Positions 1 through 64,000 of a stretch of DNA of 64,000 bases are shown here, piece by piece. A model generated the notes under the pieces. That model did not search any database, was not told the DNA's origin, and saw only the letters and a list, made by a program, of their open reading frames with translations. The position numbers and the translations under genes are program-made. The stretch is from Alloprevotella sp. (lineage in GTDB: Bacteria > Bacteroidota > Bacteroidia > Bacteroidales > Bacteroidaceae), in the NCBI GenBank assembly GCA_017477205.1, contig JAFUXE010000020.1, positions 1 through 64,000 on the forward strand, given 5' to 3'. Position 1 is the first letter of the stretch. Each line of letters begins with the position of its first letter.

Positions 1-1
1 C

Positions 2-457
2 CATGAGAAGAACCGCAACTACTGGAAGTATCTGAAGGCAAAGTTGCAGAAGGAACAAAGCGAAGTGGTTAGTGACACTACCCAGTTGAAATTAACCGCA
101 CCTGATGGTAAGAAGCGTATGACTGATGTCATCAGTCAGGCAGGGGTAGATAAACTTGCAAAGGCCATTCGGAACCAACAGGCAATGGATTTCCTCGATT
201 GGTTTACTTACAGCGATAATACCATTGACGGACAGAGCCGCAAAAAGGCTTATACACTATGGGAAAGTAATCTTGTAGCGGACAAAGACGTGGGTAAGGA
301 GAAGTCTTTGCAGCAGATTCATGCATATCTGTTTGGCGGGTTATACGACTTTGCTGGTCAGATTCGTACGAAAACAATCGCAAAAGGAAATACGCTATTT
401 TGCTTGGCAGAGCATCTACACAATTACCTAAAGCCCTGCCGCCAATACAGTCTTTAA
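2..457 (+). pseudogene. Truncated Bro-N / Fic-family protein remnant
   Basis: The frame is open from the window edge, so the true start lies upstream. The first ~70 residues resemble the Bro-N/DinD-like region (NYWKYLKAKL, then LKLTAPDGKKR). They are followed by the N-terminal part of a Fic domain (DGQSRKKAYTLWES, LQQIHAYLFGGLYDFAGQIR, IAKGN). Fic enzymes transfer AMP or related groups onto proteins and need a downstream HPFxxGNGR motif. Here the frame ends at 457 soon after IAKGN, and no such motif appears in any frame before the next gene. A plausible continuation (KALPPIQS) sits in another frame near 430, which suggests a frameshift followed by deletion. The stretch is more AT-rich than its neighbours, consistent with an acquired and decaying gene. 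Inference: non-functional. Confidence 0.6.
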
Positions 458-589
458 ACACATTCACATGTCATATAGAGATCTTGAACCGATGCAAGTC
501 ATACAAAGAACGCGTATTTTTAGAAAGATTGCAAATCCCTCCAAAGTTACGAAATAAAGCAGGAACGCAGCACGCTGCCCACACATTAT

Positions 590-2125
590 CTATTTCGACG
601 TGCGTGCGAGGCGCGCGCGAAGGCGCTCCACGAGGTCAGTTTCGCGACTGAGCAGGCGCCAGGAGAGGCCCATGCTGGCAAAGGCGACGGGCAGGCCGAG
701 GGCAAGCTTCAGCCAAAGTTGGGGAATCAGCGCGCAGGCAAGGCCGGCAAGGAGGAAGAGGTAGTGGTAGAGGCAGCGCCGCAGCACAGGGGCGTCGAAG
801 CGGAAGCCATAGCGGAAGCGATAGACGGTGGTGATAGCGACGAGGTCGAAGAGATTGGCCAGCGAAAGGCCGAGGCCCGCGCCGGAGAGGCCGTGGGTGG
901 CATAGCCCGCCGTGACGGCGACGACGAAAGCCACGTCGTAGGCGGTTTCCATGACAAGGTACATCACGGAGTCGCCGCGTGCAAGGGCGAGGTAGGAGAC
1001 GGGAGAATAGACGGCCTTGAAGAACATGTAGGACATGCCATAGACGGCCATCGGCACAATCATAAGGTATTCCTCCGTGAGGATGATGCGGATGACGAGG
1101 GGCAGGAAGAGGGAGAAGAGGATGAGGAAGGGCGCCATGAGCATGACGAGGGTGTCCGTCTGGCGGTTGATGATGACATTGCGGCGCGCGACATCCTCGC
1201 CGGCAGCGGAAAGGCGCGGATAGTAGTCGGCATCCATCGCCACGAAGACAATGCGGGCATAGGAGACGATGAGCGTAAAGCCAGCGCCATAGAGGCCGAC
1301 GGCATGCGGGGAGGCGCTGCGGGAGATGAAGGACGTGACGACGAGGTCGGCACCAGCGCCGATGAGTCCCGCGAGGGTGAAGGCGATGCCGAGGCGTATG
1401 AGATGGCCGCCGCGCCGCAGCAGCTGCGTGCTGCGCAGGCCGAGGCGATAGGGATAGACGCGCGTGGTGGCATGGAGGTTCAGCAGAAGCGTAACGGCAC
1501 TGGTGACGAGCAGGACGGGAAGCACGCCGTGAAGACCCATCAGGGCGTAGATGCCCACCGTCAGCAGCATCGTCAGCAGGGCACCGACGGCACTCACCGC
1601 CGCCATGCGCCGCAGTTCGTGGAGTCCCTTTAGGATAGCCAGCTCGCCACCCAGCATCGTCAGCATGAACACCGTCGGGGAGAGCAGAAGGAAACCCTTC
1701 GTGGAGTGGTAGTCGCCAAGCATGCGGCGACTGAGGACGGGAGCCAGCGCGATACAGGCCACGAAGCCCAACAGGGCCGTGATGAGCGTCCAGGAGCGGA
1801 TGAGCTTCACGTATTGCTCCACCGCACGGCGCTCACCGCGCTCATGGAGCTCCGCCAGGCGGCGCACGGCGCTGATGCCGAGGCCGAAGTTGGTCATGCT
1901 GCACAGGAACTCCGCCGCCTTGCTATAGACAAGCGCCATGCCCATACCCCACGGCCCGATGAAGAGGGCCGTAAACTTGTTGCGGATGATGGACATCAGG
2001 ACATAGAATACCTGTACGCCCCCCAGCAGCCCCGTGTACTTCAGCACTTGGCTGTAGGCGGACGCCGCGCGGGAGCTGTCCTGTCCCTGTCCCGGCTCTT
2101 GTTCTATTCCTTTTTCTTCTTGCAT
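590..2125 (-). CDS. Oligosaccharide flippase (Wzx/O-antigen translocase-like)
   Basis: This 511-residue protein is almost entirely hydrophobic, with about 12-14 membrane segments, and fits the polysaccharide transporter branch of the MOP exporter superfamily. The N-terminal region has the O-antigen translocase pattern (KYTGLLGGVQVFYVLMSI, RNKFTALFIGPWGMG). Such proteins flip undecaprenyl-linked oligosaccharides across the inner membrane for O-antigen or capsule assembly. The start is the ATG at 2125, with a hydrophilic Glu/Gln-rich N-terminus before the first membrane helix. No glycosyltransferase or polymerase gene lies beside it, so its substrate cannot be named. A short tandem repeat lies just upstream. 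The family is fairly certain, the exact substrate unknown. Confidence 0.8.
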   Translation of the reverse strand: MQEEKGIEQEPGQGQDSSRAASAYSQVLKYTGLLGGVQVFYVLMSIIRNKFTALFIGPWGMGMALVYSKAAEFLCSMTNFGLGISAVRRLAELHERGERRAVEQYVKLIRSWTLITALLGFVACIALAPVLSRRMLGDYHSTKGFLLLSPTVFMLTMLGGELAILKGLHELRRMAAVSAVGALLTMLLTVGIYALMGLHGVLPVLLVTSAVTLLLNLHATTRVYPYRLGLRSTQLLRRGGHLIRLGIAFTLAGLIGAGADLVVTSFISRSASPHAVGLYGAGFTLIVSYARIVFVAMDADYYPRLSAAGEDVARRNVIINRQTDTLVMLMAPFLILFSLFLPLVIRIILTEEYLMIVPMAVYGMSYMFFKAVYSPVSYLALARGDSVMYLVMETAYDVAFVVAVTAGYATHGLSGAGLGLSLANLFDLVAITTVYRFRYGFRFDAPVLRRCLYHYLFLLAGLACALIPQLWLKLALGLPVAFASMGLSWRLLSRETDLVERLRARLARTSK

Positions 2126-2133
2126 GTTTTTCT

Positions 2134-2164
2134 AGTGACGAGTGACAAGTGACAAGTGACGAGT
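2134..2164. repeat. Short 7-bp tandem repeat upstream of flippase gene
   Basis: Four consecutive 7-bp units of the form AGTGACR lie between the flippase start and the end of the dGTPase gene. The repeat is non-coding and probably arose by slippage. No function is evident. Confidence 0.6.
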
Positions 2165-2207
2165 TCGGATTGTTTTCTTGCCGACTCAAAACTTGTCTGC
2201 TCAGGAT

Positions 2208-3539
2208 TCACACCATCGGGAGGCTCTGCCCGGAGATCTTCCGGTAGAGGTCAAGGGCGAAGACGTCCGTCATGCCGCTGAGGTAGTCCACGACGGCCAT
2301 GAGGCGTTCCGGCAAGCCTTCGGCACGTAGCTCGTACTGCGAACTGGCCTGGCCGAGGAGCAGCTGGCTGTAGGCCTTGTCAGGCGACAAGACGGCCTCC
2401 GTCATCAGTTCGAGCAGCGTATAGATAATGTGGTAGCCGGACAACTCAATGTCCAGCACCTCCTTGCTGTTGTATATCTTGCGGACGGCCACCGCCTCGC
2501 ATTCGGCATAGGCCTGGCGGAGGCGTTCGGGCAGGTGGCCGACGAGGCTGCCCGAGAACTCGCCTGCGAGAATCGCCTCCTCGTTGTCCGTGAAGACGCG
2601 CACGCAAGCCTGCTCAAGAGCGTTGATGACGCAGGAGCGGTAATAGACAATGCGGTCGTTGATGTCCGTGACGGAGGGATAGGCAGTGCGTATGGACTCC
2701 TGCACCTCGGGCTCGAAAAATCCCAGCAGCAGTTGCTCCGTCTGGGCATCGGTGAGCAGGCGCAGTTTGTGGGCATCCTCGATGTCCATCACCTGATAGC
2801 AGATATCGTCGGCGGCCTCCACGAGATAGACCAGCGGATGGCGGGCGTAGCGGCGGCCTTCGGGTCTCTCCTCCAGCAGGCGCAGGCAAAGCTCCTCCGC
2901 GATGCGCTCGAAATAGGGGCGTTCAGGTGTGAAAAAGCCGAACTTCTTCTTCCGCCCACAGAGCGTAGCGGGATAGGGATATTTCACGATGGAGGCCAGG
3001 GTGGAATAGGTCATGACGAAACCGCCGCGACGGTGGCCATTGAACTGATGGGTGAGCAAGCGCAGGGCGTTGGCATTGCCGTCGAAACTCGTCAGGTCTG
3101 CCCAGACGTCAGCGGGCAGTTCTGGCTCCAGCTCCCGCCCACGGCCTTCGGAGAAGAAGCTGCGGATGGCACGCTCGCCGCTATGGCCGAAGGGCGGGTT
3201 GCCCATGTCGTGAGCCAGGCAGGCAGCACTGACGATGCTACCGATGTCCTCCACGCCGGAACCCGCCAAAGCGGGACGCCGCGTGAGCAGTTCGCGTGCC
3301 ACGTCGGCACCGAGGCTGCGCCCCACACTGGAAACCTCCAGGCTGTGCGTCAGGCGGTTGTGGACAAAGACGCTGCCCGGCAAGGGGAACACCTGCGTCT
3401 TGTTTTGCATACGGCGAAAGGCACTGGAGAATATCAGGCGGTCGAAGTCGCGCTGGAACTCGCTGCGATGCTCCGCCGTCACACGGTAGGAATCCTCCTT
3501 ACCAAAGCGCTTGTGTGAAATGAGTTGCTTCCAATCCAT
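2208..3539 (-). CDS. dgt: Deoxyguanosinetriphosphate triphosphohydrolase (dGTPase)
   Basis: The 443-residue product is an HD-superfamily dNTPase that hydrolyses dGTP (or other dNTPs) to the nucleoside and triphosphate in the cytoplasm. Visible motifs are RLTHSLEVSSVGR (His65), AHDMGNPPFGHSGE (His110-Asp111 and His119) and the N-terminal DFDRLIFSSAFRRMQNKTQV block, all typical of bacterial dGTPases. The frame is open further upstream, but MDWKQLISHKRFG at 3539 matches the usual family N-terminus, so that start was chosen. The gene stands head to head with dut, across a 237-base spacer. Regulation is not visible. Homologues can act on several dNTPs, so the substrate preference is inferred. Confidence 0.92.
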   Translation of the reverse strand: MDWKQLISHKRFGKEDSYRVTAEHRSEFQRDFDRLIFSSAFRRMQNKTQVFPLPGSVFVHNRLTHSLEVSSVGRSLGADVARELLTRRPALAGSGVEDIGSIVSAACLAHDMGNPPFGHSGERAIRSFFSEGRGRELEPELPADVWADLTSFDGNANALRLLTHQFNGHRRGGFVMTYSTLASIVKYPYPATLCGRKKKFGFFTPERPYFERIAEELCLRLLEERPEGRRYARHPLVYLVEAADDICYQVMDIEDAHKLRLLTDAQTEQLLLGFFEPEVQESIRTAYPSVTDINDRIVYYRSCVINALEQACVRVFTDNEEAILAGEFSGSLVGHLPERLRQAYAECEAVAVRKIYNSKEVLDIELSGYHIIYTLLELMTEAVLSPDKAYSQLLLGQASSQYELRAEGLPERLMAVVDYLSGMTDVFALDLYRKISGQSLPMV

Positions 3540-3686
3540 AGTCTGCGTGCGGAGAACGCCGCCAGCAGGACCGTAAGCAGCCTGCCGGGGCATCCTTCCG
3601 CCATTTGTTTTCCTTAAAATAAACGAAAAAAAAGCCCTTTTGTTGTGTTTTCGTGCAAAAGCCGCCGTCATTTGTACAAAAAACAC

Positions 3687-3694
3687 TACCTTCG
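3687..3694 (+). promoter_or_regulatory. Possible -7 element of dut operon promoter (TACCTTCG)
   Basis: TACCTTCG matches the Bacteroidota -7 element TAnnTTTG with one change and lies about 80 bases before dut. No convincing -33 TTTG is found at the usual 19-21 base distance, so this is tentative. Confidence 0.35.
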
Positions 3695-3776
3695 CGCCAA
3701 TAAAAAGCCTGCGGCCCGCCGCTTGCAGCCTGCGATATGTGCTGCCCAGGGCCCCGCAGCCAAAACGTAACTGCCC

Positions 3777-4211
3777 ATGACCATAAAGATAGTGAACCGC
3801 TCGCGCCACGCCCTGCCGCAATATGCCACCGTGCAAAGTGCCGGCATGGATCTCCGCGCCAACATCGAAGCCCCCGTCACGCTACGCCCCATGGAGCGCC
3901 GCCTCATACCCACCGGCATCTACATCGCCCTGCCGCAGGGCTACGAAGCGCAGGTGCGCCCCCGATCGGGACTGGCTCTGAAGAGCGGCATCGGCGTCCT
4001 CAATACCCCGGGCACGATTGATGCCGACTATCGCGGCGAGGTAGGCGTCATCCTCGTGAACCTCTCCGCCGAAGACTTCACCGTCAACGACGGCGACCGC
4101 ATTGCGCAGATGGTCATCGCCCGCTACGAGCAAGCCACGTGGGAATGCGTGGAGGCACTGGACGAGACGGAGCGCGGTGCAGGCGGCTTCGGACACTCGG
4201 GAAAGAAATGA
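3777..4211 (+). CDS. dut: dUTP diphosphatase
   Basis: The 144-residue trimeric-type dUTPase hydrolyses dUTP to dUMP and pyrophosphate, supplying dTMP synthesis and keeping uracil out of DNA. The five family motifs can be followed: AGMDLRAN (motif 1), PRSGLALK (motif 2), [17 protein letters not shown] (motif 3, with the catalytic Asp in IDADYRG), GDRIAQMV (motif 4) and the Gly-rich GAGGFGHSG tail (motif 5). The length is normal. It begins a plus-strand run; the next gene starts 13 bases after its stop. Pairing with the divergent dgt puts two nucleotide-pool enzymes side by side. Confidence 0.95.
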
Positions 4212-4224
4212 CAGCAAACGCCAG

Positions 4225-6009
4225 ATGACGCACAGACACATCTACATACTCCTCGTCGTCCTCGCGGGAATCCTCGCGGGCTGCGCCTCTGTGGACAGGA
4301 AAGAGCCTTCCGCCACACCCCTCAGTGCGGAAGAGCGACTGCGCTACCGCGAACTCTACACGGCAGCCATCCTGGCACGCGAGGAGGGCGACTATCCCGG
4401 CGCATACCTCCTGCTTGACCGTGCGCTACGTATCTCTCCCGACGAAGCATCCGCCATCTACCTGCTCTCGATTGTCATGGATGTCCTCACGGACACCATA
4501 GACCTTTCCGCAAAGGCAGACTCCCTGGTACGCCGCGCCGTTGCCCTCGCACCGGACAACTACGAATACAAGGAAGACCTCGCGCAACGCCTGGTCTCAC
4601 AGGACAGCACGGAAGCTGCCATCCACCTCCTTGAGGAACTGGCTGAAAGGCGGAAAAACGACGAGCAGAAGATTGCCATGCTCGTGAGCCTCTACTTCCA
4701 CACGAACCGCTACGACAAAGCCCTCCTCGCACTGGACCGACTGGAGCCCTTCGCCGACGAACCGGAGGTCATTGCCGGCGGACGCATAGTGGCACACACA
4801 GGCATGGGCGACACTCTGCAAGCCATGCGCGTCATCAGGGACTACATACACGCGCAGACCGACACGCTGACGGCAAAGGTGTGGGCAGGACTGCGCTACC
4901 TGGAACTCGGACGCAAGGAACTGGCGCTGCAAGAGTGGCGCGAGGTGGAGGCCATAGACCCCGACCTGCCGCAACTGCAAATGGCACAATACAAGTACTA
5001 CGGCGACAACAATGACACCGAGGCCTTCCACAACGTCCTGCGACGCGGCATCCTCAATCCGCGCCTGAACGAAAGGCAGCGCGAAGCCTTCCTACGCGTA
5101 TGCTCGCTGTCCCTGCTCCTCGGCGACTCGGGGGACGGCGACGGCAGCGGTTCGGAAAAGCAGTGGGCACAAAGCGTGCTGAAGGAGGCCTACAACCGCC
5201 TGGACTGCGACCTGAGCATAGCGCGCCACTATGCGGCAGCACTGCAAGAGCAGGGAGCCGACTTCGACACGCTCGAACCCGTATGGAGCAGGATCATAAG
5301 CCTCTGCCCAAACGACAGCCAGGCACGCATACAACTCATCATGGGCTATCGCGAACGCGGCGACATGGATGCCTACTTCGAAATGTGTCGCGAGGCGCAG
5401 GAGATTATTCCCGATGAACTCATCTTCTACTATGTGGAAGGCGTGCAACGCTATCAGCAGGGCGATGCCGCGGCGGCACTTGACGTCCTCCAGCGCGGAG
5501 TGACAGCCACGTCCGACAGCTTTGCCTATACCAATCTCACGTCCGACGCCTACGGCATGATGGGCGACATCCTGCATGAGCTGAAGCGCAACGACGAAGC
5601 CTTTGCGGCCTACGAGAGCGCACTGTACTGCAATCCCCAGAACCTCCTGTGCATGAACAACTACGCCTACTTCCTCTCCCTTGAGGACCGCAACATGGAA
5701 CGCGCCGAGGAGCTGGCGAAGGCAGCCGTGGACGCAGAACCCCGGAACACGACCTACCTGGACACCTACGCCTGGGTGCTCTATGTCATGGGCAAGACAC
5801 AGCAGGCACACATATATATAGAAATGGCTCTGAAGTACATGCCGGCGGACGACCCCGACGCCACCGTCTATGACCATGCCGGCGACATCGCCCACGCCCT
5901 GCATGAAGAGGACGACGCGCGCAGCTTCTGGAAAAGCGCACTGGAACACTCCTCCGATGCCGAGCTGACAAAGAAAATACAAAAGAAGATTCAAAAGGAA
6001 CTGAAATGA
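4225..6009 (+). CDS. TPR-repeat lipoprotein
   Basis: The 594-residue protein has a lipoprotein signal ending in LAGC (Cys20), followed by tandem tetratricopeptide repeats through most of its length (for example EEGDYPGAYLLLDRALRISPDEASAIYLLS and later NDEAFAAYESALYCNPQNLLCM). TPR arrays are protein-binding scaffolds, here expected on the periplasmic side of a membrane. The start at 4225 was chosen because it yields the signal peptide, and an in-frame extension upstream would overlap dut. The stop overlaps the next start by ATGA, showing translational coupling with the DUF4292 lipoprotein. The order dut, TPR protein, DUF4292, EnvC-like factor appears common in Bacteroidales (recalled, not searched). 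The binding partner is unknown. Confidence 0.8.
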   Translation: MTHRHIYILLVVLAGILAGCASVDRKEPSATPLSAEERLRYRELYTAAILAREEGDYPGAYLLLDRALRISPDEASAIYLLSIVMDVLTDTIDLSAKADSLVRRAVALAPDNYEYKEDLAQRLVSQDSTEAAIHLLEELAERRKNDEQKIAMLVSLYFHTNRYDKALLALDRLEPFADEPEVIAGGRIVAHTGMGDTLQAMRVIRDYIHAQTDTLTAKVWAGLRYLELGRKELALQEWREVEAIDPDLPQLQMAQYKYYGDNNDTEAFHNVLRRGILNPRLNERQREAFLRVCSLSLLLGDSGDGDGSGSEKQWAQSVLKEAYNRLDCDLSIARHYAAALQEQGADFDTLEPVWSRIISLCPNDSQARIQLIMGYRERGDMDAYFEMCREAQEIIPDELIFYYVEGVQRYQQGDAAAALDVLQRGVTATSDSFAYTNLTSDAYGMMGDILHELKRNDEAFAAYESALYCNPQNLLCMNNYAYFLSLEDRNMERAEELAKAAVDAEPRNTTYLDTYAWVLYVMGKTQQAHIYIEMALKYMPADDPDATVYDHAGDIAHALHEEDDARSFWKSALEHSSDAELTKKIQKKIQKELK

Positions 6010-6866
6010 CACACACCTATAGACTCCGCGCCCTTCTCCTCGCGCTCTCTGCGCTGATACTCTGCGCCTGCCGTACGCAAAGCCACACGGGCACCTCTTC
6101 CGGCAGTCCCGCCGCCGGCACCGAGGAGCTGAGTGCGAACTTTGCAAAAGGCATCTGGAACAAGCGCGTCGAGACAAAAAGCCTCACGGCCTCCCTCTCC
6201 GTCAGCCTCAACATCGGCGGACGCGAGGTGAACTGCGACGGCAAACTCCGCATGAAGCGCGACGACGTCCTGCAACTCTCCCTCTCCCTGCCCCTCATCG
6301 GCACCGAGGTGGGACGCCTTGAATGCACACCCGACGAGGTGCTCCTCATCGACCGCATCAACCGCCAATACATGCGTGCCGCCTACAAGGACGTGGACTT
6401 CCTGGCGCAGGCAGGACTGGACTTCTACGCCCTGCAAGCCATCTTCTGGAACGAGCTCTTCATCCCCGGCAAGGCATCTCCCCGCGATGACTTCGCACGC
6501 TTCCGCCTTTCCAAAAGCGGCGACCATGCCCTGCTCTCCCTAACGGACATGCCGCGCCTGGAATACGACTTCCTGACGCGCAACGACAACGACAAGATAT
6601 CCCGCCTCAACGTCCGCAGCCACAACGTTGCGGATGCGCACGAGTTCGTCTGCGTCTATGAAAACTTCGCAAAAGCCCCCGGCGGTGGACTGTTCCCCAC
6701 GAAGATGCGCCTCAGCTTCAACGGGACGGGGCGTACGATGCAGCTTGGCCTTGACCTCTCGCGCCTGAGCGCGGACAGCAAATGGGACACGCGCACGACG
6801 CTCTCCGCAAAATACCGCCAGCGCAAGCCCGAAGAACTGCTCCGACAGTTGGGAAGCATCCTGTAA
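6006..6866 (+). CDS. DUF4292 family lipoprotein
   Basis: This is a 286-residue lipoprotein with an N-terminal signal ending in LCAC (Cys22). The remainder looks like the DUF4292 family, with a LolA/LolB-like pattern of beta strands (TASLSVSLNIGGREVNCDGKL, LSLPLIGTEVGRLECTPDEV, IDRINRQYM). The family is found mainly in Bacteroidota and its biochemical role is not established; a part in lipoprotein or envelope handling is inference. The start codon overlaps the stop of the TPR lipoprotein, and an EnvC-like gene follows closely, which suggests a shared role at the cell envelope. Confidence 0.75.
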   Translation: MTHTYRLRALLLALSALILCACRTQSHTGTSSGSPAAGTEELSANFAKGIWNKRVETKSLTASLSVSLNIGGREVNCDGKLRMKRDDVLQLSLSLPLIGTEVGRLECTPDEVLLIDRINRQYMRAAYKDVDFLAQAGLDFYALQAIFWNELFIPGKASPRDDFARFRLSKSGDHALLSLTDMPRLEYDFLTRNDNDKISRLNVRSHNVADAHEFVCVYENFAKAPGGGLFPTKMRLSFNGTGRTMQLGLDLSRLSADSKWDTRTTLSAKYRQRKPEELLRQLGSIL

Positions 6867-6909
6867 AGGAATGTCCCAAGAATCAGCCAACCTACCATCT
6901 CACCCCATT

Positions 6910-8316
6910 ATGTCAGCCAGACAACGCTTCCTCATATCCCTCGGCACAGTCCTTATGCTGCTGTGCAGCATCCCCGCAACGGCTCAGCGCGGACAGATAG
7001 CCAAACTGCGCCAGCAAAGCGCAGCCCTTGAAAAACAGTTGCAGGAAACCGAGCGTCTCGTCCGCACGAACCGCCGCGACGTGGCCTCGCAAGTCAACAA
7101 CCTGAACATTCTGAACGAGCAAATCAGCCAGCAGCAACGCCACATCCGCAACATCGAGGCCGAACGGGACACGCTGGAAGCTTCGCTGCGAACCTTGAAC
7201 GCGCAACTGACCGAACTTGAAGCGGACCTCGCCGACTGCCAGCGCCGCCACCAGCGCGCTGTCATGTACATGCACCGCAACCGCAGCCTCACCTCCGTGC
7301 TCAGCTTCCTCCTCACGGCCAAGGACTATCGACAGATGTCGCGCCGCATGCGCTACCTGACGGAATATAGCCGCTTCCAGCGCGTACAGGCCGCAGCCAT
7401 ACAGGAGAAGGAGGCTGCCGTGCGCGCAAAGCGTGCCGAGGTGGCTGCCGTAACGGCAGAGAAGCAGGAGGTGCTTGCCGAATCCCGGCAACAGCACGAA
7501 CAACTGCGCGGACGCGAGGCACGCCAGCAACAGCTCGTGGCCCAGCTGAACAAGCGCCAGAAAGAACTGGAGCGCACTGCCGCCGCACAACGCCAGCAAC
7601 GCAACAGCCTCAACGGGCGCATTGAACAGCTCGTGCGTCAGGAAGCAGAGGCAGAAGCACGGCGACAGGCGGAGGCTGCGCGACGCGCCAAGGCAGAGGC
7701 CGCGGCAGCCGAGAAGCGCAGACAGGCAGAGGCAGCACGCCTCAAGCGCGAGAAGGAAGCCGCCGCACGATCGCAGACAGCGAGCAACAAGGGAAGTGGT
7801 AAGAACAATAAGAAGGATGCCAAGAAGGAGGCGAAGAAAGAAAAGAACCGGAAGAACGAAACGGCCGCAGCATCGCGCCCGGCCGCAGCAAAAAACACGC
7901 CTCCTCCCACGCACAACTCGGGGGGAGGAGGCCTGCACGGCGGACTTCCCATGCCCATCACGGGCACATACGCCATCACGACGCACTTCGGCAACTACTC
8001 CACTGGCGGCGTAACGCTCAGCAACAAGGGCATCGACATCACCGGACAGAGCGGAGCACAGGCGCGTGCCGTTGCCGACGGTGAAGTCTCCTACATCTTC
8101 TCCATGAATGGTTTCCAGAACGTCATCGTCCGCCACGGCAGCTACATGACCGTCTATTGCAACCTCTCCAGCGTCAGTGTCCGTAAAGGCCAGCGCGTCA
8201 GTGCCCGCCAGACGCTCGGTGCCGTGGGGCGCGACGGCAGCGGAAACTGCACGCTCCACTTCCAGATATGGCGCGACCGCAACATCCTCAATCCCGAATC
8301 ATGGCTCGCACGCTAA
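6910..8316 (+). CDS. EnvC-like murein hydrolase activator (M23/LytM domain)
   Basis: The 468-residue protein has a signal peptide ending near ATAQ, long coiled coil (about residues 20-290, very rich in Gln, Glu, Arg and Ala), a Lys/Ala-rich linker and a C-terminal LytM/M23 domain (about 345-468). In active M23 enzymes zinc is held by an HxxxD motif and an HxH motif. Here the first site reads SNKGIDI, lacking the His, and the second reads TLHFQIW, keeping one His. The domain is thus probably not a peptidase but a regulator of cell-wall amidases, as in EnvC. An ATG at 6871 could add 13 residues; 6910 gives the better signal peptide. It closes the dut run. Confidence 0.82.
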   Translation: MSARQRFLISLGTVLMLLCSIPATAQRGQIAKLRQQSAALEKQLQETERLVRTNRRDVASQVNNLNILNEQISQQQRHIRNIEAERDTLEASLRTLNAQLTELEADLADCQRRHQRAVMYMHRNRSLTSVLSFLLTAKDYRQMSRRMRYLTEYSRFQRVQAAAIQEKEAAVRAKRAEVAAVTAEKQEVLAESRQQHEQLRGREARQQQLVAQLNKRQKELERTAAAQRQQRNSLNGRIEQLVRQEAEAEARRQAEAARRAKAEAAAAEKRRQAEAARLKREKEAAARSQTASNKGSGKNNKKDAKKEAKKEKNRKNETAAASRPAAAKNTPPPTHNSGGGGLHGGLPMPITGTYAITTHFGNYSTGGVTLSNKGIDITGQSGAQARAVADGEVSYIFSMNGFQNVIVRHGSYMTVYCNLSSVSVRKGQRVSARQTLGAVGRDGSGNCTLHFQIWRDRNILNPESWLAR

Positions 8317-8349
8317 GAATCGTGGTGTAGCCCATATATACAGACAACA

Positions 8350-9216
8350 ATGAGCAGATATTACTTCACCGACGCAAACTTCAATGCCCAAGGACCCCTT
8401 GAGGCAGCGGAGCTTCACCAACATGGAGTAACGAAGGACACTCTGGTATGGCAAGAAGGCATGGACGACTGGATGCCAGCAGAGAAAATCCCTGAACTCC
8501 GAAACATAATAGAGCGTGATGAACAAACTGACACACATACCTCTATACCCATAGCTACTCCGTTAGAAGAGATTCAGAAGAGTGCCTCAGAAACGGTTAC
8601 AGCCACTATACCCCCACCTATACCACGTCTTCATGAGGATATGCCACTCGCGACAGGAAACACGTCGGACACATCTCATTCGGAGGGCTGCCCCACGCAG
8701 CCCGAAAGCCCCAGGCAATCAAGCAACTCGCTCCTGTGGGTCTTGGTAGGTGTTCTTGGAACATTACTTATTGTGGGGGGCATCGTGGTCGTTTACATAA
8801 TAGCCCAAAGCCCGTATCAAGAATATGCCACACAAAACGAGCCTATTGCAGACACAATAGCAACAGATTCCGAGGATCTTGATATAACAGAAGACAATCA
8901 GGCTTCCATGACTCCGTATGGTGCCAAATCCCTAAACGGCTCCATACAAAGCTACGGTGTTCACCTAGATTTACATATTGCGAACGACGGTACTGTGAGC
9001 GGTTCCAGCTACTACACCAAATACGGGGATTCAAACCGAATCCGTTTGAGTGGGAATTATTGGCCGAATGGACACATGGAATTGGACGAATGGTCTGCAG
9101 ACGGTTCGTATTCGACTGGGGCATACTCCGGGAACTTTGATGGAAGGAATTATTCCGGTCAATTCTACAACACAGAACTCGAAAAGACAATGCATTTTTC
9201 CCTAACCGCAGAATGA
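8350..9216 (+). CDS. GYF-domain (DUF4339) single-pass membrane protein
   Basis: The 288-residue protein starts with a GYF_2/DUF4339 domain (about residues 1-55: RYYFTDANFNAQGPLEAAEL, TLVWQEGMDDWMPAEKIPEL). A Pro/Ser/Thr-rich stretch follows, then one membrane helix (about 133-157, LLWVLVGVLGTLLIVGG). The C-terminal ~100 residues hold Gly/Tyr/Asn-rich beta repeats (GSYSTGAYSGNFDGRNYSGQF) and have no function I can name. GYF_2 domains are thought to bind peptides at the cytoplasmic face. Codon choice is markedly less GC-rich than the upstream genes, a trait shared with the next gene, so the pair may have been acquired together. Function unknown. Confidence 0.7.
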   Translation: MSRYYFTDANFNAQGPLEAAELHQHGVTKDTLVWQEGMDDWMPAEKIPELRNIIERDEQTDTHTSIPIATPLEEIQKSASETVTATIPPPIPRLHEDMPLATGNTSDTSHSEGCPTQPESPRQSSNSLLWVLVGVLGTLLIVGGIVVVYIIAQSPYQEYATQNEPIADTIATDSEDLDITEDNQASMTPYGAKSLNGSIQSYGVHLDLHIANDGTVSGSSYYTKYGDSNRIRLSGNYWPNGHMELDEWSADGSYSTGAYSGNFDGRNYSGQFYNTELEKTMHFSLTAE

Positions 9217-9235
9217 ATTGAAAAAGAAGCGCCAC

Positions 9236-9886
9236 ATGAGACTTATTCTTTGCGCCAGCACAGGTATCCTTCTGTCCGCTGGATTATGTTTCTTTGAACG
9301 TAACGTCGAAAAGACTTCAGCCAAATACCCTGTAGAAAACATTCTTCCTGAAACGCCCAAGACAGGCTACAAAGAGATTTACCACCCCACGCCAAACTTT
9401 GATTCCGAAAAAGTGAACGACGTACAGGGTATCATCCTACACCATACGGCAGAGCCTACTATAGAACGCTCGTTAGCTGTTCTCACCTCGTCGCAGAAGA
9501 AAGTAGGAACACACGTCGTAATAGACACGGACGGCACGCGCTACATCATGGCGGAACCAAGGAAAGTCGTGTTTCACGCAGGAAAGTCCATCTTAGGCGG
9601 TCGCGAGGCCTGCAACGAGTTTACAATAGGCATCGAGCTACAAGGAAACACTCTCGAAAGCCCTCTGACGCAAGACCAGATAGACAGTGCCATCGAATAT
9701 ATGCTTCCGCTCATCCGTGAATATAACATTCCTGTTTCAAACATCGTAACCCACGAAATGATCCGCCAAGCCTACAAGCGGAAATACCCGAATACAAAGT
9801 GTTACGACAAGGTGGACATTACGCAAAAAGAGTATAGGCGTTTCATGAAACGCCTATACGAAGTGCTGGAAACCCAACCGAAATAA
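9236..9886 (+). CDS. N-acetylmuramoyl-L-alanine amidase (Amidase_2/PGRP fold)
   Basis: This protein of about 216 residues has a hydrophobic N-terminal signal or anchor and an amidase_2 domain. Such enzymes cut the bond between N-acetylmuramic acid and the stem peptide of peptidoglycan. Supporting motifs are GIILHHTA (first zinc His), THVVIDTDGTRYIM, FHAG, and THEMIRQAYKRKYPNTKCYDKVD at the place where a His and a Cys normally complete the zinc site. A TTG at 9218 could add six basic residues (KKKRH) to the signal; the ATG at 9236 is preferred as the commoner codon. Base composition matches the GYF-domain gene just upstream rather than the EnvC-like gene. Confidence 0.78.
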   Translation: MRLILCASTGILLSAGLCFFERNVEKTSAKYPVENILPETPKTGYKEIYHPTPNFDSEKVNDVQGIILHHTAEPTIERSLAVLTSSQKKVGTHVVIDTDGTRYIMAEPRKVVFHAGKSILGGREACNEFTIGIELQGNTLESPLTQDQIDSAIEYMLPLIREYNIPVSNIVTHEMIRQAYKRKYPNTKCYDKVDITQKEYRRFMKRLYEVLETQPK

Positions 9887-9898
9887 TCCTTCTGACTT

Positions 9899-11047
9899 TC
9901 AGGAACAATCTGCTATGCGCCGCAGGGCTTCCTCAAGGTGGGCACGCGGACAGGCCAGGTTCAGGCGGATGTAGTCGCGGCCTGCCTCGCCGTACATGCT
10001 ACCGGCGTTGACGGCGACGCGAGCTTCGCGCAGAAGCCTCTCTGCATAGGTCTTGCCGTCCATGCCGGTACGGCGGATGTCCAACCATGCAAGGTAGGTG
10101 CCTTCAAGAGGCAGCACGCGCCAGGCGGGAAGATGCGAGGCAGCAAAATCGCAGAGGAAGCGGTAGTTTCCGTATAAATAAGCAAGAAGTTCCTTAAGCC
10201 ATGATTCGCCTTCATTGTAGGCAGCAATGAGGGCTTCAACGCCGAGAGGATTGACATCGCAAACCTCGTTGTCGTTGATGGCGCGGTCGATGCGGCGGCG
10301 CAAATCGGCATCCTCACATACGATGTTAGCTATCTGCAGACCGGCAATGTTGAAGTTCTTGCTGGGAGAGTTGAAGGTAACGATACGGCTGCGCACAGGC
10401 GTGTCCAAAGATGCGATAGGAGTGAAGCGTGCACCAGGGAAAACTAGTTCACAATGGATTTCGTCGGAGATCAGGTGTACGCGGTGCTTGTCGCAAAGCG
10501 CTGCCACGCGTTGCAGTTCGTCCTCACGCCAGACGCGGCCGCCAGGATTGTGGGGGTTGCAGAAGAGCAGTACCGTGCAGTCCTCCATGGCGAGGGCGTC
10601 TTCGAGGGCAGCAAAGTCTATGCGCTGGGCATCGTCAAGAAGCGGCACTTCAAGAGCCTGCAGGCCGTTATTGCGGATGGAGGAGAAAAAGCAGTTGTAA
10701 ACAGGCGTAAGTATGGCCACCTTTTCTCCAGGCTTCGCCAAGGCTTTCAGGGTTGCAGAAACAGCAGGTACGACACCGGAGGTGTACTGAATCCATTCGC
10801 GCTGTATCTCCCAGCCATGACGGCGGCGGAACCATCCGATGACGGCGTCATAGTAGCGGTCATCTACGTAGGTATAGCCGAACACGCCGTGTTCCACGCG
10901 GCGGCGCAGGGCATCCAGAATGCAGGGGGCGGCACGGAAGTCCATGTCCGCCACCCAGAGAGGTAGCACGTCGTCGGAAGGCATCTCGTCCCATTTCACA
11001 GAACCGGTGCCACGACGCGTGATGAGTTCATCGAAGTTATAGTTCAT
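9899..11047 (-). CDS. MalY/PatB-type PLP-dependent aminotransferase or C-S lyase
   Basis: This 382-residue fold-type I PLP enzyme has the MalY/PatB pattern: LPLWVADMDFRAAP near the N-terminus, a GVVPAVSATLKAL segment, CNPHNPGGRVW, SDEIHCELVF and the Schiff-base lysine in SPSKNFNIAGLQ. Characterised members split cystathionine or cysteine conjugates to pyruvate, ammonia and a thiol, and some act as aminotransferases. It lies 62 bases downstream of tyrA on the same strand, so it may be the last gene of the aromatic operon, where an aminotransferase role would fit. The sequence alone does not settle lyase against transaminase. Confidence 0.85.
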   Translation of the reverse strand: MNYNFDELITRRGTGSVKWDEMPSDDVLPLWVADMDFRAAPCILDALRRRVEHGVFGYTYVDDRYYDAVIGWFRRRHGWEIQREWIQYTSGVVPAVSATLKALAKPGEKVAILTPVYNCFFSSIRNNGLQALEVPLLDDAQRIDFAALEDALAMEDCTVLLFCNPHNPGGRVWREDELQRVAALCDKHRVHLISDEIHCELVFPGARFTPIASLDTPVRSRIVTFNSPSKNFNIAGLQIANIVCEDADLRRRIDRAINDNEVCDVNPLGVEALIAAYNEGESWLKELLAYLYGNYRFLCDFAASHLPAWRVLPLEGTYLAWLDIRRTGMDGKTYAERLLREARVAVNAGSMYGEAGRDYIRLNLACPRAHLEEALRRIADCS

Positions 11048-11109
11048 AGGAAAAGTTGTTAAGGGTGATTAGGGGAGTTAGGGGCAACGCCGCTTGTTTT
11101 TCTTTTAAC

Positions 11110-11883
11110 TTACCCGATGTTCCCTCTTATTCGGCGGAGGAAGGCATCCAGGGCAGCGGCGTCCTTACGGTCGATGATATCCAGAAGCGTCTTCAGTTCT
11201 TCACGGATACGAGCCACCTGACCACCCGTACGGGGGTTGAAAAGTATCTCGCGCAACAATGCATCGTCCTCGCCCAGCACGCCGCGTGCTATCTGCATAT
11301 GGCGCTTGAAGGTGGTGCCGGGCGCGTCCTGGTGCTTCATGACGGCGGCGAAGACAAAAGTGGAGACAAAGGGAATGGAGAGGCTGTAGGCCACCGTTTC
11401 GTCGTGTTCCTCAAAGGAATACTCGCAGATGTGGAGGCCAAGCCGACTGTAGAGGTCTCGGAAAAAGAGGCGTCCCATGTAGTCGCCTTCGCTGATGATA
11501 ATGGCATTCTCCTCTGTCAGCTTGCCAAGGTTGGCGAAGGTGGGACCGAACATGGGGTGCGTGGAGACAAAGCGGCGTCCGCAAGCCTCATAGAACTCAC
11601 GGAGTCCCGTCTTGACGCTGGCAATGTCGGCAAGGATGCAGTCTTCAGGGAGGTGGGGGAGAAAATCCACGAACGTGTCAACCGTATGCTGCAAGGTGAC
11701 GGCGTTGAGGGCCATCTCGGGAGCAAAGGTGTCAACCTCGCTGAATGAGGTGAAGCGCTGCGTGTTGTACATGAAGCGCAGGCGGCGCGGGTCTATGTCA
11801 TAGACGGCCACTTCGTGGTCGAAGCTGAGGAGGTCGGCAAAGAAGCTTCCCATCTTGCCGGCACCAATGATGAGGATTCTCAT
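11110..11883 (-). CDS. tyrA: Prephenate dehydrogenase
   Basis: The 257-residue protein is a TyrA-type dehydrogenase that oxidatively decarboxylates prephenate to 4-hydroxyphenylpyruvate, the precursor of tyrosine. It begins with a Rossmann nucleotide site (ILIIGAGKMGSFFADLL) and carries ADIASVKTGL and STHPMFGPT, which fit the substrate region of this family. At about 260 residues it is a short form without a fused chorismate mutase or ACT domain. That agrees with the mutase being fused to the DAHP synthase immediately upstream, 23 bases away. It is part of the pheA-led operon and so probably lies under the attenuator at 15076-15218. Confidence 0.9.
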   Translation of the reverse strand: MRILIIGAGKMGSFFADLLSFDHEVAVYDIDPRRLRFMYNTQRFTSFSEVDTFAPEMALNAVTLQHTVDTFVDFLPHLPEDCILADIASVKTGLREFYEACGRRFVSTHPMFGPTFANLGKLTEENAIIISEGDYMGRLFFRDLYSRLGLHICEYSFEEHDETVAYSLSIPFVSTFVFAAVMKHQDAPGTTFKRHMQIARGVLGEDDALLREILFNPRTGGQVARIREELKTLLDIIDRKDAAALDAFLRRIRGNIG

Positions 11884-11906
11884 GTTTTCAGTTCTTTCTT
11901 ACCGTA

Positions 11907-12980
11907 TCAGTCCTTGTTCATTATCTCTACCTGCTGGCGGACACTCTCTTCGTGGATGGCCTCGAAGATGCTCTTCACGAAATCGTTCGACATGCCGCGC
12001 AACACGCCCTGCGCACCGCGTTTGGAAAGAATCTCACCATAGCGCCGTGTCTGCACGATGGTCATGTTGTGCTCCTTCTTGTAGGCACCGATTTCGCGAC
12101 TGATGCGCATGCGGTTTGCCAACTGTTCGAGCAGGGCGTTGTCCACATTGTCTATCTGCTTACGGAGACTTTCGAGAGTTTCCGTGGTCTGTGCAGAAGT
12201 GCGGATGACAAGCTTGTCGAGGATGAAGTCCAGAACATCCGGCGTCACCTGCTGCTTGGCGTCGCTCCATGCGCAGTCAGGGTTGCAGTGGGACTCTATC
12301 ATGAGACCATCGAAGCCCAGGTCCATCGCCTGCTGCGACAGGGGAGCGATGAGCTCGCGGCGTCCGCCCATGTGGGAGGGGTCGCAGAAGATTGGCAGGT
12401 CGTGGATGCGGCGACGCAGTTCGATAGGAACGTGCCACATGGGAAGGTTGCGGTAAAGGCGCTTCTCGTAGGTGGAGAAGCCTCGGTGGATGACACCCAT
12501 GCGCGTGATGCCGGCCTGGTTGATGCGTTCAAGACCGCCTATCCAGAGTTCCAAGTCCGGATTCACAGGGTTTTTGCAGAGGACAGGCTTATCCACACCG
12601 CGCAGGGCGTCGGCTACCTCCTGTACGGCAAAGGGGTTAGCCATCGTGCGAGCACCTATCCACAGGATATCGACATCGGCTTCAAGGGCTGCTGCCACAT
12701 GATGTGCCGTAGCCACTTCCGTAGCCGTCAGCATGCCGAGCTCGTTGTGTACGCGTTGCAGCCAGGGGAGGCCTTTCTCGCCAATGCCCTCAAAGCCGCC
12801 AGGCTTCGTGCGGGGTTTCCAGATGCCAGCGCGGAAGATGCGTACGCCGTAGGATGCCAGTTGGCGGGCGGTGTCCATCACTTGTTCCTCCGTCTCGGCG
12901 GAGCAGGGACCGGCAATGACGACAGGGCGTTGCTCTTCGTCAATCCCGGGAAGGGCGAGGGGTTGAAGTTTCAGTTCCAT
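11907..12980 (-). CDS. Bifunctional DAHP synthase / chorismate mutase
   Basis: The 357-residue fusion has a KDO8P-synthase-like DAHP synthase at residues ~1-265 (VIAGPCSAET, FRAGIWKPRTKPGGFEG, CKNPVNPDLELWIGG, FCDPSHMGGRREL) and an AroQ-type chorismate mutase at ~270-350 (ESLRKQIDNVDNALLEQLANRMRISREIGAYK). It joins the first step of the shikimate pathway to the branch step from chorismate to prephenate. This domain order, synthase first, is the one usual in Bacteroidota. It sits between the aminotransferase and tyrA on the same strand. Product inhibition through the mutase domain is known for related fusions and is inferred here. Confidence 0.93.
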   Translation of the reverse strand: MELKLQPLALPGIDEEQRPVVIAGPCSAETEEQVMDTARQLASYGVRIFRAGIWKPRTKPGGFEGIGEKGLPWLQRVHNELGMLTATEVATAHHVAAALEADVDILWIGARTMANPFAVQEVADALRGVDKPVLCKNPVNPDLELWIGGLERINQAGITRMGVIHRGFSTYEKRLYRNLPMWHVPIELRRRIHDLPIFCDPSHMGGRRELIAPLSQQAMDLGFDGLMIESHCNPDCAWSDAKQQVTPDVLDFILDKLVIRTSAQTTETLESLRKQIDNVDNALLEQLANRMRISREIGAYKKEHNMTIVQTRRYGEILSKRGAQGVLRGMSNDFVKSIFEAIHEESVRQQVEIMNKD

Positions 12981-13008
12981 CTATCTATTTTGCTTTTTTG
13001 ATTATTTA

Positions 13009-14181
13009 CTATTGGCTGTTAAACTTATCACAGATTCTCCCCAGCGCTTCCCGCAGCTGCTCCTCCTTTGCGCAGAGCGAAATGCGGACATAGCGGCGCC
13101 CATTCTTTCCGAAGATGAAGCCTGGCGTGATGAACACATGGGCCTCATGGAGCACACGCTCGGTGAGTTCTTCCGCATCGGTGAAGCTGTCCGGGATGCG
13201 CCCCCAGAGGAACATACCCACCTGGTCGTCGCGGAAGGTACACCCCAGGGCTTCCAGAATTCTTTCTGCCAAACGGCGACGTCGCGCGTATATATTATAA
13301 TTGTGTTCCGTGTGCCAGTCCCCGCTGTTGTCTATCGCGGCGGCGGCAGCCAGCTGGAGGCCGCGGAACGTTCCGCTGTCGATATTACTCTTCACCTTCA
13401 GTACCCACGAGATGAAGTCGGCGCGGCCCACACACATGCCCACGCGCCATCCGGGCATGTTGTGGGACTTGGAGAGGGAGTTGAGTTCGATGCAGCAGTC
13501 CTTGGCTCCGGGAACGTTGAATATAGAGAGGGGAGCCTGCCGGGGAGGGCATAGGATGCGGGAATAGGGATTGTCGTTGACGATAAGGAAACCGTTCTTC
13601 CGTGCCAGTGCCACCAACTTGTCGTAGCATTCCCGGGAGGCGGGCGCACCCGTCGGCATGTGCGGATAGTTCGTCCACATCAGCCGGACGTGCGAGAGGT
13701 CTTTGTTGAACAAACTGGCAAAGTCAGGCTGTCCGTTTTCCAAAAGGTCGTACGTTTCCACCTTCGCCCCTAAAAGGCGCGAGAGGGACGTATAGGTGGG
13801 ATAGCCTGGATCCGGAACAAGTACCGTCTCACCCGGATTCACGAAGGCCAACGTTACGTGAAGGATGCCCTCCTTCGAGCCTATCAGCGGCAGCACCTCC
13901 GTCTCCGCATCGAGTGCGACTCCGTAGGTGCGTTCGTAGTAGCGTGCCATAGCCTCCCGCAGCTCGCGGGTTCCGCGTGTGGGCTGGTAGCCATGGGCAT
14001 CGGGGCGGCGTGCCACCTCGCAAAGCGTCTCTACGGTCGCCTCCGAAGGCGGCATGTCCGGACTGCCGATGGCAAGGCTGATGACGTCCTTCCCTTCCGC
14101 ATTCATCTGAGCCACCTCGCGCAGTTTCCGCGAGAAGTAGTATTCGCTGACCTGGGATAGTCTCTCTGCCGGCTGTATCAT
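13009..14181 (-). CDS. Class I/II aminotransferase (aromatic operon)
   Basis: This 390-residue fold-type I PLP aminotransferase has the expected landmarks: ISLAIGSPDMPPS at the N-terminus, GSKEGILHVTLAF, PDPGYPTYTSL, NYPHMPTGA, VNDNPYSRI and the lysine in ELNSLSKSHNMPGWRVG. Enzymes of this subgroup transfer amino groups between glutamate or aspartate and phenylpyruvate or hydroxyphenylpyruvate, among other keto acids. Lying between pheA and the DAHP synthase/chorismate mutase, its natural job is probably the last step to Phe and Tyr; this is inferred from position. The start ATG at 14181 is 24 bases after pheA. Confidence 0.88.
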   Translation of the reverse strand: MIQPAERLSQVSEYYFSRKLREVAQMNAEGKDVISLAIGSPDMPPSEATVETLCEVARRPDAHGYQPTRGTRELREAMARYYERTYGVALDAETEVLPLIGSKEGILHVTLAFVNPGETVLVPDPGYPTYTSLSRLLGAKVETYDLLENGQPDFASLFNKDLSHVRLMWTNYPHMPTGAPASRECYDKLVALARKNGFLIVNDNPYSRILCPPRQAPLSIFNVPGAKDCCIELNSLSKSHNMPGWRVGMCVGRADFISWVLKVKSNIDSGTFRGLQLAAAAAIDNSGDWHTEHNYNIYARRRRLAERILEALGCTFRDDQVGMFLWGRIPDSFTDAEELTERVLHEAHVFITPGFIFGKNGRRYVRISLCAKEEQLREALGRICDKFNSQ

Positions 14182-14205
14182 TTCTTAACTTTTATGTTTC
14201 AATTG

Positions 14206-15036
14206 TCAACTCCCCCTATACTCTCCCAGCACGTGCAGTTCGCGTATCAGCGGGCGCACGGCCTCGATGCTCTGACGGTAGCGATGGTAGTCGTCATAGG
14301 TCACGTCCACGTAGAAGAGATACTCCCATTCGCGCCCGATGATGGGCAGGGACTGGATTTTCGTAAGGTTTATCTGGTAGAAGCTGAAAATGCTGAGCAC
14401 TTGCGAGAGGCTTCCCGCCGAGTGGGGCAGGGAGAATACGATGCTGGCCTTGTCCGAAGCTTTCACATCGCGCAGTTCTGCCGCCTGCTCCGGATGCGCC
14501 AGCACCAGAAAGCGCGTAAAGTTGTGCTTGTTGTCCTCAATGGCGCGGTGCAGCACGCGTAGGCCGTAGCGTTCGGCTGCATCCGCATGGCAGATGGCGG
14601 CATGACCGCGAAGCCCTTCGCGTGCGATGCGGGCCGCTGCGGCCGCCGTGTCGTCCGTCTCCACCACTTTCAACTGCGGATGTGCCGTCAGGAACTCGCG
14701 ACACTGCTGTAACGCCACGGGATGGGAGTTCACCTCGCAGAGGCTTTCAGCATCTTCGTCGGGCAGGCAGGCCAGGGCGTGCTCTATGTGTAGTTTCTGC
14801 TCGCCCACGATGGTAGTCCGGCACTGTCGCAGCAGCTCGTAGTTTCTCAGCAGGGAACCCGCAATGGTGTTCTCAATCGCGGCCAGTGCCACGAGGCTCT
14901 CATCGTCCGCAAGTCTGCGGAACAGTTCCTCAAAGGAGTCGCAGCACACCAGCTCCACCTCCTCGTCGTCGAAGAAAAGGCGGGCGGCAATGTCGTGGAA
15001 CGACCCCTCAATACCCTGAATGGCTATTCTGCGCAT
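14206..15036 (-). CDS. pheA: Prephenate dehydratase
   Basis: The 276-residue enzyme converts prephenate to phenylpyruvate. The catalytic region (about residues 3-180) shows AIQGIEGSFHDIAA, AAIENTIAGSL and the hallmark Thr-Arg-Phe in KHNFTRFLVLA. A C-terminal ACT domain (about 195-270, SIVFSLPHSAGSLSQVLSIF, with PIIGREWEYLFYVD) normally binds phenylalanine for feedback inhibition. The start at 15036 matches the family N-terminus, although the frame stays open for 13 more codons upstream. It is the first structural gene of the Phe/Tyr operon. Its leader contains a Tyr/Phe-rich short reading frame and an intrinsic terminator (see 15076-15218). Confidence 0.94.
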   Translation of the reverse strand: MRRIAIQGIEGSFHDIAARLFFDDEEVELVCCDSFEELFRRLADDESLVALAAIENTIAGSLLRNYELLRQCRTTIVGEQKLHIEHALACLPDEDAESLCEVNSHPVALQQCREFLTAHPQLKVVETDDTAAAAARIAREGLRGHAAICHADAAERYGLRVLHRAIEDNKHNFTRFLVLAHPEQAAELRDVKASDKASIVFSLPHSAGSLSQVLSIFSFYQINLTKIQSLPIIGREWEYLFYVDVTYDDYHRYRQSIEAVRPLIRELHVLGEYRGS

Positions 15037-15075
15037 GATGTCAGTTCTTTTCTTTCTTGTTTTGCTACATCTCAC

Positions 15076-15118
15076 AAAAAAATCCCGTCTCGTCAGATGA
15101 CTTCTGAGTGCGGGATTT
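15076..15118 (-). terminator. Intrinsic terminator in pheA leader (attenuator)
   Basis: Read on the minus strand, AAATCCCG at 15118-15111 pairs with CGGGATTT at 15087-15080, enclosing a smaller TCAG/CTGA hairpin, and is followed by a run of seven T residues. This is a complete rho-independent terminator placed between a short Tyr/Phe-rich reading frame and pheA. The upstream segment GCGGGGT (15163-15157) can pair with ATCCCGC (15116-15110), taking over the 5' arm of the terminator with seven pairs including one G-U. That gives a mutually exclusive antiterminator. Confidence 0.78.
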
Positions 15119-15143
15119 CTTCGTTTGGATTATCCGGTTCGTT

Positions 15144-15218
15144 CTATGCACGAAGCACCCCGCTCTGCTTGTCGGCAAAGTAATAGAAATACTGTGCAAA
15201 GTGAACGTTTCCGTACAT
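15144..15218 (-). CDS. Phe/Tyr leader peptide of the aromatic operon
   Basis: The short frame encodes 24 residues from ATG at 15218 to TAG at 15144. Seven of the 24 are aromatic (four Tyr, three Phe), and the segment HFAQYFYYFADK contains five aromatics in a row (codons 10-14: Tyr, Phe, Tyr, Tyr, Phe). It lies about 31 bases after a well-formed promoter and ends before an intrinsic terminator that precedes pheA. This is the layout of a ribosome-mediated attenuator: scarcity of charged tRNA-Tyr or tRNA-Phe would stall the ribosome at the run, leaving the antiterminator segment at 15163-15157, about 14 bases downstream, free to pair. The frame is too short for routine gene calling. No homologue search was possible. 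Confidence 0.78.
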   Translation of the reverse strand: MYGNVHFAQYFYYFADKQSGVLRA

Positions 15219-15248
15219 AGTTTCCTTCCTGAAAGTTCGTTTTCGGTG

Positions 15249-15279
15249 CAAAGATAGTGCAAAACGTTAGCAGTAGCAA
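15249..15279 (-). promoter_or_regulatory. Promoter of the Phe/Tyr operon leader
   Basis: On the minus strand TTG (15279-15277) is followed after 20 bases by TATCTTTG (15256-15249), a very good match to the Bacteroidota promoter pattern. Transcription would start near 15243, about 25 bases before the leader peptide ATG. Confidence 0.7.
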
Positions 15280-15452
15280 GCCTTCGCCCGCATTTTTTCA
15301 CATTTCGTCCCGTTTCCGAGAGGATTCCAAGGGTTCTCCTCCCCGCATACGCCCGCAGGCAGCTTCGCGGAATGCGCATGACAAAACGAGGAAAAAGCAC
15401 ACCCGGAACGCAAAAAAAAGCACTCCCGGAGCGATATGTACCAGAATTTTGC

Positions 15453-15460
15453 TAACTTCG
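15453..15460 (+). promoter_or_regulatory. Possible -7 element upstream of sialidase (TAACTTCG)
   Basis: TAACTTCG lies 33 bases before the sialidase ATG and resembles the TAnnTTTG element with one change. No clear -33 partner was found, so it is tentative. The 15280-15452 stretch shows no other feature I can support. Confidence 0.35.
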
Positions 15461-15493
15461 CCCCCAAATACCATAACAAACACGAACAGAATC

Positions 15494-18400
15494 ATGAGAA
15501 AACATCTGCTCCTCGTCCTGCTTTGCACCTTATTCAGCCTCATCAGTGCACAGGCGGAAACCATCACATTCAACGTAAGTCCCGGTACGGGACAATGCCT
15601 CAAGGGCGGCTCCACGGCGGGCACCACAGCTGGTCACTATTTCAACACGTGGAAGTCCACGAAGACTGCCCCGCAACTCTCCGTGACCACGTCAAAGAAC
15701 GACATGTGGATACACACGAATACCTCCAGCGTTCACTACTTCGGCGGCTGCCGCTTCACCCTCACCGTCACAGACGGCTACATCATCACGGGCTACAGCT
15801 TTGACTTCCTGGGCTATGACGGCAACAGCAACAGCTATACAACACGCAAGGAAATGACCGTGCAGGACGCGGGCGGCAATGAATACAAATGCGCCACCAC
15901 CGCCACGGGACGCGTGGAAGTCAAGGACCTGGAGAGCAGCACCACCTACTTCGACGTCGTGGGTCCCGTGACGGGCAACGGCAACGTGCTGGTGACTAAT
16001 TTTGAGGTCTATGTTGAGACCAAACCCAACACGCTCCAGCCTTTCCAGCCCACCCAGATTACGGACGGCGCCTTTGCCGACGACACACAGTGGTACACCC
16101 TCGAGGTGAAAGCCTTCGGACGCCAGGCCTATCGCGCCAGCGACACGAGCGTGGAACTCCGCAACAACGATCCCCTGAGCGAGGAGGATGCCTACCTCTG
16201 GTGCTTCGTGGGCGACCGCGAGCAGGGCTTCAAGGTTTACAACAAGGCCGCAGGCCCCACGAAGTGCTACGTTGTCGCACGCAGTGGCCTGACGAACGGA
16301 TCCGCACCTCGCTTCGTGACGGAAGCCGGCATGAGCGAGACGCAGTACGACGCCCGCTGGTATTTCACCGAATCCACCTATGACCCCAGCCTCGTCGGCT
16401 ACAGACCCGTCTATATGTCCCCGTCGTTCAACACGACCTACGCGCTGAACGACTATCAGGAGAACGGCGCACTGAAGTTCTGGGACGGCCGCGGACTGGG
16501 CTCCACGGTGACCATTTGCCCGCAGGGACGCGTAGTTCCTGAGGACAAGGCACGCACCGTGAAGGTGTTCGACAATGCCAACAGCAGCGTACCCTACCGC
16601 ATTCCCGCATTGGCAAAGACCGCGGACGGCAAGCTCATCCTCGTCGTGGACTACCGCTACAGCAAGGCCGACATCGGCAACGGCCCCATCGACCTGCGCT
16701 ATAAGATAAGCTCCGACAACGGCCGCACATGGAGCCAGGAATACACGAACCTCGGCGACGGCGACGTCTCGAAGGCCAGCGGCAACCAGTGGGACTACGC
16801 CTTTGGCGACCCCAGCATCGTGGCCGACTGCGAAGACCCCAACGAAGTACTTGTCATCGCCGTGGGCGGACACGTGGGCTACTTCAGCAGCACATACGCC
16901 AACCCGCAGCACGTCGTACGCTTCCGCAGTCACGACGGCGGCACCACGTGGACGAAGGGCGACTCCCTGACATACCAAATCTACAACCTCTACCAAAATA
17001 GTGCTAAGGGCAACACCGTCGGCATCTTCCTCACCTCCGGTAAAATCATGCAGAGCCGCTACGTCAAGGCCGGCTCCCACTATCGCCTTTACATCGCCCA
17101 CCCCTTCCGCGGCGACAACGGCCAATGCTGCTTCGTCATCTATTCGGACGACTTCGGCGAGACGTGGAAGGTTCTGGGCGGCAACAAGACCATTGCCAGC
17201 ACGGGCATGGACGAAAGTAAGATTGAGGAACTCCCGGACGGCAGCGTTGTCATCAGTAGCCGTAACCAGAGCGGCGGTCGCGTCGTGAACGTCTATACCT
17301 ACACGGACTCCAAGACGGCAGAGGGCGCATGGAGCACAACGGCCACACCCGCACCTATGGCCAGCGGAAAGGTGAACGCCTGCAACGGCGAAATCCTCGT
17401 TGTCCCCGCCAAGCGCAATGCGGACGGCAAGCAGCTCTACGTGGCCCTGCAGTCCGTCCCGATGAGCACCAGCCGCCAGTACGTAGGCTTCTACTACAAA
17501 GAACTGGCTTCTGCGGCAGACTTCATTACGGGCGCGAAGATGGCAGAGAACTGGCAGAGCGGCCTGCGCGTATCGCAGACCACGTCGTGCTACTCCACGA
17601 TGGTGATGATGGACGACAACAACATCGGCTTCGTCTATGAGGAGAACAGCTACAACGGCGGCTACGACATCGTATTCAAAGCCCTCTCGCTGGACACCAT
17701 CACGGGCGGCGCCTACACCTACGACCCCAGCTTCACCGATCGCAGCGCCTACTTCCGCAGCAGTCTCAGCGAACGCATGCCGGAAGTGGAAAGCGGCGGA
17801 ACCATCGTGGGACAGATTTCCGACCTCGGCGACTTCGAGACGGCTCGCGAGGCATTCGAAAAGAATCCCACACAGGAAAGCATGGAGAGCGTATGGCGAC
17901 TCTACAGCGAAGGACTGCCCACCATACCCCTGCTCACGAACCGCCCCTACCGCCTGCGCAACCTGAAGGAATACAAGACAGGCGACATTCGCTACATGGC
18001 TATGGACGCCTCCACTACGACCACACACACCAACAGCACGCTGACTACGGACGAACTCTTCGTGTTCCTTCCCGGCACAACGGAAGGACAATATTATATT
18101 TATTGTCCGCAATACCAACGCTACGTGGGACGCACGGGCGCCAACGAGACGAAAGTTGCCTACGTTTCCTCCACCGCCCTGGCCGGACGCTACTCTGTGG
18201 CCTCCGACGTTTCGGGCCGCAGCACGCTGGTCTGCAACAACCCGACGGGCACCAACAGCGCCCTCCACTGCGCCAGCGACGGACGCGTCGTACCCTGGCA
18301 GGCTCCCACCGAGGCCTCTGGTTGGAACATCATCCCCGTTACGGAGTGGAACGTTGCGCTCAGCGACTGCGAGCATTTCTCCGCAGCGGCTGTAAACATG

Positions 18401-18925
18401 CCGTTCGCATATACTCTGCCAGAAGCTGTCAATGCATACAGAATTCCCAATATCAATGAGTCCGGGGAAGCCAACGTCGAAGAAATCTCCTCCCCAGTTT
18501 TCATTAGTTCGGATACCCCCGTTCTACTTCTCAGCCGTGATGGCGAAGAGCAAGTTACCCTTACCATTCCCGACCAACTTGAAGAAGTGGACGTGACAGA
18601 AGTAGCAACAACCAACATTCTGAAAGGGGCACTCCTCCGAACGACTGCGGAAAATGTCGGCATCTTTGCCTTCAAGAATGGCCGTGCAGGTTTCTATCCT
18701 GATGCCAAGTTAGCCAACATGACTACCATTCCAGCAAACAGTGCATACCTCACGGACGTTCCCACAGCAGGTGTTCCACTGAACTACACCATGCTCAACG
18801 TCGGCATCAGCTCCCCGTCAACGGATAATGGTCAATGGTCAATGGTCTTCGACCTCCAAGGCCGCCGCGTGCAGAAGACCACGAAGGGCGTGTACATCGA
18901 GAACGGCAGGAAAGTATTGAAGTAA
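15494..18925 (+). CDS. Secreted exo-alpha-sialidase with T9SS-like C-terminal tail
   Basis: The 1143-residue protein has a signal peptide (LLLVLLCTLFSLISAQA) and two N-terminal beta-rich modules (about 22-340) that may bind carbohydrate. A GH33 six-bladed sialidase domain follows (about 360-750). The first arginine of the triad is in YRIPAL (Arg369), Asp boxes lie near residues 406 (SSDNGRTW), 479 (SHDGGTTW) and 551 (SDDFGETW), and a nucleophile Tyr candidate is in CYSTMV near 699. Later modules end in VFDLQGRR...GVYIENGRKVLK, typical of T9SS-sorted proteins. It releases terminal sialic acid from glycoconjugates outside the cell. The upstream frame is open, but only this start gives a signal peptide. 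About 18400-18810 is less GC-rich than the rest. Confidence 0.88.
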   Translation: MRKHLLLVLLCTLFSLISAQAETITFNVSPGTGQCLKGGSTAGTTAGHYFNTWKSTKTAPQLSVTTSKNDMWIHTNTSSVHYFGGCRFTLTVTDGYIITGYSFDFLGYDGNSNSYTTRKEMTVQDAGGNEYKCATTATGRVEVKDLESSTTYFDVVGPVTGNGNVLVTNFEVYVETKPNTLQPFQPTQITDGAFADDTQWYTLEVKAFGRQAYRASDTSVELRNNDPLSEEDAYLWCFVGDREQGFKVYNKAAGPTKCYVVARSGLTNGSAPRFVTEAGMSETQYDARWYFTESTYDPSLVGYRPVYMSPSFNTTYALNDYQENGALKFWDGRGLGSTVTICPQGRVVPEDKARTVKVFDNANSSVPYRIPALAKTADGKLILVVDYRYSKADIGNGPIDLRYKISSDNGRTWSQEYTNLGDGDVSKASGNQWDYAFGDPSIVADCEDPNEVLVIAVGGHVGYFSSTYANPQHVVRFRSHDGGTTWTKGDSLTYQIYNLYQNSAKGNTVGIFLTSGKIMQSRYVKAGSHYRLYIAHPFRGDNGQCCFVIYSDDFGETWKVLGGNKTIASTGMDESKIEELPDGSVVISSRNQSGGRVVNVYTYTDSKTAEGAWSTTATPAPMASGKVNACNGEILVVPAKRNADGKQLYVALQSVPMSTSRQYVGFYYKELASAADFITGAKMAENWQSGLRVSQTTSCYSTMVMMDDNNIGFVYEENSYNGGYDIVFKALSLDTITGGAYTYDPSFTDRSAYFRSSLSERMPEVESGGTIVGQISDLGDFETAREAFEKNPTQESMESVWRLYSEGLPTIPLLTNRPYRLRNLKEYKTGDIRYMAMDASTTTTHTNSTLTTDELFVFLPGTTEGQYYIYCPQYQRYVGRTGANETKVAYVSSTALAGRYSVASDVSGRSTLVCNNPTGTNSALHCASDGRVVPWQAPTEASGWNIIPVTEWNVALSDCEHFSAAAVNMPFAYTLPEAVNAYRIPNINESGEANVEEISSPVFISSDTPVLLLSRDGEEQVTLTIPDQLEEVDVTEVATTNILKGALLRTTAENVGIFAFKNGRAGFYPDAKLANMTTIPANSAYLTDVPTAGVPLNYTMLNVGISSPSTDNGQWSMVFDLQGRRVQKTTKGVYIENGRKVLK
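18816..18847 (+). repeat. AATGGTC tandem repeat encoding a DNGQWSM linker
   Basis: A short tandem repeat of the AATGGTC type lies inside the sialidase gene and encodes TDNGQWSM directly before the C-terminal VFDLQGRR tail. A sequence-related repeat occupies the same place in the C10 protease gene (23991-24041). Confidence 0.65.
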
Positions 18926-18949
18926 GTAATCTGATAACAATTATAGACT

Positions 18950-19969
18950 ATGGAAGGTTTGCCCATTGCAACATTCGTTCTGGCCATTGCCATCATCATT
19001 GGCCTCTCCATCTTTTTCTACTTCGTGCCCTTCTTCCTGTGGCTCAGCGCCCAGGTGAGCGGCGTGCGCATATCCCTCATCCAGCTGATGCTGATGCGCA
19101 TTCGCAACGTGCCGCCGGGCATCATTGTACCGAGCCTCATCGAAGCTCACAAGGCCGGACTGCAGAACATCACGCGCGACAATCTCGAGGCTCACTTCAT
19201 GACGGGCGGACACGTGCAGCGCGTCGTCCACGCCCTCGTCTCTGCCAACAAGGCGAACATCGACCTGACGTTCGAGAAGGCCACCGCCATCGACCTCGCA
19301 GGACGTGACGTCTTCGAAGCTGTGCAGACCAGTGTGAATCCCAAGGTCATCGACACGCCGCCCGTAGCCGCCGTCGCCAAGAACGGCATCCAGCTCATCG
19401 CGAAGGCACGCGTCACGGTGCGCGCCAACATCCAGCAGCTCGTCGGCGGTGCAGGCGAAGAGACCATCCTCGCCCGCGTCGGCGAAGGCATCGTCAGCAG
19501 CATCGGCTCTGCCGAGAGCCATGAGCAGGTGCTCGAGAACCCCGACAGCATCTCCAAGCTCGTGCTGAAGAAAGGCCTCGATGCCGGCACGGCATTTGAA
19601 ATCCTCTCCATCGACATCGCGGACATCGACGTGGGTAAGAACATCGGTGCCACGCTCCAGATGGACCAGGCCAACGCCGACAAGAACATCGCGCAGGCCA
19701 AGGCCGAGGAACGCCGCGCCATGGCCGTCGCCACGGAGCAGGAGATGAAAGCAAAGGCTCAGGAAGCCCGCGCAGAAGTCATCCGCGCCGAGGCACAGGT
19801 GCCCCTCGCACTGGCCAAGGCCCTCAACGACGGCAACATGGGTGCCATGGACTACTACCGCCTCAAGAACCTCCTCGGCGACACCGAGATGCGCGAGAAC
19901 ATCGGACGCCTCACGAAGGGCGACGTCAAGTCCGCACTCGGCACCAACACGCCGCCGCCACTTCCCTAA
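18950..19969 (+). CDS. floA: Flotillin-like protein FloA
   Basis: The 339-residue membrane protein fits the FloA (former UPF0365) family. It has an N-terminal hydrophobic hairpin ([22 protein letters not shown]), then [21 protein letters not shown] and [13 protein letters not shown], an SPFH/band-7-like core, and a C-terminal Ala/Glu-rich coiled-coil region (about 235-310, [21 protein letters not shown]). Flotillins organise membrane microdomains and affect membrane fluidity and protein complexes. Length is normal for the family. It follows the sialidase by 24 bases on the same strand, though a shared role is not expected. An Ala-rich lipoprotein gene follows after a repeat-rich gap. Confidence 0.92.
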
Positions 19970-19985
19970 GAAGCCCCCTCCAACC

Positions 19986-20006
19986 TCCCCCCTCCGGGGG
20001 AGGCTT
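19986..20006 (+). terminator. Hairpin after floA
   Basis: CCTCCCCC and GGGGGAGG form a strong stem with a short loop shortly after the floA stop. No clear T-tract follows, so termination is only possible, not certain. Confidence 0.45.
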
Positions 20007-20035
20007 GCAGATACCCGCCCAATGTTTGAAGTCAC

Positions 20036-20112
20036 AAACAACCAAAGAACCAAAGAACCTAAAAACCAAACAACCAAACAACTTAATAACTAAACAACCT
20101 AACAACTAAATC
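20036..20112. repeat. Low-complexity AAC-rich repeat before the Ala-rich lipoprotein gene
   Basis: The stretch is built of imperfect ACAACC, CAAAGAACC and CTAACAACT units with almost no G. It fills the leader of the lipoprotein gene at 20119. It is probably a slippage product; a C/A-rich unstructured leader could also aid translation, which is inference. Confidence 0.55.
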
Positions 20113-20118
20113 ATCAAC

Positions 20119-20838
20119 ATGAAAAAAATCCTCTTTGTAGCGATGGCCGCATGCGCCTTCAGCTTCAGCGCCTGCACAGGCAACAAGACGGACAACGCCG
20201 CTAACGCTGCCGACTCCGCACAGGTAGAAGAAACCAGCGCCGCCAACGTGGCCGCACAGTCCGTGTTCCAGCAGCTCAAGGACGCTGCCAGCGACCCCGC
20301 AAAGCTCCAGGCTGCCGTAGGTGCCGCACAGGTCAAGATTCAGGAGCTCCTCGCCTCCGGCAATGCCGAAAGCGTGAAGCAGTACACGCAGATTCTGCAA
20401 GACCTCATCAACGGCGACAAGAGCGTCCAGGAAGCCCTCACGGCCGTGAAGGATGCTGCCGGTAGCGGCAACCTCCTGAGTGCCTTCAACTCCGTCATCG
20501 GTGCCGCCACCGCAGAAGGTGCCACCGCAGAAAGTTTCGTGGAAGCCACGAAGAAGGCCGGCACGGATGCCTACACCGAAACTGCCATGAAGGACGCCGA
20601 TGCCGTTGACGCCGTGAAGGACGCCGTAGAGAATGCGCCCGAAGCTGCCAAGCAGGCTGTGGAGAACGCCGCACAGGACGTGCAGAACCAGGCCAAGGAA
20701 GCCGTGAACCAGAAGGTTGACGAGGCCAAGACGAAGGCCAACGACGCCATCAATAATGCCCAGCAGAAGGCTAACGACGCCGTGAACAACGCCGCCCAGA
20801 AGGGTGCCGACGCTGCCCGCAAAGCCCTCGGCCTCTAA
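20119..20838 (+). CDS. Ala-rich helical lipoprotein, function unknown
   Basis: The 239-residue lipoprotein has a signal ending in FSFSAC (Cys19). The mature part is almost wholly predicted helix, very rich in Ala, Lys, Glu, Asp, Asn and Gln with few aromatics. The last ~90 residues carry 11-residue-like periodic segments (EAVNQKVDEAKTKANDAINN, then QQKANDAVNNAAQKGADAAR) like those of LEA-type or apolipoprotein-like amphipathic proteins. I do not recognise a family with a known function. It sits after floA and is followed by a strong terminator, so it probably ends that transcription unit. A role at the membrane or in stress protection would be guesswork. Confidence 0.7.
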   Translation: MKKILFVAMAACAFSFSACTGNKTDNAANAADSAQVEETSAANVAAQSVFQQLKDAASDPAKLQAAVGAAQVKIQELLASGNAESVKQYTQILQDLINGDKSVQEALTAVKDAAGSGNLLSAFNSVIGAATAEGATAESFVEATKKAGTDAYTETAMKDADAVDAVKDAVENAPEAAKQAVENAAQDVQNQAKEAVNQKVDEAKTKANDAINNAQQKANDAVNNAAQKGADAARKALGL

Positions 20839-20861
20839 ACGGAAGCCTCCTCTCCCCACAA

Positions 20862-20910
20862 GGGGGACGGAACGCAAGACCCCGCGCCTTGCATTCCGTC
20901 CCCCTTTTTT
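20862..20910 (+). terminator. Strong rho-independent terminator
   Basis: GGGGGACGGAACGCAAG pairs with CTTGCATTCCGTCCCCC with one mismatch around a 9-base loop, and six T residues follow. It ends the floA/lipoprotein unit. Confidence 0.85.
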
Positions 20911-21034
20911 GCGCCCCTGCACTCCGCCCCTCAACGGTCGGGGGATGCGGTATGTTCCGACTGGCTATACCTTAGCATCACGATGATTATAGGACAGCCT
21001 CTGAGATAGACTTCCGCAGGAGGCGGTGCGGGAG

Positions 21035-21134
21035 TGCGGGGAAAAAGCTTCATGTATGCCGGGAAAAGACCTCATAAGTGCCGGGAAAAGACCTCATAAG
21101 TGCCGGGAAAAGGCATCAAGAGTGCGGGCAATTC
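21035..21134. repeat. 22-bp tandem repeat, block A
   Basis: Units beginning TGCCGGGAAAAG recur exactly every 22 bases at 21035 (degenerate), 21057, 21079 and 21101 (diverged end), with a partial copy at 21123. The 21057 and 21079 copies are identical. The period is not a multiple of three and no gene uses the stretch. Between the terminator at 20910 and 21035 nothing else was recognised. Confidence 0.85.
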
Positions 21135-21138
21135 TATA

Positions 21139-21216
21139 AATCAAGCCATGATTTATAAAAACCAAGGCATGATTTACAAAAATCAAGGCTTGATTTGTAC
21201 AAACCAAGCCTTGGTT
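21139..21216. repeat. Four 15-bp palindromes phased at exactly 21 bp, block B
   Basis: Palindrome-like 15-mers start at 21139, 21160, 21181 and 21202. The last two are perfect dyads around one central base (AATCAAG-G-CTTGATT and AACCAAG-C-CTTGGTT); the first two have one and two mismatched pairs. Exact 21-base spacing puts every dyad on the same face of the helix, as in operator or iteron arrays. Confidence 0.82.
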
Positions 21217-21230
21217 TATAGAAAAGAGTG

Positions 21231-21328
21231 CATGCACGGAGCCTTTTCAGCGCATGCACGGAGCCTTTTCACCGCATGCACGGAGCCTTTTCACCGCATG
21301 CACGGAGCCTTTTCACCGCATGCACGAG
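21231..21328. repeat. 22-bp tandem repeat, block C
   Basis: The unit CATGCACGGAGCCTTTTCAC plus CG starts at 21231, 21253, 21275 and 21297, with a partial fifth at 21319. Copies 2-4 are identical; copy 1 differs by one base. Each contains the palindrome GCATGC at its junction. More decayed traces run on to about 21370. Confidence 0.85.
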
Positions 21329-21420
21329 TTTTTTTCCCTACACATACGAGGTTCTTTCCCCGTACACAGGAAGTGATTCTATGCGCCCGGGAAGGGAAAA
21401 GAAGAGGGAGAGGGAGAGCC

Positions 21421-21487
21421 AGGGCACAGGGCAGGGCACAGGCAGGGCACAGGGAGGGCACAGGGCAGGGCACAGAGAGGGCACAGG
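21421..21487. repeat. AGGGCACAGG tandem repeat, block D
   Basis: Six AGGGCACAG(G) units are separated by 0-2 extra bases, giving a purine-rich stretch just past the 3' end of the unknown secreted-protein gene that ends at 21498. Confidence 0.75.
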
Positions 21488-21497
21488 ACGGCCAGGC

Positions 21498-22658
21498 CTA
21501 TTGGTTGGGCTGTGAGATGCTGACCTGGACCTTGTAGGTGTTTGGCAGGGAGCCGTCGGTCAGGCTGATGGTGATGACGCGACCGCTGTAGGCGGCTTCG
21601 CTGAGGTAGAAATAATAGGTGGGAAGGAAGTCGGGCTTGCCTACGAAACTGACATGTTCACTGTTGACGATGTCCCTCTCCAGCGTTTGCGCGAACCGTA
21701 CAGCCGCTTGTCTGTCGTAAACGTCCTTGTTGAGCTGGAACGTGTAGGAGAAGGTTTTCAGCCTTCCGTTCTGCCAGAAGCAGGAGGCTGTCGCGGGAAT
21801 GTCGCCGCCCAAGGTCATGTCGTAGCCCTTTGTAAACGAGAGGGTGATGCTTGCATTTGTCGCGTCCCTGTAAACGTCGGTCGTCCAACCGGGGTAATTC
21901 CTGAGGTTTTCCTCTGCGTCGGCGAACGTGATTTCCCAGCAGTTCTCCGGGAACACCCCGAAGGGCCTTTGCAGCATCTGGCGCAGGGTCATACGCTTAC
22001 TGGTGACGACGGGCATCTGAACAGGGGCACGGTTGGGCGCAGCGGGCTGACTAACTGCGGCACTTTGGGCAGGCTGGCTGACGGCGGCCGTTCCGTACTG
22101 CCCCTGGTCGCCGGTCTTGGCCATGAGGCTGCGGCACATAGCGTCGTAGGTGGCAGCTGAACGGAAGCCGGGCGTGGTGAAGACACGGCCGTTGACAACA
22201 ATTTGCGTGATGTCGTAGCGCCGCAGGAGTGCCATAGCATCGCCGCCATTGTTGCGGAGGTTAGGATTCTTCGTACCTCGCAGCGTTTGCGCACCCACAT
22301 AGATGGACAGGCTGAGCGAAGAGGCCTCATTCGACGTAAGCACTTCCCCATTCGACAGGTGGAGCTGAACGGTCCCCTTCACGTCACCAGAGCCCTTGGG
22401 GTCTATGTCAATTGCCAGCAATTTGGTGCCATTAGCCGACAGGTCGTACAGATAGAAGGAGAGGATGACGGTGTATTCGTTTCTACTGATAGCGCGAAAA
22501 CTGACACCTTTGTCCGCCTTGAATTTTACGACTTCACTGGTTTTTGCTTCCCAATGCGTGGTTTGATTTGTTAGTTCGATGCCGTAGGCCTGTGCCGATA
22601 CGGGCTGCGCCGCGAAAAGAAGCACGGCGGCGAAGAGGAGGGCGGGGATGCGCTTCAT
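21498..22658 (-). CDS. Secreted protein of unknown function
   Basis: The 386-residue product has a signal peptide (RIPALLFAAVLLFAAQPVSAQA). The mature part has an N-terminal beta-rich region (about 25-175), an Ala/Gln/Pro linker near 200-220 (SQPAQSAAVSQPAAPNR) and a C-terminal domain (about 235-386) with alternating beta strands and a Tyr-rich stretch (PTYYFYLSEAAYSG). I do not recognise a family. ATG 22658 was chosen over 22673 because it gives the cleaner signal peptide and avoids overlap with queA. It lies 11 bases after queA on the same strand and is probably the last gene of the cls operon. Likely periplasmic or outer-membrane. Confidence 0.65.
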   Translation of the reverse strand: MKRIPALLFAAVLLFAAQPVSAQAYGIELTNQTTHWEAKTSEVVKFKADKGVSFRAISRNEYTVILSFYLYDLSANGTKLLAIDIDPKGSGDVKGTVQLHLSNGEVLTSNEASSLSLSIYVGAQTLRGTKNPNLRNNGGDAMALLRRYDITQIVVNGRVFTTPGFRSAATYDAMCRSLMAKTGDQGQYGTAAVSQPAQSAAVSQPAAPNRAPVQMPVVTSKRMTLRQMLQRPFGVFPENCWEITFADAEENLRNYPGWTTDVYRDATNASITLSFTKGYDMTLGGDIPATASCFWQNGRLKTFSYTFQLNKDVYDRQAAVRFAQTLERDIVNSEHVSFVGKPDFLPTYYFYLSEAAYSGRVITISLTDGSLPNTYKVQVSISQPNQ

Positions 22659-22669
22659 GGAAGGATGGT

Positions 22670-23896
22670 TCAAGGTTCAAGGAGGGAGGAGTCGCCGTAG
22701 GAGAGGAAGCGGAAGTCGTGGCCGAGGGCGTAGCGGTAGATGTCGCGCCAGCGGTCCTCGCCGACGAAGGCGGAGACGAGGAGCAGGAGCGTGGACTGCG
22801 GCTGGTGGAAGTTCGTCAGCATGCGGCGGACGATGCGGAAGCGGTAGCCGGGGACGATGATGATCTGCGTGGGAGCATGAAGCGTCCCGAGGCCGTGAGC
22901 GTCCATATAGCGGAGGAGGGCTTCGAGGGCGACGGTGGCGGGCAGGTCGTAGCTGCGCTCGTAGGGTTGCCACTGGGCAACGCGGAGGTCCTCGGGCAGC
23001 AGGCCGGGGTTCTCATGCACCATGCAGCCCAGGAAATAGAGGCTTTCAAGGGTGCGCACGCTGGTGGTGCCGACGGCGGTGCAGGCCGCATCGTGCGCCA
23101 GGAGGCACTCCAGCGTGTGGCGGCGCACGGCAAACTGCTCGCTGTGCATCTCATGGCCGCCGATAGTCTCGCTCTTCACGGGGCGGAAGGTGCCGGCACC
23201 CACGTGCAGCGTCACCTCCTCGCGCTCCACGCCCGCTGCGTCAAGGGCGGCGAGCACGCGGGGCGTGAAGTGGAGCCCCGCCGTGGGAGCCGCCACGCTG
23301 CCCTTGATGCGGCTATAGACGGTCTGGTAGGTGACGAGGTCACTGGCTTCCGTTGCACGATTAAGATACGGAGGTATGGGCAGCGCGCCTGCGGCATGAA
23401 GCACCTCGCCGAAGGTCAGCGCGTCGTCATCCCAGCAGAAGCGCACCTCGTGGCCGGTGCCGCTTTCGCCAAGGCGTTCGGCCGTAAGGCGTATTTCCCG
23501 CCCTTCCACTTGCAGCGTCTGCGCGAGCGTTCCCTCGTGCCAGCGTTTCAGGTTTCCCACGAGGCACGTCCACGTCAGCCCGCTGCGGGCGCTGAAGCTC
23601 TGCTCGTAGTCGGCAGGCGTGTGGGGTTCAAGGCAGAACACCTCGATGGTGGCACCGGTGGGCTTGCGGAAGTGCAGGCGGGCGCGGATGACGCGCGTAT
23701 TGTTGAACACCATGAGGCTGCCTGCGGGCAGGAAGTCGGGAAGGCAGCGGAAGGTGCTTTCGGAAATGTCGCCGGAGCGGTAGAGAAGGAGTTTGGAAGC
23801 ATCGCGCTCTGCAAGGGGGTACTTGGCGATGCGCTCATCGGGGAGCGGATAGTCGTAGTCGGCTATCCGAATGCTTTTGTTTTCGCTTTGGTTCAT
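22670..23896 (-). CDS. queA: S-adenosylmethionine:tRNA ribosyltransferase-isomerase
   Basis: The 408-residue enzyme transfers and isomerises the ribosyl part of AdoMet onto 7-aminomethyl-7-deazaguanine in tRNA, giving epoxyqueuosine. Diagnostic segments are IADYDYPLPDERIAKYPL, MVFNNTRVIRARL, GALPIPPYL, SVAAPTAGLHFT, LHVGAGTFRPV, HSEQF and VGTTSVRTLESL. The start at 23896 matches the family N-terminus; the frame is open upstream through the repeat in the neighbouring protease gene and was trimmed. It lies two bases after the C10 protease gene, and an unknown secreted protein follows. No preQ1 element is expected inside this operon and none was seen. Confidence 0.95.
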   Translation of the reverse strand: MNQSENKSIRIADYDYPLPDERIAKYPLAERDASKLLLYRSGDISESTFRCLPDFLPAGSLMVFNNTRVIRARLHFRKPTGATIEVFCLEPHTPADYEQSFSARSGLTWTCLVGNLKRWHEGTLAQTLQVEGREIRLTAERLGESGTGHEVRFCWDDDALTFGEVLHAAGALPIPPYLNRATEASDLVTYQTVYSRIKGSVAAPTAGLHFTPRVLAALDAAGVEREEVTLHVGAGTFRPVKSETIGGHEMHSEQFAVRRHTLECLLAHDAACTAVGTTSVRTLESLYFLGCMVHENPGLLPEDLRVAQWQPYERSYDLPATVALEALLRYMDAHGLGTLHAPTQIIIVPGYRFRIVRRMLTNFHQPQSTLLLLVSAFVGEDRWRDIYRYALGHDFRFLSYGDSSLLEP

Positions 23897-23898
23897 CG

Positions 23899-25821
23899 TT
23901 AATGACTTATCAGAATCTTTTTCCTGTTTTCTATGTATATGCCGCGTCGCATGGGGTGCGATGTCAGTCGCCGCCCTTGGAGGTCGAAGACCATTGAGGA
24001 TTGAGGATTGAACATTGACCATTGTCCATTATCCATTGACGGGGCGCTGATGCCCGAGGCCGCGGGAAGCGTGAACTCCAGCGTCTGCACAATGGTCCAG
24101 GGACAACGCAGACGCAGCTGGTATGTCGTACCGGGCTGAAGGCCGCGGAAGCGGACCACATCGTGCATGCTCGCGCCCGCGCGTAAATAAAAATAATGTG
24201 CATGGGAGCCTACGCCATACTCTCCGCCGTCGTCGGGCGTGCCGAGCTCATAGGTCAGTATGCGTCCGGCACGCGCCGCACCCTCGCCATTCGTAACGTC
24301 AAGCGTAAACTCCGCCGTGCTGTCGGCGGGGAAGCTGACGGCAAGGTTTTCAAAGCGGAGGTCGGGGAGGCAGTAGGGCGCGATGCTGACGGGCCCCAGG
24401 TCCTGCACGTGTATGTCGTCGGGCGAGAGGCGCAACGTGCGCTCGCCGCCCTCGTCGAAGCGCAGGTGTACAGTCAGGGTGCGCGTCTCGCCAGGCTCCA
24501 GCGTTGCCGTCGTCAGCGCCACGTAGTCGCCCTGCTGTATGAAGGCCGTGTCCGTCGGAAGGTTCGTGAAGAGTTCCAGCGGTGTCGTCAGCGCGTGGTC
24601 GGACGTATTCTGCACGGTGAGCGTCATGGGCGTATAGGCCACGGTCATCGGCTCCTCCAGCAGTTGCCAGTCCAGCACGCGAATCTCCTCTCCGGTACGG
24701 TGAAGCGTATCGGGAAGGTCGGGCGTGAGGGCATCGGGGTGGATGAAGATGGCTTCATGGTTGCTGATGAAACCGTTCTCGGGGCCGTAGGCGGTGCGGT
24801 CGTATGCAGGCTCGGCGGAATAGAGGATGCTGATGTCGAAGAAGCCGTCATAGTTTCCGCCATATCCCCAGTTGACGTGGAAGAGCCCCTCCTCGTCATA
24901 GCCGTCCACCACGAAGGCGTGCCCATTGAGGCGCATCGTGTTGGCAGCATAATATACGGGGCGTCCCGCCTGCAGCTCCGCCCGCAGCATCTGCGTCCAG
25001 TCGGAGGGCGCATAGCGATAGCTGTCGGCATAGTGTACGTAGCCCATACCGAAGGCGCGCAGCAGCGGCTCTACGGCGCGGCGGCTGACGGCACCGCTTG
25101 CCCCAGGTCCCCAGCTCATGTGCGCGGCCATGCCCATCCAGTAGCTCAGGCGCGCCACGGCGTCCAGAGAGGCATCGGAAGCTTCCGCGGCGTCGTAGTT
25201 GTCCAATATGAGGCGTGTATCTACGGAGGCTCCAGGGAGCACATCGGGCACTTCATAGTAGGGCGTTGCCCAGCCGTGAAGCGTGTCCTGCAAGGTATAG
25301 GTGCGGCGATAATAGGTGAGAATCTGCTCCAAAGCCGTAGCCACGCAGCCCACGACGCAATGCTCTTCCGAGCGTGTGCCGTCGTCATAGACGTAGTAAG
25401 GACACTGGGCATTGTAGGGTGCCTCCTGATGGCGCGTCGTCGTGAGCAGCGGTGCGACGGCGCCCCCGGGAGCCGTCCGTGCAGGCTGTTGCGTCCGCAG
25501 CAGTTTCCGGCAGCGGGCATAGGAAGCCAGCAGGTCGTCCAAGGCAGCGGGACGTTCCCCTCCCCCACCCGCGCCATAGCCCAGGACGGTGGGCAGGCGC
25601 GTGTCCGCAGCGACAAGCACGAAGTCGCCCGCAGCGTCGCCCACGAGATAGGCAGCATCGGTACGCGTCAGCACGTACGGCGTCTCCACAGCCCGCAACA
25701 GGCCGCGTCCGCGCAGGAACTGTGCCGCCGTCCGCACGGCCTGCAGCGTGTCCACGGGAGACGCCACGGCGCAGAGGGCCGCAGCGAGGAACAGGGGCAG
25801 CAGAAGAAGGCGTCTCATCAT
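23899..25821 (-). CDS. Secreted C10-family (streptopain-like) cysteine protease
   Basis: The 640-residue protein has a signal peptide (LLLLPLFLAAALCAVAS), an N-terminal pro-domain of the Spi/pro-SpeB type (about 25-125), and a C10 catalytic domain (about 135-355). The nucleophile is Cys159 in HCVVGCVATALEQ, the catalytic His301 is in GHAFVVDGYD, and HVNWGYGG (about 315) supports the active site. Beta-sandwich regions follow, then a T9SS-like tail with VFDLQGRR and GIYIENRKK. Relatives such as SpeB and interpain A cleave host proteins. The start overlaps the end of cls by four bases and queA follows after two. A tandem repeat encodes the DNGQWSM linker before the tail. Confidence 0.88.
   Translation of the reverse strand: MMRRLLLLPLFLAAALCAVASPVDTLQAVRTAAQFLRGRGLLRAVETPYVLTRTDAAYLVGDAAGDFVLVAADTRLPTVLGYGAGGGGERPAALDDLLASYARCRKLLRTQQPARTAPGGAVAPLLTTTRHQEAPYNAQCPYYVYDDGTRSEEHCVVGCVATALEQILTYYRRTYTLQDTLHGWATPYYEVPDVLPGASVDTRLILDNYDAAEASDASLDAVARLSYWMGMAAHMSWGPGASGAVSRRAVEPLLRAFGMGYVHYADSYRYAPSDWTQMLRAELQAGRPVYYAANTMRLNGHAFVVDGYDEEGLFHVNWGYGGNYDGFFDISILYSAEPAYDRTAYGPENGFISNHEAIFIHPDALTPDLPDTLHRTGEEIRVLDWQLLEEPMTVAYTPMTLTVQNTSDHALTTPLELFTNLPTDTAFIQQGDYVALTTATLEPGETRTLTVHLRFDEGGERTLRLSPDDIHVQDLGPVSIAPYCLPDLRFENLAVSFPADSTAEFTLDVTNGEGAARAGRILTYELGTPDDGGEYGVGSHAHYFYLRAGASMHDVVRFRGLQPGTTYQLRLRCPWTIVQTLEFTLPAASGISAPSMDNGQWSMFNPQSSMVFDLQGRRLTSHPMRRGIYIENRKKILISH
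23991..24041 (-). repeat. ATTGA/CCATTG tandem repeat encoding a DNGQWSM linker
   Basis: Imperfect repeats of 7-8 bases (GGATTGA and CATTGTC-like units on the plus strand) lie within the C10 protease gene, encoding MDNGQWSMFNPQSSM right before the VFDLQGRR tail. They match the repeat at 18816-18847 in the sialidase gene in both type and place. Confidence 0.65.
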
Positions 25822-27251
25822 AGCAGCGGGGAAAGAATACGTGTATGGGACTCAAGGTATTTCCGCCAGAGCGGGCGTTGTCCCCACTCCTCAAGGCTCA
25901 CCTCATGACAGTCGGCCTGCAAGCGGAGGAAGTGGTCGCGGAGGCGCACCGCCATCTCGCGGTCATAGACGATGGCATTGGCCTCGAAGTTGTTCTCGTA
26001 GGAGCGGAAGTCCATGTTTGCCGACCCTATGCTGAGACATTCGTCGTCCATGACGAGCGTCTTGGCGTGCAGGAAGCCCTCGTCGTAGAGGAAGATGCGT
26101 ATGCCTGCCGAGAGCACATCGACGAAGTATCCGTCGTTCGCCCATCGCAGCCAGAAGGCATCGGGCTTCTTCGGCAGCATCAGGCGTACGTCCGCTCCCG
26201 CCATGGCAGCAGTCTGAAGGGCTTGTAGCACGGAGTCCGTCGGCATGAAGTATGGCGTCTGCATATACAGATAGCGGCGTGCATTCTGCGCCAGCCACGT
26301 CGTGGCGAACATGATTTCGGGAAATCCTGAAAGCGGCGAGGAGGTGACAATCTGCATCTTCACGTCCTCCGCATGCGGGGCGACAGCCGGAAAGAAGCGC
26401 TTCTCAAGGCGCAGGCGGCCCGTCGCAAAGTGCCAGTTGCTGAGAAAGGCACGCTGCATGGCGGCAACGGCGGGTCCCTCCACGCTCATGTGCATGTCCT
26501 GCCACAGGCCGTTGCTGCACGTCACGTAGCGCTCCGCCAGATTCATGCCGCCGATGAAGCCTATCGTCCCGTCCACGACACAGAGCTTGCGGTGGTCGCG
26601 ATAGTTCATGCGGCGCGTCAGCTTCGGGAACCGCACGGGCAGGAAGGTGCCGACCAGCACACCCGCCTCCTCCAACGGGCGGAAGAAGCGTTGCGGGACG
26701 TTCCAGCAGCCTACGTCGTCGTAGAGCAGGCGCACCTCTACACCGCGTGCGACACATTCAACGAGCGCGTCGCGCACACGTCGGCCGACGGCATCGTCCT
26801 CGATGATATAGGTTTCGATGTGTACGTGGTCGCGGGCGTCGGCTATCGCCGCCAGGAGAGAGTCCAGGAAGTCGCGGCCCGTCTCCAGCGGTTGCATGCG
26901 GTTGCCGCCCGTCACGGGCATCACGCCCTGATGCTCCAGCATCTGCGACAGGGAAACGTAGCGCGCAGGCGTCGGCAGCACAGCCGCCTCCTGCGTCGTC
27001 CCCGCCACGTCGGCATGCATCTCGCGCGCGATACTCAGATAATGTCCCCGGTTCAGGGCATGGCGCCGCCGCTCGTCCTGTCCGAAGAAATAGAAAAAGA
27101 CAAGGCCCACGACGGGAATGCCCGCCAACACGATGAGCCAGGCGATGGTCTTCGCGGGTTGGCGGTTCTCCAACACGACGACCGTTGCTGTGCTCATGAC
27201 CAGCAGGACATAGGATACCAGCAGGATGATGTAGAACGTATGGGCGGACAT
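25818..27251 (-). CDS. cls: Cardiolipin synthase
   Basis: The 477-residue phospholipase D-family enzyme joins phosphatidylglycerol molecules into cardiolipin at the inner membrane. Two N-terminal membrane helices (about 5-28 and 36-56) precede the two HKD motifs: His220-Lys222-Asp227 (HRKLCVVDG) and His395-Lys397-Asp402 (HAKTLVMDD). GFIGGMNLAERY and SIGSANMDFRSYENNFE are typical flanking blocks. Length is normal. The stop overlaps the start of the C10 protease gene by ATGA, so these two very different functions are translationally coupled. It is the first gene of the unit cls, C10 protease, queA, unknown protein. Confidence 0.92.
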   Translation of the reverse strand: MSAHTFYIILLVSYVLLVMSTATVVVLENRQPAKTIAWLIVLAGIPVVGLVFFYFFGQDERRRHALNRGHYLSIAREMHADVAGTTQEAAVLPTPARYVSLSQMLEHQGVMPVTGGNRMQPLETGRDFLDSLLAAIADARDHVHIETYIIEDDAVGRRVRDALVECVARGVEVRLLYDDVGCWNVPQRFFRPLEEAGVLVGTFLPVRFPKLTRRMNYRDHRKLCVVDGTIGFIGGMNLAERYVTCSNGLWQDMHMSVEGPAVAAMQRAFLSNWHFATGRLRLEKRFFPAVAPHAEDVKMQIVTSSPLSGFPEIMFATTWLAQNARRYLYMQTPYFMPTDSVLQALQTAAMAGADVRLMLPKKPDAFWLRWANDGYFVDVLSAGIRIFLYDEGFLHAKTLVMDDECLSIGSANMDFRSYENNFEANAIVYDREMAVRLRDHFLRLQADCHEVSLEEWGQRPLWRKYLESHTRILSPLL

Positions 27252-27331
27252 GTCGGCAAAAATAGCATATTGTGGCCGTTACGCCAAGCCTTCGCGCCGA
27301 AAATGCAGCGTCAAAGGCAAAAGACTGCGCT

Positions 27332-28774
27332 TCAGCGGCGCTGCTCCCTCGGCCAGTTGACGAGCAGGAGGCGTTCCGTCGTACGCGTGAAGGCCGTATA
27401 AAGCCAGCGCAGGTACTCGGCACCCTGCACCTCCGGCGGCACGTAGCCCTGATCCACGAACACGCGTGCCCACTGTCCGCCCTGCGCCTTGTGGCAGGTG
27501 ACGGCATAGGCGAACTTCAGTTGCAGGGCGTTGTAGTATTCGTCCTGCCGCAGGGCTTTCATGCGCTCGCGCTTCGAGGGAATGTGCATATAGTCCTCCA
27601 GGACGCTTTCGTAAAGCCGTCGGCTCTCTTCCGCCGTCAGCGACGGGGACTCCGACGTGAGCGTGTCCAACAGGACGCGACAATCCAGCTCGTAGTCGTC
27701 GTAGTCGGGAAAGCGCAGCGTGGCATCGGCAAAGCGGAACCCATACTGCTCGTGCACATTGTGGAGGCGTACGACCTCCGCCGTATCGCCATTGGCGATG
27801 AAGTCGAAGGGCAGCGTCTCGTCCTTGCCCAGCGTCTTCTGGAGTTTCTCCGCCCAGTAGTAGTTGTTTTTCACCGCCATCACCATGTCGCCGCGCGTGA
27901 GGAGGTCCTCGCGGTCGAAGATGCGCGCGCGAATGCCCGCATTGTATATATTTGCCCGCTTGTTGCTGCGCGTGACGACGATGGTCTGCTGCGTGCCGCA
28001 ATCGCCGTAAGCTTCCACCAGGCTTTCTATCAGGTCCTCGCCGTCCACATAGCGCACCTCGCCATGGTCGTCGGCTTCCACGAGGGGCAGGGCATCGGGC
28101 GCTTCCTGCAACTGCTGCCGCAGGCGCGTGGCCGCCGTGAGCACGTCGCTGCCTTCTGCCTGGCGCACGACCTCCGTGAGGTCGGCCTCATAGACATCCA
28201 GGCCGTAGGAACGCAGGACGTCGGCCGAGAGCGCGGGACTCTGCGCCTCGCCCACGGGGGGGAGCTGCGCAGTATCGCCCACGAAGAGCACGCGACAGCC
28301 GGGTGCCTCGTAGGCATAGTGGATGAGGTCGTCGAGCAACAGGCCCGTGCCGAAGATGCTGCCCATGCCGCCCTGATTGGCCAGCATGGAAGCCTCGTCC
28401 ACGATGAAAAGCGTATGGGGGATTCTGTTAAAGCCCAGCGAGAAGCGCGTACCCTCGCCCTGAAACGTCTGCTGCCGGTAGATGGTCTTATGGATGGTGT
28501 AGGCCGAAACGCCGGCGTGGGAAGAGAACACCTTTGCCGCCCTTCCCGTCGGTGCCAGCAGAACGACCTCGCGCTCCAGGCGCTGCATGACGCGCACAAG
28601 GGCACCGACGAGGCTCGTCTTTCCCGTTCCGGCATATCCGCGAAGCACGAAGGCCAACTGTTCGCGGCCATTCGTAATGAAATGGGCAAGCTTCAGGGCG
28701 GCCTCCGCCTGTCCGGGAGTGAACGGGTGCGCAAATTCAAGGGCAATCTGTTCGGCAAGTGTTTCGTAAACCAT
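27332..28774 (-). CDS. RecD-like SF1 DNA helicase / AAA ATPase
   Basis: The 480-residue SF1 helicase has Walker A GYAGTGKTSLVGAL, motif Ia VVLLAPTGRAAKVF, Walker B LFIVDEASML, motif III FVGDTAQLPPVG and a C-terminal UvrD_C_2/RecD-type part with YAVTCHKAQGGQW and LYTAFTRTTERLLL. Such proteins couple ATP hydrolysis to 5'-3' movement on DNA and act in repair or replication restart. It is shorter than full RecD2, lacking the long N-terminal region, and resembles the short single-gene form of Bacteroidota. Start choices are 28774 (MVYETLAEQ) and 28780; the former is used. It is transcribed away from the DUF1573 gene. Confidence 0.85.
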   Translation of the reverse strand: MVYETLAEQIALEFAHPFTPGQAEAALKLAHFITNGREQLAFVLRGYAGTGKTSLVGALVRVMQRLEREVVLLAPTGRAAKVFSSHAGVSAYTIHKTIYRQQTFQGEGTRFSLGFNRIPHTLFIVDEASMLANQGGMGSIFGTGLLLDDLIHYAYEAPGCRVLFVGDTAQLPPVGEAQSPALSADVLRSYGLDVYEADLTEVVRQAEGSDVLTAATRLRQQLQEAPDALPLVEADDHGEVRYVDGEDLIESLVEAYGDCGTQQTIVVTRSNKRANIYNAGIRARIFDREDLLTRGDMVMAVKNNYYWAEKLQKTLGKDETLPFDFIANGDTAEVVRLHNVHEQYGFRFADATLRFPDYDDYELDCRVLLDTLTSESPSLTAEESRRLYESVLEDYMHIPSKRERMKALRQDEYYNALQLKFAYAVTCHKAQGGQWARVFVDQGYVPPEVQGAEYLRWLYTAFTRTTERLLLVNWPREQRR

Positions 28775-28880
28775 AAGCATCCAAAAGTTTCGGCTTGGCA
28801 AAAGTAGGAAAAAAACTGCGAACTCGCGTTAACTTATCCTAAAGTCGAGACGCAACGCCCTTCTTTCCGAAAGAAATGCT

Positions 28881-28888
28881 TACTTTCG
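28881..28888 (+). promoter_or_regulatory. Possible -7 element of DUF1573 gene (TACTTTCG)
   Basis: TACTTTCG lies 28 bases before the DUF1573 start codon and matches TAnnTTTG with one change. A -33 element is not evident. Confidence 0.4.
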
Positions 28889-28916
28889 CGCTCACAAAAC
28901 CGAAACCGACGCCAAC

Positions 28917-29999
28917 ATGAAGCATCTGACACGCATACTCTCCGCACTGACATTCGCCCTCGCGCTCATCGCTGCGCCCCTCGCGGCACAGACCGACGTG
29001 GAGTTCTCCGAAATGGAGCACAGCCTCGGCACCCTCGTATGGCACAACAGCGCACAGGCCACCTTCACGCTGAAGAACACGGGGCGCACAGACCTCGTCA
29101 TCACGGACGTGGAGCCCGACTGCGGCTGCACGCTCGTCAGCTGGACACAAGACCCCATCGCCCCCGGCAAGAGCGGGAACATCAGCGCACGCTACGACGC
29201 CGAGCAACTGGGACACTTCAGCAAGAGCTTCGCCGTGTATCTGAACACCGATGAGACGCCTCACTACCTGACCATATCGGGAAAAGTGGTGAACGCGGAG
29301 GCAATGGGTGAAGCCACTTCCGTCTCCTACCCCCATCATTTCGGCACGGTGGAACTCAGCACGGACGAAGTGGAATTTGAGGACGTACACGGCGGCGACG
29401 AACCTTTCCGTACCATCGACATCGTCAACCGGGGCAAGGACATCGTCACCCCCACCCTGATGCACCTCCCCTCCTACCTCACCGCCAGCTATGCGCCGGA
29501 AAAGCTCTATCCGGGTGCTGCGGGGAAAATCCTCGTCACGCTGAGCCCCGACCGCCTGCCCACATACGGCCTCACGCAGGCTAACGTATATCTCAGCACG
29601 CAGCCGGGCGAGCAGGTGAACCGCGAAAACGAAATTTCCATCTCCGCCACGCTCCTGCCCGACATGGACGAAGAAACCTCCGAGAGCGACGAACAGCCGC
29701 AGCTCACCCTTGACAAGACGTCCGTTGACGTCGGCGAACTGGCAGGAAAGAAGCGCCGCGACCAAATCGTCATCACCAATACGGGCAAGGCGCCCCTGGA
29801 AATCATCGCCGTACAGGTGTACAACCCGGGCATTGGCCTCAGCGTGGGCAGCCGCAACGTTTCGCCCGGCGGCCGCACGAAGCTCAAGGTGAGCGTAGGC
29901 CCCGAGGCGTTCCGCTTCAAGGGACGTCACGCTCTCCTGCTCATCACCAACGACACTTCGCAGCCGAAGGTGATAATCCCCATTTCCGCAAAAAAATAG
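28917..29999 (+). CDS. DUF1573 domain secreted protein
   Basis: The 360-residue protein has a signal peptide (LTFALALIAAPLAAQ) and repeated immunoglobulin-like beta domains of the DUF1573 type. The first (about 25-120) shows LGTLVWHNSAQATFTLKNTG and the conserved DVEPDCGCTLVSW with its Cys-Gly-Cys. A middle domain follows, and a third (about 265-360) begins VDVGELAGKKRRDQIVITNTG. The role of DUF1573 is not established; the fold is of ASH/HYDIN type and suggests an extracytoplasmic binding or structural protein. Most Bacteroidales forms are shorter, with one or two domains, so this is a longer version. It is followed by a tRNA gene on the same strand. Confidence 0.8.
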   Translation: MKHLTRILSALTFALALIAAPLAAQTDVEFSEMEHSLGTLVWHNSAQATFTLKNTGRTDLVITDVEPDCGCTLVSWTQDPIAPGKSGNISARYDAEQLGHFSKSFAVYLNTDETPHYLTISGKVVNAEAMGEATSVSYPHHFGTVELSTDEVEFEDVHGGDEPFRTIDIVNRGKDIVTPTLMHLPSYLTASYAPEKLYPGAAGKILVTLSPDRLPTYGLTQANVYLSTQPGEQVNRENEISISATLLPDMDEETSESDEQPQLTLDKTSVDVGELAGKKRRDQIVITNTGKAPLEIIAVQVYNPGIGLSVGSRNVSPGGRTKLKVSVGPEAFRFKGRHALLLITNDTSQPKVIIPISAKK

Positions 30000-30008
30000 C
30001 AGAGCGGC

Positions 30009-30039
30009 TTTGTCAATCCAAAAAGATACCGTACTTTTG
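30009..30039 (+). promoter_or_regulatory. Consensus Bacteroidota promoter of tRNA-Pro
   Basis: TTTG (30009-30012), a 19-base spacer, then TACTTTTG (30032-30039) form a textbook -33/-7 pair, 11 bases before the mature tRNA 5' end. This is the best promoter in the window and a useful reference for the others. Confidence 0.85.
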
Positions 30040-30050
30040 CGGCGCAAAAT

Positions 30051-30126
30051 CGGGATGTAGCGCAGTTGGTAGCGCACTACGTTCGGGACGTAGGGGTCGG
30101 GCGTTCGAGTCGCCTCATCCCGACCA
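30051..30126 (+). tRNA. tRNA-Pro (anticodon CGG)
   Basis: The cloverleaf is complete. The acceptor stem is CGGGATG with CATCCCG, the D arm contains AGTTGGTAG, the anticodon stem is CTACG/CGTAG around loop TTCGGGA (anticodon CGG, reading CCG), and the T arm has GTTCGAGTC. The discriminator A is followed by an encoded CCA. The length is 76 bases. A perfect promoter precedes it and a terminator follows directly. Confidence 0.95.
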
Positions 30127-30133
30127 GCGAAGA

Positions 30134-30163
30134 AAAGAGGGTGCGTTTCAGCGCACCCTCTTT
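30134..30163 (+). terminator. Rho-independent terminator after tRNA-Pro
   Basis: AGAGGGTGCG and its complement CGCACCCTCT form a hairpin with a short loop, followed by a brief T-rich end, directly after the tRNA gene. Confidence 0.8.
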
Positions 30164-30232
30164 GCATTTCAAAAGCGTCCATTCCAAAACATCGTCACAT
30201 TTAAAATAGACTAATCAGCACACAAAGAACAA

Positions 30233-30856
30233 ATGAAAAAGACACTTCTTCTTTGCACAATAATCCTGATGTCCCTTGGCGCATCTGCCCAGACGGCCGG
30301 GAAAGTCACCTTCCAGGGTGCACTTGCCCTGCTCCAGTATATTGCCGGAAACGTGGAACCCGCGCCAAAAGACATCGTGGAAGCCAGCGGCCTGCGCCTC
30401 GTGTACTACTCCTGCTACGACGAAGGAGAATTTGACAGCAGCGCCTTCTACTACACACGCAACGCCAACATCAGCGGCGAGTACGACGAAGAGAACATGT
30501 GCCGCAAAGCAGAAAAGACGGGCGGCCATGCCTGCATACTGGGCGTGGAATGTGCCACGAGCAGCGGCGGGGAAATCCGCTTTTCCACGAAGGAGGACTA
30601 CGACCGCTTCTTCCGTGAAGCCGTGGCATACGGTTTGCAACAAGACAGGGAGGGCGTCGAATATAACATGCCACACTACTTCATCGACCGTAAACAGCTG
30701 AATCCCGGCCGCATTGAACAGGTTCCCAACCAGGAGCTCTTTGCAGCCTACATGGACGAGGAAGCAGAGGCAAAGTACAATCCGCAGTTCATGCTCGTCC
30801 CGAAAGGAAAGACCGGCGACGGCTGGTACACCTACCACATTGGTATAGACTTCTAA
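30233..30856 (+). CDS. Small secreted protein of unknown function
   Basis: The 207-residue protein begins with a clear signal peptide (KKTLLLCTIILMSLGASAQ). The mature part has no motif I recognise. It is moderately acidic, contains several Tyr-rich stretches (LVYYSCYDEGEFDSSAFYY) and three Cys in the first half of the mature chain, and ends GDGWYTYHIGIDF. Lipoprotein features are absent, so it is probably periplasmic or extracellular. It stands between the tRNA terminator and the carboxyltransferase gene, 27 bases before the latter on the same strand, which permits cotranscription, but a functional link is not apparent. Confidence 0.65.
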   Translation: MKKTLLLCTIILMSLGASAQTAGKVTFQGALALLQYIAGNVEPAPKDIVEASGLRLVYYSCYDEGEFDSSAFYYTRNANISGEYDEENMCRKAEKTGGHACILGVECATSSGGEIRFSTKEDYDRFFREAVAYGLQQDREGVEYNMPHYFIDRKQLNPGRIEQVPNQELFAAYMDEEAEAKYNPQFMLVPKGKTGDGWYTYHIGIDF

Positions 30857-30883
30857 TCACTTATCACAGAATATAACAAATTT

Positions 30884-32656
30884 ATGGAGAAACGTAAGAT
30901 ACAATTCAGTCTCGTCTATCGGGACATGTTCCAGAGCTACGGCAAGTTCCAGCCCCGCAAGGACCAGCTGGAACGCATAGCTCCCGTGATTATCAAGATG
31001 GGCTGCTTCGCCCGCGTGGAAACTAACGGCGGCGCCTTCGAGCAGGTGAACCTCATGTACGGCGAGAATCCCAACGACGCCGTGCGCGCCTTCACGAAGC
31101 CTTTCAACGAAGCAGGCATCAAGACGCACATGCTCGACCGCGGCCTCAACGCGCTGCGCATGTTCCCCTGTTCCGACGACCTGCGCCGCCTGCAATACAA
31201 GGTGAAGCACGCACAGGGCGTTGACATCCCCCGCATCTTCTGCGGACTGAACGACGTGCGCAACATCATCCCCAGCATCAAGTGGGCCCTCGAAGCCGGC
31301 ATGACGCCGCAGGCCACGCTCTGCATCACCAACTCGCCCGTCCACACGGCAGAATACTACAGCGACATCGCCGACCAGCTCATCGCTGCAGGCGCGCCCG
31401 AGATTTGCCTCAAGGACATGGCCGGCATCGGACAGCCCGCCCTGCTCGGACGGCTGACGCGCATGATCAAGGAGAAGCACCCCGACGTCATCATCCAGTA
31501 CCACAGCCACAGCGGCCCGGGGCTCAACATGGCCAGCATCCTGGAAGTGTGCCAGAACGGTGCCGACGTCATTGACACCGCCATCGAACCCCTCTCCTGG
31601 GGAAAGGGACATGCCGACGTGCTCAGCGTGCAGAGCATGCTGAAGAACTACGGCTTCGACGTGCCCGACATCAACATGCAGGCCTACATGGAAGCCCGCA
31701 AGCTGACGCAGGAGTTCATCGACGACTTCCTGGGCTACTTCATGAACAAGCAGAACCACCTCATGTCCTCCCTCCTGCTGGGCTGCGGCCTGCCGGGCGG
31801 CATGATGGGCTCGATGATGGCCGACCTGAAAGGCGCTATGGGAGCCATCAACAACAACCGCGCCAAGAAGGGCGAAGAACCCCTGAGCGAAGACGAGTTG
31901 CTCATCAAGCTCTTCGACGAAGTGGGCTACGTATGGCCGCGCGTGGGCTATCCTCCCCTCGTGACGCCCTTCTCGCAGTACGTGAAGAACATCGCCCTGA
32001 TGAACCTCCTCACCGAGTCGATGGACAAGCCGCGCTTCTCCATGATGGACGAGAACATGTGGGGCATGATACTCGGCAAGAGCGGCAAGCTGCCCGGCGA
32101 GCTGGCACCTGAAATCAAGGCGCTCGCCAAGGAGCAGGGCCGCGAGTTCTTCGAGGGCGACCCCCGCACGCTCTATCCCGACTGCCTCGACAAGTTCCGG
32201 GGGGAGATGGAGGAGAACGGCTGGGACCTTGGCCCCGACGAGGAAGAACTCTACGAATTCGCCATGCACGAAGTGCAGTACCGCGCCTACAAGAGCGGAC
32301 AGGCCAAGAAGCAGTTCCTGGCCGACCTGCAGGCAGCCAAGGACAAGGCCCTCGGCACAGGCGTATCGCCCGAGGAGGCCCTCGCCCTGAAACATGCCAA
32401 GGCCGACGCCGTAACCGCCCCCGAAGCCGGCATCGTGCTCTGGGAAATCAATGGCGACGGAGAAGCTGAAACGAGCATTGAGCCGTTCATCGGCAAGGAA
32501 TACAAGGAAGGCGACTTCTTCTGCTACATCGAAAACCGCTACGGCCAAATCCGCGAAATCCCCGCTGCTCTTGGCGGAAAGCTCGTTGAGATTGGCGCCA
32601 AGCAGGGCGGCCACGTCCAGAAAGGCGATGTGCTGGCCTGGATAGAGCGTGCGTAA
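30884..32656 (+). CDS. Oxaloacetate decarboxylase/pyruvate carboxylase-type carboxyltransferase with degenerate biotinyl domain
   Basis: The 590-residue protein has a DRE-TIM carboxyltransferase barrel with VYRDMFQSYGKF (metal-binding Asp), CLKDMAG (catalytic Lys) and YHSHSGPGLN (metal His pair), followed by a conserved carboxylase domain and a C-terminal domain shaped like a biotinyl carrier (about 520-590, GGKLVEIGAKQGGHVQKGDVLAWI). Normal carriers have an EAMKM-type turn whose Lys takes biotin; here residues 550-555 read ENRYGQ, with no Lys, so it cannot be biotinylated at the usual place. The enzyme would transfer CO2 between oxaloacetate or another keto acid and a carrier, which may be a separate protein. 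The rest of the gene is intact and well conserved, so this is not simple decay. Confidence 0.8.
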   Translation: MEKRKIQFSLVYRDMFQSYGKFQPRKDQLERIAPVIIKMGCFARVETNGGAFEQVNLMYGENPNDAVRAFTKPFNEAGIKTHMLDRGLNALRMFPCSDDLRRLQYKVKHAQGVDIPRIFCGLNDVRNIIPSIKWALEAGMTPQATLCITNSPVHTAEYYSDIADQLIAAGAPEICLKDMAGIGQPALLGRLTRMIKEKHPDVIIQYHSHSGPGLNMASILEVCQNGADVIDTAIEPLSWGKGHADVLSVQSMLKNYGFDVPDINMQAYMEARKLTQEFIDDFLGYFMNKQNHLMSSLLLGCGLPGGMMGSMMADLKGAMGAINNNRAKKGEEPLSEDELLIKLFDEVGYVWPRVGYPPLVTPFSQYVKNIALMNLLTESMDKPRFSMMDENMWGMILGKSGKLPGELAPEIKALAKEQGREFFEGDPRTLYPDCLDKFRGEMEENGWDLGPDEEELYEFAMHEVQYRAYKSGQAKKQFLADLQAAKDKALGTGVSPEEALALKHAKADAVTAPEAGIVLWEINGDGEAETSIEPFIGKEYKEGDFFCYIENRYGQIREIPAALGGKLVEIGAKQGGHVQKGDVLAWIERA

Positions 32657-32691
32657 GGCAGAAGAGAATACCAAACTTGCCTGAAATTTCT

Positions 32692-32722
32692 TCCCTCCCC
32701 ACACATTGGGGGAGGGATTTTT
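32692..32722 (+). terminator. Rho-independent terminator after carboxyltransferase
   Basis: CCCTCCCC pairs with GGGGAGGG around a 7-8 base loop and is followed by ATTTTTG. It ends the transcription unit of the carboxyltransferase gene. Confidence 0.8.
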
Positions 32723-32747
32723 GTTGTGCATGTTTCGAGCCCCGTTT

Positions 32748-32788
32748 CCCGAACCCTATGTTCATCCGGTCCCGAACCCCATGTTCAT
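32748..32788. repeat. 23-bp tandem repeat pair
   Basis: CCCGAACCCTATGTTCAT at 32748 recurs with one change at 32771, a 23-base period. It lies in the 560-base gap between two convergent genes and is non-coding. Confidence 0.65.
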
Positions 32789-32841
32789 AAAAAGCCTAAA
32801 ATATCCTTCCAAAAGCCTTCAGCCTCACCATAGTCTCGCTT

Positions 32842-32944
32842 TACCCAAGCCCTTCTCAAGCCCTACCCAAGCCCCACCCAGCCCTCCGGAGCACCTTGAT
32901 ACTTGGGTAAGGCTTGGGTAATACTTGGGTAAGGCTTGGGTAGA
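32842..32944. repeat. 22-bp repeats in inverted arrangement
   Basis: Two 22-base units beginning TACCCAAGCC (32842, 32864) face two 22-base units of the form ACTTGGGTAAGGCTTGGGTA (32901, 32923) that are their reverse complement in part. The array could fold into a large hairpin or cruciform. It is non-coding; short reading frames across it are repeat artefacts. Confidence 0.75.
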
Positions 32945-33048
32945 GCTTTTCCGGGACTCCCTTGCGGCTCCTCATGGTCGGCAATGCGTTTTAGTTCCAA
33001 CAGCAATGCCGTCTGCAGGTGGGTGAGGAGGCTGTGAGTTGCGAGAAC

Positions 33049-33144
33049 ACGATGCAAAAGTAGTCAAGATCTTCGTTCTGCCACCGCTTTATATAAAAAA
33101 GTACTGAATTTTATGTGTTTTTAGCAGAAAAGTGGTTGGGATGG
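33049..33144. repeat. 96-bp direct repeat, copy 1 (3' side of toxin-antitoxin module)
   Basis: This 96-base AT-rich sequence recurs at 33919-34014 with about five differences. It includes TACTTTTG on the minus strand, a good -7 element. The two copies flank the toxin-antitoxin pair. Confidence 0.88.
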
Positions 33145-33167
33145 TAGTAATGTTGTGTTGTATAACG

Positions 33168-33200
33168 AAAAAAGTCACCCCTCCCTGCGAGGTGACTTTT
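33168..33200 (-). terminator. Rho-independent terminator of the toxin-antitoxin operon
   Basis: On the minus strand AAAAGTCACC pairs with GGTGACTTTT, and the T run extends to six. It lies 17 bases after the toxin stop codon. The stem is symmetric and could work in both directions. Confidence 0.8.
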
Positions 33201-33216
33201 CGGAAAACTTAGTTCG

Positions 33217-33633
33217 TTATTGTTGTTTTGCCTTGTTGACAAACTCGGCTGGTGTCATGACCAGGATTTCGAAGTCTTTGAACCCTCGTTTGTCGCGGGT
33301 TATAATCACATCGGGATGATATGGCAGTGCCGACAGATACTGCACTGCATCCTCATAGTCGTAAGGTCGAAGCTGAACTGCATCCACGAGCTTGCTTCGG
33401 TCTATCGGCGTAACATTGAGCATCTGGCACAAAGCTTCGACCTTGCTGAGCATAATATCTGAGTTGAAGGCTTTCTTTAGTATGTAAGCACAATTGACAA
33501 TGGTCAGTGCAGATGCGGAGGCAGCAATCTTCTTGTCTTCAATCATGGCAAAGATAGCTGCGGCATCATCGAAGAAGCCTTCACGTTCGCCCATGAAGTC
33601 TATAACTACATTAGTGTCAAGAAAAACATTCAT
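33217..33633 (-). CDS. PIN-domain (VapC-like) toxin
   Basis: The 138-residue protein is a PIN-domain ribonuclease of toxin-antitoxin type. The acidic active-site residues can be followed: FLDTNVVIDF (Asp6), a middle acidic position in DYEDAVQYL, and IITRDKRGF near the C-terminus. PIN toxins cut RNA, often tRNA or rRNA. The start at 33633 gives the standard MNVFLDTN opening and overlaps the stop of the upstream antitoxin gene by ATGA. Base composition is distinctly lower in GC than the housekeeping neighbours, and 96-bp direct repeats flank the pair, which suggests an acquired cassette. The target is unknown. Confidence 0.85.
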   Translation of the reverse strand: MNVFLDTNVVIDFMGEREGFFDDAAAIFAMIEDKKIAASASALTIVNCAYILKKAFNSDIMLSKVEALCQMLNVTPIDRSKLVDAVQLRPYDYEDAVQYLSALPYHPDVIITRDKRGFKDFEILVMTPAEFVNKAKQQ

Positions 33634-33896
33634 CGTGCCCTTTCCTCCCACATTTCATAAAGTTCCTTGTCCAAATCGAAGTCTTTTGGCAGCGGGCCGC
33701 ACGTCATGGCCATCACTTTTGCCGACGGCTTATAGTCCTTTGGAATCTTTGGGAACACGAGTTCTGCCTTATGCTGTTTGTTTTCCACGCTTTCCGCGGC
33801 CTTCATCAAGTGACTGGCCAGCCATCGCTGATTGCTTGCCGTAAGTGAAAGCCCCTGCAGGTAACTCCACAGATTGTTAAGTGAAACTGCATTCAT
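33630..33896 (-). CDS. Antitoxin of the PIN-domain toxin module
   Basis: The 88-residue protein lies directly upstream of, and overlaps by four bases, a PIN toxin gene, the usual antitoxin position. It opens with NLWSYLQGLSLTASNQRWLASHL, which is probably helical, and ends with an acidic, aromatic segment (DLDKELYEMWEERAR) suited to filling the toxin active-site groove. I do not recognise a standard DNA-binding domain such as AbrB, RHH or Phd, so the family assignment rests on context. A TACTTTTG element at 33932-33925, inside the direct repeat, is the likely -7 box, 28 bases upstream of the ATG. Confidence 0.7.
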   Translation of the reverse strand: MNAVSLNNLWSYLQGLSLTASNQRWLASHLMKAAESVENKQHKAELVFPKIPKDYKPSAKVMAMTCGPLPKDFDLDKELYEMWEERAR

Positions 33897-33918
33897 AATC
33901 TATTGCTTTTGCCTGTTT

Positions 33919-34014
33919 ACGATGCAAAAGTAGTCAAAATCTTCGTTCTGCCACCGCTTTATATAAAAAAGTACTGATTTTTATATGTTTTTAGCAGAAA
34001 AGTGGTTGCTATGG
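33919..34014. repeat. 96-bp direct repeat, copy 2 (5' side of toxin-antitoxin module)
   Basis: Second copy of the sequence at 33049-33144, lying immediately upstream of the antitoxin gene and containing its probable -7 promoter element on the minus strand (CAAAAGTA, 33925-33932 on the plus strand). Confidence 0.88.
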
Positions 34015-34034
34015 CGTTGTTCTCTCGCACAAGT

Positions 34035-34084
34035 ATGATACTTAAGCACTCGTAACTCATATAGTTAGACAGAGTAAGTATCAT
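34035..34084. repeat. 10-bp inverted repeat with 30-base loop
   Basis: ATGATACTTA (34035-34044) and TAAGTATCAT (34075-34084) are perfect reverse complements. The element lies between the direct repeat and the alaS terminator and may be the edge of an old insertion or a regulatory dyad; neither can be shown. Confidence 0.55.
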
Positions 34085-34115
34085 GTCACTTCTCGCCTCC
34101 TGGAACAAATAAAAA

Positions 34116-34146
34116 TTTGCGCGCTCCTGAATGGAACGCGCAAACC
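34116..34146 (-). terminator. Terminator-like hairpin downstream of alaS
   Basis: TTTGCGCG pairs with CGCGCAAA around a 13-base loop, with an A/T-rich flank on the side facing away from alaS. It is the probable end of the alaS transcript. A perfect palindrome lies between it and the gene. Confidence 0.6.
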
Positions 34147-34153
34147 TTATAAG

Positions 34154-34171
34154 GACGGGGCATGCCCCGTC
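34154..34171. repeat. Perfect 18-bp palindrome
   Basis: GACGGGGCATGCCCCGTC is a perfect dyad 20 bases past the alaS stop codon. It may strengthen termination or bind a dimeric protein. Confidence 0.6.
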
Positions 34172-34191
34172 ATGTGTCAAACGCAAAGGCT

Positions 34192-36810
34192 TTATAAGCC
34201 GGCAAGTTCAATCACCTTGCTGACGGCGGCTTCAAGGCCGTCGGGATTCTTTCCGCCAGCCGTTGCAAAGTGGGGAGCACCGCCGCCGCCGCCCTGAATC
34301 TCGCGTGCGGCTTCGCGAACAAGTTGTCCGGCATTGAGACCGCGACCCTGAACAAGGTCCTTGCTTATCATTACCGTCAGAAGCGGCTTGCCCTCGAACT
34401 GGCTGCCGACAACGCACAGCATCTTCTCCGGCAGCTGGCCCGCAATCTGGAATGCCATATCCTTGACGGCATCGGGAGCCACTGGCGTGGGAACCACACC
34501 ACGTACGAGGCGTATCTCGCCGCGAAGCTCGGACTTCGCGATAAGGGCTTCCTTCACCTGCTGCATCTTCTGCTTCATGAAACCTTCCACCTCCTTCTTC
34601 AAACCTTCGTTCTCATCAATGGTTTTCAGGATGGCCGTACGGAGGTCCTTGGCGTTGTTGAAGAGGTCACGCACGCCCTGGAGCATTTCCTGCTGGGTGT
34701 AAACGCTTTCTTCTGCCGCTTCCCCCGTGATGGCTTCCACGCGGCGCACACCGGCAGCCACGCTGCTCTCGCTGAGGAGGCGGAAAAGGCCGATGCGTCC
34801 CGTGCTCTTGGCGTGACATCCGCCACAGAACTCCACGCTTTGACCGAACTGTACGACGCGTACTTTGTCGCCGTACTTTTCGCCGAAGAGGGCGATGGCG
34901 CCAAGCTTCTTGGCTTCTTCCATCGGCACGTCGCGATGGTCCTGCAAGGGGATGTCCTCACGGATGCGGCGGTTCACAATGCGCTCTACCTGGCGGAGTT
35001 CCTCGGGCGTCACCTTCTGGAAGTGGGAGAAGTCGAAGCGCAGGTAGTCCGGCGTGACAAGCGAGCCTTTCTGCTCCACGTGGGTGCCAAGCACTTCGCG
35101 GAGAGCCTGGTCAAGAAGGTGCGTAGCCGTATGGTTTGCCTCGCAGGCGCGACGGGCACGAACGTCAACGGCGGCATGCCAGGTGCCTTCGAGCGCAGCA
35201 GGCAATTCCTTCGCGAGGTGGACGGGCAGTCCGTTTTCGCTCTTTGTATCGAATATCTCTATGGTGGCCTCGCCGTTTGCAAGCGTTCCCCGGTCGCCCA
35301 CCTGTCCGCCCATCTCGGCATAGAAGGGCGTCACGTCGAGCACCAGCTCGTAGTAGGTCTGCTTCTTCTGCTGCACGCGGCGGTAGCGCAGGATGCGGCA
35401 GTCCTCTTCTGTCTTGTCCCAGGCAACGGACTGCGTCTCGCCCTCTGCAAATACCACCCAGTCGTCGGTCTCCACCTTGGCGGCCCCGCGCGCACGTTCC
35501 TTCTGCTTCTGCATCTCCACGTTGAAGCCCGCCTCGTCAACGGTGAGGCCTGCCTCGGCGCAGATGAGCTGCGTCAGGTCGAGGGGGAAGCCGTATGTAT
35601 CGAAAAGCGTGAAGGCTTTTTCGCCTGCCAGCACGCCGCCCTTGGGCGTTGTCTCTATCTCTTTCTGCAACAGGTTGATACCCGTCGCCAAAGTGCGCAG
35701 GAAGGAGTCTTCCTCTTCCTTGATGACACGCGTGATGAGTTCCTGCTGTGCGGGCAGTTCCGGATAGGCAGCCCCCATCTCCTCAACGAGCGTCGGGATG
35801 AGGCGGTACATGAACGCCTTCTTCTGGTCGAGGAAAGTGTAGGCATAGCGTACGGCACGGCGCAGGATACGGCGGATGACGTAGCCGGCCTTTGCGTTGG
35901 AAGGCAGCTGGCCGTCGGCAATGCTGAAAGAGATGGCGCGAAGATGGTCTGCGATGACGCGCATGGCGATGTCCGTCTGCTCGTTCTCACCATAGGTGCG
36001 GCCGGAAAGTTCGCCTATCTTCTTCAAAATAGGCTGGAACACGTCCGTATCGTAGTTGGACGTTTTTCCCTGCAAGGCACGCACGAGGCGTTCAAAGCCC
36101 ATGCCGGTATCGATAACGTGCATCGGCAGCTTCTCCAAGGAGCCGTCCGCCTTACGGTTGTATTGCATGAACACGATGTTCCAGATTTCAATGACCAGCG
36201 GGTTATCCTTGTTGACGAGCGTCTCACCCGGAACAGCAGCTTTTTCTGCTTCGGAACGGGAGTCGAGGTGGATTTCCGAACAAGGTCCGCAGGGACCCGT
36301 ATCGCCCATCTCCCAGAAGTTGTCGTGCTTGTTTCCGTTGATGATATGGTTGGCAGGAACGTGCTTTGCCCAATAGCCCGCGGCCTCGTCGTCGCGGCCG
36401 AGGCCGTCGTCTGCACTTCCCTCAAATACCGTCACGTAAAGGTCCTTCGGGTCGAGATGAAGCACGTCAACAAGGTACTCCCAGGCATAGTCTATGGCTT
36501 CCTGCTTGAAGTAGTCGCCAAAGCTCCAGTTTCCGAGCATTTCAAACATGGTGTGGTGGTACGTGTCGTGTCCCACCTCCTCCAGGTCGTTGTGCTTACC
36601 GCTCACGCGCAGACACTTCTGGGAGTCTGCGCGGCGGCGCGGCTCGGGCGTGCGGTTGCCGAGGATGACGTCCTTCCACTGGTTCATGCCGGCATTCGTG
36701 AACATCAGCGTAGGGTCGTCCTTGACCACCATCGGGGCAGAAGGTACGATGACGTGTCCCTTGCCTTCAAAGAACTTCTTATACGATTCGCGGATTTCGT
36801 TTGCTGTCAT
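34192..36810 (-). CDS. alaS: Alanyl-tRNA synthetase
   Basis: The 872-residue class II synthetase attaches alanine to tRNA-Ala. The catalytic domain starts [12 protein letters not shown] with [13 protein letters not shown], followed by the tRNA-recognition region, the editing domain with [16 protein letters not shown] and the zinc-site [10 protein letters not shown], and the C-terminal C-Ala domain ending [15 protein letters not shown]. Length and domain order are those of a full bacterial enzyme. The start at 36810 gives the normal N-terminus ([14 protein letters not shown]). It is transcribed divergently from the SusC gene across a 256-base spacer in which a weak TAACTTCG element at 36871-36864 could serve it. 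Confidence 0.97.
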
Positions 36811-37066
36811 AGTGTTTTCTTGTATTTATATATTTTATTTTATTGTGTGCTTATTTCGGGGCGCGAAGTTAGTGCAAAGCGCGGAAAGAAAGAAAAAATT
36901 GCAGCATAATTGTTAAAAATGCGGGAAATACTTGCACGAAAAGCAAAAAAGTGTTTTCTTTGCTTCGCCGAAATACGTTTTTTATCGGCAAAGGCCGAAA
37001 AGACGTACGAACTGCATGGCAGAAAGAAGAAAACACAACATACTAATCAATCATCAAATCAATTCT

Positions 37067-40000
37067 ATGCAAAAGCCTAAGAAATCAGTAGGAATGCTAC
37101 TTCTGTTGTCTTTGCTCTGTGGGGGAAGTTTCTCCGCTGTCCATGCGACGACGCCCACGGTGAACAACGTAGCACTGCAAGCTGAAACCGTACAGGGTAC
37201 GGTAGTAGACGAAAACGGCGTGCCCGTAACCGGTGCCGCCGTTGTTGTTGTCGGTGCAAAGGTCGTTACCTCCACCGACGCAAACGGCTTCTTCAAAATC
37301 GCCAACGTAGAGCGTGGCGCACAGCTCCGCATCTCCCTACTCGGTTACAAGACGCAAACCGTGAAGTGGGACGGACAGCCCCTCAACATTGTGCTTGAAG
37401 AAGCAGAAAACGTCCTTGAGGAAGCCGTGGTTACGGCCATGGGTATCCGCCGTAAGGAGACTTCGCTGACGTATGCCACGCAGCAGATTAAAGCTGAAGA
37501 CCTCATGAAGGTTCAGGACGTCAACGTAGCCAACCAGCTGGAAGGTAAAATCTCCGGTCTGACTATCACACCGAGTGCCGGTGGTGCCGGTGGTGCTTCC
37601 AAAATCGTGCTCCGTGGTCAGAAGTCCATCCTGGGTAGCTCCACGCCGCTCATCGTTGTGGACGGTGTGCCCTTGACGAACAACACGCGCGGCCAGCTGG
37701 GCATGGGTGCCGGTACGTCCCTGACCTCTGACGTGAGCAGTGAAGGTGCCGACCCGCTCTCCATGATCAACCCCGACGACATTGAAAGCATGAACGTGCT
37801 GAAGGGTGCCAACGCTGCCGCTCTGTACGGTTCGCAGGCTGCCAACGGTGTCATCATGATTACCACGAAGAAGGGTAAGGAAGGTAAAATCGACATCAAC
37901 TACACCACGAACGTAACGTTTGAGAGCCCGCTGCTGACGCCGAAAATCCAGACGGTCTATGGTGCAAACCAAACTGCAGCCGGAGGCCTTGAATCTAACG
38001 GCTGGGGCGACAAAATTGCCAATCGCGCCGCAGACAACCTTGTTATTGCAACGCCGTTCCCGAACGACTCTCCCTTCCAAGTTGGAGATGCCGACAATCC
38101 CACAATGATGTACATCCATTTGCGTAATAAGGGTCGCGACAATTCCAAGGACTTCTACCGCACAGGTACGACGTTCAACAACTCCGTAGCCCTTTCCGGC
38201 GGTACGGAAAAGGTCAAGACCTACTTCTCCTACGCAAACACCCATGCCAACGGTATGATTGAGAACAACAGCTACAACCGTAACACGCTGGCCTTCCGCC
38301 AGAGCTACAAGCTGTGGAACCGCATCGACCTTGATGCCTCAATCAACTACGTGCAGACCGTTACGCGCAACCGTCCCGGTGGTGGTGGTCACCTGAACCC
38401 CATCTACCACCTCTACACCACGCCGAACAACGTGGATATGGCCTACTATAAGGAGAACTACAAGGTTGACAACGCCCAGTGGTACAACTCCACGGACCGT
38501 AGCTACTACCAGCCCATCAACTATCCCGTCCTTGACGCCAACGGCAACTTGCAGTACGACGAGAACGGGAACATCGTTACTTCTTCCGGTTACTCCTGGA
38601 CAAAGGGCAGGACGCTCCTTAGTGGCCCCCGTCAGGACTGGGCATACATGGCAGCCAGCTACAACAACCCCTACTGGCTGACGAACATGAACCGCAGCAA
38701 GCAGAAGACCGACCGCATCTATGGCTCCTTCACGGGTAAGCTGAACATCTACGACGGCCTTTCCTTACAGGCACGTCTCGGCTTCGACCACACGCGCTAC
38801 AACAACGAGACGAAGCGTTACGCCACAACGACCTACTACTCCGGTTACCAGATGATGGACTACGGTATGTACTGGGTCGGCAACGAGCGCACCGCCGAAA
38901 TCTACACCGACTACCTGCTCTCTTACGACAAGACGTTTGAAGATTGGTCCGTAAGTGCATCCGCAGGTTATGTAGGTCACACGATTAAGTCGCAGAATAT
39001 GTCCACCAGCGTGGAAGCAACTGTTATACCTAACTATTATCAACCTAATAATAGCAATCCTAGTGGTATTCCCACTATCGTAAACCGCTTTGAAACCAGC
39101 TCTGGCGATAAGGGTGCAACGGGCACCAGCAAGAGTTCCAACTGGGACCAGGCCGCCCTCTTCACCGCACAGATCGGTTGGCAGGACAAGGTTTATGTGG
39201 ATGGTTCCTATCGTCAGGACTGGTATCGTTCCTTCAAGCAGTTCCACACGAAGTACGGCACGCCTATCTCCTACGGTTACTGGGGCATCGGCGCAAACGC
39301 CATCGTTTCCTCCCTGCTTGAAATGCCGGATTGGATTAACTACCTCAAGTATCGCGCTTCGTACTCTCAAGTAGGTAATGGCGTTCCTAACAATAATTTC
39401 TACCAGTACGGCACCAACAACCAGACAGATGCCGTCCTCCTCTCTGGCAACCTCGACTTCTATCCTGAACCCGAGAAACTGGGCTCGTTCGAGACTGGTG
39501 TGGAAATGTTGATGTTCAACAACAACCTGCAGTTCGACCTCACGTTCTACAACACCATCGCTGACAAGCAGTTCATGAACACAGGCCGTGCAGGCCGTAC
39601 CGTCCTGCTGAACTCCGCAAAGGTTCGCAATACGGGTATTGAAGCCACTATCGGTTATGACTTCCACTTCGGCGAAGACCTTCGCTGGAAGCCCACGCTG
39701 AACATTTCCTTCGACAACAACAAAATCCTGAGAAGTGCTTACCAAGAAGACGGCACGGAATCTCCCTACAAGCAGCAGCTTGGCGGTGCCCGCGTTGTTT
39801 ATCAGGAAGGTGGTTCCGTTGGCGACATCTACGTGACCGACTTCAAGCGCGACGAAAACGGCGTGCTCATTCTGAACCGCACGACTTTCGCCCCGCAATA
39901 TGACAACCTGCACCCCTACTCGAAGAAGATTGGTAACATGAACTCCAAGTGGCAGCTGGGTCTCAGCAACACCATCACGTACAAGGACTTCCAGCTCTTC

Positions 40001-40495
40001 TTCCTCATCAACGGCCGCATCGGCGGTAAGGTTATCTCCCAGACAGAAGGCTACCTGGACAACCTGGGCTTCTCCCAGCGCACCGCAGACGCTCGTCTGA
40101 ATGCTGAACGCAACGGTCTTTACACGGAAGATGGCCGCGAAGCCATGTATATCCACGGTAAGCCCGGCAAGAATGGCGTTGAAGGCGACTACCTCGTAGC
40201 CGTTGAAGAGTACTACCGCACCATCGGTGGTAACGCCAGCCCCACGCCCTACATCTACAATGCGACGAACTTCCGCCTGCGCGAGCTCTCCCTGAACTAC
40301 ACGTTCCGCAACCTGCTCGGAGAAGGCAAGCACCTGAATCTCTCCTTCGTAGGGCGTAACCTGTTCTTCTTCTACAACGATGCTCCGGTTGACCCGGATA
40401 TTTCCCTCTCCACGACGAACGGCCTCGGCGGCTTCGAGTACTTCAACATGCCGTCCACCCGCTCCTTCGGTTTCTCTGCTAAAATCAACTTCTAA
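37067..40495 (+). CDS. SusC/RagA-type TonB-dependent outer-membrane transporter
   Basis: The 1142-residue protein has a signal peptide (LLLLSLLCGGSFSAVHA), a carboxypeptidase-like regulatory domain (about 42-115, GTVVDENGVPVTGAAVVVVG), a plug (about 125-245, with PLIVVDGVPL and INPDDIESMNVLKGANAAALYG) and a 22-strand-type beta barrel ending SFGFSAKINF. There is no N-terminal STN domain, so signalling through an anti-sigma factor is unlikely. It imports oligosaccharides through the outer membrane with the SusD-like partner encoded 14 bases downstream. The frame is open for 45 codons upstream; the ATG at 37067 gives the signal peptide. It opens a locus with GH85 and GH89 enzymes. No regulator gene lies nearby. 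Confidence 0.95.
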   Translation: MQKPKKSVGMLLLLSLLCGGSFSAVHATTPTVNNVALQAETVQGTVVDENGVPVTGAAVVVVGAKVVTSTDANGFFKIANVERGAQLRISLLGYKTQTVKWDGQPLNIVLEEAENVLEEAVVTAMGIRRKETSLTYATQQIKAEDLMKVQDVNVANQLEGKISGLTITPSAGGAGGASKIVLRGQKSILGSSTPLIVVDGVPLTNNTRGQLGMGAGTSLTSDVSSEGADPLSMINPDDIESMNVLKGANAAALYGSQAANGVIMITTKKGKEGKIDINYTTNVTFESPLLTPKIQTVYGANQTAAGGLESNGWGDKIANRAADNLVIATPFPNDSPFQVGDADNPTMMYIHLRNKGRDNSKDFYRTGTTFNNSVALSGGTEKVKTYFSYANTHANGMIENNSYNRNTLAFRQSYKLWNRIDLDASINYVQTVTRNRPGGGGHLNPIYHLYTTPNNVDMAYYKENYKVDNAQWYNSTDRSYYQPINYPVLDANGNLQYDENGNIVTSSGYSWTKGRTLLSGPRQDWAYMAASYNNPYWLTNMNRSKQKTDRIYGSFTGKLNIYDGLSLQARLGFDHTRYNNETKRYATTTYYSGYQMMDYGMYWVGNERTAEIYTDYLLSYDKTFEDWSVSASAGYVGHTIKSQNMSTSVEATVIPNYYQPNNSNPSGIPTIVNRFETSSGDKGATGTSKSSNWDQAALFTAQIGWQDKVYVDGSYRQDWYRSFKQFHTKYGTPISYGYWGIGANAIVSSLLEMPDWINYLKYRASYSQVGNGVPNNNFYQYGTNNQTDAVLLSGNLDFYPEPEKLGSFETGVEMLMFNNNLQFDLTFYNTIADKQFMNTGRAGRTVLLNSAKVRNTGIEATIGYDFHFGEDLRWKPTLNISFDNNKILRSAYQEDGTESPYKQQLGGARVVYQEGGSVGDIYVTDFKRDENGVLILNRTTFAPQYDNLHPYSKKIGNMNSKWQLGLSNTITYKDFQLFFLINGRIGGKVISQTEGYLDNLGFSQRTADARLNAERNGLYTEDGREAMYIHGKPGKNGVEGDYLVAVEEYYRTIGGNASPTPYIYNATNFRLRELSLNYTFRNLLGEGKHLNLSFVGRNLFFFYNDAPVDPDISLSTTNGLGGFEYFNMPSTRSFGFSAKINF

Positions 40496-40509
40496 TGCAT
40501 CTTGAGACA

Positions 40510-42339
40510 ATGAATAAATTCATCTATTTCTTAGCACTTGTTCTCGGCGGGTTGGGGCTTCAGTCCTGTCTTGACTTCGACGATGAATACTCCACGCTGA
40601 ATTCTGACCAGGACATCAACCTTGACACCGAATTCTACGGACAGCCCGACACGCTGAACTACCGCGTGGAAATCTCCGAAGAAATGTTTGACTCTGCCTC
40701 CACGGCACTGAACATCTACCTGCGTTCCATGATTACCGGTCAGTATTGCATGCTGGGTGGTAAGGAAGGCCAAGCTCCCGGTTCCCACGCCTACCAGTAT
40801 CAGTACATCTGCACGGACGGCTATGCACAGTACGCAGTGGTGCCCCACTACTACTTTGCCTACTCCACGGACCACAACTACAACTCCACGTACTACATCA
40901 ACACGAGTTTCAACCCCGGTCCCAGCGGACGCTTCATCGGCATGAAGAACGCCATCGTGCCGGCAATGAACCACCCCTTGGCCGACTCCATTCCCGAAAT
41001 CAAGGCTGTCAACCTGCTGATTTACGACTATGGTGCAGCTGAAGTCATGGACGTTTACGGTGGTATCCCCTATCAGGAGTATAAGGAGAACCGCACGGTG
41101 AACCCCTACACCTATCAGGGCCTTGAAGAGGTTTACCTCAAAATTGTCGAGAACATCGACACCATCGTGAACTGCTTCCGCTACTACGGCGATAGCATAC
41201 AATTAGAAGATGGCACTTATAAGCATAACCGTCCCGACTGGTATAAGGAGAAGCTCCAGAAGATGCTCTACCGCTACGGGAAGGTCGTTCAGGATGCCTA
41301 CACCGGCAGGGAAGGCTTCGACTCCTGGATTCGCTTTGCCAACTCCCTGAAGCTCCGCATGGCTATGCGCATCGTGAAGGTGAAGCCCGAACTGGCCAAG
41401 CAATGGGCTGAAGAGGCTGTTGCCGGCGGCGTAATCGAAAGCTACGAACAGCAGGTCGGCCTTACGCCTATGAACGAAGGTTTCTCCAACCCGCTCCTGG
41501 AAATCACGAAGACGTGGAACGACTCCCGCCTCGGCGCATCCTTCGAGAGCCTGCTGATGAGCCTTGACCATCCGTACACCAAGTACATGTTCAACAAGAA
41601 CAGTGAAGTGCTGAAGAACAAGAATACGGGTGAGGTAACAGAGCCCAACACACGCATTGTCGGTCTGCGTGCCGGCGGCCACTTCGGTGAAGACCAGCAG
41701 TATGCCGGTAACCAGTACGTCGGCGTCAGCCAGGTGAACCCCGAAGGCATCACGATGGCTCCCATCTGGATGATCAAGTGGGCAGAAGTTGATTTCCTGC
41801 GTGCCGAAGGTGCCCTGCGCGGTTGGGACATGGGTGGCGACGCCCAGTTCTTCTACGAGCGCGGCATCTGCAACGCCTCTCTCGTTGATCCTCTCCTGTT
41901 CGACTACGACTATGCAAACCTGGTAGAGGCATATTTGCAGAAGGAGACCGCCACGGACTACACCTACGTGGATCCCTTCGGCGACACGCCCGACATGCCC
42001 AGCGTCACGAAAATTGGCGTGAAGTGGAACGAAGGCGACGACCGCGAGACGAAGCTTGAGAAGATTATCACGCAGAAGTACATCGCCCTCTATCCCAACA
42101 GCTACGAAGCATGGGCAGAACTCCGCCGCACGGGCTATCCCAAGCTCTTCCCCGTCCTCAACCCGTGGGAAGGCGACGAAAGCCTTGACGATGGTGACAT
42201 GATTCGCCGCATGCCCTATCCCGGCCGTGAGGACGACTCCACCAACAACGACATTGAACGTTCCGGTCTTGACGCCCTTGGCGGCCCGGACCTCCAGGGC
42301 TTCCGCCTCTGGTGGGACGTAGAAGGTCCTAACTTCTAA
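40510..42339 (+). CDS. SusD/RagB-type outer-membrane lipoprotein
   Basis: The 609-residue lipoprotein has a signal ending in GLQSC (Cys20), followed by the helical SusD-like fold. IYDYGAAEVMDVYGGIPYQEY and IWMIKWAEVDFLRAEGALRGW are typical of the SusD-like nutrient-binding subfamily, and the C-terminal EAWAELRRTGYPKLFP is conserved. It caps the SusC barrel at the cell surface and binds the glycan. The start at 40510 is preferred over an upstream in-frame codon that touches the SusC stop. A perfect inverted repeat lies 14 bases after its stop and may reduce read-through into the GH85 gene. Confidence 0.93.
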   Translation: MNKFIYFLALVLGGLGLQSCLDFDDEYSTLNSDQDINLDTEFYGQPDTLNYRVEISEEMFDSASTALNIYLRSMITGQYCMLGGKEGQAPGSHAYQYQYICTDGYAQYAVVPHYYFAYSTDHNYNSTYYINTSFNPGPSGRFIGMKNAIVPAMNHPLADSIPEIKAVNLLIYDYGAAEVMDVYGGIPYQEYKENRTVNPYTYQGLEEVYLKIVENIDTIVNCFRYYGDSIQLEDGTYKHNRPDWYKEKLQKMLYRYGKVVQDAYTGREGFDSWIRFANSLKLRMAMRIVKVKPELAKQWAEEAVAGGVIESYEQQVGLTPMNEGFSNPLLEITKTWNDSRLGASFESLLMSLDHPYTKYMFNKNSEVLKNKNTGEVTEPNTRIVGLRAGGHFGEDQQYAGNQYVGVSQVNPEGITMAPIWMIKWAEVDFLRAEGALRGWDMGGDAQFFYERGICNASLVDPLLFDYDYANLVEAYLQKETATDYTYVDPFGDTPDMPSVTKIGVKWNEGDDRETKLEKIITQKYIALYPNSYEAWAELRRTGYPKLFPVLNPWEGDESLDDGDMIRRMPYPGREDDSTNNDIERSGLDALGGPDLQGFRLWWDVEGPNF

Positions 42340-42353
42340 GCATTCCCTCTCTA

Positions 42354-42391
42354 CGAGTTACGGGTAACCCTTCGGGGCTTCCCGTAACTCG
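42354..42391 (+). terminator. Hairpin between SusD and GH85 genes
   Basis: CGAGTTACGGG and CCCGTAACTCG form a perfect 11-base-pair stem, followed by CTTTATTAT. It may be a partial terminator or an RNA-stability element that sets the SusCD-to-enzyme ratio. Confidence 0.7.
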
Positions 42392-42439
42392 CTTTATTAT
42401 GTTCTACAAGAAACTGATTATTCTCCTATTCACTACACT

Positions 42440-45400
42440 ATGAAGAAAACTACATTTGCAAGTCTGCTGATGGCAGGATGCCTCGTGGCCGGTTCCTTCA
42501 CGGAAGCCAAGGCACAGTACGACCCGTCCGCCTCCACAGAAATTTTCGACTTCAACCCCTTCTCTGACGAGAAGATGCTGAACCTCTTCTACGACGCCCT
42601 GAAACAAGGCCGTCAGTATCCGACGGAAGCAGAGTTCGAGGCTGCAGGTTTCAACATGACCGACGTTGAGTTCGTACGCTCCCACGTGCGCCGCCGCGCA
42701 CTCATCAACGAGCAGGACAAGCAGCTCAACACCAGCATCAAGAACGACCGCCGCGTATGGATGAACATCCCGATGGGCTCCGCAAAGGGCATCGGCGGCT
42801 ATCCCGGCACGAACCCCGGCGACGACACCTACAGCCTCTGGAACTATACGCACCTCTTCGGCTCCTGGAACCACGGCGTGTTCCAAGCTCCCGGTGCATG
42901 GATTGACGCTGCCCACCAGAACGGTACGGACATCATGTCCGGCATCAAGTTCTTTGAAAGCTGGACAGCCTCCGCACAGCCCACAGGCTGGCAGAAGCTT
43001 TCCACGGCCAAGGAGAGCGACGGCTCCTACAAGTACGTGAAGCCGCTCATCAACTGCCTGCTCTACTTCGGCTCCGATGGTATCAACTACAACTGGGAGG
43101 CTGCCGGCTATAACGATGCCGACGTCGTGGCTTTCCACAAAGCCCTCTACAAGGAAGCAGCCGCTCAAGGTTTCGACAGTTTCCACATCGGTCTCTACAC
43201 AGCGCTGTCCACCCTTACGGCAACCAACAGCGATGCCATGTTCGGCTCCAAGACGACGGGAAAGACAACCGACCTGATGCTTAACTATGCAGGCGGCGAC
43301 TTCACCTATGGCGTAACGACCTCCGTCAACACAGCCAAGAACGCTATGGGAACAGCCGATGGCCTTTACGCCGGCGTATGGATTGTGACGATGAACCGCA
43401 CATGGTCACGCCTTGCAGGCAACGACATCGGTGCCTGCCTCTGGGGCGAGCACGCCAGCAGCCGCTTCTGGAGCTACAACGTAGGTAACGATGCCCAGAA
43501 CTTCCAGGCCAACTATCAGGCCATGCTTGAGCGCGGCTTCTCCGGCGGTAACCGCAACCCGGCCAACCTGCCCACGATGAACTCCAACGGCAACGAATGG
43601 GCTTGGAACGGAACCACACCGCCCCTGTCCAAGTTCGGAGGCCTTGCCACCTACTTCCCTGAGCGTTCCGCCATCCAGGGCAAACTGCCCTTCCACACGT
43701 ACTTCAACATCGGTACGGGTGAGGTGTATAACTACAAAGGCAAGCAGACCCACGGCAACTGGTACAACCTCTCCACGCAGGACCTCGTGCCCACCTACCG
43801 CTGGCTCGTGTATAACGCCGGTACGACCACCGTCAGCACGGCCATCCAGCCCGAATTCTCCATTGAGGACGCCTACAACGGCGGTTCGTGCCTCGTGCTC
43901 TCCGGCCGCGCCACGCAGTCCGGCACCGACATCGTGCTCTATCGCACGAAGCTCACCGGAACAGAAGGCCAGCCCTACGCAAAAATTGCCGTCAAGACGG
44001 GCAAGGAAGGCGTGAACGAGACAAACCTCTACCTCATCGTGAAGGTCGGCGAAACGTGGAAGGAATTCCCCGTTGGCACCGCCGAGGGCACGACGTGGCA
44101 GGAAAAGACCATCGAACTCTCCGGCCTCGGCTCCTCCGACCAGATTGACTTCATCGGCCTACGCGTCAAGGGCAGCGAGGATAACTACAAGCTCCTCGTC
44201 GGCGAGCTCCAAATCAACGACGACGTGAAGACCGTTCCCGCAGCCATCAAGGACCTGACGGCTGAGGTGAAGCGCGAAACGACGAAGATGTTCAGCGTGA
44301 AGCTCAACTGGAACCTGGACGCCGAGACACCCGCCCACGGCCTGCTCTACAACGAGGATGCCAACGTGGACCATTTCGAGGTGCTCTACAAGGACGGCGA
44401 GAACGGCCGCGTAAGCCTCGTGAGCCACGTGCAGGGCTGGTCTGCCTTTGTGGGCAACAAGACCCTTGAAGACGGGGAAGACCCCTACTACGGCGTGCGC
44501 GCCGTCTCCACGGACATGAAGACCTACAGCGAGCCCGTCTGGGTACACGTAACCCGCAGCACGAACGTGCCGGAAGGTGCCGCCGAGGGCGACCTGCTCT
44601 ATCCCGGTGAGAGCGTCATCAACGTAAGTGCCGATGGCTTCCAGACCGCCGTCAACACGCGCTACCTCACCAGCGTCACCACGACCGGTGCCAGCGTGGA
44701 AGACCTCAACTACGAAGGTACACGCGACATGGACTACGACGCTCCCGAGGACAACGACAACTACATCGACGCTCACGAGACTGCCGTACTGAAGGTGAAG
44801 CAGGGCGACGAAATCACGCTCGACTACAAATGGTTCGAAAGTTCCGACGGTATGCAGTGGTGCGTCATGAAAGCCTACGCCGACTGGAACCTCAACGGTT
44901 ACTTCGAGGGCGGCACAGACGAGCTCCTTGTTGAGCAGGGTACGCAGAACACCAACAACAGCTATGAGAACACGAAGGAATACGCAGACGCACACGGCAC
45001 CGGCGCGCTCCACGCGAACGGTTACACGAACAGTCCGCTCGTTCCCTTCAAGTTCAAGGTGCCCGAGGATGCCGTTTGCGGCAAAGGCCGCATCCGCATC
45101 GTCTTCACGGACGCTTGGCAGCCTCACCCCGGTGCCATCGGCCTGACGGCAAAGGGCTTCTCTCTTGACCTCGGTCTGGAAATCAGCGGTGACAACCCGC
45201 AGCGTGAGGTCATCGTGACCCGCGACCAGGGCGAAGCCGACGAACCCGAAGGCCTCGTAGGGGAAGAGCCCAACGGCATTAACGTGGTTCGCGGCAGCGG
45301 TGTTTCCCGCGCCACCCTCACGGACGACGCCATCCAGTTCACGGACGTAGAGAAGGCTTGGGTATATACGGCCGACGGCCGCCTCGTAAAGTTCCTCTCG

Positions 45401-45505
45401 GAGAATCCCGCAAGCCTCAGCACGCGCGGCTTCGCTCCCGGCACGTACCTCGTGAAGATGCGTAAGGACAACGTTATCCGCACGGAGAAAGTGGTTGTGA
45501 AGTAA
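42440..45505 (+). CDS. Secreted GH85 endo-beta-N-acetylglucosaminidase
   Basis: The 1021-residue enzyme has a signal peptide ending near TEAKAQ and a GH85 catalytic domain (about 45-400). The catalytic Asn-x-Glu pair is Asn218 and Glu220 in GSDGINYNWE, preceded by GSWNHGVFQAPGAWIDAAHQNGTDIM-like barrel strands. GH85 enzymes split the chitobiose core of N-glycans, leaving one GlcNAc on the protein. Beta-sandwich domains follow, including a GEVED-like, Asp-rich module (about 745-915, ADWNLNGYFEGGTDELL). A C-terminal sorting domain ends GFAPGTYLVKMRKDNVIRTEKVVVK-like (about 950-1021). The protein is therefore probably released or surface-bound through the T9SS. It belongs to the SusCD locus. Confidence 0.88.
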   Translation: MKKTTFASLLMAGCLVAGSFTEAKAQYDPSASTEIFDFNPFSDEKMLNLFYDALKQGRQYPTEAEFEAAGFNMTDVEFVRSHVRRRALINEQDKQLNTSIKNDRRVWMNIPMGSAKGIGGYPGTNPGDDTYSLWNYTHLFGSWNHGVFQAPGAWIDAAHQNGTDIMSGIKFFESWTASAQPTGWQKLSTAKESDGSYKYVKPLINCLLYFGSDGINYNWEAAGYNDADVVAFHKALYKEAAAQGFDSFHIGLYTALSTLTATNSDAMFGSKTTGKTTDLMLNYAGGDFTYGVTTSVNTAKNAMGTADGLYAGVWIVTMNRTWSRLAGNDIGACLWGEHASSRFWSYNVGNDAQNFQANYQAMLERGFSGGNRNPANLPTMNSNGNEWAWNGTTPPLSKFGGLATYFPERSAIQGKLPFHTYFNIGTGEVYNYKGKQTHGNWYNLSTQDLVPTYRWLVYNAGTTTVSTAIQPEFSIEDAYNGGSCLVLSGRATQSGTDIVLYRTKLTGTEGQPYAKIAVKTGKEGVNETNLYLIVKVGETWKEFPVGTAEGTTWQEKTIELSGLGSSDQIDFIGLRVKGSEDNYKLLVGELQINDDVKTVPAAIKDLTAEVKRETTKMFSVKLNWNLDAETPAHGLLYNEDANVDHFEVLYKDGENGRVSLVSHVQGWSAFVGNKTLEDGEDPYYGVRAVSTDMKTYSEPVWVHVTRSTNVPEGAAEGDLLYPGESVINVSADGFQTAVNTRYLTSVTTTGASVEDLNYEGTRDMDYDAPEDNDNYIDAHETAVLKVKQGDEITLDYKWFESSDGMQWCVMKAYADWNLNGYFEGGTDELLVEQGTQNTNNSYENTKEYADAHGTGALHANGYTNSPLVPFKFKVPEDAVCGKGRIRIVFTDAWQPHPGAIGLTAKGFSLDLGLEISGDNPQREVIVTRDQGEADEPEGLVGEEPNGINVVRGSGVSRATLTDDAIQFTDVEKAWVYTADGRLVKFLSENPASLSTRGFAPGTYLVKMRKDNVIRTEKVVVK

Positions 45506-45546
45506 GCAAACGTTCGCCACACAACACACAATATTATATTATAGTG

Positions 45547-45581
45547 TCTCCCGCCGCGCAATTGAAGTGCACGGCGGGAGA
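45547..45581 (+). terminator. Rho-independent terminator after GH85 gene
   Basis: TCTCCCGCCG pairs with CGGCGGGAGA around a 15-base loop and is followed by TTTCTG. The GH89 gene downstream would then need its own promoter. Confidence 0.78.
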
Positions 45582-45653
45582 TTTCTGTAGTACTCAAGCA
45601 ACAAAGTGAGTCGAAAAGTTGGACGGAAGGACGCAGCTTCCGCAGAAAGATGT

Positions 45654-45661
45654 TACCTTTG
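45654..45661 (+). promoter_or_regulatory. -7 element upstream of GH89 gene (TACCTTTG)
   Basis: TACCTTTG fits TAnnTTTG exactly and lies 43 bases before the GH89 ATG, just after the terminator of the GH85 gene. A -33 TTG at the right distance is not clear. Confidence 0.5.
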
Positions 45662-45704
45662 CTGCGCAAACACCATGAACAACATACTATAAACTCTCAA
45701 GCTT

Positions 45705-48566
45705 ATGATAAAAAGGGCTATTTCCTCCATCCTATTCGCAGTAGTCGCTCTCGTAGCGCATGCCGACGCCATCCATGATCTCCTCGGCCGCATATTACCC
45801 GAAGGCGACGATGCCCGAAAGTTTGAATACGTGCTAACAAATGCCGAGCAGGGCAACACGCAACAGTTTGCCATCCAATGCGACGGACAGCGGGTGCACG
45901 TGGAAGGCACAGACTACGTGGCCGTGGCCACAGGCATCAACTGGTATCTCCAGCACTACGCGGGCGTTGACATCTCATGGAATGCGCCCACAGGCCGCCT
46001 GCCGGAAACACTGCCAACGTGCGAGCGCGAGGTTCACACGGCAAGCGTTCCCTGGCGCTACTACCTGAACTTTTGCACCCACAGCTACTCGATGGCCTTC
46101 TGGGGCTGGGAGCGCTGGCAACAGGAGATAGACTGGATGGCCCTGCACGGCGTGAACATGCCGCTGGCCATCGTGGGCATGGAGAGCGTATGGCGCGATG
46201 TCCTTGAAACCGGATATGGCTACACGAATCTTGAAGCCGTGAACGAATTTGTTTGCGGCGCAGCCTATTACGGATGGTTCTTCATGAACAACCTCACGGC
46301 ATGGGGCGGCCCGCAGCCCGCGTCGTGGTACGAACAACGCGAGGCGCTGGCGCGCAGCATCTTCCAGCGCATGACGGACTTCGGCATGCAGCCCGTCGTG
46401 CCGGGGTATGTAGGCATGGTGCCCAAGAACTTCCTTGCGCGGGCAGCCAAGGACAAGACGGCTGCCTGGAAGTCCTCGGACATCGTGGACGGCGGCACGT
46501 GGTGCTCCTTCACGCGCCCGGCCTTCGTGAACAACACGTCATGCCTCGAGGAGTTTGCCGCCGCGTACTATGCCGCCTTCGAGCGGCTCTACGGCGACGT
46601 CTGCCGGACGCACTTCTACGCCATCGACCCCTTCCACGAGGGCGGCGTACCCAGCGGCGTGACGAGCGCGCAGAGCTCCGTACGCTCCATGTGGACAGCC
46701 TTGCAGGCCTACGACAAGGACGCCGTCTGGGTGTGCCAGCACTGGCAGGACAACCCCACGACCATCGTCACCCACACCATCCCGCGCGGACGCCTCATCA
46801 TACTTGACCTCCACGGCGACAACCAGGGCGACACGTCGTGCAGCGGACAGCACACGACCAGCGCGGGCGAGAACCACGACTGGGTGTGGGGACAGGTGTC
46901 CAACTTCGGCGGCAATGTGGGCCTCTTCGGGCGCATGGACCGCCTCATCGAGTGTTTCTACAAGGCGCGCGACAATGCCGCCACAAACAAGCTCGTGGGC
47001 ATCGGCGCCCTGCCCGAAGGCATAGAAAACAACACGATGCTTTACGACTTGCTCTACGCGCTGCCCTGGACAACGGAGGACCTGACGCGCGAGGCATGGC
47101 TCAAGGAATACGTGTTCCTGCGCTACGGCGCGACCGCCGGCACGGAGACCCACGATGCCCTGCTCACGGCATGGCGCAAGCTGGGCGAGGGCGTCTATAA
47201 CTGCCCCAACAACCGCCAGCAAGGCACCACGGAAAGCGCGTTCCTGCAGCGGCCTGCCCTGAAGCCCACGACCGTGAGCAGCTGGGCAAACTCCACGTGG
47301 TACTGGGACATGACGGAACTGCGCACGGCGCTCTACGCCATGCTCTCCGTCAGCGACGAGCTGAAGGACAACGAGAACTACCGCTACGACCTCGTGGACC
47401 TGATGCGCCAAGCCCTGGCCGACATGGGGAAACAGACGCTGGACTCCATCACGTCGGCAAGCGGCACGCAGCGCGACGCCATTGCCGGACGTTTCCTCCA
47501 GCTCATCCTCGACCAGGACCGCCTGCTGGGCACGCGCCAGGAGTTCCGCCTGGGGCGCTGGACGGAGATGGCACGCGCACTGGGCACAACGGCTGACGAG
47601 AAGACGCTCTACGAGAAGAACGCGCGCATGCTGCTCACCACGTGGGGCGACCGCGCACAATGCGAAAGCGGCGGCCTGCACGACTATGCCAACCGCGAGT
47701 GGCAGGGCCTGCTCTCCAGCTACTACTACCCGCGCTGGAAAGCCTTCTTCCAGAAAGGCTACGCCGCGCAGAGCTGGTTCCAAAACTACGAGTGGCCTTT
47801 CGCCTGCGGCACGACGGGACAGAACACCGCCTACCTGCCCGCAGGAGCACCCTACGCCTACGGCTCCTTCAGCGCGGAGGCTGAAGGCGACGAGATTGCC
47901 GTCGTCAAAGAACTCTACCAGAAGTATTTCGCGGATTTTTCGCCCGAGGTCTGGGTTCAGTGTGTCCCTGACTTCGGCACGGTTTACACACTGACCAACG
48001 CCGAGACGTGGCGCTTTGACGCCGACATGGAAGGCCTCTGCCTGACGCCGCCGAACTCGGACTTCAACGCCTACCGCCTCAAGCGCGCCAAGCTACCCAC
48101 CGACCCCACAACGGACCTTTCCTACCAATGGAGCTTCATCCCGGCACAAAACACGGACGGCGCCGTGCGCCTGCAAAGCGAGCAGCTTGAATCGCTGGAA
48201 CGTGCCGCGCTGCTCTGCTCCAACAAAGCCACGGCCTCCTACCCTGCCTTCACCTTCAGCTCCAAAGGCACGGACTTCTACCTCTACCGCAGCGGCGACC
48301 GCTACTACCTGCAAGAAGTGGGCAAGGACGTCTTTATGGCACCTGACTGCGCATGGGCGGAAGCCTGCGTGCTGGTGTCCAATACGCGTGGCGCCACGTC
48401 CCTGCTCCACCTCCGCCCCGTCACGACAGGTATTGCGAACGTGTCCACCTCAGCACCAACTCCTTCGACCATCTTCGACCTGCAAGGGCGCAGGCTTGCC
48501 AAGCCACGGCGGGGCGTCAACATCCTGCACAGCGGCACAGGCACGACGAAGGTACTGATGCGATAA
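45705..48566 (+). CDS. Secreted GH89 alpha-N-acetylglucosaminidase
   Basis: The 953-residue enzyme removes terminal alpha-linked GlcNAc and is related to human NAGLU. A signal peptide (about 1-20) is followed by an alpha/beta N-domain, a TIM barrel with WRYYLNFCTHSYSMAFWGW, VPGYVGMVP, the putative acid/base Glu312 in AIDPFHEGG and nucleophile Glu438 in GALPEGIENN, then a helical C-domain. After about 755 a lectin-like region leads to a T9SS-type tail (IFDLQGRRLAKPRRGV). Alpha-GlcNAc caps occur on gastric mucin O-glycans and in heparan sulfate. A terminator and a separate promoter element stand between it and the GH85 gene. Confidence 0.9.
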   Translation: MIKRAISSILFAVVALVAHADAIHDLLGRILPEGDDARKFEYVLTNAEQGNTQQFAIQCDGQRVHVEGTDYVAVATGINWYLQHYAGVDISWNAPTGRLPETLPTCEREVHTASVPWRYYLNFCTHSYSMAFWGWERWQQEIDWMALHGVNMPLAIVGMESVWRDVLETGYGYTNLEAVNEFVCGAAYYGWFFMNNLTAWGGPQPASWYEQREALARSIFQRMTDFGMQPVVPGYVGMVPKNFLARAAKDKTAAWKSSDIVDGGTWCSFTRPAFVNNTSCLEEFAAAYYAAFERLYGDVCRTHFYAIDPFHEGGVPSGVTSAQSSVRSMWTALQAYDKDAVWVCQHWQDNPTTIVTHTIPRGRLIILDLHGDNQGDTSCSGQHTTSAGENHDWVWGQVSNFGGNVGLFGRMDRLIECFYKARDNAATNKLVGIGALPEGIENNTMLYDLLYALPWTTEDLTREAWLKEYVFLRYGATAGTETHDALLTAWRKLGEGVYNCPNNRQQGTTESAFLQRPALKPTTVSSWANSTWYWDMTELRTALYAMLSVSDELKDNENYRYDLVDLMRQALADMGKQTLDSITSASGTQRDAIAGRFLQLILDQDRLLGTRQEFRLGRWTEMARALGTTADEKTLYEKNARMLLTTWGDRAQCESGGLHDYANREWQGLLSSYYYPRWKAFFQKGYAAQSWFQNYEWPFACGTTGQNTAYLPAGAPYAYGSFSAEAEGDEIAVVKELYQKYFADFSPEVWVQCVPDFGTVYTLTNAETWRFDADMEGLCLTPPNSDFNAYRLKRAKLPTDPTTDLSYQWSFIPAQNTDGAVRLQSEQLESLERAALLCSNKATASYPAFTFSSKGTDFYLYRSGDRYYLQEVGKDVFMAPDCAWAEACVLVSNTRGATSLLHLRPVTTGIANVSTSAPTPSTIFDLQGRRLAKPRRGVNILHSGTGTTKVLMR

Positions 48567-48618
48567 GGGAAACAGACGTACAGAAATTATCTTCTGCCCA
48601 CACATAAAAGACGGCAAT

Positions 48619-49020
48619 ATGGCGGCACACAACACGTTGGGACAACAAGGCGAACAGAAAGCCGTTGACTACCTACAACACTTTGGGTACTCGATACTGG
48701 AACGCAACTGGCGCAGCGGACACCTGGAACTGGACATCGTGGCGAAATGGAGGGACACGATTGTGTTCGTGGAAGTGAAGACTCGAAGTCACGAAAGTGA
48801 GGAGTTCACGGCTCTCGGCGCCATAACACAGGCAAAGTGTCTGGCCTGCGTGTACGCCGCAAACTCCTATATGGAGGAACACCCCGGCGTCACAGACTTT
48901 CGCTTTGACGTCATCACCGTTGTCGGCACGTCGCCAGAGAATTTCGTCGTCCGCCACTACGAAAATGCTTTCAACCCCTTCCGCATTCTCCGCCAAAACC
49001 GCAGAAGAAGATACAACTAA
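48619..49020 (+). CDS. yraN: YraN/UPF0102 family nuclease-fold protein
   Basis: The 133-residue protein matches UPF0102: GQQGEQKAVDYLQHFGYSIL, ERNWRSGHLELDIVA and FVEVKTRS give the PD-(D/E)xK nuclease signature, with acidic residues in LELDIV and the Glu-x-Lys in VEVKT. The family is widespread and is thought to bind or cut DNA, but its role is not settled. Length is normal. The gene begins 52 bases after the GH89 gene and precedes a glycosyltransferase; no functional tie to either is expected. Confidence 0.88.
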   Translation: MAAHNTLGQQGEQKAVDYLQHFGYSILERNWRSGHLELDIVAKWRDTIVFVEVKTRSHESEEFTALGAITQAKCLACVYAANSYMEEHPGVTDFRFDVITVVGTSPENFVVRHYENAFNPFRILRQNRRRRYN

Positions 49021-49063
49021 AGGTCCACAAAGACGCATGTCCGAAGATTTCCAACGGGGATAA

Positions 49064-49095
49064 TTTCCGTGTTCATGCCATGTTGACTATCTTTG
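49064..49095 (+). promoter_or_regulatory. Promoter abutting the GT2 start codon
   Basis: TTTC (49064-49067), a 20-base spacer and TATCTTTG (49088-49095) make a good promoter, with the -7 box ending only four bases before the ATG at 49100. Transcription would start at or within a few bases of the start codon. Confidence 0.55.
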
Positions 49096-49099
49096 CACC

Positions 49100-49810
49100 A
49101 TGTTGCATATCATCACACCCGTAAAAGACTCCATCGAAAGCACGGAGGAAACGTTGCGCGCCCTCGCCGCTTCTACCTTGTCGGAAGCCCACGTCTTCCG
49201 CGTTTACAACGATTTCAGCACAGAGGAAAATACCGCACGACTCAGGGAACTCTGTGCGGAATTGGGCATTGAACTGGTGAACCTCAGCGACCTGACGGAC
49301 CACCCTTCGCCCAACTACCTCTTCGTGTTGCGGCGCGAGCGCAAAGCCTGCCTTCAGGAAGGTGCCGGCCTGCTTATCGTGGAAAGCGACGTCACCGTAC
49401 GCCCCGGCACCTTGCAGTCGCTTGCCGAAGGGGCACGTACCGAAGAGAATTGCGGCATGGCAGCTGCTGTCACAGTGGATGCGGATGGCAACATCAACTA
49501 TCCCTACGAGTTTGCGAGGAAACTGCCCTGTGGAAAGGTAGAGAGCACGAAGCACATGAGTTTCTGCTGCACATTGCTGACGCAGCGGCTGCTGCAAGAA
49601 GTGGACTTCGACGCCCTGGACGAAACGAAGAACTGGTTCGACGTGACTATTTCCCATGAGTCCCGCGCCAAAGGACTGAAGAATCTCCTGTTCACGTCGC
49701 TTCCCGTGACGCACCGCCCGCACCAAAGCCGTCCCTGGAAACAGTTGAAATACAAGAGTCCGCTGAAATACTACTGGCGAAAATTGACAAAGGGTTTGGA
49801 TAAAATCTAA
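49100..49810 (+). CDS. Family 2 glycosyltransferase-like protein
   Basis: The 236-residue protein opens like a GT-A glycosyltransferase (LHIITPVKDSIESTEETLRALAAST, VYNDFSTEENTARL) and has an acidic pair in VESDVTVRPG in the place of the DxD metal site. It has no membrane segments and is short, so it may act on a lipid-linked or LPS-core acceptor at the inner face of the inner membrane. The donor sugar cannot be read. The next gene, 23 bases downstream, encodes a second GT2 domain joined to an LPS-kinase-like domain, so both probably build the same surface glycolipid. The mRNA may be leaderless. Confidence 0.78.
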   Translation: MLHIITPVKDSIESTEETLRALAASTLSEAHVFRVYNDFSTEENTARLRELCAELGIELVNLSDLTDHPSPNYLFVLRRERKACLQEGAGLLIVESDVTVRPGTLQSLAEGARTEENCGMAAAVTVDADGNINYPYEFARKLPCGKVESTKHMSFCCTLLTQRLLQEVDFDALDETKNWFDVTISHESRAKGLKNLLFTSLPVTHRPHQSRPWKQLKYKSPLKYYWRKLTKGLDKI

Positions 49811-49833
49811 AAAACGCAGACACACGAGAAGAC

Positions 49834-52410
49834 ATGCCCACGGTTTCCATTGTCATTCCTGCTTACAACATGGAAGCATATCTGGCGGAGACGCTGGAGT
49901 CTGTATTAGCCTCCGACTACAGCGGCGGCCTTGAAGTCATTGTAGTGAACGACGGTTCCACAGACGACACGGAACGCATCGCCCGCAGCTTTGCGGAGCG
50001 CGACAGCCGCATTCACCTCATTAACGCCCCGAATGGCGGAGCCTGCCGTGCACGGAACCGAGGCATCAGCGAGTCCCGCGGGAAATACATCTTCCCCGTA
50101 GATGCCGATAACACCATTGAACCGTGGCTCGTCTCGGCATTGGCAGAAGTCATTGAGCAGGATGAGAGCATAAAGGTAGTATGTCCGCGCGCCGACTTTT
50201 TCGGCGACCGTAGCGGAGAATGGAAATTGCCCGACTTTCGCCTCCGCCTCCTTGCACGCAAGAACATGATTGACACCTGTGCGATGTTCCGTCGCACAGA
50301 CTGGGAACGTGTGGGCGGCTACCAAGAAGAAATCCCTACACGCGAAGACTGGGTGTTTTGGATTTCCGTATTGAAAGACGGCGGTCGCGTCGTACGCCTG
50401 CCTCGTATAGGTTTCCACTACCGCATACGTTCAAACAGCAAGCGCGTCACGCGCCGCAACCGTCTGCCGGAAGTCATCCGCAGCCTCAACCGGCTCTACC
50501 CCGACTTCTACGAACGCGAACTTCGCGGTCCACTGCGGCAGCATCGCACGTGGTCGCGCCTGCTAAATACGCTCCATCGCCTGTGCCATCCCCGCCGCTG
50601 GCGTGTAGCTAAAGGCTATGAAAATCTGAGCTATCACATAAAAAGCCTGCCGGCGCAGTTCCACTTTGGAGCAGGCGAGGTCATCTACAAAGGCCGCAAT
50701 GAACTGCGCCGCTTCGAGTGGCAGGGAGAACGTTTCATCGTGAAGTCCTTCCAGATTCCACACCTTTGGGGACGCCTCATCTACGGCTGGCTACGTCCCA
50801 GCAAGGCCCGCCGTTCCTTTGACTATGCAGCACGCCTCCGCGGCATGGGCATCGGAAGTCCCGAACCCATCGGCTGGCTGACGGAACGCAGCGGACTGCT
50901 GTTCACGCGAAGCTACTACGTATGCCGCGAGTCGGAACTGCCGCACACCTACGCTAACCTCATTGACAACTATACTACGGCGGATGCTCCCGTCCTGCGC
51001 GCCATAGGCCGCATGAACGCCCAACTTCACGAGGCAGGCATGATACACCGCGACTTCTCGCGCGGCAACATCCTCTACCGCCTGCACAAGGACGGACACG
51101 TAGATATGGAGCTCATCGACCTGAACCGTCTGCGCTTCCACCCCGTCAGCATGGAGGAGGGCAAGAAGAACTTTGAGCGCCTGCCCATGACGGAGGAGAT
51201 GTGGCAGGAGACTTGGACATCATACCGTCAGGAACGGGAGAACATACGCGAAGGCGTAGTCTCCCCAGTCCTTCCCGCTTCCAAAAGCATCGCAAACCGA
51301 GCCCTCATACTCAACGCCCTCGTGAAAGAGAAGCGTGAGCTCCGAAATCTCAGCGATGCCGATGACACGCGTGTGCTCCTGCGGGCTTTGGAAACCGATG
51401 CCGAGACCGTGGACATCGGAGCGGCAGGCACGGCGATGCGCTTTCTGACCGCATACTTTGCCCTTATGCCCGGAACGCGTACCCTGACAGGGACAGAACG
51501 CATGAAACAACGTCCCATCGGCATCCTTGTGGATGCCCTGCGCGAGCTGGGTGCCGACATCCAGTACGTACAGAAAGAAGGCTTCCCGCCGCTGCGTATC
51601 ACGGGGCGCAAGCTCCACGGTGCGACACTGCGGTTGCCTGCAAACATATCGTCGCAATACATTTCGGCACTGCTAATGATTACTCCGCACGTGGACGGCG
51701 AGGTGAAGCTTGAGCTGGAGGGAGCGGTGACCTCCGCGCCCTACATAGACATGACACGCCGCATGGCAGCCGCGTGGAAGAGCGGGGAAGCCGTGGCCTA
51801 CGAAATAGAAGCCGACTGGAGTGCTGCGAGCTACTGGTATGAAATCGTGGCACTCAGCAAGCAGCCAGATCTCCGTCTGCACCTGCGCGGTCTGAAGCAG
51901 GACAGCCTGCAAGGCGACTGCCGCGTGAGCGGATTCTTCTTCCCCCTGGGCGTGCAGACCGAATATGTAGATGACGGCGTGGTAATCAGTCAGGGTAAGG
52001 CTGACAGCACCCCCCTGCACCTTGACCTCTCCCAACAGCCCGACTTGGCACAGACGCTTATCGTCACCTGCGGTCTGCTCGGAAGGCCATTCCGCTTTAC
52101 CGGCCTTCAGAGCCTCCGCATCAAGGAGACCGACCGCATTGCGGCACTCACGCAGGAACTTGCGAAGTTCGGCGTATGCCTCAGGGTGGAGGACAGCGCA
52201 GAGGAGGGACTTACCGTCTCGGCTGACGGCGACATCGCCGCCCCTGTCGGTGAAACGACATCCGTCGCCACCTACGATGACCACCGCATGGCCATGAGCT
52301 TTGCGCCCACCATGCTTCTTTTCCCGAACGTCACGATAGAACATCCCGAGGTGGTGTCGAAGTCCTACCCCAGATTCTGGGAGGAATTCCATACCATCTT
52401 CAAACCCTGA
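49834..52410 (+). CDS. In-frame fusion: GT2 glycosyltransferase / LPS kinase-like / EPSP synthase (AroA)
   Basis: One uninterrupted 858-codon frame holds three domains. Residues 1-~230 are a GT2 glycosyltransferase (VSIVIPAYNME, VVNDGSTDDT, Asp90-x-Asp92 in VDADN, TREDW). About 280-450 are a Kdo/LPS-type kinase (Lys304 in FIVKSF, His405-Arg-Asp407 and Asn412 in IHRDFSRGNIL, Asp429 in ELIDLNR). About 470-858 are 3-phosphoshikimate 1-carboxyvinyltransferase, with LPASKSIANRA (Lys484), Arg560, SSQY, Asp737, KETDR and YDDHRMAM. The junction falls near 455-475 without stop or intergenic sequence. EPSP synthase normally stands alone at ~410 residues. This AroA part is ~18 residues shorter than E. 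coli AroA between YIDMT and ADWSAASY. Internal Met456 might allow a separate AroA product. No other aroA lies in the window. Confidence 0.82.
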   Translation: MPTVSIVIPAYNMEAYLAETLESVLASDYSGGLEVIVVNDGSTDDTERIARSFAERDSRIHLINAPNGGACRARNRGISESRGKYIFPVDADNTIEPWLVSALAEVIEQDESIKVVCPRADFFGDRSGEWKLPDFRLRLLARKNMIDTCAMFRRTDWERVGGYQEEIPTREDWVFWISVLKDGGRVVRLPRIGFHYRIRSNSKRVTRRNRLPEVIRSLNRLYPDFYERELRGPLRQHRTWSRLLNTLHRLCHPRRWRVAKGYENLSYHIKSLPAQFHFGAGEVIYKGRNELRRFEWQGERFIVKSFQIPHLWGRLIYGWLRPSKARRSFDYAARLRGMGIGSPEPIGWLTERSGLLFTRSYYVCRESELPHTYANLIDNYTTADAPVLRAIGRMNAQLHEAGMIHRDFSRGNILYRLHKDGHVDMELIDLNRLRFHPVSMEEGKKNFERLPMTEEMWQETWTSYRQERENIREGVVSPVLPASKSIANRALILNALVKEKRELRNLSDADDTRVLLRALETDAETVDIGAAGTAMRFLTAYFALMPGTRTLTGTERMKQRPIGILVDALRELGADIQYVQKEGFPPLRITGRKLHGATLRLPANISSQYISALLMITPHVDGEVKLELEGAVTSAPYIDMTRRMAAAWKSGEAVAYEIEADWSAASYWYEIVALSKQPDLRLHLRGLKQDSLQGDCRVSGFFFPLGVQTEYVDDGVVISQGKADSTPLHLDLSQQPDLAQTLIVTCGLLGRPFRFTGLQSLRIKETDRIAALTQELAKFGVCLRVEDSAEEGLTVSADGDIAAPVGETTSVATYDDHRMAMSFAPTMLLFPNVTIEHPEVVSKSYPRFWEEFHTIFKP

Positions 52411-52419
52411 CGCTTTGCC

Positions 52420-52719
52420 ATGCCCTGTTCCCTCACCACCTTCTGCGACCTTCCCTGCGACGATGAACTTCTCGCAGCAGAACCTGAATACTACGACGAC
52501 GAAGAACTCGACCGCTACCGCGGACGGCCTGCCGACCTCTATGGCGACGCGGAAGTGATGGAGTTCGAGGAGGTTCTCACCACCATGCGCCCGGACGAGG
52601 TTCACGGATGGTTGCGTTCACTCAGCCAGCGCGGCATCGAACTGCCCGCAAGCCTCCGCGACATGGCGTTTATGCTCATCGAAGAAGCCGCATCTGGGGA
52701 GGGGAACACAATAAAATAG
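52420..52719 (+). CDS. Small acidic protein of unknown function
   Basis: The 99-residue protein is strongly acidic (EPEYYDDEELDRYRG) and otherwise helical, with TMRPDEVHGWLRSLSQRGIELP near the C-terminus. It has no signal peptide or membrane segment, so it is probably cytoplasmic. It starts nine bases after the AroA fusion and 39 bases before porW, and so probably belongs to the same transcript. I do not recognise a characterised family. Confidence 0.65.
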   Translation: MPCSLTTFCDLPCDDELLAAEPEYYDDEELDRYRGRPADLYGDAEVMEFEEVLTTMRPDEVHGWLRSLSQRGIELPASLRDMAFMLIEEAASGEGNTIK

Positions 52720-52758
52720 AGAAAATTCAGTTATATATAGCATAACAATTCTTCCCGC

Positions 52759-55700
52759 TTGCGTAGGACACCTTACATACTCCTTGCAGTCATTGCACTG
52801 ATTCTCAGCGCCTGTTCCACGAAAGAGAACACGGCACGCAATCGCATGTGGCAATCCTTCAAGACACGCTACAACACCTACTTCAACGGCCATGAAGCCT
52901 ACAAGCAGGGCATGGAAGCAATGGAAAAGGGTGTCAGCGACAACTACACCGAGCGGTTGCCCTTCTTCATGGTAGGCAACACAAAGTCTGCCGAACTTGG
53001 AAAAGGGCAGTTTGAGACAGCCATCACGAAGTGTGAGAAGTCCATACAGCTGCACTCCATCAAGGCAAAGCCGAAAATTTCCCCTGAAAAGCGTCGCACA
53101 GAGAAGGCCAAGCAATACTTGGCACGCAAGGAATACAATCCCTTCCTGAAGAACGCCTGGCTTCTGATGGGACAGGCGCAGTTCCAGAAGGGCGACTATC
53201 TCGAAGCCGCCTCCACCTTCTCCTACGTCACACGGCTCTACCAGGCCGAACCCGCCGTAGCCAACGAAGCACGCGCATGGCTGGCACGCTGCTATGCCGG
53301 CCTTGACTGGTTCTACGATGCCGAGGACGTACTCTCCAAGATGAGCCGCGACAGCCTATCACGCCGTGTCCAGCGCGAACGCGACGCCACAATGGCCGAC
53401 CTGCTACTGCGGCAGGAGCGCTTTGAGGATGCTCTGCCCTATCTGCGCACGGCTGCACGGCAAAGCAAGGGAGGCATACAGCGGGCGCGCCGGTATTTCC
53501 TCCTTGGACAGGTGGAACAACAGCTCGGCAACGACCGTGAAGCCTACAAAGCTCTCACGAAATGCCTCTCGCAAAGTCCGCCCTACCAGTTGGCGTTCAA
53601 TGCCCGCATCCTCCACACCGAAGTGACAGGAGACGGGCGAGGAAAGTCGCAGTTGCAACAGCTGCGGCGCATGGCACGCTCGGAAAAGAACAAGGAATAT
53701 CTGGACCAAGTGTACTACGCCATCGGCAATGTCCACCTTGCGCAAGGCGATACGCTTGCTGCCATCAACGCCTACGAGACAGGGCGTGTGAAAGCCACGC
53801 GCAGCGGCGTGGAAAAAGGCGTTCTGCTCCTGCGTCTCGGACAGATATACTGGGAGCGGCAGCGCTTCGACAAGGCTCAGGGATGCTACTCGGAAGCCCT
53901 GAGCCTCGTGGACAAGACGCGAAAAGACTACGACGAGATGATGCGACGTTCAAAAATCCTTGACCATCTCGTACCTTACACCTCAGCCGTATTCCTGCAA
54001 GACAGCCTACAGACGCTGGCAGGCATGAGCGAAGAGGAGCGCAATGCCGCCATTGACCGCGTCATTGAAGCCCTGAAGAAGAAGGAAAAAGAAGAGGCCA
54101 AACTTCGCAAGGACTCCGTAGCCCAAGCACGGCGGAGCAACGGCGGACTGGGCGATGACAACGGGATTGAAGATGTTGCAAACCGCCGTCGTCCGGGACA
54201 GCTGGGACAGCAGAACCAGACGTGGTATTTCTACGATCCGATGGTCGTGGCGCAAGGAAAAGAGGAATTCCGCAAACGTTGGGGCAACCGCCCGAATGAG
54301 GACAACTGGCGACGCAGCAACAAGACCGTATTGCAAACCGTTGACGACCAAGGCTTCGACTACGAGGCTGAAGACAGCATTGCCGCCCTTGAGGACAGCC
54401 TTTCCCTTGCTGCCGAAGATTTGCAAAACGACAGCGTCCTCACAGAGGAGAACGACCCCCACAAACGCGCCTACTACCTGAAACAGATTCCTTTCACGCA
54501 GGAACAGCGCGAGGCCTCCAATCTCATCATCATGGACGGTCTCTACAATGCAGGTGTGATAGAGAAGGACGAACTTGAAGACTTCCCCCTGGCCGAAGGC
54601 ACCCTGCAACGGCTTGTCAAGCAGTATCCAACCTTCCAGAACCGACAGGATGCGCTCTACCAGCTCTTCCTGCTCTACTCCCGCTGGCATCGCGACGCCG
54701 ATGCCTCGCGAATACGCGACCTTATGGCCGAGGAATTTCCGGACAGTAGCACGACGAAGCTCATCCTTGACCCCAACTATCTCGTAAATGCCCGCTTCGC
54801 CCGGGAAATGGAGGATTCGCTTTACGCTGCTACTTACAACGCTTACCTCCAGCACGATGCCGACCGTGTAGAAACGAACTTCCAATACTCCACGCAGCAC
54901 TATCCGCAGGGACTCAATCGCCCGCGCTTCACGCTCCTCCATGCACTCTCGCGCATCGGTCGCGCCGATGACAAAGAAGTTGGTGAGGAACTGCGTACAT
55001 TGGCAAAGGACCATTCCGCCGGTGATGTGGCGACGCTTGCAGGCCTCATCGTGAACGGCCTTGACGCTGGGCGTGAGTTTGCCGGCGGCACGCTGAATCC
55101 CGGTTCGTTGTGGGATCGCCGTACCGCAATGGCGGACTCCATCGCCGAGGGTGACAGCATCGCACGCACCCTCCTGCCCGACCGCGACACGCGCTTCGTG
55201 CTGCTCATCGCCTACCCGAAGGACTCCCTTGACGACAACCGCCTACTCTACGACATTGCCCATTTCAACTTCACGGGCTTCTACGTACGCAGTTTCGAAA
55301 TGGAGAAACTTGTTGATGCCAGCGGCCTGACACAGTTCCGCATTCGGGGTTTCCGCAGCTACGACGAAGCACACGCCTACGCTCAGGAACTCTTCGGCGT
55401 GCCTGCTGTTGCCTCACAGCTGCAACACGCCCGCACCTTGCTCATTTCGGAGCACAACATGAACCTGCTTGGTCGGCAGTATAGTTTCGAGGATTATCAG
55501 GAATTTTTCGATAAGACCTTTGCGCCGATGAAACTCAACCCCAATCTGCCCCTTGACGACGCACCGCCTGCCGAACAGCGCTACGACGATGCTCCCGAAC
55601 AAATCTACCCGCTACCCACGAAGGAGGCCGAAGTGAAAACTGAAAACGTCACGGAAGAAGCCAAGGCGCAGGAAGAACGGATGGAGAATCCCCTTCTGCC

Positions 55701-55998
55701 AAACAACCAGAGGGCCGAAGATGCTGATACTGATACCGACACCGACGAAGAAGGAGATGTTGCGGAGGAAACCGACATGGACGAGGAAGCTGATGCAGAC
55801 GCAGAAGAAAGTGACGGAGACGCGGACGAAGAGGTGGAGGAAGCCGACGAAGATTCGGAAGAAAACACAGACGAGCCTGACGCAGATTCCGATGAAGAAG
55901 CTGACGAACCTAACGGAGACTCTGACGAGGAAGCTGATGAATCCGATGAGGATTCCGAAGAAAGCGACAGTGACGAAGATACTGACGACGAAGAATGA
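52759..55998 (+). CDS. porW: Type IX secretion lipoprotein PorW/SprE
   Basis: The 1079-residue TPR lipoprotein matches PorW of Porphyromonas and SprE of gliding Flavobacteria. These proteins are needed for the T9SS and connect the periplasmic and outer-membrane parts. The start is TTG at 52759, the only codon that gives the signal peptide RTPYILLAVIALILSAC (lipobox Cys19). TARNRMWQSFKTRYNTYFNG near the N-terminus and TWYFYDPMVVAQGKEEFRKRWG with EDNWRRSNK in the middle are hallmark segments, with TPRs between (about 110-430). The last 91 residues (989-1079) are an extreme acidic tail of Asp, Glu, Ser and Ala with no Lys, Arg or aromatic residue, which I do not recall as standard. Confidence 0.87.
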   Translation: MRRTPYILLAVIALILSACSTKENTARNRMWQSFKTRYNTYFNGHEAYKQGMEAMEKGVSDNYTERLPFFMVGNTKSAELGKGQFETAITKCEKSIQLHSIKAKPKISPEKRRTEKAKQYLARKEYNPFLKNAWLLMGQAQFQKGDYLEAASTFSYVTRLYQAEPAVANEARAWLARCYAGLDWFYDAEDVLSKMSRDSLSRRVQRERDATMADLLLRQERFEDALPYLRTAARQSKGGIQRARRYFLLGQVEQQLGNDREAYKALTKCLSQSPPYQLAFNARILHTEVTGDGRGKSQLQQLRRMARSEKNKEYLDQVYYAIGNVHLAQGDTLAAINAYETGRVKATRSGVEKGVLLLRLGQIYWERQRFDKAQGCYSEALSLVDKTRKDYDEMMRRSKILDHLVPYTSAVFLQDSLQTLAGMSEEERNAAIDRVIEALKKKEKEEAKLRKDSVAQARRSNGGLGDDNGIEDVANRRRPGQLGQQNQTWYFYDPMVVAQGKEEFRKRWGNRPNEDNWRRSNKTVLQTVDDQGFDYEAEDSIAALEDSLSLAAEDLQNDSVLTEENDPHKRAYYLKQIPFTQEQREASNLIIMDGLYNAGVIEKDELEDFPLAEGTLQRLVKQYPTFQNRQDALYQLFLLYSRWHRDADASRIRDLMAEEFPDSSTTKLILDPNYLVNARFAREMEDSLYAATYNAYLQHDADRVETNFQYSTQHYPQGLNRPRFTLLHALSRIGRADDKEVGEELRTLAKDHSAGDVATLAGLIVNGLDAGREFAGGTLNPGSLWDRRTAMADSIAEGDSIARTLLPDRDTRFVLLIAYPKDSLDDNRLLYDIAHFNFTGFYVRSFEMEKLVDASGLTQFRIRGFRSYDEAHAYAQELFGVPAVASQLQHARTLLISEHNMNLLGRQYSFEDYQEFFDKTFAPMKLNPNLPLDDAPPAEQRYDDAPEQIYPLPTKEAEVKTENVTEEAKAQEERMENPLLPNNQRAEDADTDTDTDEEGDVAEETDMDEEADADAEESDGDADEEVEEADEDSEENTDEPDADSDEEADEPNGDSDEEADESDEDSEESDSDEDTDDEE

Positions 55999-56001
55999 CC
56001 C

Positions 56002-57879
56002 TTACTCCACGCAGGCCTCATAGAGGCGGCGGTAGAACTTGTGGCGACACAGTGTGGAGACATCCCCCAGCACAATAAGTTTATAACGCGCGCGCGTAAT
56101 GGCAACATTCGTGCGGCGAAGGTCGCGAAGGAAGCCTATCTGTCCGGCATCGTTCGCACGCACAAGGGAAAGCACGATGACATCACGCTCCTGCCCTTGG
56201 AATGCGTCTACGGTGGAGACCGTTATCTGCCGTCGCAAGGGACGCAGCGTCTCGTCACGCTTCAGCAGGCGACGCAGCAGGGAAACTTGTCCGCGGTAGG
56301 GCGAGATGATACCAAAGTCCACGCGCTCCTCCAGAAGCCTTTCCATCCCAATGCGCTGGACATAGCGACGCAGGGTTTCGAGTGTGAGGCGTGCCTCTGC
56401 GGGATTCTGGCGGCTGTGGGTATGAAAAGCAGAAGTTTCCTGTGTTGCCTCTTCACCCTCTGCATCGCTTTGCCCCGTGTCAATCCATTCCAAGGGCGTG
56501 TCCACCATGTCCAGAAGGCTACGGTGGCGTACTTCGGGAGCCGCTTCAAGCTGTCCTCCGTAGAACCAGTCACTGGAGAAGCGCATGAGCCGTTCGTTCA
56601 TGCGGTATTGCACACGCAGCAGGCGCACGCGCTCGGGGTGCGCGTCCACGATAGCCTCCATCAACGTGCGGCCGAGACCGTCGCGCAAAGCCTGCGGATT
56701 CTTTATCGTCGGAGGCAGCTGGCAATGGTCGCCGGCAAGGACAAAGCGGTCACACTTTCGGATGGCTATCCAGCAGGCAGCCTCCAAGGCTTGTGCAGCC
56801 TCGTCAATGAAAAGCGTGTGAAAGCGCATTCCCATGAGCAGGGGATTGGCACTTCCGGCCAGCGTACAGGCAAAGACGCGCGTCGCGTCAAAGAGTTGTT
56901 GGCGGATGCGGATTTCTATTTCGTCGGCACGTTCGCGCAGACGTGCTATCTTCTGATGGAAATTCTGCGGACGACTACCGCGCGGCGTGGAGCGCAGCTG
57001 GCGCAAGGTGCGGCGCAGTTGCCACAGGGCGGGATAGTCGGGATGGTCCTCGAAACGACGCTCGTAGGTGTGGGCGAGCATGGAGGGTGTGACACGTGTG
57101 GGGTTTCCTATGCGCAGCAGGGGAATGCCGCGTGCCGAAAGCTGCTCCGCAATCCAGTCCACTGCCGTGTTGCTCTGTGCGCAGACGAGGACTTGCGTCT
57201 CTCGTTGGAGCACCTCGGCCACGGCCTCCACCAACGTCGTTGTCTTTCCCGTACCGGGAGGGCCATGTACAACGAGGAAATCACGTGTACCAACGATGTC
57301 GCTGACGGCCTGCTGCTGCGAAGCATTCAGCCAAGGGAGGGAAAGATGCTGGGGACGCTCCTCCGGCAGAGCAACGGAGGCGTTTATCTTGTCACGAAGC
57401 TCGGCAAGGCGGTTGTCGCGTGCTGCAAGCACGTCATCCAAGGCCTTAAACATCAAGTGGTAGGTGGTTTCATCAAAGAAGAGTTGTACGCCCGGCTGTT
57501 CCATGTGGCGCAGGCTCTCCAGCGCCTTTTCATCAGGTAAAAGGACGGTCATCGTGTCACCCTCCACGTAGTTCACGGTTGCCGTGAAAGAAGCGTAATG
57601 CAAGCCGCCCGTGCCGTCCTGTTCAAAGAAGCAAACCGTGCGACCGTACTCGAAGCTGTGTGGCGTCTCCTCGTCCTCCACCTGCTGCGGCCGTACAACT
57701 TCCACCGCCAGACGATCCAGGGAGTTGTAGTAGCTGCGGCCAACGCTCACGGGATACCAGCACTCGCCGCGCCTCACCTTCCGCTCCACGCCAAGCAGTT
57801 CCGCATCGTGGCGGAACTGCTCCTTTTCATACTCGTACTCCTTGCGAAGCAACTCTCTATGTCGCTGCAGACGGGACAA
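56002..57879 (-). CDS. SF1B helicase of the IGHMBP2/DNA2-NAM7 type
   Basis: The 625-residue superfamily 1 helicase has an N-terminal beta-barrel region (about 25-130), Walker A VVHGPPGTGKTTTLVEAV, motif Ia LVCAQSNTAVDWIAEQL, Walker B TLFIDEAAQALE, motif III LAGDHCQLPPTIKNP, and later STVDAFQGQERDVIVLSL and RRTNVAITRARYKLIVLGD. Such proteins unwind DNA or RNA duplexes 5'-3' and are found widely in Bacteroidota. It is the third gene of the minus-strand unit purA, secreted unknown, helicase, starting 16 bases after its neighbour. It converges with porW, leaving only three bases between the two stop codons. Whether it acts on RNA or DNA is not known. Confidence 0.88.
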   Translation of the reverse strand: MSRLQRHRELLRKEYEYEKEQFRHDAELLGVERKVRRGECWYPVSVGRSYYNSLDRLAVEVVRPQQVEDEETPHSFEYGRTVCFFEQDGTGGLHYASFTATVNYVEGDTMTVLLPDEKALESLRHMEQPGVQLFFDETTYHLMFKALDDVLAARDNRLAELRDKINASVALPEERPQHLSLPWLNASQQQAVSDIVGTRDFLVVHGPPGTGKTTTLVEAVAEVLQRETQVLVCAQSNTAVDWIAEQLSARGIPLLRIGNPTRVTPSMLAHTYERRFEDHPDYPALWQLRRTLRQLRSTPRGSRPQNFHQKIARLRERADEIEIRIRQQLFDATRVFACTLAGSANPLLMGMRFHTLFIDEAAQALEAACWIAIRKCDRFVLAGDHCQLPPTIKNPQALRDGLGRTLMEAIVDAHPERVRLLRVQYRMNERLMRFSSDWFYGGQLEAAPEVRHRSLLDMVDTPLEWIDTGQSDAEGEEATQETSAFHTHSRQNPAEARLTLETLRRYVQRIGMERLLEERVDFGIISPYRGQVSLLRRLLKRDETLRPLRRQITVSTVDAFQGQERDVIVLSLVRANDAGQIGFLRDLRRTNVAITRARYKLIVLGDVSTLCRHKFYRRLYEACVE

Positions 57880-57895
57880 CCTTAAATCTTAAATT

Positions 57896-58354
57896 TTAAT
57901 CCTGTAATACATCAATCCACATTTCGTCCTGTGGCGACCAGACGCGACGTATGACTATGTAGCCTCCTTCGCACGGAAAGTCTGCCTCATGACCGTTGAG
58001 GTAAAGGCGGAAAGAGCCTGAAGGCTGACAAATACGGAGACTGATGGGGGTCTCCGCCTGATTGACATCTGCAATACGGAGTTTCACGCCCTGACTGGGA
58101 GAATAGACCTGATCAACGGAGAAGCTGAGCGAGGAACGGGGATGTATGCGGGCATAGGAGTTGACATAACGGCGGACATAGACACCCTCCGCATCCGTCA
58201 TATAGATGAGTGTTGGCAGCGGATCCGGCGCTCCCACGTCAAACAGCACGACGCTGTCGCTCAGCACGAAGCGTTCAGGGCGTTGTGCATATAGGGCGAC
58301 TGCTTGCGTCATCGCAAGTGCGGAAGTCAGAACGAAAGTTCCCAGGAAACGCAT
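57896..58354 (-). CDS. Small secreted protein of unknown function
   Basis: The 152-residue protein has a signal peptide (FLGTFVLTSALAMTQAVALYAQ) and a beta-rich mature part with short repeated strand patterns (LSFSVDQVYSPSQGVKLRI, FRLYLNGHEADFPCEGGYIVI). No motif is recognised. It is probably periplasmic or exported. It stands between purA (10 bases) and the SF1 helicase (16 bases) on the same strand, an arrangement that looks like a simple operon without a shared function. Confidence 0.65.
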   Translation of the reverse strand: MRFLGTFVLTSALAMTQAVALYAQRPERFVLSDSVVLFDVGAPDPLPTLIYMTDAEGVYVRRYVNSYARIHPRSSLSFSVDQVYSPSQGVKLRIADVNQAETPISLRICQPSGSFRLYLNGHEADFPCEGGYIVIRRVWSPQDEMWIDVLQD

Positions 58355-58364
58355 ACCTGTGTCC

Positions 58365-59639
58365 TTAAACAGATTGTCGCACTACGGTCTCCTCGCGGTC
58401 GGGGCCTACGCTGACGATGCTGATGGGCACACCCAGCTCGCATTCCAAGCGCGCCACATAGTCCGCGAAAGGCTTTGGGAATTCCCCTTCCGTACGGACA
58501 GCGGAGAGCGGCGTCTGCCATCCAGGCATGTCTTCATAGACGGCCTCCCAGCCCGTCGTGTCGTAGGGCATGTGGCGGATAATCTCGTCGCCTTTCCTGT
58601 AAGCCGTGCAGAGGCGTATCGTTCCGAAAGTGTCCAGCACGTCGCTCTTCATCATGACAAGGTCCGTCACGCCGTTCAGCGTGATGGCATAGCGCAGGGC
58701 CACGAGGTCAATCCATCCGCAGCGGCGGTTGCGCCCCGTCACGGCACCATACTCATGGCCGATGTCGCGAATCTTGTCGCCCGTCGCGTCAAAAAGCTCC
58801 ACGGGGAAAGGCCCTGCGCCTACACGCGTGCTGTAAGCTTTGAAGATACCGAATACGCGACCGATACGTTGCGGTGCCACGCCGAGCCCTGTGCACACGC
58901 CGCCCACCGTCGTTGAGGAGGAGGACACGAAAGGATACGTGCCGTGGTCAATGTCCAGCAGGGAGCCCTGTGCACCTTCTGCCAGCACACTGCGTCCGGC
59001 ATCCAGCAGGTCGTTGATTTCTATTTCCGTGTCCGTGAGCGGGAAGCGGCGCATATATTCCACACCCTCCATCCAGCGCTGCTCCTCCTCGCGGATGTCG
59101 TAGTCCGTGAAATGGAGGTCGCGGAGAATCTGTTCGTGGCGCGCCTTCAGGCGAGCATACTTTTCCTCAAACCCTTCCAGGAGGTCTCCCACGCGAAGCC
59201 CCACGCGTGCAGCCTTGTCGCTATAGGTAGGCCCGATGCCTTTTCCCGTCGTTCCAACGCGGTCCTTCCCTTTTGCCGCCTCGTAGGCGCGGTCGAGAAT
59301 GCGGTGCGTAGGCAGAATGAGGTGGGCACGGCGACTGATGTGTAGGCGTGTAGTGAGTGCATATCCGGCAGCCTCCAGTTCCTGCGCCTCCTGCATAAAG
59401 AGGTCCGGAGCGATGACGCAACCGTTACCGATGATGTTCAACGTGTTTTCGTTGAAGATACCCGAGGGGATGGAGCGCAGTACAAATTTCCTGCCGCCAA
59501 AGATGATGGTGTGCCCTGCGTTCGGGCCACCGGCAAAGCGCGCCACCACGTCGTAGCGGGGCGTGAAGAAGTCCACCACTTTACCTTTTCCTTCGTCACC
59601 GAAGACGATGCCCAGCAGGGCATCCACTGTTCCTTTCAT
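58365..59639 (-). CDS. purA: Adenylosuccinate synthetase
   Basis: The 424-residue enzyme uses GTP to join IMP and aspartate, the first committed step to AMP. Diagnostic segments are IVFGDEGKGKVVDFF (P-loop-like), PNAGHTI, IGNGCVIAP, TTGKGIGPTYSDKAAR, EGAQGSLLDIDHGTYPFVSSS and TGRNRRCGWIDLVALRYA. The start at 59639 gives the standard opening; the frame is open for 20 more codons upstream but runs into the promoter. It leads a three-gene unit. A TATCTTTG -7 box lies 48-55 bases upstream. Confidence 0.96.
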   Translation of the reverse strand: MKGTVDALLGIVFGDEGKGKVVDFFTPRYDVVARFAGGPNAGHTIIFGGRKFVLRSIPSGIFNENTLNIIGNGCVIAPDLFMQEAQELEAAGYALTTRLHISRRAHLILPTHRILDRAYEAAKGKDRVGTTGKGIGPTYSDKAARVGLRVGDLLEGFEEKYARLKARHEQILRDLHFTDYDIREEEQRWMEGVEYMRRFPLTDTEIEINDLLDAGRSVLAEGAQGSLLDIDHGTYPFVSSSSTTVGGVCTGLGVAPQRIGRVFGIFKAYSTRVGAGPFPVELFDATGDKIRDIGHEYGAVTGRNRRCGWIDLVALRYAITLNGVTDLVMMKSDVLDTFGTIRLCTAYRKGDEIIRHMPYDTTGWEAVYEDMPGWQTPLSAVRTEGEFPKPFADYVARLECELGVPISIVSVGPDREETVVRQSV

Positions 59640-59686
59640 GATTGCTATGTTTTGCCGATTACGTGAGAGTAATTCCTTTTGCGGTG

Positions 59687-59717
59687 CAAAGATACGCATA
59701 AATGTTCACACAGCCAA
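59687..59717 (-). promoter_or_regulatory. Promoter of purA
   Basis: On the minus strand TTG (59717-59715) and TATCTTTG (59694-59687) are 20 bases apart, the same arrangement as in the Phe/Tyr leader promoter. The spacing to the purA ATG gives a leader of about 40 bases. Confidence 0.65.
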
Positions 59718-59791
59718 CACCCGCCCACGCCTGATGATAAACACATCTAAATCACACGTTTCGCATAGTTCCTGCCTGCGCTTTACCGCGG

Positions 59792-59970
59792 GCATGCGGA
59801 CACCCCGTTTCAAGGTATGCGGACACCCCTTTTTGAGGTGTGCGCACACCTCATGTTGAGGTAAGCGCAAAGCTCACTTCAAGGTAAGCGCACACCTTGA
59901 CTCAAGGTAAGCGCAAAGCTCAAGACGAGGTGTGCGCACACCTCAAAACGAGGCATACGCATGCCGCGAC
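59792..59970. repeat. Seven 23-bp tandem repeats between purA and the U32 gene
   Basis: Units of exactly 23 bases start at 59792, 59815, 59838, 59861, 59884, 59907 and 59930, with a partial eighth at 59953. The common core is a GCGNACANC- or GCGCAAAGC-like block followed by a spacer ending in CAAG or TGAG/CGAG. Units 3 and 7 contain the perfect 18-bp palindrome GAGGTGTGCGCACACCTC (59835-59852 and 59927-59944). It is not a CRISPR: units abut without spacers. The rest of the 430-base gap holds the purA and U32 promoters. Confidence 0.85.
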
Positions 59971-60025
59971 AGCATCCCCCGTTTCTTTTTTGCGCGCACC
60001 CGACGGCGGTGCGCATTTTTTGTGT

Positions 60026-60033
60026 TACCTTCG
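60026..60033 (+). promoter_or_regulatory. Possible -7 element of the U32-ribF operon (TACCTTCG)
   Basis: TACCTTCG lies 36 bases before the U32 start codon and matches the same variant -7 box seen before dut. A -33 partner is not clear. Confidence 0.4.
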
Positions 60034-60069
60034 CGGCGGAATACGAAAAAGTTTCGATAAACACGCACT

Positions 60070-61308
60070 ATGCAGAACGGATATGAAGTGATGGCGCCCG
60101 TGGGAAGCCGCGAAAGTCTCGCAGCGGCCTTGCAGGCGGGCGCGGACTCGATATACTTCGGTGTGGAGGCGCTGAACATGCGTGCCCACTCCGCAAGCCG
60201 CTTCACGCTCGACGACCTTCGCGACATCGCTGAGGCTTGCCGCGAGCGCGGAGTGAAGACTTACCTGACGGTGAACACCATCATCTATGGCGAGGAACTG
60301 CCCCTCATGCGCCGCATCTGCGACGCGGCCCACGCGGCAGGCATCAGCGCCATCATAGCCTCGGACGTGGCGGTGCTCCTCTACTGCCGCGAGATAGGGC
60401 AGGAGGTGCATCTCTCCACGCAGCTGAACATCAGCAATGCCGAAGCGCTCCGCTTCTACGCCCGCTATGCCGACGTCGTCGTCCTGGCACGGGAACTCCG
60501 CCTTGAGCAGGTGGAGGAAATCCATCGCCACATAGTTGAGGAAAACATCTGCGGACCTTCGGGCGAACCGGTGCGGATAGAGATGTTCTGCCACGGCGCT
60601 CTCTGCATGGCCATCAGCGGAAAGTGCTATCTCTCGCTCGACAACATGAACCGCTCTGCGAATCGCGGACAGTGCATGCAGCTGTGCCGTCGGGGATATA
60701 GCGTCACGGACCTCGAGACGGGCACGCAGCTTGATATCGACCGCAAGTATATCATGAGTCCCAAGGACTTGAAAACAATAGGATTCATCGACCGCATGAT
60801 GGCGGCGGGAGTGCGCGTGTTCAAAATCGAAGGGCGCGCAAGGAGTGCGGAATATGTACGCGTCGTCGTCGAATGTTATCGCGAGGCCATCGCCTCCGTA
60901 CTGGACGGGACGTACAGCCGTGAGAAGGTGGAGGGCTGGGACAAGCGTCTCGCTACGGTTTTCAATCGCGGCTTCTGGGACGGCTATTACTTGGGACAGA
61001 CCCTCGGCGAATGGAGCGAACGCTACGGCAGCATGGCAACGGAGCGCAAGACGTACATCGGCAAGGGCGTGAAATACTACGGCAACCTGGGCGTCGCTGA
61101 GTTCCGACTCGAAGCGGGAGGATTCCGCAAGGGCGACAAACTCCTCATAACGGGGCCGACGACGGGTGCCGTCTATGTGACGCCCGAGGACTTCCGCTAC
61201 GACCGCACACCGCTTGACGTGGCAGAGAAGGGGCACAACGTGGCCTTCGCCGTGCCCGAAAAGATTCGTCCGAGCGACAAACTCTTCAGGATTGACCCGG
61301 CAGAATGA
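60070..61308 (+). CDS. U32 family peptidase-like protein (tRNA/rRNA hydroxylation type)
   Basis: The 412-residue protein has the U32 pattern: ELMAP-like VMAPVGSRESLAAALQAGADSIYFG at the N-terminus, LSTQLNISNAEALRFY, and the signature EMFCHGALCMAISGKCYLS with CQLC-like MQLCRRGY, which provides Cys residues suited to an iron-sulfur site. U32 members were once called collagenases, but characterised bacterial ones (TrhP, RlhA) hydroxylate tRNA or rRNA with prephenate as a cofactor source. Which RNA this one modifies is not readable. Its stop overlaps the ribF start by four bases. Confidence 0.88.
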   Translation: MQNGYEVMAPVGSRESLAAALQAGADSIYFGVEALNMRAHSASRFTLDDLRDIAEACRERGVKTYLTVNTIIYGEELPLMRRICDAAHAAGISAIIASDVAVLLYCREIGQEVHLSTQLNISNAEALRFYARYADVVVLARELRLEQVEEIHRHIVEENICGPSGEPVRIEMFCHGALCMAISGKCYLSLDNMNRSANRGQCMQLCRRGYSVTDLETGTQLDIDRKYIMSPKDLKTIGFIDRMMAAGVRVFKIEGRARSAEYVRVVVECYREAIASVLDGTYSREKVEGWDKRLATVFNRGFWDGYYLGQTLGEWSERYGSMATERKTYIGKGVKYYGNLGVAEFRLEAGGFRKGDKLLITGPTTGAVYVTPEDFRYDRTPLDVAEKGHNVAFAVPEKIRPSDKLFRIDPAE

Positions 61309-62189
61309 ACTACGTCAGCACCATAGGATTTTTCGACGGCGTACATCGCGGGCACCAGTACCTTCTACAAGGGCTCACGGCAGAAGCTGCGCACAGAAGT
61401 TTGGGCGCGAAGGTATTTACTTTTGGCGTGCATCCGCGCCAGGTGCTCACCGCTGGCTTCCGCCCCCAGCTGCTGACGACACTGGAGGAGAAACTCGCAC
61501 TCATCAGCGAGATGGGCATCAAAGAATGTCGCGTCCTGGACTTCGACAGCAGCATGGCTGCCATGACGGCAGAGGACTTCATGCGCAAAGTGCTTAAGCC
61601 GGAAGGCGTCAGCGTGCTCCTCATGGGCTACGACCACCATTTCGGCTCCGACCGCGCTGACTTCGAGGCATGCAGCAGCATGGGCAGCAGCATGGGGCTC
61701 GAAGTGCTGCGCGAAAACTCCTTCGCAGAAGGGACGAGCACATTCTCATCGTCGCTCGTGCGCAAACGGATCTTGCAGGGCGACGTGATTGTTGCTGCCA
61801 GCCTGCTCGGAAGGCCGTACGCGCTCTCGGGCATCGTCGTCGAGGGACATCGCGTAGGTCGTAGCCTCGGATTTCCCACGGCTAACCTGCTCCCGGACTC
61901 GCAGGATAAGATTATACCTGCGCACGGAGCCTATGCCGTGCGTGCCGTCGCAGGCGGAAGGTCCTACTGCGGCATGACAAACATCGGCACGCGCCCAACG
62001 CTGCAAAACGGCGAGGACGTAAGCATCGAGACGCACCTCTTCGACTGCGACGCCGACCTCTACGGCCGCACGCTGCAGCTACAGTTCCTCCACCATCTGC
62101 GCGAGGAACAGCATTTCGACAACATAGACGAACTGAAAACGCAACTCGCCATCGATGCAGAGCGCGCGCGCAAACTTCTCAAACCATGA
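61305..62189 (+). CDS. ribF: Bifunctional riboflavin kinase / FAD synthetase
   Basis: The 294-residue enzyme makes FMN from riboflavin and then FAD. The N-terminal adenylyltransferase domain shows TIGFFDGVHRGHQYLL (nucleotide site) and LMGYDHHFGSDR; the C-terminal kinase domain shows GRSLGFPTANLL, GMTNIGTRPT and SIETHLFDCDADLYG. It starts directly with the first strand and so is slightly shorter than the usual ~310, but both active sites look complete. The ATGA overlaps on both sides couple it to the U32 and CPBP genes. Confidence 0.94.
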   Translation: MNYVSTIGFFDGVHRGHQYLLQGLTAEAAHRSLGAKVFTFGVHPRQVLTAGFRPQLLTTLEEKLALISEMGIKECRVLDFDSSMAAMTAEDFMRKVLKPEGVSVLLMGYDHHFGSDRADFEACSSMGSSMGLEVLRENSFAEGTSTFSSSLVRKRILQGDVIVAASLLGRPYALSGIVVEGHRVGRSLGFPTANLLPDSQDKIIPAHGAYAVRAVAGGRSYCGMTNIGTRPTLQNGEDVSIETHLFDCDADLYGRTLQLQFLHHLREEQHFDNIDELKTQLAIDAERARKLLKP

Positions 62190-63031
62190 AATCTCGTTCC
62201 CAAGCTCTCCTCATTGCAGCCCTGTTCGTATTATTCTTCGTCGCCGCACAAGTCGTGGCTGGCATGATGGCTCTCGTCTGGGGCATGTGGCAAGCTGCCA
62301 GCACGGGGACACAGATTGATGCCAACATACTCTCCGACAATCCTGCATGGACAGGCGCGGCCATGCTCTTTGCCTACCTGGCGCTCATCGCCGTCCTCTG
62401 GGCCATGCAGCTCATCCGCCGCCGTCCGCTGCCGAAGCACTCTCCCGCCATGCCAGCCCGCTGGGCATGGGCGTTGGCTGCATTCATGATGCTCTCCATC
62501 GCCCTCGGCTTCCTGACAGACCCCATGAACCTCGACGACGGAGGCTCCGTGGCCCTCTTTGAAGGTATGAAGGGCAACGTCCTGTGCCTCCTGCTGCTCG
62601 TCGTCGTGGGACCGCTGACGGAGGAGGTGGTATTTCGCGAGGGCATTCAGCGCACCCTAAGGCAGGCAGGCTTCCAACCGCTTACGGCCATCCTCACCTC
62701 CGCCGCGCTTTTTGCCGTCATCCATGGGAACTTGGCGCAGGCAGTGCCTGCCTTTGGCCTCGGCATATTGCTGGGCTACCTCTACGAGCGAACGGGCGAC
62801 ATACGCCTCAGCCTCGTTGCCCACATACTGAACAACGCCTTCGCCATCACGGGACTTTTCTTCCCACAGCTCGACGAGGCAACGTCATCTCTTTCCATTC
62901 CCGCCTCAGTAGCCATCGGCATTCTCCTCGCCCTGCCCGGACTGGCGCTCTTCGCATGGAGCGTCGTTCGCGCTCCGAAGGAATCCTGGGGCTCTGCCGT
63001 TGAACCTTCTCCCACACTACCGCAGCCATGA
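62186..63031 (+). CDS. CPBP (Abi/CAAX-like) intramembrane metalloprotease
   Basis: The 281-residue protein has about eight hydrophobic segments and the glutamic-type CPBP motifs: GPLTEEVVFREGIQ (EExxxR), LFAVIHGN (FxxxH) and HILNNAFAI (HxxxN). Relatives cleave prenylated or membrane-bound peptides, or protect against bacteriocins. The substrate here is unknown. It is coupled by ATGA overlaps to ribF upstream and to the dihydrouridine synthase downstream. Confidence 0.87.
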   Translation: MKSRSQALLIAALFVLFFVAAQVVAGMMALVWGMWQAASTGTQIDANILSDNPAWTGAAMLFAYLALIAVLWAMQLIRRRPLPKHSPAMPARWAWALAAFMMLSIALGFLTDPMNLDDGGSVALFEGMKGNVLCLLLLVVVGPLTEEVVFREGIQRTLRQAGFQPLTAILTSAALFAVIHGNLAQAVPAFGLGILLGYLYERTGDIRLSLVAHILNNAFAITGLFFPQLDEATSSLSIPASVAIGILLALPGLALFAWSVVRAPKESWGSAVEPSPTLPQP

Positions 63032-63993
63032 AGATACGAAACATAGACCTCGGCGAACGCCCGCTCCTCCTCGCGCCTATGGAGGACGTCACGGACATAG
63101 GTTTCCGTCTGCTTTGCCGCAGAATGGGAGCCGCGATGGTGTACAGCGAGTTCGTGGCCTCCGATGCCCTCGTGCGCTCCGTGCCGAAGACATTTGAGAA
63201 ACTGCGCGTCAGCGACGAGGAACGCCCCGTTGCCATACAGATATACGGTCGTTTCCCCGAAGCTATGCGCGATGCGGCAAAGATTGTGGAAGAGACGGCG
63301 CAGCCAGACATCCTTGACCTGAACTTCGGCTGTCCCGTGAAGCGCGTGGCAGGAAAAGGTGCAGGCGCAGGCATGTTGCAGAACGTTCCGCTCATGCTGG
63401 AAATAACGCGAGAGGTCGTACGTGCCGTCAATATACCCGTCACCGTGAAGACACGCCTGGGATGGGACGCGAACAGCAAGATAATTGTGGAACTTGCAGA
63501 GCAGCTGCAGGACTGCGGCATCGAAGCCCTCACCATACACGGACGTACGCGCTCGCAGATGTACACAGGCGAAGCCGACTGGACACTCATAGGCGAAGTG
63601 AAGCGCAATCCGCGCATGAGCATCCCCATCATCGGCAACGGCGACCTGCGAACGGCCGAGGACGTGCGCCGCGCCTTCGACGACTACGGCGTAGATGCCT
63701 GCATGGTGGGACGCGCCACCTTCGGACAGCCTTGGATTTTCCGCGAGATGCAGTCCGGCACGCCGCTCTCGACGGACGAGAAGTTCGACATACTGAAAGA
63801 ACAAATCCGACAGAGCATTCAGCGCATCGGCGAGCGACGAGGCATCCTCCACATACGTCGCCATCTCGCCGCAACGCCCCTATTCAAAGGAATCCCCAAC
63901 TTCCGCGACCTGCGCATCGCTCTCCTGCGCGCAGAAACTGCGGACGAACTCTTCGCCCTTTTGGAAAGAGTCCGTCCGCTGGTAAGGGAATAA
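63028..63993 (+). CDS. dusB: tRNA-dihydrouridine synthase
   Basis: The 321-residue flavoenzyme reduces specific uridines in tRNA to dihydrouridine. It shows the TIM-barrel motifs LLLAPMEDVTDIGFRLLC, IQIYGR, DILDLNFGCPVKRVAGKGAGAGML (with the catalytic Cys in NFGCPVK), VTVKTRLGWD, LTIHGRTRSQMYTGEADW and IPIIGNGDLRTAEDV. The subfamily looks DusB-like by length and motifs, but DusA/B/C cannot be separated with certainty. The gene is complete, ending seven bases before the window edge, and shares a start/stop overlap with the CPBP gene. Confidence 0.92.
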   Translation: MKIRNIDLGERPLLLAPMEDVTDIGFRLLCRRMGAAMVYSEFVASDALVRSVPKTFEKLRVSDEERPVAIQIYGRFPEAMRDAAKIVEETAQPDILDLNFGCPVKRVAGKGAGAGMLQNVPLMLEITREVVRAVNIPVTVKTRLGWDANSKIIVELAEQLQDCGIEALTIHGRTRSQMYTGEADWTLIGEVKRNPRMSIPIIGNGDLRTAEDVRRAFDDYGVDACMVGRATFGQPWIFREMQSGTPLSTDEKFDILKEQIRQSIQRIGERRGILHIRRHLAATPLFKGIPNFRDLRIALLRAETADELFALLERVRPLVRE

Positions 63994-64000
63994 TGGGGGC

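Follow-up and report, generated by a model that had tools for sequence, protein, structure and literature searches.

The 64,000-nt stretch of DNA analysed here, referred to as the window (Alloprevotella sp., GCA_017477205.1, contig JAFUXE010000020.1, positions 1-64,000 of the forward strand), carries in front of pheA what is very probably a ribosome-mediated transcription attenuator that senses the supply of phenylalanine and tyrosine jointly. As far as sequence and comparison can establish them, its elements are a leader frame, a terminator, a pairing that competes with the terminator, conservation at the RNA level, and a match between the leader codons and the content of the operon behind. 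An earlier note on this DNA had read the region as a PheL-type attenuator; our analysis supports that reading, with the anatomy appearing as described and the frame and hairpin kept in close relatives.

Leader anatomy and operon

The following features of the leader were assigned, all on the minus strand:

15249..15279, minus strand: candidate Bacteroidota-type promoter, TTG ... TATCTTTG, by sequence reading; TATCTTTG ends at 15249
15144..15218, minus strand: predicted leader peptide gene of 24 codons, MYGNVHFAQYFYYFADKQSGVLRA, ATG to TAG, by sequence reading and relatives
15177..15191, minus strand: control codons Tyr-Phe-Tyr-Tyr-Phe, by sequence reading
15175..15180, minus strand: possible segment 1 (CUUUGC), from the minimum-energy fold; contains the last Phe codon
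15157..15163, minus strand: segment 2 (GCGGGGT), 5' half of the antiterminator; pairs with ATCCCGC at 15116-15110
15151..15155, minus strand: segment 2b (CTTCG), second antiterminator helix; pairs with CGAAG at 15123-15119
15110..15123, minus strand: segment 3 (CGAAGAAATCCCGC), 3' half of the antiterminator; 15120-15110 doubles as the 5' arm of the terminator
15076..15120, minus strand: predicted intrinsic terminator, hairpin 15120-15078 with a T7 tract at 15082-15076

Direct reading of the sequence confirms the 24-codon frame with Tyr-Phe-Tyr-Tyr-Phe that the earlier note had placed at 15218-15144. The two strands of the window contain 1002 ATG frames of 8 to 60 codons when nested starts are counted, and no other of them has five consecutive Phe or Tyr codons. 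The terminator with its T7 tract is also present where it had been claimed, 40 bases before pheA, with a hairpin of -16.3 kcal/mol; it nevertheless escaped a simple consensus scan of the window, its stem being interrupted. The leader stop lies 107 nt from pheA, with the terminator in between. The proposed mutually exclusive pairing of GCGGGGT with ATCCCGC holds as well, and to it we add the second helix, CTTCG/CGAAG. The antiterminator duplex reaches -19.2 kcal/mol, compared with -9.7 (sd 2.2) in dinucleotide shuffles, none of 60 being equally good. The region 15250-15040 as a whole folds at -54.8 kcal/mol (z -3.12; 1 of 200 shuffles equally good), and in the minimum-energy fold of the window CUUUGC (15180-15175) is paired with GCAGAG (15168-15163), a possible 1:2 hairpin.

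Of the "good promoter" claimed upstream, TATCTTTG is there, ending at 15249. Against it, the simple consensus scan lists no promoter at the leader, and what stands at -33 is just TTG. The name promoter is given to TATCTTTG on the strength of TTTG/TAnnTTTG, which we take to be the Bacteroidota consensus. Among relatives, 105 of 126 loci have TAnnTTTG within the 75 nt that precede the leader start; in a control stretch 80 to 150 nt upstream, 8 of 121 have it. A divergent gene (15257-18925, plus strand, neuraminidase/BNR matches) starts beside the attenuator promoter, and the GTG listed for it probably lies upstream of the real start.

Behind the leader, a mixed Phe/Tyr operon of pheA, aminotransferase, DAHP synthase/chorismate mutase and tyrA had been claimed, and domain matches were found for all four genes:

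14206..15036, minus strand: pheA, prephenate dehydratase with an ACT-like end, ATG at 15036 (PF00800 1.4e-53; ACT match below cut-off)
13009..14181, minus strand: aminotransferase class I/II (PF00155 4.9e-59)
11907..12980, minus strand: DAHP synthase / chorismate mutase (PF00793 and PF01817)
11110..11883, minus strand: tyrA, prephenate dehydrogenase (PF02153 1.5e-8)
9899..11047, minus strand: PatB-type aminotransferase / C-S lyase (TIGR04350 436.7 bits, over cut-off)

The PatB-type gene is possibly the last gene of the operon, judging solely from a gap of 62 bases.

Proposed mechanism

We infer that the ribosome stalls, that coupling operates and which way the response runs. The ribosome would trail RNA polymerase through the leader frame and, when charged tRNA-Phe or tRNA-Tyr is scarce, would stall in the aromatic run, leaving segment 2 free to pair with segment 3 as the antiterminator; the 3:4 terminator could then not form in time and pheA-aminotransferase-aroF/aroQ-tyrA would be transcribed. 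With both charged tRNAs plentiful, the ribosome would reach the stop codon and cover segment 2 (or segment 2 would re-pair with segment 1), segment 3 would pair with segment 4, and transcription would end before pheA.

Computed folds of the window leader are consistent with this scheme. A ribosome stalled at Tyr12 or Phe14 allows an antiterminator of -19.0 kcal/mol to fold while segment 4 is still to be transcribed. Once the ribosome stands at the stop codon, the antiterminator region has no structure (0.0) and the terminator can form. On the full-length transcript the terminator exceeds the antiterminator in stability, also behind a stalled ribosome (-26.5, -25.5), so that the model needs co-transcriptional timing; timing likewise decides in known attenuators. 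The median distance from the last aromatic codon to the start of segment 2 is 11 nt. With an assumed footprint of -18..+12, a ribosome that has reached the stop codon overlaps segment 2 in 111 of 128 loci and misses it in 17 of 128, and at these 17 the 1:2 hairpin would be required.

Spread among relatives

The comparison set comprises 138 pheA upstream regions, namely the window and 137 loci that are the closest pheA matches. The first set was the best 80 of 531 relatives' pheA loci from one scan of genome contigs. Searches of the phylum and the order, in which 258 of 296 and 49 of 119 genomes, respectively, had a PheA match, contributed 30 kept loci each, some of them shared, and L081-L083 were removed as duplicates before counting. 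Being closest matches, the samples are biased toward near pheA relatives and are not phylogenetically independent. A leader was scored when a short frame had at least 5 Phe, Tyr or Trp codons within 7.

Such a frame is found in 127 of the 138 regions, window included (by set 74/80, 27/29 and 25/28, plus the window), and a hairpin with a T tract follows it in 126 of 127. On the matter of relatives that keep pheA without an aromatic frame or terminator, which the earlier note had named as evidence against itself, these close relatives favour the claim. A gapless segment 2:3 helix of at least 6 bp (G-U allowed) lies just past the aromatic codons in 122 of 126 leaders. As background, an F/Y frame of this kind occurs in 34 of 4587 windows of 450 nt taken elsewhere in these loci; the hairpin is also present in 7 of those 34, six of the seven being pheA leaders on reverse-oriented loci.

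Eleven of the 138 regions are without a leader (L001, L010, L011, L044, L064, L079, L096, L110, L123, L127 and L137). L011 and L079 have less than 150 nt of upstream DNA in the data, and L123 and L137 (4/7 aromatic) were left out of the promoter, residue and codon-versus-operon counts. It counts against the claim that L001, the nearest relative, with a PheA 80% identical and its genes in the same order, is without a leader in L001:2150-2574; the attenuator seems to have been lost there, since TATCTTTG stands directly before pheA. By eye, the aromatic frame upstream of position 6001 in L010 continues without a stop into pheA, owing either to a frameshift within the run or to faulty assembly, and the frames directly upstream in L044 and L110 resemble trpA and aroA, respectively.

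Farther out, 33 of 60 larger phylum regions (L265-L324) have a leader, the more distant pheA genes often being without one; within this sample it is present in 33 of 40 regions where another aromatic gene is chained to pheA and in 0 of 20 with a lone pheA. The leaders of Parabacteroides distasonis and Bacteroides finegoldii, read by eye, are MNRFSFTYYFYYFYFSRVRAGVCM and MKSFTYAYYFFFYFYFSNKVEREFVCIK; no gene is annotated at either in the plasmid-collection tables, which are incomplete.

Conservation at the RNA level

The alignment used for the covariation test holds 62 hand-chosen sequences of the 87 listed (L113 and 24 others were left out). The terminator stem has 93.1% of cells paired over these 62 sequences and a covariation of 0.392 against 0.233 for shuffled alignments (0/500), and all five of its measures lie above nearly every shuffle (at most 3/500). 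The antiterminator has 90.1% of cells paired and a covariation of 0.271 against 0.160 (0/500) in the same sequences, but two of its five measures do not rise above the shuffles, these being pairs with changes on both sides (35/500) and further pair types (343/500). Slid controls score much lower in the covariation test.

The segment 2:3 duplex of a locus is better than all 60 of its shuffles in 96 of the 126 leader loci, at least one of the 60 matching the real duplex in the remaining 30 of 126, and the median z over 128 is -4.3. When segments were swapped among 20 hand-picked divergent loci, the mean was -18.3 for own and -10.2 for swapped partners, and the own partner ranked best in 14 of 20 and within the top three at all 20 loci. 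Segment 4 nearly repeats segment 2, and the two compete for segment 3. In P. vulgatus segments 2/3/4 read GAAGCGGGA / TCCCGCTTC / GAAGCGGGA, and divergent loci carry different but still matching segments such as GGTGGGAT/ATCCCACC, ATGAGAACTTC/GGAGTTCTCAT and GCCGGAGG/CCTCCGGT.

A GCGGG-type segment 2 motif is present in 79 loci, where it falls in the three reading frames in 40, 17 and 7 cases and past the leader stop in 15, which argues that segment 2 is conserved as RNA and not as peptide. Poor conservation of the C-terminal half of the peptide was considered and rejected, as the same RNA segment is read in other frames. The conserved parts of the alignment are the codons and the 2/3/4 repeats. 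The possible segment 1:2 pairing has weak support in relatives: its pairs hold in 58-62 of the 62 sequences in one register, but in columns that scarcely vary. Cores ending in Phe-Tyr-Phe use TTT TAC TTT in 65 of 69 loci, which are not independent, against 8.7% predicted by pheA codon usage; this preference suggests that the codons also act as RNA, perhaps as segment 1.

Leader codons and operon content

The strongest evidence for sensing is that the leader codons track what the operon contains. Leaders outside pheA operons were found with an RNA model derived from the alignment. They were located before aminotransferase-DAHPS-tyrA (L198/L264), tyrA-DAHPS (L205/L263), aminotransferase-tyrA-DAHPS (L215/L262) and, by eye, tyrA (L212); a further one is L216, whose downstream gene lies beyond the available sequence. 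Weak RNA-model matches outside pheA operons at L217-L224 show no leader and were taken as chance terminators. These leaders outside pheA operons led to a test of codons against operon content on larger regions and family samples.

A lone pheA is preceded by a core with Phe and without Tyr in 11 of 11 leaders (three families: G326, G316 and nine G336-family loci), and all 145 of 145 leaders of operons that combine pheA with aminotransferase, tyrA or DAHPS genes have Tyr in the core. The corresponding p-values (Fisher 4e-17; rank test on the Tyr fraction 1.9e-8) are overstated because the loci are related. The count takes only leaders with at least 5/7 aromatic codons and omits all loci without a leader. 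Also omitted are L027, which has an extra ORF between pheA and the aminotransferase and a mixed leader; L239, a lone pheA whose MYFDFVFGFLFCFPKS has 4/7 and is below threshold; and seven of 16 G316-family loci (L333, L334, L336-L340), whose leaders duplicate kept ones and are all mixed. L307 was retained in the joint-operon group, though its frame may be due to chance.

Two joint operons, L236 and L253, have leaders that are nearly Phe-only (Tyr fraction 0.17 and 0.11). By eye, pheA in L236 is followed by a DAHP synthase gene and apparent aroB, aroD and aroC. The three lone-pheA genomes heading the families above have a separate tyrA operon with its own mixed leader. G338 gives no PF00800 match, an absence that is uncertain in a draft assembly, and the leader before its aminotransferase-tyrA-DAHPS genes contains six Tyr codons and one Trp codon but none for Phe. 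Both Phe and Tyr occur in 124 of the 126 leaders of the comparison set. Trp codons are seen in or near the Phe/Tyr run in 23 of these 126 (L092, L100 and L103, for example) and perhaps add Trp to the signal for DAHP synthase.

Tandem units and other amino-acid leaders

Two complete attenuators stand in series in 6 of 137 loci (L113, L116, L117, L138, L086 and L104). Both units read the same residues with separate 2/3/4 segments, and in 6 of 6 loci segments 2 and 3 pair more strongly within a unit than across units, with a smallest margin of 1.7 kcal/mol (L104). L216 has two aromatic frames, for which a second hairpin was not found.

Leaders of similar appearance were also observed before other operons, in counts made without a background control. 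Among Bacteroidales hisG loci (L141-L166), a frame with at least 4 His within 7 codons and a T-tract hairpin are present in 21 of 26, with two His units in series in L142, L154 and L162. Among trpE-family loci (L167-L194), a loose test finds a Trp-rich frame and a hairpin in 19 of 28; many of these leaders contain WWW, L173 looks like chance, and L174 has two units.

Taken with moderate confidence, our broader reading is that Bacteroidota own a widely shared aromatic attenuator whose codons are rewritten with the operon, to Phe and Tyr (sometimes with Trp) before joint operons, to Phe before a lone pheA, and to Tyr without Phe where pheA is missing, and which some lineages have doubled into two self-contained serial units that pair more within than between and would give a sharper, gate-like response.

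Alternative explanations

The same DNA could encode a small aromatic peptide that has a function of its own, or a small RNA ending at the terminator, with constant read-through to pheA and no sensing at all. Stalling rests on inference here, and a terminator 40 bases before the gene could be a mere upstream end. This reading would leave aside, however, that segment 2 is kept as RNA in three frames or past the stop, that it pairs with the terminator arm, and that the leader codons change along with the operon, and we regard it as quite improbable. Slightly less credence still goes to arrest by the nascent peptide, in which the aromatic peptide itself, and not a shortage of charged tRNA, would stall the ribosome, perhaps aided by a free amino acid in the role of cofactor. 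The dense alternation of F and Y, with a Phe-Tyr-Phe end in 69 of 126 cores, would suit such a peptide, but the order and number of F and Y vary, the flanking residues are not conserved, and the Phe-only cores before lone pheA genes are a better fit to codon reading.

A leader RNA that binds a ligand or protein (a riboswitch, a T-box or the target of an RNA-binding protein) could also control the terminator, and a structured leader with exclusive folds is what it would look like. Rfam, however, gives no match in the window, in 15000-15300 at E up to 1, or in six relatives, and conservation is confined to the codons and repeats noted above; we rate this explanation as more improbable again. The least probable in our view is translational control or reinitiation, with translation of the leader setting that of pheA and not its transcription. 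Bacteroidetes are described as commonly having leader genes near structural genes, the distances peaking at 11-14 bp (PMC4833913), whereas the leader stop in the window is 107 nt from pheA and the terminator intervenes. Joint sensing of Phe and Tyr by ribosome-mediated attenuation remains our preferred reading.

Relation to known systems and significance

Leader-peptide attenuation is textbook knowledge for Proteobacteria. The PheL/pheA attenuator of Escherichia coli and other Gammaproteobacteria resembles the Bacteroidota leader in its short leader rich in product codons, its terminator before pheA and its competing antiterminator; PheL, however, reads Phe only, whereas the Bacteroidota leader reads Phe and Tyr and its operon also makes Tyr and the common precursor. 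The Rfam families include the proteobacterial Phe leader and the T-box, and the lack of an Rfam match means that there is no recognisable shared ancestry with PheL. IlvL and ThrL are known cases of one leader reading several amino acids made by one operon; they share this with the Bacteroidota leader and differ in the amino acids and phyla concerned. The comparative attenuation survey of Lopatovskaya et al. 2010 and older surveys in subscription journals may contain predictions for Bacteroidetes.

Structured 5' elements have been reported before pheA and hisG in Flavobacteriaceae, the pheA element in Flavobacterium psychrophilum among others, and the Flavobacterium transcriptome gave strong clues for leader-peptide attenuation before amino-acid operons (PMC9723704). 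The pheA element there is likewise a structured transcript before pheA without an Rfam hit, but the section that reports it mentions neither a peptide and its codons nor an antiterminator or any sensing of Tyr (PMC9723704). Salmonella mgtCBR is comparable to the tandem loci in having two short ORFs in one leader that control transcription but apparently has no repeated amino-acid attenuator like the tandem aromatic units (PMC3641672). Frames in 5' UTRs of B. thetaiotaomicron have been called reminiscent of leader peptides, and 'pheA' is absent from the main text of that paper (PMC7366714). Within open-licence PubMed Central, we found no description of the Phe/Tyr element besides the hint in PMC9723704. 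The mechanism as such is therefore known, and earlier work hints that the phylum has elements of this kind; it is the Phe/Tyr sensor, its spread, the codon changes and the doubling that are undescribed in the open-licence literature of PubMed Central.

If a Phe/Tyr attenuator is conserved in Bacteroidota, the mechanism would be extended and a natural experiment provided in which the sensor codons change with the genes they control. Bacteroidota are a dominant gut phylum and their translation starts differ from those of E. coli, and such an attenuator would also bear on whether transcription-translation coupling in Bacteroidota suffices for classical attenuation. If true, and taken with the His and Trp leaders of the same build, the broader reading above would place ribosome-mediated attenuation among the main controls of amino-acid operons in Bacteroidota.
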